Part shown: positions 1-20,239 of the stretch, piece by piece
Numbering within the stretch: position 1 is the stretch's first letter
How the letters are laid out: each line of letters opens with the position of its first letter
Source of the DNA: a virus
Length of the DNA: 20,239 nt
Strand: one strand, 5' to 3'
IMG/VR virus record: IMGVR_UViG_3300024518_001002
Coordinates: 1 to 20,239 of that record
Notes under the pieces: model-generated
Seen by the model: only the letters and a program-made list of their open reading frames with translations
What the model was told of the DNA's origin: nothing
Databases searched by the model: none
Translations under genes and position numbers: made by a program

Positions 1-351
1 CGCCAAACGGGGTTACGTGTTTTAAGTGCCTTTTTTATTGCCTATCAATCAGCCTCCTAACTGCCGTGTTTCTAGCGGATATACGTAAACAATCCAAAGT
101 TTAGCTAAAACTAAAAATAAGCAATCAAGAACACTTTATACAGATCGACGTTTAGATACGCGGATAAATAACAGTTTAGTCATGGTTTTATGGTTTGGTC
201 AGCCAACAAGGATGTGAAATGATATGTTAATACTGATTTGTATAGTTTTAAGGTTAAAGATACTTAGTTAGATGCTAACCCCATCCATGACATACGTATC
301 TAATGACCTTTATTATCTAATATTTAATAACTAACATAAGAGGGTAAGAGA
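1..351. other. Non-coding stretch upstream of the first gene
   Basis: No reading frame with a credible start and ribosome binding site is visible on either strand; the longest plus-strand try, from the ATG at 181, stops after 11 codons. The stretch is AT-rich and ends in a good Shine-Dalgarno (AGAGGGTAAGAG) for the gene at 352. It contains one short palindrome (listed separately). It is probably the control region of the leftmost rightward unit; that is inference. Confidence 0.5.
238..279 (+). promoter_or_regulatory. Weak promoter candidate with GTTAG-ATG-CTAAC palindrome
   Basis: TTGTAT (238-243) lies 17 bases before TACTTA (261-266), a poor sigma-70 match. Overlapping its downstream edge is a perfect 5-bp inverted repeat, GTTAG (267-271) and CTAAC (275-279). 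A similar GTTA-AGC-TAAC motif occurs at 2074-2084 in front of the leftward operon. An operator is possible, but the promoter match alone is weak. Confidence 0.25.
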
Positions 352-777
352 ATGAAACTAGAAACAAAAGAAATTAGAGGTGGCAAATACTTAGGTAAGC
401 ATGTTTGGATTTGTCATTACAACCGACCTGATATGCAAAAGAAGCCGTTAAGAAACTTAAAGCCAGTTAAGGTATTAATAAGATCAATTGATGAATTACC
501 CGAAAACAAAAAGATTTACTATTCTAAGGTGTTTTTCTCGCCGCTAAACAAGAAGGGTGAGCCGCTAGCTAAGTACATATCTCCTGTGGACAATACAGGC
601 TATAGAGGTTATTGCGGAAATGAGCTGTATGTATTTAATAATGAAAAAGAGTGTAAAGAGCATTGGAATACACAGTTAAATAACTATTTCGTTAAATTAG
701 ATGAGTTAATATTTACCGCCGCTGATAATTGGAGGAGTCAAAAAGAGGATTTAGCCGCTAATATAGAATTAATTTAA
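352..777 (+). CDS. Hypothetical phage protein, 141 aa
   Basis: I do not recognise the family. The protein is soluble and basic, with no membrane segment or signal peptide. It has an aromatic-rich beginning (KHVWICHYNRPDMQ near residues 16-29), a central stretch with FFSPLNKKGEPL (61-72), a short GYRGYCGNELYVF segment, and a helical C-terminus (EHWNTQLNNYFVKLDELIF). The start is supported by GAGGGTAAGAG just upstream. The next gene starts 24 bases after its stop and probably shares its transcript. It is likely an accessory early gene, judged only from position. Confidence 0.75.
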   Translation: MKLETKEIRGGKYLGKHVWICHYNRPDMQKKPLRNLKPVKVLIRSIDELPENKKIYYSKVFFSPLNKKGEPLAKYISPVDNTGYRGYCGNELYVFNNEKECKEHWNTQLNNYFVKLDELIFTAADNWRSQKEDLAANIELI

Positions 778-801
778 CTAATAACAAAGGAGTAATAAAG
801 A

Positions 802-1179
802 ATGAAGTTAAATTTTAAAATACCAATATATTCGCACAGTATTTCCTTTTTCACATCGAAGGAGGAGTTGAAAAGATACAAAAAGATAGAGACTAATCAT
901 GAAATGGTTTGTTTTTTTAGCTCGGAAGATTCTAACTTAGTAATACTTGTAAGTGATCTTTGGGGTAGTTATACAGAGGTTAGTTTTTTAAGGTGTCTCT
1001 CACATGAGTGTAACCACGCAGCTATGATTATTTTAGATTCCGTCAGGGTTGGTTTTGATGTAGATAATCAAGAAGCACTATGCTACCTACAAGACTTTAT
1101 ATTCTCAGAGATATTAAGCGCCTTATGGAAGGAAACCAGAAAGCGAAATCCAAAAGCACTAATAAGTAAGGCTAATTAA
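802..1179 (+). CDS. HExxH-motif protein, putative zinc metallopeptidase-like, 125 aa
   Basis: The protein carries LSHECNHAAMIILD at residues 66-79, which contains HExxH (H68, E69, H72), the signature of zinc-dependent metallopeptidases. A glutamate at residue 91 (DNQEALCYL) is placed like a third zinc ligand of the HExxH-E type. At 125 aa it would be a minimal domain. The N-terminal half is unrecognised (SHSISFFTSKEELKRYK). The start is backed by AAAGGAGTAATAAAGA. It could be a phage-encoded host-modifying protease, or merely share the zinc site; activity is inference from the motif. Confidence 0.65.
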   Translation: MKLNFKIPIYSHSISFFTSKEELKRYKKIETNHEMVCFFSSEDSNLVILVSDLWGSYTEVSFLRCLSHECNHAAMIILDSVRVGFDVDNQEALCYLQDFIFSEILSALWKETRKRNPKALISKAN

Positions 1180-1209
1180 TTTCAACTACTGCCTATAAGG
1201 TAATCAATA

Positions 1210-1317
1210 ATGAGTAGATATAAGTCGGGTATTTCAGATTTAATTGTAGAGGCGGTTATTGTTATTACGTGCATCGCCCTTATTTGGTCTGGTGTGAGCT
1301 ATGTGTTTTTTAACTAA
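1210..1317 (+). CDS. Small single-pass membrane protein, 35 aa
   Basis: A short ORF begins MSRYKSGISDLIVEAVIV and continues with a hydrophobic run through ITCIALIWSGVSYVFF to a final Asn, enough for one transmembrane helix with a basic N-terminus. A Shine-Dalgarno (TATAAGG) lies 10 bases upstream. It sits between the HExxH gene and another mini-gene on the same strand. The size, ribosome site and hydrophobicity support a real gene; no family is recognised. Confidence 0.5.
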   Translation: MSRYKSGISDLIVEAVIVITCIALIWSGVSYVFFN

Positions 1318-1333
1318 ACAAGGTGCATAAAGA

Positions 1334-1456
1334 ATGAAACCAAACAAAAGAAAGCCGAACAGTAAAAACAAACATCAATGGGGCAAGTCATTAACTAAAG
1401 ACTTTGATCGAATTATGGGAGGCAAAGGTAACGAGGGAGAAAGAAAGAAAAACTAG
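1334..1456 (+). CDS. Small very basic peptide, 40 aa
   Basis: The ORF starts MKPNKRKPNSKNKHQWGK and ends GGKGNEGERKKN. It is dominated by Lys, Arg and Asn, with no hydrophobic core, so it is probably disordered or nucleic-acid binding. An AAGGTGCATAAAGA ribosome site precedes the ATG. It is the last gene of the left rightward cluster before the terminator at 1556. Another Lys-rich mini-gene (6351) has a similar style but no clear homology. Function unknown. Confidence 0.45.
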   Translation: MKPNKRKPNSKNKHQWGKSLTKDFDRIMGGKGNEGERKKN

Positions 1457-1526
1457 CGCTGGCGTTTATTAGATTGGTTTTTAGAATACACTTAACATAA
1501 TTAAAAAGTTAAAGTTAACCAGCGCT
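1455..1526. repeat. Inverted repeat AGCGCTGG ... CCAGCGCT
   Basis: AGCGCTGG at 1455-1462 overlaps the stop codon of the 40-aa gene, and its exact reverse complement lies at 1519-1526, separated by 56 AT-rich bases. The gap is too long for a terminator. Role unknown; it may close the 3' end of the transcript. Confidence 0.35.
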
Positions 1527-1555
1527 GAAAGTAATATAGTTTAATTGATAATAAA

Positions 1556-1583
1556 AAGCCAGCTTAATACTGGCTATTTTTAT
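1556..1583. terminator. Bidirectional intrinsic terminator
   Basis: AGCCAG (1557-1562), loop CTTAATA, CTGGCT (1570-1575). It is followed by ATTTTTATTT on the plus strand and by TTTTTAT on the minus strand (AATAAAAA at 1549-1557 region). It lies exactly between the convergent rightward genes and the leftward 71-aa gene, whose stop is at 1584, so it can serve both. Confidence 0.75.
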
Positions 1584-1799
1584 TTATAACTCTTTAGCTA
1601 ATTCGAAATATGTTTTATCTCTATGCTCTATCAGCTCAGCATCACAACGTAACTCATTTAGTTCCTGAGTAACCATGTAAGGAGGTAAGCCAAATAAATC
1701 ATACTCCCTTTCTATTTCCTCGCTAATGCTGAAATTATTAAGGTGGATAGCCTCTTTGTACCTTGCTAAGTCTGATTTTATTTTTATTGATTTAGTCAT
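1584..1799 (-). CDS. Hypothetical protein, 71 aa, last gene of leftward operon
   Basis: I do not recognise this protein. It begins MTKSIKIKSDLARYKEAIHL and ends HRDKTYFELAKEL; it is charged, mostly helical in appearance, with a central YDLFGLPPYMVTQELNEL segment. A GGTGG ribosome site lies just before the ATG, and the upstream 33-aa gene stops one base before the ATG region, suggesting coupled translation. It is third in the leftward operon headed by a ribbon-helix-helix-like protein. Function unknown; a small regulatory or anti-host role is only a guess. Confidence 0.65.
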   Translation of the reverse strand: MTKSIKIKSDLARYKEAIHLNNFSISEEIEREYDLFGLPPYMVTQELNELRCDAELIEHRDKTYFELAKEL

Positions 1800-1800
1800 A

Positions 1801-1902
1801 TTACCACCCTATACCAAGCAATAAAGAATCAACACTACACGCCAGTACAAACAAGCTGAACAGTAGCGCACCAACTAACCAATCTCTTTTTTTATCAGCC
1901 AT
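1801..1902 (-). CDS. Small membrane protein, 33 aa
   Basis: Reading leftward from the ATG at 1902 gives MADKKRDWLVGALLFSLF followed by VLACSVDSLLLGIGW and a stop. That is a charged N-terminus and one hydrophobic helix. Its ATG overlaps the stop of the upstream gene (TAATG), a typical coupling arrangement, and the 71-aa gene follows immediately. The tight packing supports a real gene. The function is unknown; small helices of this kind can be inner-membrane effectors. Confidence 0.55.
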   Translation of the reverse strand: MADKKRDWLVGALLFSLFVLACSVDSLLLGIGW

Positions 1903-2051
1903 TATTTACATTCCCTTTTAAAAGCTACTTCTACTAACTCAGCAACAATATCTTGCTTACTTTTGTTTTGCGCGTGTTCGGCCTTTCTTTTTTCTGAAAG
2001 CTTAGTTAGCTGCTTAGTGGTCTTATCGTTCGTCTTTACATTTACAGGCAT
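1902..2051 (-). CDS. Small ribbon-helix-helix-like protein, probable DNA-binding regulator, 49 aa
   Basis: The reading frame gives a short N-terminal strand (MPVNVKTND), a Lys-rich helix (KTTKQLTKLSEKRKAEHAQ), and a C-terminal helix (KSKQDIVAELVEVAFKREC). The order strand-helix-helix and the KQDIVAELVEVAF helix resemble Arc/CopG-type ribbon-helix-helix proteins; I cannot confirm this without a profile search. It heads the leftward operon and faces the repeated AACCATAAAATA boxes in the divergent region, fitting an autoregulator or early repressor. The ribosome site (AGAGTAAAAACA) is weak. Confidence 0.55.
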   Translation of the reverse strand: MPVNVKTNDKTTKQLTKLSEKRKAEHAQNKSKQDIVAELVEVAFKRECK

Positions 2052-2107
2052 TGTTTTTACTCTATTTAATTAAGTTAAGCTAACCTTACAATAAAGGTGT
2101 AAATAAA

Positions 2108-2174
2108 TCAACCATAAAATAATATGGAAATTAACCATAAAATAGTTTGCAATCATAAATCATTGTGCTAAAGT
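2108..2174. promoter_or_regulatory. Divergent control region: repeated AACCATAAAATA boxes and sigma-70-like promoter
   Basis: AACCATAAAATA occurs twice (2110-2121 and 2133-2144), spaced 23 bases apart, about two helical turns. CCATA...TATGG within the first box makes an inverted pair. Immediately downstream, TTGCAA (2147-2152) lies 16 bases before TAAAGT (2169-2174), a plausible rightward promoter. The region separates the leftward ribbon-helix-helix operon from the rightward recombination genes, so the boxes are natural operator candidates. Confidence 0.5.
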
Positions 2175-2199
2175 TACTACATCGAGAGGTTAAGCATCT

Positions 2200-2262
2200 T
2201 GCCAGTTGTCCCCACTAACCGACTCAGAAAAAAATAGCTAAGGAGTAACTGGCACTTTTTAA
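2200..2262 (+). terminator. Long-loop hairpin with U-run, possible attenuator
   Basis: TGCCAGTT (2200-2207) pairs perfectly with AACTGGCA (2247-2254), which is followed by CTTTTTAAT. Inside, ACTC (2222-2225) can pair with GAGT (2243-2246), extending the right arm without a gap. The 39-base loop is long for an intrinsic terminator, so an attenuator or structured leader is more likely. An AAGGAG (2240-2245) in the stem has no start codon behind it. Confidence 0.35.
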
Positions 2263-2263
2263 T

Positions 2264-2404
2264 AGTCTGTATATAAGAGTGAGTTAGTGTTAATGGTTCT
2301 GCGACTGGTGCGCAGTTAATAGAGTTTAAGCCTAACCAGCTAAGTCACCTTAATAGTGGTTCTGCAAGTTCGATTCTTGCCTAGCTCACTCTTATATACA
2401 GATT
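2264..2404 (+). ncRNA. tRNA-like structured RNA: 22-bp stem enclosing a perfect T-arm
   Basis: Positions 2266-2287 pair with 2381-2402 over 22 consecutive base pairs with one G-U. Directly stacked on the inner end is a perfect T-arm: GCAAG (2364-2368), loop TTCGATT, CTTGC (2376-2380), matching the GTTCRANYC consensus. As in a tRNA, no base separates the T-stem from the acceptor-like stem. Inside are CTGCG-ACTGGTG-CGCAG (2299-2315), a 5-bp stem with 7-base loop like an anticodon arm but lacking U33, and a second hairpin AACCA/TGGTT (2334-2361). No normal D-arm can be drawn and CCA is not encoded. A functional tRNA is unlikely; a tRNA mimic or leader RNA fits better. Confidence 0.6.
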
Positions 2405-2418
2405 AAACAAGAGGGTTA

Positions 2419-2604
2419 ATGATGAAAAGATTTATTCCTGATGTAAAAAATAATGTATGTACGGTTGACGAAAACGGTATTACACCACTAATGCAATGTA
2501 GCGACTCTCAAGAGTGTTATTACATGTGCGATAGATTAAACGAGGTAGAGAAGAATGACTTTAGAGATAAAAGTAAAAATAGACACAATCAAATTGGGCG
2601 ATAA
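2419..2604 (+). CDS. Hypothetical early protein, 61 aa
   Basis: The protein is not recognised. It starts MMKRFIPDVKNNVCTVDENG and contains CSDSQECYYMCDRLNEVEK; the spaced cysteines (C14, C27, C33, C37) could bind metal, but no standard finger is evident. A GAGGG ribosome site supports the start (ATG at 2419 or 2422). It is the first gene downstream of the tRNA-like RNA and overlaps the next gene by 50 bases in another frame, as small phage genes do. Confidence 0.55.
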   Translation: MMKRFIPDVKNNVCTVDENGITPLMQCSDSQECYYMCDRLNEVEKNDFRDKSKNRHNQIGR

Positions 2605-2767
2605 GATTGGCGATAAAATAGAAAGTACTGTAGCTAATAGTGAGCTGCTAGAGCCATTTATGTCTAAGTTGAGTTATGAAGAAAAAAGAGAGTTTTACGA
2701 CTGCATTAACCAAGCTGTTCACGGTGTTGTATGTCATTTTGATAATTTAAGCGGGGTTATGTCGTGA
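2555..2767 (+). CDS. Hypothetical protein, 70 aa, upstream of recombinase
   Basis: Not recognised. It begins MTLEIKVKIDTIKLGDKIGD, then has a helical segment SELLEPFMSKLSYEEKREFYD and ends CHFDNLSGVMS. The N-terminus overlaps the preceding gene, where GAGGTAGAGAAG gives the ribosome site. Its TGA stop overlaps the GTG start of the ERF gene (GTGA), implying coupled translation and a role in the recombination or early module, judged by position. Confidence 0.65.
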   Translation: MTLEIKVKIDTIKLGDKIGDKIESTVANSELLEPFMSKLSYEEKREFYDCINQAVHGVVCHFDNLSGVMS

Positions 2768-3378
2768 GTGGATTAAATATTTACCAAAGAATTAACAATG
2801 TAATGAAAGTTGTTGAGTATGTACAAAAGGATAGCGCTGTTAGCGGTATGGGCGGAGGCTATAAGGCTGTTTCACACGATCAAGTTATATCAGTGGCTAG
2901 AAAAGCGTTAGTTGATAATGGCGTGATGATCTTTCCTAATCAAGTTAGCGGAGAGTTTTTACAGATGCGAGATATTAACGCTGCGCCACAACCTATAAAA
3001 ATGGGTCTTTATTCTGGCATTTACGAAATTAACTTTGTAAATATTGATGATGGCAACGATAAAATAACCGCCACTATTCAGGCTCACGCTAACGATAACG
3101 GCGATAAAGCCCCAGGTAAAGCATTAAGCTACGCAACAAAATCAGCAATATTAAAGGTTCTTTCATTAGAAACTGGTGAAAATGACGAGAGCAGAGAGGA
3201 GCGGCGAGATATTAACTTAATTAGTGCTGAGCAAGTTGATCAGTTATTTAAGCTGCTTTGTGATTCGGATGGTAACTATACAGAAAAAGGGTTAAAAGTA
3301 TGCAAGGCGTTTAAATTTGGTAATTTAGGCGAAATCAAAGCTAAAAAGTTTAATGAGATATTAAGGTTTGCATCATGA
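2764..3378 (+). CDS. erf: ERF-family single-strand annealing recombinase
   Basis: This is a phage ERF superfamily protein, which anneals complementary single strands during recombination and genome circularisation. The signature is visible: SGMGGGYKAVSHDQVISVAR near residues 27-46, a central beta region with an acidic patch, and KALSYATKSAILKVLSLETG near 118-137 followed by the acidic ENDESREE. The 204-aa length is typical. The start is GTG, fixed by the overlap with the previous stop and by the family N-terminus. It overlaps the exonuclease gene by ATGA, and SSB follows, forming the classical annealase, exonuclease and SSB set. Confidence 0.93.
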   Translation: MSGLNIYQRINNVMKVVEYVQKDSAVSGMGGGYKAVSHDQVISVARKALVDNGVMIFPNQVSGEFLQMRDINAAPQPIKMGLYSGIYEINFVNIDDGNDKITATIQAHANDNGDKAPGKALSYATKSAILKVLSLETGENDESREERRDINLISAEQVDQLFKLLCDSDGNYTEKGLKVCKAFKFGNLGEIKAKKFNEILRFAS

Positions 3379-3992
3379 ATGTAATTGAAAGTATTGAACA
3401 AGGCTCACAAGAATGGCACGAGTTACGGCTAGGTAAGATAACAGCTTCAAGAATGGCAGATGTATTATCAAACGGAAAAGGTAAAGCCCCAAGAAAAACA
3501 GCAGAAACTTACATGATGGAATTGCTGGCTGAAAAACTAACAGGCGAAACAAAACCTTTTTTTGAAAATGATGCTATGCGATGGGGTACAGAAACAGAGC
3601 CACAAGCACGAGCAATGTATGAATTAAAAAGTGGATATGATGTAAAGGAAGTCGCATTTATTGAACATAATGAATTTATCGGTGTTAGTCCTGATGGATT
3701 GGTTACTGATAAAGGTATGTTAGAAATTAAATGCCCGACCACCATAACACAAGTTAAACGCGCCTTAACTGATAACTACAGTAAAGACTATTACACACAG
3801 ATTCAATGTCAATTATGGGTTGCTGAACGTGAGTGGTGCGACTTTGTAAGCTTCGATCCTCGACTTGATGTTGATGCTGGTTATTTATTACAGCGAGTAT
3901 CTAGAGATGATGAATTTATAAAGAACATGCAAACTAAATCATACGACTTCATTGAACGAATGAATGAGTTTTACGAACGATTAACTAAATAA
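3375..3992 (+). CDS. YqaJ/lambda-exonuclease-type recombination nuclease
   Basis: The protein is a PD-(D/E)xK nuclease of the YqaJ family, which resects double-strand ends to feed the annealing protein. It starts with the family motif GSQEWHELRLGKITASR (residues 10-26), then ENDAMRWGTETEPQARAMYE (64-83). The catalytic core is GVSPDGLV (D107) and LEIKCP (E117, K119). The 205-aa length matches the family. The ATG overlaps the TGA of the ERF gene, so the two proteins are translated together and probably work as a two-component recombinase. Confidence 0.95.
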   Translation: MNVIESIEQGSQEWHELRLGKITASRMADVLSNGKGKAPRKTAETYMMELLAEKLTGETKPFFENDAMRWGTETEPQARAMYELKSGYDVKEVAFIEHNEFIGVSPDGLVTDKGMLEIKCPTTITQVKRALTDNYSKDYYTQIQCQLWVAEREWCDFVSFDPRLDVDAGYLLQRVSRDDEFIKNMQTKSYDFIERMNEFYERLTK

Positions 3993-4016
3993 ACAACAAA
4001 GAGAGAGTAAATAGAA

Positions 4017-4520
4017 ATGTTAACGAAGTTAGTAAGAATTGGCAGAGATGCAGAATTAAGATATACCAACAATCAAAAAGCTGTAATATCTTTAGCGTGT
4101 GTTTATGATATTGGATGGGGTGATAATAAAAAATCACAATGGATTGATGTTTCGGTATGGGGAAAGCAGGCAGAATCTTTGGCGCAATACTTGACTAAGG
4201 GTAAGCAAGTTGTAATTTATGCTGATGACGTAGAGTTAGAAGAATACCAAAAGAATGACGGATCAAGCGGAAGCAAGTTAAAAGCTCGGGCTATTAACAT
4301 CGATTTAACTAGCGGGGGTCAGCAACAAGCACCGGCACAACAACAAGCACCAGCACAACAAGGTGGGTTCCAACAACCTAGTCAGCAGTTAGCGGCAAAA
4401 AGAGCAGTGTCACAGCAACAAGCGACACAAGGAGGGTTTCAGCAACAAGGTCAGCAGCAAGCGCCAAAAGTAAACCCACAAGAACCAACGATTGATTTTG
4501 ACGACGACATCCCTTTTTGA
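4017..4520 (+). CDS. ssb: Single-stranded DNA-binding protein
   Basis: An OB-fold domain fills residues 1-100 (MLTKLVRIGRDAELRYT at the start, then QWIDVSVWGKQAESLAQYL). A Gln/Ala/Gly-rich linker follows (about 103-155) made from repeated QQAPAQQ and QGGFQQ units; the DNA shows the same near-repeats. The last residues, DFDDDIPF, are the canonical tip that docks host DNA repair proteins. At 167 aa it is normal for bacterial SSB. The GAGAGAG ribosome site supports the start. It follows the exonuclease and completes the recombination module. Confidence 0.96.
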   Translation: MLTKLVRIGRDAELRYTNNQKAVISLACVYDIGWGDNKKSQWIDVSVWGKQAESLAQYLTKGKQVVIYADDVELEEYQKNDGSSGSKLKARAINIDLTSGGQQQAPAQQQAPAQQGGFQQPSQQLAAKRAVSQQQATQGGFQQQGQQQAPKVNPQEPTIDFDDDIPF

Positions 4521-4565
4521 GGAATAGCTACTAGCTCAAGGATGAGCGCATTCTAAGGCGATAAC

Positions 4566-4754
4566 ATGAATATAATACAATTACGCACAAATAAACGAAT
4601 AACCTGTGCATGTGGCTGTAAGGAGTTGCAAAGGCTAGATAAGGTAACAGTTATCAATAATAAATACTTTCGTATGTACTGCGCTAAAATCTATAGGTTA
4701 CATGCTGAGGGTGTTAGATGGATAAGAGCTAGCTTTTTACATGTGCATAATTAA
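4566..4754 (+). CDS. Small Cys-rich protein, 62 aa
   Basis: Not recognised. The N-terminal TCACGCKELQRL places three cysteines as CxCxC (C14, C16, C18), and C39 and H46 lie further on (RMYCAKIYRLH), so a small metal site is possible. The protein is strongly basic. The ribosome site is TAAGGCG. It is the last gene before the palindromic control element at 4760 and the cassette-like region, and it is short enough to be an independent accessory gene. Confidence 0.6.
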   Translation: MNIIQLRTNKRITCACGCKELQRLDKVTVINNKYFRMYCAKIYRLHAEGVRWIRASFLHVHN

Positions 4755-4759
4755 TCGTG

Positions 4760-4794
4760 TTTACTATACGTATATAGTAAATATGTATAGTAAA
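4760..4794. promoter_or_regulatory. Operator-like palindrome with a third half-site
   Basis: TTTACTATA (4760-4768) and TATAGTAAA (4773-4781) form a perfect 9-bp inverted repeat around CGTA. A third copy, TATAGTAAA, lies at 4786-4794, 13 bases after the second. No good promoter boxes are placed around it, although TATAGT resembles a -10. It stands at the left edge of the cassette-like block. A cooperative repressor binding site is the simplest reading. Confidence 0.45.
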
Positions 4795-4806
4795 AGTGGT
4801 ATTTTA

Positions 4807-4835
4807 CACATAACCTAAAGCTAAGAAGTCGCTAA
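4807..4835 (+). repeat. Half of an attC-like site (left arm only)
   Basis: CACATAACC followed by TAAAGC and TAAG, then CGCTAACGCGGC, aligns with the left arm of the full site at 5428. No matching right arm with GTTGTTA is found before the lipoprotein gene. It looks like the truncated outer boundary of the repeat array. Confidence 0.35.
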
Positions 4836-4867
4836 CGCGGCAAATACAAAATTATTGGAGAATACAA

Positions 4868-5080
4868 ATGTTAAAATTAAACAACAAACTGTTAGCGATC
4901 TTTTTGAGCGTGTTGTTAGTTAGCGCCTGCTCCAAAACTTTAACGCAAGGACATCTTGCTGATGCTATAAAGTTTTGTGATGATAAGGGTGGTATATACG
5001 AAATAAATATTTACGAGGGGAATGAAAAGTTTGTTAACTGTAAAAATGGTGTGAATAGTAAAATTAATAGCGCTCACTAA
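4868..5080 (+). CDS. Small lipoprotein, 70 aa (cassette 1)
   Basis: The N-terminus is a lipoprotein signal peptide: MLKLNNK, a hydrophobic run LLAIFLSVLLVS, then lipobox VSAC with the lipidated cysteine at residue 21. The 50-residue mature part has two further cysteines (C37, C58), possibly a disulfide, and no known domain. Small phage lipoproteins often block receptors (superinfection exclusion) or act as spanin outer subunits; which applies is unknown. Its TTGGAGAATAC leader is a copy of that before the gene at 5522. The stop codon TAA lies inside the left box (CACTAAC) of the following attC-like site. Confidence 0.75.
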   Translation: MLKLNNKLLAIFLSVLLVSACSKTLTQGHLADAIKFCDDKGGIYEINIYEGNEKFVNCKNGVNSKINSAH

Positions 5081-5189
5081 CCTTTGCAATAAAGGGTAAA
5101 AACGAAACAACACGAATATTAATTATTAACACCAGAAGGAGCAACGCACAGCAAACTGTTTTTATCCCGTTTGAATGCGTTGTTATGTG
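5075..5189 (+). repeat. attC-like site A (imperfect inverted repeat, 115 bp)
   Basis: The left arm from CACTAAC (5075-5081) to TAAAAAC pairs with the right arm from GTTTTTA to GTTATGTG (5182-5189). Reverse-complementing the right arm and aligning gives TAAC, a non-pairing 6-7 base spacer, then AAAGGG against AAACGGG and TAAAAAC on both. GCAACGCA (5141-5148) can alternatively pair with TGCGTTG (5177-5183). The TAAC/GTTA ends, unpaired spacer and interrupted second box are attC architecture. The lipoprotein gene stops in the left box. Confidence 0.55.
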
Positions 5190-5212
5190 TTTTAACTGAT
5201 GTTGATAGGGGA

Positions 5213-5434
5213 ATGAAATTGAACAATATAGAGAGAGCAAAGTGCTGCACTTGTGGTTACGAGTGGTACAAAGGGCAAGATGGCAGTCATACTTGTAGTG
5301 ATTATTTATTGCGAAGAATTAACACGCTAGAGGTAGGATTGAGAGAATTAATTAGCGTAGCTGAAGATTGTGATGGGTGGGAGTCATTCCCAGTGTCAGC
5401 TTTACATTACGCCAATGAAGCGTTAGACACATAA
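5213..5434 (+). CDS. Zinc-ribbon-like small protein, 73 aa (cassette 2)
   Basis: The first 30 residues carry KCCTCGYEWYKGQDGSHTC, a CxxC pair followed by H and C that resembles half of a zinc ribbon. The C-terminal half is helical and acidic (LEVGLRELISVAEDCDGWE). The start at 5213 is preferred over an upstream in-frame ATG at 5171, because 5171 lies inside the attC-like site, while AGGGGA sits just before 5213. The stop TAA lies in CATAAC of the next repeat. Family unknown; a DNA- or protein-binding accessory role is inference. Confidence 0.65.
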   Translation: MKLNNIERAKCCTCGYEWYKGQDGSHTCSDYLLRRINTLEVGLRELISVAEDCDGWESFPVSALHYANEALDT

Positions 5435-5501
5435 CCTTTATGTTAAGCGCGTTAAAACCGCGCAGCGAACAGTTTTAATCCGCTTGAACTTGTTGTTAGG
5501 C
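5428..5501 (+). repeat. attC-like site B (best conserved, 74 bp)
   Basis: This is the clearest site. The left arm CACATAAC-CTTTATG-TTAAGCG-CG-TTAAAAC faces the right arm whose reverse complement reads GCCTAAC-AACAAG-TTCAAGCG-GA-TTAAAAC. TAAC/GTTA boxes pair, 6-7 spacer bases do not, TTAAGCG pairs with one extra base bulged on the right arm, and TTAAAAC pairs. GTTAGGC (5495-5501) fits the integron core GTTRRRY. The right arm TTGAAC-(6)-TTAG layout equals the bottom strand of a classical attC. Confidence 0.65.
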
Positions 5502-5521
5502 GGTAACTATTGGAGAATACC

Positions 5522-5743
5522 ATGACAGATAGCACTAAGTTTTTATATGATTTACAGCGATTACTTGAAAAGCACAAAGCTACAATCTCAGCAGATGATC
5601 ACTGGACAGGTTATGCTGAGTGTGGGCAAGATATACGGGTAGAAATAGACATTGAAGATAATTATGAAACGTTAGAGTTTAAATATATTGATGCTAAGTC
5701 TCTTAATGAGTTAATAGACCAGCGGATTATAGATAACGCCTAA
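5522..5743 (+). CDS. Small acidic protein, 73 aa (cassette 3)
   Basis: Not recognised. It starts MTDSTKFLYDLQRLLEKHKA, followed by a strand-rich acidic centre (GYAECGQDIRVEIDIEDNYE) and a C-terminal helix (KSLNELIDQRIIDNA). The ATG at 5522 is chosen because TTGGAGAATACC, the ribosome site, would be inside the coding region if the upstream TTG were used. Its acidic, DNA-mimic-like composition is notable but not diagnostic. The stop TAA is embedded in the left box GCCTAAC of the next repeat, as in integron cassettes. Confidence 0.7.
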   Translation: MTDSTKFLYDLQRLLEKHKATISADDHWTGYAECGQDIRVEIDIEDNYETLEFKYIDAKSLNELIDQRIIDNA

Positions 5744-5824
5744 CCTAGCGCACAGGCGCAAAATAAAGCGTTAGTGAAGAATGAACGACAAGCTGTTTTT
5801 GTCGTTTGATGTAAGTTGTTATGT
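5738..5824 (+). repeat. attC-like site C (87 bp)
   Basis: The left end GCCTAAC (5738-5744) is an exact RYYYAAC core, and the right end is GTTGTTATGT. The right arm (GTTTTTGTCGTTTGATGTAAG) aligns with those of sites A and B, but pairing with the left arm beyond the ends is poor. The right arm instead forms its own hairpin, AACGACAA/TTGTCGTT. The right arm is in the same orientation as in the other sites. Confidence 0.45.
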
Positions 5825-5856
5825 TACCGTTACAAATATTAAATTGGAGAAAGGAT

Positions 5857-6249
5857 ATGCATTACGATAAAGAAGTTGAGTTAAAAGAGTTGATAGGAAA
5901 GGTAATTAAAAATATTACTGGTTTAGAAAAAGACTCCGACGAGGTTCGTATTTTTACAGAATGCGGGCAAGAGTATATGTTTTACCATCCACAAGATTGT
6001 TGTGAAAATGTTGATCTAAATGATTACGAAGGTGAGGCAGAAGATTTAATTGGTGGGTTAATCACTAGCGCTGAAATAGCAGAAGGTGATCACGACAAAG
6101 AGCCTGAATATGCAGAAAGTTTTACATGGACATTCTACAAAATAGAGACATCTAAAGGTGGGTTATGGATGCGCTGGCTTGGTGAGTCAAACGGATATTA
6201 CGGAGAGGAGGTTGATTTTGTTTGGGTTAATAAGCCTGACTTGGTTTAG
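5857..6249 (+). CDS. DUF7448-like phage protein, 130 aa (cassette 4)
   Basis: The sequence shows the hallmarks I associate with DUF7448 proteins of phages and bacteria: YHPQDCCENV near residues 46-55, a GEAEDLIGG segment, SFTWTFYKIETSKGG, and the closing RWLGESNGYYGEEVDF. The biochemical role of the family is not known to me. The ATG at 5857 follows TTGGAGAAAGG; an in-frame ATG at 5821 is rejected because it lies in the preceding repeat. Its TAG stop is 2 bases before the next attC-like box. Being a known family, it shows the block carries real genes. Confidence 0.8.
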   Translation: MHYDKEVELKELIGKVIKNITGLEKDSDEVRIFTECGQEYMFYHPQDCCENVDLNDYEGEAEDLIGGLITSAEIAEGDHDKEPEYAESFTWTFYKIETSKGGLWMRWLGESNGYYGEEVDFVWVNKPDLV

Positions 6250-6251
6250 TA

Positions 6252-6314
6252 ACATAACCTTTATTATTCAGAGGAAACGGTTTCTTTGTTTTCCTTTGTA
6301 ATTAGTTGTTAGTT
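6252..6314 (+). repeat. attC-like site D (63 bp)
   Basis: ACATAAC (6252-6258) and TTGTTAGTT (6306-6314) form the ends. Between them, left-arm TTCAGAGGAAAC aligns with the reverse complement of the right arm, TTACAAAGGAAAAC, after a non-pairing spacer. Further in, AACGGTTTC can pair only weakly. The right end carries the TTGTTAG signature shared by sites A to C. Confidence 0.5.
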
Positions 6315-6350
6315 TTTGCTGACGACACAAATATATAAGAGAGAAAGAAT

Positions 6351-6479
6351 ATGAGTAGAGCTAAAAAGAAAACACCAGTAAAGCACACACCAAAAAACGA
6401 AAAGAAGCCACTGGTAAAAAATACGCGGTTTAGTGTTTTTATGAAAAGAGAGTGTATAGAAAAAGATAACCGCAGATAA
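6351..6479 (+). CDS. Small basic peptide, 42 aa (cassette 5)
   Basis: The ORF starts MSRAKKKTPVKHTPKNEKK and ends FMKRECIEKDNRR. It is very rich in Lys and Arg with a short central hydrophobic patch (TRFSVFM). GAGAGAAAGAAT is a strong ribosome site directly before the ATG. It occupies the place of an ORF between attC-like site D and the degenerate repeat at 6490, so it forms the last unit of the array. No family recognised. Confidence 0.5.
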   Translation: MSRAKKKTPVKHTPKNEKKPLVKNTRFSVFMKRECIEKDNRR

Positions 6480-6489
6480 TTAAAGCAAA

Positions 6490-6559
6490 CTAACACTGCA
6501 ATAAGAGGATATGATCCGCCTTTCCACAACTGCAATTAGCTTATTAAACATATAGTTAG
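6490..6559 (+). repeat. Degenerate attC-like repeat (site E)
   Basis: CTAAC (6490-6494) faces GTTAG (6555-6559), and AATAAG (6500-6505) faces CTTATT (6540-6545), with non-pairing spacers between. ACTGCAATAAG and ACTGCAATTAG are near-direct repeats within it. It lacks the TTGTTAG right end of sites A to D, so it is either a decayed member or a chance resemblance. Confidence 0.3.
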
Positions 6560-6629
6560 CTGTGTTTTGTGTAGAAAGAAGGATTTAAGGCAATTGTTAA
6601 TTTATACAGCACAAAATAAGGTTAAGTAA

Positions 6630-7004
6630 ATGGCTAATAAACCAGCAAACACAAAGCAAAAGAAATGGATGACTGACATAGCTGAATGGTCAATTTGCAA
6701 TATAGGGCTTTTGTATGGTGATGAATATGGCGGAGCAATACCGCAACTTCATCATGTGCTAGGCAGAAGTGCTAAACATGATAAAATAGCAATAGGGCAT
6801 GAATTTATATTACCGGTTCCTTTTGAGCTGCACGATGTAAGTAGTGATCATCCTGATAACGTCACACATTGTAAAAAAGCATTCATTAAAAGGTTTGGTA
6901 ATCAAAGAGATTTATTTTTGACTATGGTTGAATCAATGCGCGACCAAGGTTACGAATTACCATTAGCTAATGTTTGTGAATCTATACGGAGGTGTGGAGC
7001 ATGA
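6630..7004 (+). CDS. HNH-like (Ref/DUF968-style) protein, putative nuclease, 124 aa
   Basis: The centre reads PQLHHVLGRSAKHDKIAIGH and continues with LPVPFELHDVSSDHPDNVTHCKKAF. The HH pair and following histidines resemble the beta-beta-alpha metal site of HNH-type proteins found in phage recombination loci; I recognise this layout but cannot assign a precise family. At 124 aa it would be a single domain. TAAGGTTAAG precedes the ATG. Its stop overlaps the start of a PD-(D/E)xK nuclease gene (ATGA). The pairing suggests a DNA-processing role such as recombination or junction cleavage, by inference. Confidence 0.7.
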   Translation: MANKPANTKQKKWMTDIAEWSICNIGLLYGDEYGGAIPQLHHVLGRSAKHDKIAIGHEFILPVPFELHDVSSDHPDNVTHCKKAFIKRFGNQRDLFLTMVESMRDQGYELPLANVCESIRRCGA

Positions 7005-7288
7005 GTTTTCGTAGAGCCGCAAAAGTCGATGACAACCAAAGCGAAATAGTAGCACTGTTCCGTAAGCTTGGCTGGACTGTTTTAATTATCAGCCAACTAA
7101 AAAACTGCTGTGATATTATCGTTAGCAAATCAGGCCGGACAGTGGCTATTGAAATAAAAGACGGAGCAAAGCCGCCAAGCGCAAGAAAACTATCAGATGG
7201 CGAGATTAAGTTTCGTGACGATTGGCAAGGTGAATATCAGCTAGTGATTTGTAATGATGATGTTATCGCTATAAACAAGATGATATAA
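7001..7288 (+). CDS. VRR-NUC-like PD-(D/E)xK nuclease, 95 aa
   Basis: The protein contains the core nuclease pattern: KLGWTVLIISQLKNCCDIIVSK (with D38 as the metal-binding Asp of DIIV), then VAIEIKDG with E and K of the (D/E)xK motif, then a conserved KLSDGEIKFRDDW helix. This is the usual layout of phage VRR-NUC or small Holliday-junction-resolvase-like proteins. The start at 7001 overlaps the preceding stop and has ACGGAGGTG upstream, better than the GTG at 6992. It probably cleaves branched or nicked DNA during replication or packaging; the substrate is not deducible. Confidence 0.8.
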   Translation: MSFRRAAKVDDNQSEIVALFRKLGWTVLIISQLKNCCDIIVSKSGRTVAIEIKDGAKPPSARKLSDGEIKFRDDWQGEYQLVICNDDVIAINKMI

Positions 7289-7289
7289 T
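7281..7289 (+). promoter_or_regulatory. Extended -10 promoter candidate before membrane and late genes
   Basis: TGATATAAT is a perfect extended -10 (TGN-TATAAT) at the end of the nuclease gene, with only a poor -35 (TGTTAT, 7261-7266). Transcription would start near 7296, shortly before the gene at 7306. It is a reasonable candidate for the rightward late unit. Confidence 0.4.
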
Positions 7290-7305
7290 AAGGCATTGAT
7301 TAACA

Positions 7306-7845
7306 ATGGAGATATTAACATGGCTGGAACTTCTAAGCGCAAACGCAAGTAGCAGTAATTACCTTGCAAATACGCTATTCATTCTATATGCAATAGTCTC
7401 TATAGCGATAAAAAAGAGTCGGTATTTACTGGCTTTTTCTTTCTCTATCCTTATAGTTGAGCTATCTTTGTTTGATGGATTACAAGAACACCAGATATAT
7501 CTCATAGATTTTATAGCTTACTCTTACGTGTCATATTATGCACACACGTTAAAAGTTAAGAACGCTTGTGGTATTATGTGCTTACTAGATCTAATACTAA
7601 TAAATGATGCTTTGAAATATGGAGTTAACGGAACGCATGGAGAGCTTAAAACAGTTATTTATCAAAATATCGAATATCTTGCTTTTAGCGTTAATCTTCT
7701 CATTATCAGTTCATTATTACCTCTTGGACGAATATACGACGGTATCTGCCGTTTGCTTGATCATGCTTTTCGTGTCAAGGGTAATGGTTTTTATATGTTC
7801 GTTTTCTGGTATACTATCGGTAAGATACAATCAATCAAAAACTAA
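7306..7845 (+). CDS. Multi-pass membrane protein, 179 aa
   Basis: Several hydrophobic stretches are visible: TLFILYAIVSIAI (23-35), YLLAFSFSILIVELSLF (40-56), a YLIDFIAYSYVSYYA segment (64-78), CGIMCLLDLILIN (88-100) and AFSVNLLIISSLLPL (126-140), with positive residues between. That gives four or five membrane helices and no recognised domain. The ribosome site (AAGG at 7290) is distant from the ATG. The last third overlaps another membrane ORF in a different frame (7637). It lies before a small anchored coiled-coil protein, so a lysis (holin-type) or envelope role is possible but unproven. Confidence 0.6.
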   Translation: MEILTWLELLSANASSSNYLANTLFILYAIVSIAIKKSRYLLAFSFSILIVELSLFDGLQEHQIYLIDFIAYSYVSYYAHTLKVKNACGIMCLLDLILINDALKYGVNGTHGELKTVIYQNIEYLAFSVNLLIISSLLPLGRIYDGICRLLDHAFRVKGNGFYMFVFWYTIGKIQSIKN

Positions 7846-7852
7846 AACATGA
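7637..7852 (+). CDS. Overlapping small membrane protein, 71 aa, holin-like topology
   Basis: In the +1 frame inside the previous gene, this ORF gives MESLKQLFIKISNILLLALI and continues FSLSVHYYLLDEY, then TTVSAVCLIMLFVSRVMVFICSF, ending RYNQSKTKT: two membrane helices with charged ends. The start at 7637 has CGGAACGC upstream; an alternative ATG at 7619 adds six residues. Its TGA overlaps the ATG of the gene at 7849 (ATGA), a coupling not shared by the longer overlapping ORF, which stops at 7845. Two-helix topology and position suit a holin or antiholin, but that is inference. Confidence 0.5.
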   Translation: MESLKQLFIKISNILLLALIFSLSVHYYLLDEYTTVSAVCLIMLFVSRVMVFICSFSGILSVRYNQSKTKT

Positions 7853-8160
7853 GTGAAGTTAGCGAACTAATAGCTGTAATTAAGGATAGAGACAGCAAGC
7901 AAGAGGCTGAAATGTCAGAGATGCGTAAATCAATAACGGAAATGTCAAACAGTTTTAATATATTCTATAAACATGTAGCCGTTGTCGATGAAGAAAGAAA
8001 GCATGATGCTGAGTTTAAAAAGGAAGTTCGCACATTTATAAAAGAATCCACTCCAGTAATACTAAAAGCAAAAGATAATCAAGAAATTAGAACTAAGCTA
8101 TTAATTGCCGCTGGTAGTTTTTTAATGCTTGGTATTCTTGGTTACTTCTTTGATTTTTAA
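7849..8160 (+). CDS. Coiled-coil protein with C-terminal membrane anchor, 103 aa
   Basis: The first 80 residues are charged and helical with heptad-like spacing (SELIAVIKDRDSKQEAEMSE, then MRKSITEMSNSFNIF), followed by TKLLIAAGSFLMLGILGYFF, one transmembrane helix ending at the C-terminus. This tail-anchored layout resembles phage membrane proteins of the lysis region and proximal-tail cassettes. It is coupled by ATGA to the overlapping two-helix protein. No specific family is recognised. Confidence 0.7.
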   Translation: MSEVSELIAVIKDRDSKQEAEMSEMRKSITEMSNSFNIFYKHVAVVDEERKHDAEFKKEVRTFIKESTPVILKAKDNQEIRTKLLIAAGSFLMLGILGYFFDF

Positions 8161-8182
8161 CACATATAAATAAGGGTAAGCA

Positions 8183-9868
8183 ATGGCTTTACAAGGCGAC
8201 GGTAACGGAATAGTAACAATACCCCTATGGACTGCTACGGGTGACTTCTCTATAAGCGGGTTTTTTGAGCATACAGTCGATACCGAGATATTCTTAGGTT
8301 ATAACTCGGCTGGGAACGAGTACATAGGGCAAATAAACAATAATACTATATCTATACAGGTTGGAGCAGGCACTGCCTCAATACCATTAGTACCCAACGG
8401 TGAAGATATTCCATTTACTTTAAGCCGCACAGGTTCTACTGTTAGTTATGACTTTAATAACGGAGAGGTAACAGGAAGCTTCACATCAGCATCAACATTT
8501 AGGTTGGATAGATTCTTAACCTATAATAACGGAGCGCTAAAATACCAACGCAAATTGTCAGGTGTTTGGGCGATGGTTGGTGATGCTGGGGGCACAAGAA
8601 CATATGACATGGAAGGCTCAGGCACTACCCTTGTAGACACTACCTCAGCACAGAACGGCACGCTATCAGGCTTTACCACTGGAGGCTTCACCGCCCCAGC
8701 GGAATCTATAACAATAACGTCAGTAGTTGATGATCAGTTTCGCAAGCGTGATGCTAACAACCAAGCTATATTTACAATTTCTGGTGATATAGTTGGCACA
8801 GCTACAACTGTTGAGGTGAATGTAGGAGGTACAGGCTGGGTCGAGCTGGACGCATCCCCTACGACAACTTATTCAGGGGATGTTACAGTAACCAATGAAC
8901 AAGATGTAGAAGTTAGATTTAGCAACTTAACAAATGTAACAGCAATAGCTCTAAGGCTAAAGGCTGCTTTTGTTATAGCCGCTTGGGGTCAGTCTAACGA
9001 GCAAGGGGCTGGTGTAAATAATCAAACAGTTACTATAGGGTCAGGAAAACCAACCCCTGCAATGTATGTACAGGGTGTTTTCTCTACACTTACAGACCCT
9101 ACGGGTTATCACGGATTCACCCCACGCGGCTCAATGTGGGCTAGAATCTCGCAACTATATAGTGATGCTGGTATACCGATTGGTCTTGGTAATGTAGCGG
9201 AAGGTGGGAGTACAATAGATTCTTGGAAAATAATAGGGCAGAATTATAGCCGTATTACGCAGTTTGCTAACGCAGTTGGTGGCTTGTCGCTAGCAGTTAG
9301 TGTTATTGGCGAAACTGACTCGGCGAACGGTACAGAAACATCTGTGTTTAAATCTAAATACTTGGATGTTGCTACAGCGTTAAATAGTACTTATGGTGTT
9401 GATGTTTTTGCCACTTACTTCCCTGTAGGGACATCAACAGGAACAGCGCCTAATGTCGCAAAAATAAGAGCAGCATACGATGAATTAATAGCTGAAAACT
9501 TGATCATAAAAGACGGTGGAGACTTATCAGTAATAGATATAAGTTCAGGACTTGATCCGTTAAACGATAATCTTCATCTTAGATTAGATGCTGATATAAC
9601 GACAGGGGCTAACATACGATACGCGGCTTTTAACTTTGTAGAATCAACACTTAACTTTACAGTTACAGGCTTGTCAAGCACTACACGCACTGTTAAATAT
9701 ATTGATTGGGTTAATGATGTTATATTAAAAACGGAAGTGACTAGTTTTGATGTTAGCGGTAATGCTACTGCATCATTAAACGTTGCGGCTTCAACTGTAA
9801 TAGTTGCTGGCTATCTTGGTTCTAATCCACCAACAACAGGAACAGGTATTTACGGGGTAACAGTGTAA
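8183..9868 (+). CDS. Tail spike/fibre-like protein with SGNH (GQSN) esterase domain, 561 aa
   Basis: Residues 1-170 look like a beta-sandwich of the concanavalin/LamG type (GDFSISGFFEHTVDTE; FLTYNNGALKYQRKLSG). About 175-260 form a small beta domain. From 262 the SGNH hydrolase blocks appear: FVIAAWGQSNEQG with Ser271, a GGSTIDSW segment (341-348), IGETDS (375-380), and DNLHL with D462 and H465 as the remaining catalytic pair. A beta domain closes the chain. Such enzymes deacetylate host polysaccharides, so this is probably a receptor-binding depolymerase-like spike; substrate unknown. AAGGGTAAGCA precedes the ATG. Its TAA overlaps the next ATG. Confidence 0.82.
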   Translation: MALQGDGNGIVTIPLWTATGDFSISGFFEHTVDTEIFLGYNSAGNEYIGQINNNTISIQVGAGTASIPLVPNGEDIPFTLSRTGSTVSYDFNNGEVTGSFTSASTFRLDRFLTYNNGALKYQRKLSGVWAMVGDAGGTRTYDMEGSGTTLVDTTSAQNGTLSGFTTGGFTAPAESITITSVVDDQFRKRDANNQAIFTISGDIVGTATTVEVNVGGTGWVELDASPTTTYSGDVTVTNEQDVEVRFSNLTNVTAIALRLKAAFVIAAWGQSNEQGAGVNNQTVTIGSGKPTPAMYVQGVFSTLTDPTGYHGFTPRGSMWARISQLYSDAGIPIGLGNVAEGGSTIDSWKIIGQNYSRITQFANAVGGLSLAVSVIGETDSANGTETSVFKSKYLDVATALNSTYGVDVFATYFPVGTSTGTAPNVAKIRAAYDELIAENLIIKDGGDLSVIDISSGLDPLNDNLHLRLDADITTGANIRYAAFNFVESTLNFTVTGLSSTTRTVKYIDWVNDVILKTEVTSFDVSGNATASLNVAASTVIVAGYLGSNPPTTGTGIYGVTV

Positions 9869-10200
9869 TGCCTTTTAATGTAGAGGGTGGGCTTAATCAA
9901 GAGGGGGCTGGTGTCGGTATAATACTAGCGCCTAACGTGGTAAACTCACTATCAGTTAGTTTAAATCCAATGATTGCATTTACGAGTGCTCTAGGTGTGG
10001 CACCGCAAACATTAAACAGCGCAAGTTTAAGTCTTGCCCCGTTAATAGAGTTTAAATCACTTATAAACTTAACGCCTAACACCTTGAGTACGATTAGCTC
10101 ATCGCTAAACCCTGTGATAACTACAGGCGCAGTACAAGTTATAGGTACGGTTACTGCTGGTTTCGCAAATGATAAATACACAGTAAAATTTAAGGAATAA
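9868..10200 (+). CDS. Small repeat protein, putative structural component, 110 aa
   Basis: Three tandem repeats of about 24 residues are visible: LAPNVVNSLSVSLNPMIAFT at 20-39, VAPQTLNSASLSLAPLIEFK at 44-63, and LTPNTLSTISSSLNPVITTG at 68-87. The pattern is xxPxxxNSxSxSLxPxI, suggesting a repetitive beta structure. The C-terminus ends VTAGFANDKYTVKFKE. It is fused by TAATG overlap to the spike gene, so it may be a spike accessory or tip. No family recognised. Confidence 0.65.
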   Translation: MPFNVEGGLNQEGAGVGIILAPNVVNSLSVSLNPMIAFTSALGVAPQTLNSASLSLAPLIEFKSLINLTPNTLSTISSSLNPVITTGAVQVIGTVTAGFANDKYTVKFKE

Positions 10201-10204
10201 CAAA

Positions 10205-10639
10205 ATGGCCCTTTCAGATTCAAAGAAAACAAGCGAATATAATTTAGACGAAGGTGAGGGTAAATACAATAACTCCACTGACGTTTTTAAATGGGTATTC
10301 ATTACAGAGGTGTACGGCGCTATTGATGAATTAGCTTTAGATGTTGGTATCGCTCAATATACTAAAGTGCCTAGTGCTGGTCTTTATGTTCAAGATACTA
10401 TCCTGGCAAATACAACATGGACTAAATCAGGCGCAGTAAGTAAGTTGGATGGTGATAGTTTTAATTTCGCCGCTGACGGCTCGAACCCAACAACAGGTAA
10501 GACGCTAGCTATTTACAATGACACTAGCGCGAATAAAGATGTATTTTGTTTTGTTGATATGGCGGCGGGTGATACTACATTAGGCTTTAACTACACGGTT
10601 AACGCTGGCGGTATAGCCACAACAACAACTAACGCATAG
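10205..10639 (+). CDS. Putative virion structural protein, 144 aa
   Basis: The sequence is rich in Thr, Ala, Asp and aromatics with beta-type patterns (FKWVFITEVYGAIDELALDV; GKTLAIYNDTSANKDVFCFV) and ends in a Thr/Ala tail. Length, composition and place between spike and terminase genes suggest a capsid-decoration or tail-associated protein, but I do not recognise the family. AAGGAATAACAAA gives a strong ribosome site. The following 42-aa gene starts one base after the stop codon. Confidence 0.65.
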   Translation: MALSDSKKTSEYNLDEGEGKYNNSTDVFKWVFITEVYGAIDELALDVGIAQYTKVPSAGLYVQDTILANTTWTKSGAVSKLDGDSFNFAADGSNPTTGKTLAIYNDTSANKDVFCFVDMAAGDTTLGFNYTVNAGGIATTTTNA

Positions 10640-10768
10640 ATGAATATAAGCGTATTAGACATAAAGCAGTTTAAGCGCTTTTTTCAATTGATAGAAAAGT
10701 ATAAAGACGAATTACCTGATGAACTTAAAGATGAGATTCAGGTATTAATTAAAACCCTTGAGGGGTAA
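10640..10768 (+). CDS. Small helical protein, 42 aa, upstream of terminase
   Basis: Starting at the ATG that abuts the previous stop (TAGATG), the frame encodes MNISVLDIKQFKRFFQLIEK and continues with DELPDELKDEIQVLIKTLEG, two amphipathic helices with a DELPDELKDE turn. The tight spacing and helix-friendly composition support translation. It ends 18 bases before the small terminase. Function unknown. Confidence 0.55.
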   Translation: MNISVLDIKQFKRFFQLIEKYKDELPDELKDEIQVLIKTLEG

Positions 10769-10786
10769 GCATCAAAGGCAGGGCTG

Positions 10787-11185
10787 ATGATGGCAACAAG
10801 AAAACCAAGTGTAGACGACTTCATAAAAGAGTACATCTTGACAGGGTGTAAGAACGGCACTAAAGCCGCAATCAATGCAGGGTATAGCGAAAAGACAGCA
10901 GACCAGCAAGCAAGTAGATTGTTAAAAAATGTCAAGGTACGTACAGCAATAGAAGAATACAAGAAAGCCGACCTAAAACTATTCATCAAGACCAAAGAGC
11001 AAAAGCTTCAAATGCTAGAAGATATAGCAAAAGCTTGTATGCTTATTGATGATGAAAAAGGAATGGTTAATGCTCAAGCTGCTATATCTGCCATTAAAGA
11101 GCATAATGTAATGCAGGGTGATAATGCGCCTACCCTAATCGATAACACTCATAAGATTATCACAGCAGACGAACAAGAGTGGTAG
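10787..11185 (+). CDS. terS: Terminase small subunit
   Basis: The N-terminal 60 residues are the Terminase_2-type helix-turn-helix DNA-binding domain: DFIKEYILTGCKNGTKAAINAGYS at 11-34, then KTADQQASRLLKNVKVR. A helical oligomerisation segment follows (KTKEQKLQMLEDIAKACML). At 132 aa it is a normal size. The protein recognises the packaging site and feeds DNA to the large subunit. Two adjacent ATGs (10787, 10790) follow GGCAGGGCTG. Its stop lies inside the start of terL. Confidence 0.88.
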   Translation: MMATRKPSVDDFIKEYILTGCKNGTKAAINAGYSEKTADQQASRLLKNVKVRTAIEEYKKADLKLFIKTKEQKLQMLEDIAKACMLIDDEKGMVNAQAAISAIKEHNVMQGDNAPTLIDNTHKIITADEQEW

Positions 11186-12417
11186 ACCTTCGCAAGTTTC
11201 AGCAACACGTTAAAGATAAATCCCCGGCGTTTGTTCCTTTATTTAAAGATCAATCACGATACCAAGTTCCTTGGGGTGGCGCCGGTTCTGGCAAGTCTCA
11301 CATAGTCGCACGTAAACTACTTTATAGAATGCTCAACGAATCGCACGTTAAGCATAACTTTCTTATTATCCGTAAAGTAGATAGAACGATTAAAAAATCT
11401 GTATGGACTCTAATGAAGAATATCATTTCTTTATGGGGGTTAGCTGATCAATTCCACATGAACCAAACAGACCGCACAATGATATGGAAAGAGAACGGCG
11501 CACAATTCATGTTCTCTGGCCTTGATGATGTTGAGAAACTAAAATCTATTGAGGGAGTTACATCAATATGGGTGGAAGAAGCAACTGAGCTATTACAGGA
11601 AGATTTCGAGCAACTAGACTTACGGCTACGTGGCGACTTCGGATGTTTAAAGCAAATCATTCTGACGCTAAATCCGATAAGTGACCAGCATTGGATTAAA
11701 CGCATATTCTTTGATGATCCAATAGACGGCGTATTTACATTAAAAACAACTTACCTTGATAACTCATTTATAGATGATGAATATAAAATGGTAATGGATA
11801 ACAAGAAGAAGTCGAACCCTCGCTATTACAATATTTATGCTTTAGGTAATTGGGGGACTGCTGAGGGCTTAATATTCCAAAACGTTGAGCAACGGTTAAT
11901 TAGAGAGGAAGAAATAAAAGATCTTGATAGCATTCAAGGCTTGGATTTTGGTTACACTAATGACCCAAGCGCATTCAATCAAAGCTTTATCGACCTTAAA
12001 AACAAACGGCTATTTATATACGATGGATTCTATCAGAAAGGAATGAGCAACAACGCTATAACAGCTAAAATAAAAGACATGCTATTACATAGGCATCAAA
12101 CAACTGCCGATAGTTCAGAGCCTAAATCTATTGACGCTATTAAATACAAAGGCGTTAGGATAGCTGGAGCGCTAAAAGGCAAGGATTCGATAAATACAGG
12201 TATAGATTTCTTATTAGATTATGAGATTATTCTTAATGCTCATCTAGTGGAATTCATGACCGAGTTTAATAACTACTCTTGGGCGGTGGATAAGAAAACA
12301 AATAAAACTACCAATAAGCCGATCGATGATTTCAACCATTTTATTGATAGCCTTAGGTATGCTACTGAGAAATACCACAGTAAAGGTAAGCGAGGCGCTT
12401 TAAATATCTACGGGTAA
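11179..12417 (+). CDS. terL: Terminase large subunit (Terminase_3-like)
   Basis: This is the packaging ATPase and nuclease. Walker A is GGAGSGKS (residues 33-40), Walker B is SIWVEEATE (129-137), and the coupling motif is LTLNP (162-166). The C-terminal RNase H-like nuclease shows GLDFGYTNDPSAF (D256, D262) and DSLRYA near the end as the third acidic site. The 412-aa length is typical for PBSX/SPP1-type terminases. It starts at a GTG that overlaps the small-subunit stop by 7 bases. Its last 18 bases overlap a convergent 53-aa gene on the other strand. Confidence 0.96.
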   Translation: MVDLRKFQQHVKDKSPAFVPLFKDQSRYQVPWGGAGSGKSHIVARKLLYRMLNESHVKHNFLIIRKVDRTIKKSVWTLMKNIISLWGLADQFHMNQTDRTMIWKENGAQFMFSGLDDVEKLKSIEGVTSIWVEEATELLQEDFEQLDLRLRGDFGCLKQIILTLNPISDQHWIKRIFFDDPIDGVFTLKTTYLDNSFIDDEYKMVMDNKKKSNPRYYNIYALGNWGTAEGLIFQNVEQRLIREEEIKDLDSIQGLDFGYTNDPSAFNQSFIDLKNKRLFIYDGFYQKGMSNNAITAKIKDMLLHRHQTTADSSEPKSIDAIKYKGVRIAGALKGKDSINTGIDFLLDYEIILNAHLVEFMTEFNNYSWAVDKKTNKTTNKPIDDFNHFIDSLRYATEKYHSKGKRGALNIYG

Positions 12418-12561
12418 TTTATTTAATTTAACTAACTCACTCTTAATGTCAGCCAATAGTTTTGCGCGTTCATTAATCTTAAAGTACCAGCATATAATCT
12501 CGCGTATTAATATAAACACGAATAACGTTAGTAGTATAATTCCAATTATTTGCTCATTCAT
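12400..12561 (-). CDS. Small membrane protein, 53 aa, leftward
   Basis: From the ATG at 12561 the frame gives MNEQIIGIILLTLFVFILIR, a membrane helix, then EIICWYFKINERAKLLADIK and an amphipathic helix to the end. AAAGGAAAAG is an excellent ribosome site. It starts one base after the stop of the other leftward gene (TAAAATG region), so the two are coupled. Its 3' end overlaps the end of terL. A membrane effector paired with a DNA-binding protein is possible; unproven. Confidence 0.6.
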   Translation of the reverse strand: MNEQIIGIILLTLFVFILIREIICWYFKINERAKLLADIKSELVKLNKLPVDI

Positions 12562-12562
12562 T

Positions 12563-12724
12563 TTACTTTTCCTTTAGTCCGCTTATGGCAAGCATTAGAA
12601 AGTTATAATCCTTTGCTGCACCGTGCTTATGAGTATTCCACCATGTACTACCACGGCCAATCTCTTTTAAGAATTCATCTATAGTATAACCTTTCTTTCT
12701 CAACTGTCTTGTAGCGTCATTCAT
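12563..12724 (-). CDS. Small putative HTH DNA-binding protein, 53 aa, leftward
   Basis: Starting at 12724, the protein reads MNDATRQLRKKGYTIDEFLK, then EIGRGSTWWNTHKHGAAKDY, then NFLMLAISGLKEK. The GYTIDEFLKEIGRGSTWW stretch resembles a helix-turn-helix: a first helix, a turn at IGRG and a recognition helix STWWNTH. It could be a Cro/XRE-like repressor; the motif is suggestive, not certain. GGTAGAGAGT provides the ribosome site. It lies against the transcription direction between terL and portal, next to the palindromic promoter at 12791-12819. Confidence 0.6.
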   Translation of the reverse strand: MNDATRQLRKKGYTIDEFLKEIGRGSTWWNTHKHGAAKDYNFLMLAISGLKEK

Positions 12725-12790
12725 ACTCTCTACCGTAAATCATTTGTTTATATACCGTAGTCCAATGTGTTTTGTAAGTCAAACAGTAAA

Positions 12791-12819
12791 TTTATTTATT
12801 CCATTATAACTGTTATAAT
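12791..12819 (+). promoter_or_regulatory. Promoter for portal-capsid genes overlapped by a perfect 17-bp palindrome
   Basis: TGTTATAAT (12811-12819) is a perfect extended -10, with TTTATT (12791-12796) as a weak -35 at 17 bases. The -10 lies in ATTATAAC-T-GTTATAAT (12803-12819), an exact inverted repeat that also places TATAAT on the minus strand. A repressor bound here would block the portal-gene promoter. The adjacent leftward HTH-like gene is the obvious candidate binder. Confidence 0.6.
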
Positions 12820-12845
12820 AACCCAAATTATACGGAGTTTATGAA

Positions 12846-14330
12846 ATGGCAAGTAAAGCTAGTAATCAACTAGACACTAAAGATGATAAATACTTAGAGC
12901 AGTTTGATTTGTGGGAGCAGGTCAGGGCGGCTATTGCTGGTAAATATGCTGTTGTAAATATAGTGTCTTGTTTGCCATCTCCGCAATATAAAGTTTACCC
13001 AGTGTATAGTGGCATGACTTCCGAGCAGCAACAGCAAGCTAACGCATGTAATCAGGCCAATGCTTTACGTGTGCAATCATATTGGGCGCGTGGTAGATTC
13101 TTTAATGCTACAGGTCGAACAGCTGAAAGCTTAGACGGTATGATTTGGAGTCAAAACCCCGAAGTCGAATTATCACCTAGACTAGCTTATTTGGAAGAAA
13201 GCGCAGATGGTGGCGGCTGTGGCTTGCGTGAAGTGGTTCAGAAGATTACTGATGATGTCGTGTCAATTGGTCGTTATGGTGTATTGGTTGATATGCCAAG
13301 TAATGAAACTAATTTAACTCGCGCACAGATGGAGCAAGCAGCAAACGCACCTCGACTAATTACATACAAAGCCGAACAGATAATTTATTTTCGTAACGCT
13401 GGCAACTCAAAATCAGTTGATGAGATTCGCTTACTAGAAACTACTGAGGTTCAAAAATCAGAATTTCAGTGGGAAACAGAAGTAAGAATTCGCCGCCTAG
13501 TAATGAGAGATGGTATTTACCACAACGAGCTATATAACGATGCTGATGAGTTGATTAGCTCAACAACTCCGATTGCTAACGGAGCTAATTTAACAGAAAT
13601 ACCCTTTCAATTCTTTGGTGCTGACAACAACAGCCCTGAGTACTCACAAGTGCCCTTGTATGATTTAGCTAATGCTAACTTAGGTCACTTTGTTTTAGAT
13701 TGCGACAATAGAGACAACTTACACTTTCACGGGCAAGGTATGACTAACGTTTATACTGAGATGACACCAGAAGATTTTAATCTTAGAAACCCCAACGGCT
13801 TAGATGTTGGCGCTAAAGGTCGCAATCAATTTATGCAGGGCGATAAGGTAGAGATTTTACAACTAGAAGCTACCGGCGCAATACCTAGCGAGATGTTACG
13901 TGATGAGCAAAGAATGATTATGCTAGGAGCTCAGTTAGTAATGGACACCCCAAGCACTCAGACACTAGGCGCAAAGGAAATGGAATTTGGCGCTTCAACT
14001 TCCACATTAAAACGCATCACTAGGAATGTATCTGATGGTGTGGAGTCTGTTTTATCTTGGGTGGCGTTATTCCTTGGTGACTCACAAGAATCTACTTATC
14101 AATTGAACACCGATTTTGTTACTGATGATTTAAGCCCTGAGATGATAGGCAAGCACATGGAGATGGTTCAGGCTAGTGTAATGCCTAGAGAGACGCTATA
14201 TGAGACAGCAAGAAAAGCCGGTTTTACTGAGTTAGATAATGAAGAGTTAAAGGATTTAGCTGAGAAAGACGATCTAGCATTAGGTGGCATGACTGAGCAG
14301 CAAGCAATAGAACAAGCGGCAACTGAATAA
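12846..14330 (+). CDS. Portal protein (DUF4055-like)
   Basis: The 494-aa protein follows the pattern of DUF4055 phage portals: an N-terminal DLWEQVRAAIAGKYAV segment, RFFNATGRTAESLDGMIW (about 84-101) preceding a PEVELS-type turn, then GGGCGLREVVQKITDDVVSIGRYGVLVDMP (126-155 area), and later DCDNRDNLHFHGQGMTNVY. Portals form the dodecameric DNA gate at one capsid vertex and bind the terminase. GGAG lies 8 bases before the ATG. The stop overlaps the next ATG (TAATG). Confidence 0.88.
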   Translation: MASKASNQLDTKDDKYLEQFDLWEQVRAAIAGKYAVVNIVSCLPSPQYKVYPVYSGMTSEQQQQANACNQANALRVQSYWARGRFFNATGRTAESLDGMIWSQNPEVELSPRLAYLEESADGGGCGLREVVQKITDDVVSIGRYGVLVDMPSNETNLTRAQMEQAANAPRLITYKAEQIIYFRNAGNSKSVDEIRLLETTEVQKSEFQWETEVRIRRLVMRDGIYHNELYNDADELISSTTPIANGANLTEIPFQFFGADNNSPEYSQVPLYDLANANLGHFVLDCDNRDNLHFHGQGMTNVYTEMTPEDFNLRNPNGLDVGAKGRNQFMQGDKVEILQLEATGAIPSEMLRDEQRMIMLGAQLVMDTPSTQTLGAKEMEFGASTSTLKRITRNVSDGVESVLSWVALFLGDSQESTYQLNTDFVTDDLSPEMIGKHMEMVQASVMPRETLYETARKAGFTELDNEELKDLAEKDDLALGGMTEQQAIEQAATE

Positions 14331-15445
14331 TGCCAGTAGAGAAGTTGACGACGATATATTCTCAGCATACTGTGTTCTTGCAAAGAATCGGAGCGACACA
14401 AGGTAATGCTGTAATTCCCTATCTAAATAAGATAGAGGAAGATACTCAGCGCATATTTAACAAGTATCGTGATAGGAGAAAAACTGCAGCAAATCAGTTA
14501 GCCATTCAAGAGGCTATTAACGAATCGACCCGTAAGCATTTACAGGATTATACGCGAGAGCTTAAAAAATCTAATCGTGAGATAGGTATTAACGAGGCTG
14601 AATTTGCATCATTAACGCTTGATAGTGTAGTTGAAACTGAGGGCTTTACCTCTGAGACTCCAAGCGCCGCACAAGTTAACGCTGTCGCTTTGGCTACTCC
14701 TATTCAACTAAGCGAATCAGCATATACAACTTATAATACTATGATGTCGAATTACTGGCAGAAGTGGAGTAATGAGGTTGACGCCCTAGTACAGAATGGC
14801 TTTGTAAATGGCGCGACTATTAACGAAATAGCTGATGATGTCTTTAAACAAATGCGATTAGAAAAAAGCACAGTAAGTAAAAATGTACTTAATCGTGCGT
14901 ATAGGTCTGCAAAGTCAGTAGCTATTACTGGAACTAATCATTATGCTAATCAAGCAAGAATAGCCTTTGTTGATACTAATGATGATATATTAAAAGGCTA
15001 CCGGTTAATTGCTGTTGTTGATTCTCGCACAAGTCAAAAATGCAGGGCGTTAGATCAAAAGTTTATCCCTAAAAATTCACCTAAGCTTTCTAGCTTCACA
15101 CCGCCTTTACATGTTGGGTGTAGGACAGCTATGATTTACGATGTTGATGACAGATACAAGCTTGATGATAAAGAAACTAAAAGAGCCTCATCATTTGAGG
15201 TCGATGGAAAGCGCGACCCTAAACCAGTAAGTAGTGAAGGTATTTATTATGAGAACTTCAAGAAACTTAAAGCCGCCGATCAAGATGTGGTGCTAGGTAA
15301 TAATTTAGGTAAAGCTTTCCGTAAAATGGATAACCCGACAGAGTTCGCAAACGCGACAATAGACACGTTAGGTAATCCATTAACAATTACAGAAATGAAA
15401 AAGAAAGATAACGAACTCGGTCGCATATTGCGATCACAATCGTAG
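14330..15445 (+). CDS. SPP1 gp7/Mu F-like minor head protein, 371 aa
   Basis: The N-terminal half is helical (LKKSNREIGINEAEFASLTL). The diagnostic Mu F/gp7 domain spans about 190-285: RAYRSAKSVAITGTNHYANQ, then AVVDSRTSQKCRALDQKF (C236, D240 area), then PPLHVGCRTAMIY. This conserved Cys-Asp-His-Cys region is typical of head morphogenesis proteins ejected with or bound to the portal. It follows the portal by overlap. The C-terminal 90 residues may be an extra domain. The end overlaps a strong hairpin (15442). Confidence 0.9.
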   Translation: MPVEKLTTIYSQHTVFLQRIGATQGNAVIPYLNKIEEDTQRIFNKYRDRRKTAANQLAIQEAINESTRKHLQDYTRELKKSNREIGINEAEFASLTLDSVVETEGFTSETPSAAQVNAVALATPIQLSESAYTTYNTMMSNYWQKWSNEVDALVQNGFVNGATINEIADDVFKQMRLEKSTVSKNVLNRAYRSAKSVAITGTNHYANQARIAFVDTNDDILKGYRLIAVVDSRTSQKCRALDQKFIPKNSPKLSSFTPPLHVGCRTAMIYDVDDRYKLDDKETKRASSFEVDGKRDPKPVSSEGIYYENFKKLKAADQDVVLGNNLGKAFRKMDNPTEFANATIDTLGNPLTITEMKKKDNELGRILRSQS

Positions 15446-15475
15446 CTTGTGGCTACAACAACGTACTAGAGGTAC
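15442..15475 (+). promoter_or_regulatory. Two tandem hairpins before the scaffold gene
   Basis: GTAGC (15442-15446) pairs with GCTAC (15452-15456) around TTGTG, overlapping the stop codon of the gp7-like gene. GTAC (15463-15466) and GTAC (15472-15475) enclose TAGAG, which places the scaffold Shine-Dalgarno (AGAGG) partly in a loop. They may set the scaffold to gp7-like expression ratio or be an RNA processing point. Confidence 0.3.
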
Positions 15476-15478
15476 ATC

Positions 15479-16162
15479 ATGGACTTAAGCACAATCGAAG
15501 GTTTAAACCTTACACCAGAACAGCAAGCATCAATTATGACGGCGCACCAAACAGGCATAGACGCTGCAACAACTGGTCTTGTTAATAAAAACAACGAATT
15601 GCTAGGCGAAAAGAAAGCAGCCATGCAAAACGTTAATGATCAAAACGAAGCTTTAGAGCAAGCGCGACAAGTAGCAACTAAAGCAGAAGAGGAAAGGCTC
15701 AAACTAGCTGGTGACGTTGAGGGTTTAAAATCCCACTACGAAGGGCAATTGGCAGAAGCTACAGCGACAGCAAATGCAGCAGCAGAAAAAGCAAATGCGG
15801 CGCTACTATCTCGTGATAAAGGAAGTGTATTAAATGACGCTTTAAGCTTAATCCATGATGACTATAAAGACTTAGCTAAGGCTCAGTTGTCAAATATGCT
15901 AAAAATTGGTTATAATGACCAAGGAGAGGCAATTACAACGTTTGAACATAATGGCGAAGTAGTTGCTAATAATGTAGGCGAGTTCAAAAGCTGGGCTGGC
16001 GAACAATCTGCATTCAAGAAAATATTAAACGGTGTTGATTCCAGTGGGGCTAACACAGCACAGTCAAGAGGTAGCGCCTCGGTGACTAATAAACCATACA
16101 GTGAGATGAGCTTGCAAGAGCAAATCGCACACAATAAAAATGTTAAGCCATTAAGGAATTAA
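15479..16162 (+). CDS. Capsid scaffolding protein, 227 aa
   Basis: The protein opens LSTIEGLNLTPEQQASIMTA and then has a long Ala/Glu/Lys/Gln-rich coiled coil (about 40-115: NELLGEKKAAMQNVNDQNEA, LEQARQVATKAEEERLKLAG). A globular C-terminal region (KSWAGEQSAFKKILNGVDSS) and a basic tail ending NVKPLRN follow. That composition and its place directly before the major capsid gene are diagnostic of scaffold proteins, which guide procapsid assembly and leave before packaging. The start has TAGAGGTACATC. Confidence 0.85.
   Translation: MDLSTIEGLNLTPEQQASIMTAHQTGIDAATTGLVNKNNELLGEKKAAMQNVNDQNEALEQARQVATKAEEERLKLAGDVEGLKSHYEGQLAEATATANAAAEKANAALLSRDKGSVLNDALSLIHDDYKDLAKAQLSNMLKIGYNDQGEAITTFEHNGEVVANNVGEFKSWAGEQSAFKKILNGVDSSGANTAQSRGSASVTNKPYSEMSLQEQIAHNKNVKPLRN
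15887..15916 (+). promoter_or_regulatory. Possible internal promoter for the major capsid gene
   Basis: Within the scaffold gene, TTGTCA (15887-15892) is 18 bases from TATAAT (15911-15916), a near-consensus sigma-70 pair. Transcription would begin about 240 bases before the capsid gene. It could raise capsid output over the upstream genes, but AT-rich coding DNA yields such matches by chance. Confidence 0.35.
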
Positions 16163-16164
16163 TC

Positions 16165-17118
16165 ATGTCTTTAGGTGATTTTCAAGTATTTAACGATTTT
16201 GCGTATCGAGCTTTTGCTGTAACGCTACAACAACAAGTTGAACTTTTTAACGCTGCTTCTCGTGGTGCTTTAACTATGACAACTCAAGCATGGGCTGGTG
16301 ACTACAAACAAAAAGCTGCTTTTGAAAACTTAGCATCTTTGGTTGGTAATCGCGATCCAGGCTCAACCGCTGCCGCTTCTACTCATGCTATTGCTGAGTT
16401 ATTGCAAGTTGAGGTTAAAGTTGGTTACGGTACGCCTAACATTGAGTATACCAATACTGCTTTTGATTGGACTAACCGCTCGCCGGAAGAGGCTGGCACA
16501 TTGTTTGGTAACGCTGTCGCAGAAGGTTCAATGGCTTACATGTTGAATTCATTACTTGCGGCCTCAATTGCTGCTATGGATGATGCAGATGTAACTTTTG
16601 ATGGCACAGCTACAGTAGCAAGTTTAGAAAACCTAAACTCTGGCGCCGCTAAGTTCGGTGATCGTCAATCTGCAATCACTGCATGGGTGATGCACTCTAA
16701 ATCACAAAATGACATTTGGGGCAATGCGCTAGCTAACTCTAATCGTTTGTTTGAATTTGGCACTGTATCGATTGTCACTGATTCTGCTGGTCGTCCTTTA
16801 ATTATGACCGATTCAGAGGCTTTGCATTTTGATAATGCTGGTACTGAAAACTATCATCAACTAGGTTTAGTGTCTGGTGGTGTGGTGGCGGAAGATCAAG
16901 GCGATATGCGTCTTTACCAAGATGTTGACTTGTCAGAGCAAAACGCTAAACAGGTGCTTAAAATGGAAGGCTCTTTCGGTGTAGGCATTAAAGGTTACAC
17001 TTGGAATACTGCTGTTACTAAGCCTGATGACGCAGCACTTGCTCTAGCTACTAACTGGTCGCGTATTGCTAACTTAGGCCATAAAGATACCGCTGGTGTA
17101 GTTGTAACAACCTTATAG
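16165..17118 (+). CDS. Major capsid protein, 317 aa
   Basis: The assignment rests on position after the scaffold, length, and composition: an Ala-, Asn-, Thr-rich chain with few Cys, an N-terminal FQVFNDFAYRAFAVTLQQQV, a central NSLLAASIAAMDDADV helix, and a WVMHSKSQNDIWGNALAN segment that recurs in HK97-fold capsids (the P-domain spine region). Its codons favour C/T-ending highly expressed forms more than neighbours do. AAGGAATTAATC precedes the ATG two bases after the scaffold stop. Hundreds of copies build the head shell. The family is inferred from context plus sequence style. Confidence 0.88.
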   Translation: MSLGDFQVFNDFAYRAFAVTLQQQVELFNAASRGALTMTTQAWAGDYKQKAAFENLASLVGNRDPGSTAAASTHAIAELLQVEVKVGYGTPNIEYTNTAFDWTNRSPEEAGTLFGNAVAEGSMAYMLNSLLAASIAAMDDADVTFDGTATVASLENLNSGAAKFGDRQSAITAWVMHSKSQNDIWGNALANSNRLFEFGTVSIVTDSAGRPLIMTDSEALHFDNAGTENYHQLGLVSGGVVAEDQGDMRLYQDVDLSEQNAKQVLKMEGSFGVGIKGYTWNTAVTKPDDAALALATNWSRIANLGHKDTAGVVVTTL

Positions 17119-17125
17119 GTGATAT

Positions 17126-17317
17126 ATGAAAGCTATTATTAAAGAATCTTTTAGTAAGGCTGAATTATCAAGTGGTGATTTACTTGTTACCCCGAAAAGC
17201 TTTAATAGCGTTAAGGGGTGGCAAGATATCGAAGTTAGCGGCATTAAATACTATGTAGATAAAGCCGTAAAGCTTGGAGCTAAAAAACCAAAGCCTAAAA
17301 AGAAAAAAGAAGATTAA
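17126..17317 (+). CDS. Small Lys-rich-tailed protein, 63 aa
   Basis: Right after the capsid gene, AGGTGATAT leads into MKAIIKESFSKAELSSGDLL, a GWQDIEVSGIKYYVDKAVKL segment, and a tail of Lys/Pro repeats (GAKKPKPKKKKED). The body looks like a small beta unit; the basic tail may contact DNA or the capsid. It ends the capsid operon five bases before the terminator. Possible decoration or head-completion role; not recognised. Confidence 0.6.
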   Translation: MKAIIKESFSKAELSSGDLLVTPKSFNSVKGWQDIEVSGIKYYVDKAVKLGAKKPKPKKKKED

Positions 17318-17321
17318 TAAT

Positions 17322-17346
17322 AAGCCTCTTAATTGAGGCTTTTTTA
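17322..17346 (+). terminator. Intrinsic terminator after capsid operon
   Basis: AAGCCTC (17322-17328), loop TTAATT, GAGGCTT (17335-17341), then a run of T. It is a strong rho-independent terminator closing the portal-to-capsid unit. The loop TTAATT is identical to that of the terminator at 18891. Confidence 0.9.
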
Positions 17347-17361
17347 TATCTCACAATAAGT

Positions 17362-17467
17362 TATAATGTAAGTGTAAGTTGAGGGACTTACAGGCTAGCT
17401 AGCCGACCCACTCCCTCAAAAAAAACTCCCTCGTTTTATGGTTCCCTCACATTTAATTATGAGGTGC
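17362..17467 (+). promoter_or_regulatory. Promoter candidate and structured leader with CCCTC repeats
   Basis: TATAAT (17362-17367) is a perfect -10 without a good -35. The leader then forms GTAAGT(17374-17379)-TGAGGG-ACTTAC(17386-17391), followed by the palindrome GGCTAGCTAGCC (17393-17404). Three CCCTC boxes follow, in TCCCTCAA (17412), CTCCCTCG (17426) and TTCCCTCA (17442). TTGAGGGA (17379-17386) is the exact complement of the first. The same boxes could pair with the GAGG ribosome site at 17461. An autoregulated or translation-controlling leader is plausible. Confidence 0.45.
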
Positions 17468-17471
17468 AATC

Positions 17472-17579
17472 ATGCCTATGAATAAAATACTTGCTGAAAT
17501 TGTTGTCGCTGCTGGCGGTGCAGTTACAGATCCAAATAATCGAAATCAGCTATTAAGAGATTGGCTACTAGCTATCTAA
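17472..17579 (+). CDS. Small protein, 35 aa, sharing a motif with the next N-terminus
   Basis: The ORF encodes MPMNKILAEIVVAAGGAVTD then PNNRNQLLRDWLLAI. GAGGTGCAATC provides the ribosome site. The NRNQLLRDWLLAI end resembles RNDLLRDILSAIGG at the start of the 432-aa protein that begins 10 bases later, so the two may bind the same partner, such as a virion attachment point. It lies in the unit between two matching terminators. Confidence 0.6.
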   Translation: MPMNKILAEIVVAAGGAVTDPNNRNQLLRDWLLAI

Positions 17580-17588
17580 GGAACTATT

Positions 17589-18887
17589 ATGGCAATAAGA
17601 AATGACTTGCTAAGAGATATACTTTCGGCAATTGGTGGAGGTGGTGCAGTTCAGTGGGGATCTATTGGCGGAAATATATTAGACCAGACAGACCTGCAGC
17701 AGCAATTCGAAGATACTACGCCTAATAATGTTGTTGAAATAAATAGCGAAGGCGATTTTCCTGCACCGTCTGGCGGCGTAATAACACTAGAAGCAAAGAC
17801 GTATAATATCGGCGACTCTATAACTACATCCAATCGGTTTGTGATGGTTGACGGCACCGTGATAACAGGAAACAATCCGTTTGCCTTTCCTTTTACCTAT
17901 ACCGGTACTGGGACGATGTTTACAGGTGTTAACTCTAGTTCAGGATTTGACTTTATATTGCTAAATGCGCCAAGTGGTCAGTTGTTCGATTTTTCTTCAA
18001 CGCTAGGTAATGGGTCAACCTTTGGGCTTAATGTTGTCACTGTTGCGTCATGTGCGAAGTTCGGTACTTTCGAGAATTTAAGATCTGTGAACATAACGAA
18101 CGTTAACTCATTTAATGTCGAGCAAGGAATTACACTTTCCGGCACGGGCAACTGGGAAAGAGTCGCTATCAGCAGGTTTGGCGCAACAACTAATAAACCG
18201 GACTTTATAGCGCTAGATTTATCCAACTCTGTCCTTTTAAGCGCAGAAGTAGACAACCTAAACGTTATAGGTGTTCCGGGTGCTGTTGGGGTTTCAGGGC
18301 TAGCCAATAGCGCAAACATAACGAGTGGCAGTGTTTTTTCTATTTCAAGCAGTGAGTTTTTAGGGGGGATGACAACTCTTGGCGGATCTTTAAATGCAAA
18401 TGATACGGGCTTTAGTTACGATGTAGTGTCAGGGGTTATAGCTTCCAAGGTTATCGGTCATTGCTATATAGCTACATCGCAATCAACTGATATATCAAGC
18501 GGTGTTGAGGTTCCTGTTGCTGGTGTTTTTACACAAGGCGCAGAATCATCACAATCAACAACATCCTCAACAGGAGTAATAAAAACACTAAATAGGATTG
18601 AAAAAAGAGGGACAGTAAGTACCAGTATTGACATAGACAAAATAGGCGGCGGAACTGATGACTATTTATTTAGAATTAAAAAGGACGTTGGCGGGCTAGG
18701 TACGACGATTGAGAATGTTGACGGGGCGTTTACCTCCATAGCATTATCTGGAGGCGGATCAGATAGTATTTATATATTCGCCCCAACTCGGTTTGCTGAT
18801 GGTGACGAGTTCTATATAACCGTAGAGGGTATTGGAACTAATGACGATATCGTTGCAGTAACGCAAGGGTTTGAAGTTACAGAGTAA
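17589..18887 (+). CDS. Fibre-like or head-fibre-like beta-rich protein, 432 aa
   Basis: The N-terminus MAIRNDLLRDILSAIGGGGA is followed by QWGSIGGNILDQTDLQQQFE, a linker (WGSIxGxxxxQTDLQ) seen at the attachment end of many phage fibre proteins. Residues 45-290 are beta-rich with runs of short strands and Asn/Gly/Ser turns (GTMFTGVNSSSGFDFILLNA), typical of right-handed beta-helix fibres. A compact C-terminal domain (about 325-432) has an IEKRGTVSTSIDIDKIGGGT segment. It is probably a surface fibre or decoration. It has its own terminator, and a promoter candidate lies upstream. Exact family unknown. Confidence 0.7.
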   Translation: MAIRNDLLRDILSAIGGGGAVQWGSIGGNILDQTDLQQQFEDTTPNNVVEINSEGDFPAPSGGVITLEAKTYNIGDSITTSNRFVMVDGTVITGNNPFAFPFTYTGTGTMFTGVNSSSGFDFILLNAPSGQLFDFSSTLGNGSTFGLNVVTVASCAKFGTFENLRSVNITNVNSFNVEQGITLSGTGNWERVAISRFGATTNKPDFIALDLSNSVLLSAEVDNLNVIGVPGAVGVSGLANSANITSGSVFSISSSEFLGGMTTLGGSLNANDTGFSYDVVSGVIASKVIGHCYIATSQSTDISSGVEVPVAGVFTQGAESSQSTTSSTGVIKTLNRIEKRGTVSTSIDIDKIGGGTDDYLFRIKKDVGGLGTTIENVDGAFTSIALSGGGSDSIYIFAPTRFADGDEFYITVEGIGTNDDIVAVTQGFEVTE

Positions 18888-18890
18888 TAA

Positions 18891-18917
18891 AAAGGGCTTA
18901 ATTGCCCTTTTCTTTTT
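18891..18917 (+). terminator. Intrinsic terminator after fibre-like gene
   Basis: AAAGGGC (18891-18897), loop TTAATT, GCCCTTT (18904-18910), then TCTTTTTT. It is a strong terminator. It isolates the fibre-like unit from the following neck genes, which therefore need their own promoter; only weak TATGAT (18941-18946) is seen. Confidence 0.9.
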
Positions 18918-18970
18918 TAACTATTAGTATTATGTTAAACTATGATTATTAAATAAACGAGGTTTAAATC

Positions 18971-19798
18971 GTGAGTCAAAATTTAGTAATCGCTAATAAA
19001 GATAATTTAGTTGTTTATGTATTCGGTGGCATAGACTTAACTCTTGCTACTGATATTCAAGTTCAATTCGGCTCTGAAAGCTATTCGTTAGTTAACGATC
19101 CGTTAATTGTAATTGTTACATCAGCAACTGAGTTATCTTTAAATCTTTCTGCAACGGCAGAGGTCGGTAAAGTATTCTCAACTGTTACTTATTTTGATGG
19201 CGCTAGTGTATTAGGCACAGACATTACATCAAGAGAGCTTGGTAATAGTGACCAAATTGTTGTCGCTATCGGCACCCAATTAATAATCGAAGATGGTTCA
19301 GTAGTCGCTAATGCTAATTCATGGGCTACCGACGAAGAATACAAAGCTTACGCCAAAATTAAAGGTTACTCTGTACCAGCTACACAGCCAGATAGAGAAG
19401 CGCAATTAACTAATGCTTATGACTTTATCAACTTTACTTATGAGCAGCAGTTACAAGGCTATAGAGTTACACCGCAAACTCAAACGGGCGCTATGCCCCG
19501 TAACGGTATGGTAGCTTATGGCTTATCAGTTGCTAACAATGTAATCCCCCAAGACTTTAAAAACGCCCAAATGTTAGCGGCTTTCTCTATTGAGTCAGGT
19601 GTTGATACTAACGCGGTTAAATCTGACGCAGACTTGGCGAGCTTTACTGTCGTAGGTGTTTACGCTGAAACTTATCAATCAGGTGCTATCACTCCGACTA
19701 TTGCAGAAATGCCAGCGGTAGGCCGTACACTTGCGCCATATACTAATATCGGTTTAGGTGGTGGACTGAGTCGTGAGCCTATGGGGTTCTTGGGATAA
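18971..19798 (+). CDS. Head-tail connector-like protein with DnaT-like domain, 275 aa
   Basis: The C-terminal half carries the DnaT-like domain common beside phage neck genes: NSWATDEEYKAYAKIKGY near 117-134, REAQLTNAYDFINFTY and later AMPRNGMVAYGLSVANNVIP with a FKNAQMLAAFSIESG helix. Despite the annotation name, it acts in the head-tail connector in many phages. The N-terminal 95 residues are a beta-rich extension (LVVYVFGGIDLTLATDIQVQ). It starts with GTG, preceded by CGAGGTTTAAATC. It overlaps the next gene by one base. Confidence 0.78.
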   Translation: MSQNLVIANKDNLVVYVFGGIDLTLATDIQVQFGSESYSLVNDPLIVIVTSATELSLNLSATAEVGKVFSTVTYFDGASVLGTDITSRELGNSDQIVVAIGTQLIIEDGSVVANANSWATDEEYKAYAKIKGYSVPATQPDREAQLTNAYDFINFTYEQQLQGYRVTPQTQTGAMPRNGMVAYGLSVANNVIPQDFKNAQMLAAFSIESGVDTNAVKSDADLASFTVVGVYAETYQSGAITPTIAEMPAVGRTLAPYTNIGLGGGLSREPMGFLG

Positions 19799-20169
19799 TG
19801 GGTAGCGCTAATATACAAGCAAAGGTTAAACGTGGTTTAGCTAAGGCTATTAATAAAACCGGCTCATCTACTAGCGAGAAAGTTTATATTGTTAAAGAGT
19901 TTGGTGGTAATAACGACCCACTTAACCCAGTAACGCCAACAGCGCAAACGCTCGAATTAGTTAACGCTATATTCACAGAGTACGATACTAATAGTATTGA
20001 TGGCAATATACAGGCAGGAGATAGAAAGCTTGTATCTAATAACGATGTACCTGTAGTGATTGGTGAAACGATTACACAAGGTTCAACGAGTTATATTGTG
20101 ATTGATGTAGATACTAAAGCGCCGACCTCTGATGTATTAGCTTATATTTCACAGGTAAGGGTTCAGTAA
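19798..20169 (+). CDS. Head-closure / neck-like protein, 123 aa
   Basis: A small beta protein: helix-like start (GSANIQAKVKRGLAKAINKT), then strands SEKVYIVKEFGG, LVNAIFTEYDTNSIDGNIQA, GDRKLVSNNDVPVVIGE and SYIVIDVDTKAPTSDVLAYI. This pattern matches SPP1 gp16/HK97 head-closure proteins, which seal the neck after packaging. The ATG overlaps the previous stop (TAATG) and the next gene does the same. Assigned by fold style and order. Confidence 0.72.
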   Translation: MGSANIQAKVKRGLAKAINKTGSSTSEKVYIVKEFGGNNDPLNPVTPTAQTLELVNAIFTEYDTNSIDGNIQAGDRKLVSNNDVPVVIGETITQGSTSYIVIDVDTKAPTSDVLAYISQVRVQ

Positions 20170-20239
20170 TGCCTTTAATTGGCCGCCAAGCTATCAATGA
20201 AGCTATCGAGGCTAAATACCTAGAAGCTAACGACAACAT
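20169..20239 (+). CDS. Next neck or tail gene, truncated by the window end
   Basis: The ATG overlaps the previous stop (TAATG) and the frame is open to the window edge: MPLIGRQAINEAIEAKYLEA and more. Only 23 residues are visible. In this gene order a tail-completion or tail-terminator protein is expected, but the visible part cannot confirm it. Confidence 0.6.
   Translation, partial: MPLIGRQAINEAIEAKYLEANDN

Follow-up and report, generated by a model that had tools for sequence, protein, structure and literature searches.

A CALIN-like cassette array in a marine phage, with open reading frames antiparallel to the attC sites

Gene content of the cassette region

The analyzed stretch of DNA (hereafter, the window) is a linear virus record of 20,239 bases from a marine phage. 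Its left part encodes an annealing protein (Erf), an exonuclease (YqaJ), and SSB. Terminase and structural genes occupy the right part, with a large terminase ∼80% identical to that of Vibrio breoganii phages. Between the SSB gene and a gene coding for a RecA-dependent-nuclease-like protein lies an array of small ORFs, each preceded by an imperfect hairpin. No match to the tyrosine recombinase family PF00589 was found across this 20-kb fragment, which agrees with the initial annotation, where no integrase had been seen; the record itself is possibly incomplete. A scan of the array region against Rfam returned no family above the gathering score.

The features of the region are as follows. R1 and R2 are the covariance models described below, E-values are rough (to a factor of about five), and L009 is a related 4.7-kb virus contig.

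4017-4520, plus strand: SSB gene, left of the array, part of the Erf-YqaJ-SSB recombination module (PF00436, E = 5e-15)
4566-4754, plus strand: ORF0, conserved left flank of the array (L009: 88% identical protein, 92% identical DNA)
4808-4921, minus strand: attC site S0, right arm overlapping the signal-peptide coding part of ORF1, RBS and ATG in the hairpin loop (R2, E = 1.1e-3)
4868-5080, plus strand: ORF1, 70-aa lipoprotein-like protein (lipobox LVSAC; weak LPAM_1 match, E = 0.16; L009 homologue 44% identical), stop TAA being the core TAA of S1; unit 1, 4814-5080
5075-5188, minus strand: attC site S1, extra bases on the right arm (R2, E = 1.7e-6)
5213-5434, plus strand: ORF2, 73-aa zinc-ribbon-like protein, stop being the core TAA of S2; unit 2, 5081-5434, ends GTTATGT / ACATAAC (7/7)
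5429-5501, minus strand: attC site S2 (R2, E = 1.1e-4; R1, E = 0.12, minus strand)
5522-5743, plus strand: ORF3, 73 aa, stop being the core TAA of S3; unit 3, 5435-5743, ends GTTAGGC / GCCTAAC (7/7)
5738-5824, minus strand: attC site S3 (R2, E = 5.5e-3, as 5731-5824)
5857-6249, plus strand: ORF4, 130 aa, DUF7448 (PHROG 2650; PF24240, E = 9e-26; phrog_2650, E = 2e-40); unit 4, 5744-6257, ends GTTATGT / ACATAAC (7/7)
6252-6314, minus strand: attC site S4 (R2, E = 3e-3; R1, E = 1.1)
6351-6479, plus strand: ORF5, 42-aa basic protein with an RBS-like leader; unit 5, 6258-6493, ends GTTAGTT / AACTAAC (7/7)
6488-6561, no strand assigned: S5, degenerate terminal site with TAAC/GTTA ends, proposed anchor for cassette gain and loss (no R2 match)
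6630-7004, plus strand: right flank gene, RecA-dependent-nuclease-like (PF16786, E = 0.009, under the Pfam cut-off)

Each unit consists of an attC hairpin, an RBS, an ORF, and a stop codon. The stop codons fall in or just before the TAAC box, as had been noted in the initial annotation, and in ORFs 1 to 3 the stop codon is itself the TAA of TAA↓C (the arrow marks the crossover position discussed below). The leaders are alike, with ATTGGAGAATAC preceding ORFs 1 and 3 and AATTGGAGAAAGG preceding ORF4. A longer ORF on the minus strand overlaps ORF5, the direction of which is therefore uncertain.

Homologues of the lipoprotein-like ORF1 were found in L009 only, and neither ORF2 nor ORF3 had a match among named phages. 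ORF3 was also not found in 198 genomes of the Veronia order, in a search run without a positive control and thus non-informative. DUF7448, the product of ORF4, is encoded in a wide range of phages. Its homologues were tried as a marker for similar arrays, and none of the 12 viral loci inspected had a convincing one. Being a common phage gene that elsewhere lacks attC, it indicates that phage genes do become cassettes.

Identification of the attC sites

The R boxes of attC sites have the consensus RYYYAAC / GTTRRRY. The TAAC/GTTA core is present at every site in the window, and the full consensus is found solely in GTTAGGC at the end of S2 and GCCTAAC at the start of S3, the pair already singled out in the initial annotation; GTTATGT and GTTATGC also occur in accepted integrons. 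A simple scanner was applied first, in which the arm that follows TAAC is compared with the reverse-complemented arm that precedes GTTA. It ranked S0 (14.6), S2 (13.3), S1 (13.0), and S3 (11.9) as the top four matches across the whole window, with S4 scoring 10.9; 300 shuffles of the 2-kb region yielded just three matches with scores of at least 12.

Two covariance models were used. R1, for which two phages with integrons supplied 14 canonical attC sites, recognized chromosomal integrons well. R2 was built from 92 sites taken from R1 matches, including a few phage sites oriented by R1; all sequences from the window and from L009 were left out. In 25 kb of sequence, R2 recovered S0 to S4 and the S0 site of L009 (E = 2.1e-5), all on the minus strand, with the best match elsewhere at E = 1.6; in 12 further phage loci (251 kb) it found nothing at E ≤ 2. 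A covariance-model search was the check that the initial annotation had proposed, and a model trained on other sequences thus matched all five sites. S0, S1, and S3 also contain the two to three extra-helical bases on one arm and the asymmetric unpaired spacers expected of attC, spaced as in the control sites; read from the minus strand, the arm of S1 is ATT[C]AAA[C]GGG[A]TAAAAAC (extra-helical bases in brackets). S0 to S4 are therefore genuine attC sites.

These results bear out the earlier placement of four inverted repeats, here delimited as 5075-5188, 5429-5501, 5738-5824, and 6252-6314, each of which is matched by R2. The degenerate site near 6490 (S5) has TAAC/GTTA ends but no R2 match. 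Two other details had to be revised. What had been described as a half site at position 4807 is the full site S0, whose right arm lies within ORF1, and S3, said to pair poorly beyond its ends, pairs adequately in the attC register although it is absent from the minimum-energy fold. Minimum-energy folding gave the full attC hairpin for sites in two other loci, L002 (an SSB relative of the window, on a 20.8-kb virus contig) and L035 (a contig from an Endozoicomonas metagenome-assembled genome), but not for the long AT-rich sites of the window. It was rejected as a detector, being uninformative for AT-rich sites with long loops.

A CALIN is a cluster of at least two attC sites without a nearby integrase. 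With five attC sites within 1.5 kb and no integrase match in the window, S0 to S4 form such a cluster. A complete integron would also comprise an attI site, a Pc promoter, and an intI gene, the last of which was looked for in the 20-kb fragment and not found.

An attC site inside a gene

At S0, the right arm doubles as coding sequence for part of the ORF1 signal peptide (KLLAIFLSVLLVSAC). Between the window and L009, 5 of the 21 base pairs of S0 have changed on both sides, and 97.6% of the cells are still paired, whereas controls with a slid register showed 0 both-side changes; these paired changes support the hairpin fold. In L002, the site at 4741-4822 likewise contains the start codon of its ORF. 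At S0, the same DNA serves as attC and as signal-peptide frame in two diverged copies, those of the window and L009, which amounts to a recombination site kept inside a gene.

Cassette-wise matching of the unit ends

In its circular form, a cassette has the bases outside one R box paired with those outside the other. Within a linear array, the bases that follow GTTA are therefore expected to complement those that precede TAAC of the next site, rather than those at the other end of the same hairpin. In the window, such cassette-wise agreement extends over 7/7 bases in four of the five cassettes and over 6/7 in cassette 1; no hairpin has a 7/7 match between its own ends. The same is seen in L002 (7/7 in three of four cassettes) and in L035 (one of one), never within a single hairpin. 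Of 72 cases in known integrons, 57 show cassette-wise agreement of the outer three bases and 8 show hairpin-wise agreement. The evidence is thus strong that the units of the window were assembled in the manner of integron cassettes. The end match alone says nothing about polarity, for which the arms and the models provide the basis.

Reversed polarity of attC sites and ORFs

When read in the direction of the gene, canonical attC sites have their extra-helical bases on the left arm, with AAA or AAG as the left spacer, as seen in both controls. In S0, S1, and S3 of the window, S0 of L009, and L002, the extra bases lie, in the gene direction, on the right arm with control-like spacing, and inspection by eye shows the same extra C on the right arm of S2. 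Trained on canonical sites only, R1 assigned S2 and the sites of L002 and L035 to the minus strand. Both models place the window sites on the minus strand; the call by R1 is independent, while that by R2 is not fully so, because R2 holds phage sites oriented by R1. Thus, S0 to S4 are all on the minus strand, and ORFs 1 to 5 are read on the plus strand.

The usual arrangement is the opposite one. In control integrons, the longest ORF of each cassette is on the attC strand in 68 of 71 cassettes and, in a second set, in 32 of 37 (100/108 altogether), and most exceptions are single cassettes at scattered positions. When the window, L002, and L035 are pooled, the ORF is opposite to attC in 9 of 10 cassettes (Fisher's P = 8e-9 versus the controls). 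Adding Pseudoalteromonas phage H101 (PH101) brings this to 12/13 (P = 1e-10) when its annotated genes are used; by the longest ORF, 2 of the 3 H101 cassettes are reversed. The ORFs of the window are antiparallel to their attC sites. The statement in the initial annotation that this is how integron cassettes are built therefore fails with respect to polarity. A search of the open-access literature found no report of all-reversed phage arrays. Given this reversal, it is the left box, TAA↓C, that forms the crossover core, and since the stop codons of ORFs 1 to 3 coincide with the core TAA, the crossover falls just after the gene.

Occurrence of the reversed layout in other phages

The reversed layout recurs in several unrelated phages. 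In L002, minus-strand sites at 4342-4403, 4741-4822, and 7407-7465 accompany plus-strand genes, and hairpins at 4999-5051 and 7673-7721 fit by their ends; the 2.4-kb unit at 5048-7410 includes the SSB gene. L035, which by our reading is a prophage, carries Erf-like, YqaJ, SSB, and integrase genes; its site at 5993-6042 is on the minus strand, and the genes on either side of it are on the plus strand. H101 has four plus-strand sites among minus-strand genes, and MW202573 has two weak minus-strand sites (E = 0.02 and 0.5) among plus-strand genes. Normal polarity was seen in the integrase-less array of phage TJE1 and in two integrase-carrying phages. In integrase-less phage arrays, the ORF direction follows the operon whichever way attC faces, a pattern that fits selection for expression as the cause of the polarity. 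Two attC sites of H101 have been found to recombine with IntI1 in vivo, according to the account of that phage in PMC9892861; among the reversed arrays, H101 is the sole one with such a demonstration.

Other searches were negative within their scope. The L002 hairpin TAACAGAGAGATCGRCGGC, searched against viral contigs, matched only L002 itself, and the cassette proteins of L002 and L035 had no matches among named phages. R2 found no attC in the named phages nearest by terminase or SSB (L014 to L018) and had no match in P12002L. The flanking nuclease gene was tried as an array marker and rejected; L008, which encodes a protein 57% identical to it, has no array.

A relative that lacks exactly four cassettes

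L009 contains ORF0 (92% identical DNA), S0, the lipoprotein ORF, and the S5 flank (96%). It was the only contig recovered when the S5 flank was searched against viral contigs, and the evidence for unit loss is a single comparison with the only close relative found. L009 lacks exactly cassettes 2 to 5, with nothing between ORF1 and S5; the unit-wise comparison of related phages suggested in the initial annotation therefore shows the kind of difference it had been meant to look for. At the junction, the lipoprotein TAA is directly followed by the S5 hairpin, GCGCT-TACTAA↓CACTGCAATAAGG, and the switch point lies within the ACTAAC core common to S1 and S5. Judged from these sequences, the junction is what would be predicted for attC × attC excision at TAA↓C with reversed polarity; normal polarity would have retained the S1 hairpin instead of S5. 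However, the left arms of S1 and S5 share ACTAAC plus a little more (TGCAATAA), a similarity through which homologous or illegitimate recombination could also explain the junction.

Cassette 1 is 69 to 76% identical in DNA and 44% in protein between the window and L009. It is more diverged than the flanks, as if it had itself been exchanged. Mosaic flanks are common to L009 and the window.

Proposed mechanism and alternative explanations

The array is an integrase-less, CALIN-like cassette array with reversed ORFs, situated in the recombination and early operon of the phage and probably mobilized in trans by a host IntI. Each unit has the form C-hairpin-GTTNNN-RBS-ORF-stop (TAA), with the core TAA↓C representing the attC R' box at the 3' end of the gene. 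Recombination between attC sites, with crossover at TAA↓C, would let units enter and leave on the left side of the degenerate S5. The recombinase would most probably be an integron integrase that the host provides in trans, and its substrate the folded plus strand, which for these sites is the bottom strand. A host IntI is the likeliest motor because integron integrases act on folded bottom strands of attC sites of varied sequence and the phage fragment contains no recombinase match; we infer IntI as the enzyme on these grounds. Since all the genes face the phage promoter, each gained cassette would be expressed from the early operon. The initial description of the locus as an integron-like cassette array in a phage early region is sustained by the R2 matches, the cassette-wise ends, and the unit-wise loss in L009; neither of the outcomes that it had named as refuting was obtained.

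The array could instead be a capture relic, as the initial annotation had suggested, in which part of a host chromosomal integron was acquired by the phage and has since ceased to recombine. The lack of an integrase match in the fragment and the one degenerate end site would suit such an origin, and phage capture of chromosomal integron pieces has already been described (PMC9892861). A captured piece, however, should keep its ORFs on the attC strand, as 100 of the 108 control cassettes do, whereas ORFs 1 to 4 are reversed, so the arrays are not simply captured pieces of a chromosomal integron. Besides, cassette 4 is a widespread phage gene, and the difference from L009 implies that units have been gained or lost in the phage lineage itself; a relic is therefore unlikely. 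It is also quite improbable that attC-derived units move without any integrase, by homologous recombination between similar hairpins driven by the phage Erf/YqaJ/SSB proteins. The array does adjoin these genes, its sites are partly similar to one another, and the flanks of L009 and the window are mosaic, but the arms differ between sites while the variable ends match cassette-wise, which is not expected from homologous exchange, and the L009 junction has in common just the ACTAAC core and a short imperfect stretch.

An explanation outside integrons would be a family of 5'-UTR hairpins, repeated before every early gene, that act in translational control or RNA processing. The hairpins do lie just 5' of each ORF, the RBS leader is shared, and the loop of S0 contains an RBS and ATG. 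This reading is contradicted by the cassette-wise ends, which would be meaningless for RNA hairpins, and by the match of an attC model trained elsewhere to all five sites, extra-helical pattern included; no Rfam family reached its threshold, either. It is nearly refuted and can be considered highly improbable. The trans-mobilized cassette array thus stays the preferred explanation.

Comparison with known systems

The closest systems are phage CALINs, particularly those of H101 and MW202573, in which, as Qi et al. (2023; PMC9892861) describe, attC sites likewise alternate with small ORFs in the absence of an integrase. Both have the reversed polarity of the window by the present analysis; the passages of that study that deal with H101 call the array typical in structure and make no mention of reversed polarity. 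To these arrays, the window adds an attC site overlapping a signal-peptide gene and a relative that is missing whole units. The sedentary chromosomal integrons of Vibrionaceae and other bacteria have a common attC structure with the window, along with extra-helical bases, cassette-wise ends, and mostly one small ORF per unit; however, their attC sites are 3' of the gene and parallel to it, whereas those of the window are 5' of the gene and antiparallel, with no integrase found in the window. Treponema integrons (PMC3607928) also depart from the usual layout, but in their case the inverted element is the intI gene, and no report was found of Treponema cassette ORFs reversed relative to attC. 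Tetrasphaera phage TJE1 resembles the window in having an attC array near the SSB gene and no integrase; its layout, in contrast, is canonical, with attC and coding sequences on the same strand.

Implications for phage gene exchange

Earlier descriptions present phage CALINs as a possible means by which bacterial cassettes are moved. The reversal found in four phage or prophage loci besides the window and L009 suggests instead that many phage arrays were not sampled from bacterial integrons but form a distinct set of cassettes suited to phage operons. Cassettes may also be exchanged between phages. On a broader and more tentative reading, to which we would give somewhat less than an even chance, marine phages keep a cassette pool of their own, with ORFs reversed so as to read with the early operon, and trade it via host IntI, and even core genes, such as that in the SSB unit of L002, can become cassettes. 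A direct prediction is that, during infection, host IntI would excise the units at TAA↓C using the coding strand. If true, integrons would be a means of gene shuffling for viruses.

Between the left-flank gene ORF0 and the first attC site of the array, S0, the window carries AT-rich, operator-like palindromic repeats (4757-4797; TTTACTATACGTATATAGTAAATATGTATAGTAAAA). These repeats are missing from the related 4.7-kb virus contig L009, where the S0 core directly follows the ORF0 stop. In the array of the Endozoicomonas prophage (contig L035), the final unit is closed by a degenerate TAACACTCTGCTTAT element at 6373-6425, similar to S5, the degenerate terminal site of the array in the window (TAACACTGCAATAAG); both may represent anchor sites in the phage flank.

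A 2.4-kb stretch of the virus contig L002 (5048-7410) contains two endonuclease-like genes besides that for SSB, and the sites that flank it have complementary ends, GTTATGC and GCATAAC; core phage genes here look as if they made up a single large cassette. The same contig includes a very short, 32-base site (4083-4114, minus strand; E = 0.2 with the attC covariance model R2) that has the spacers and both R boxes but almost no stem and is possibly the remnant of a deleted attC.

In the Pseudoalteromonas phage H101, the attC sites at 26530-26586 and 27932-27988 are near-identical, as are the gene leaders that follow (AATATAGAAGGAAAA..ATATG), each of them preceding a different ORF. This suggests that the reusable portion of a cassette would be the attC with its leader.

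The control integron arrays contain sporadic single cassettes with a reversed ORF (8 of 108 overall; found in L099, L103, L107, L109, L011, and L068). Phage-compatible cassettes could possibly originate from such single reversed-ORF cassettes of ordinary integrons.
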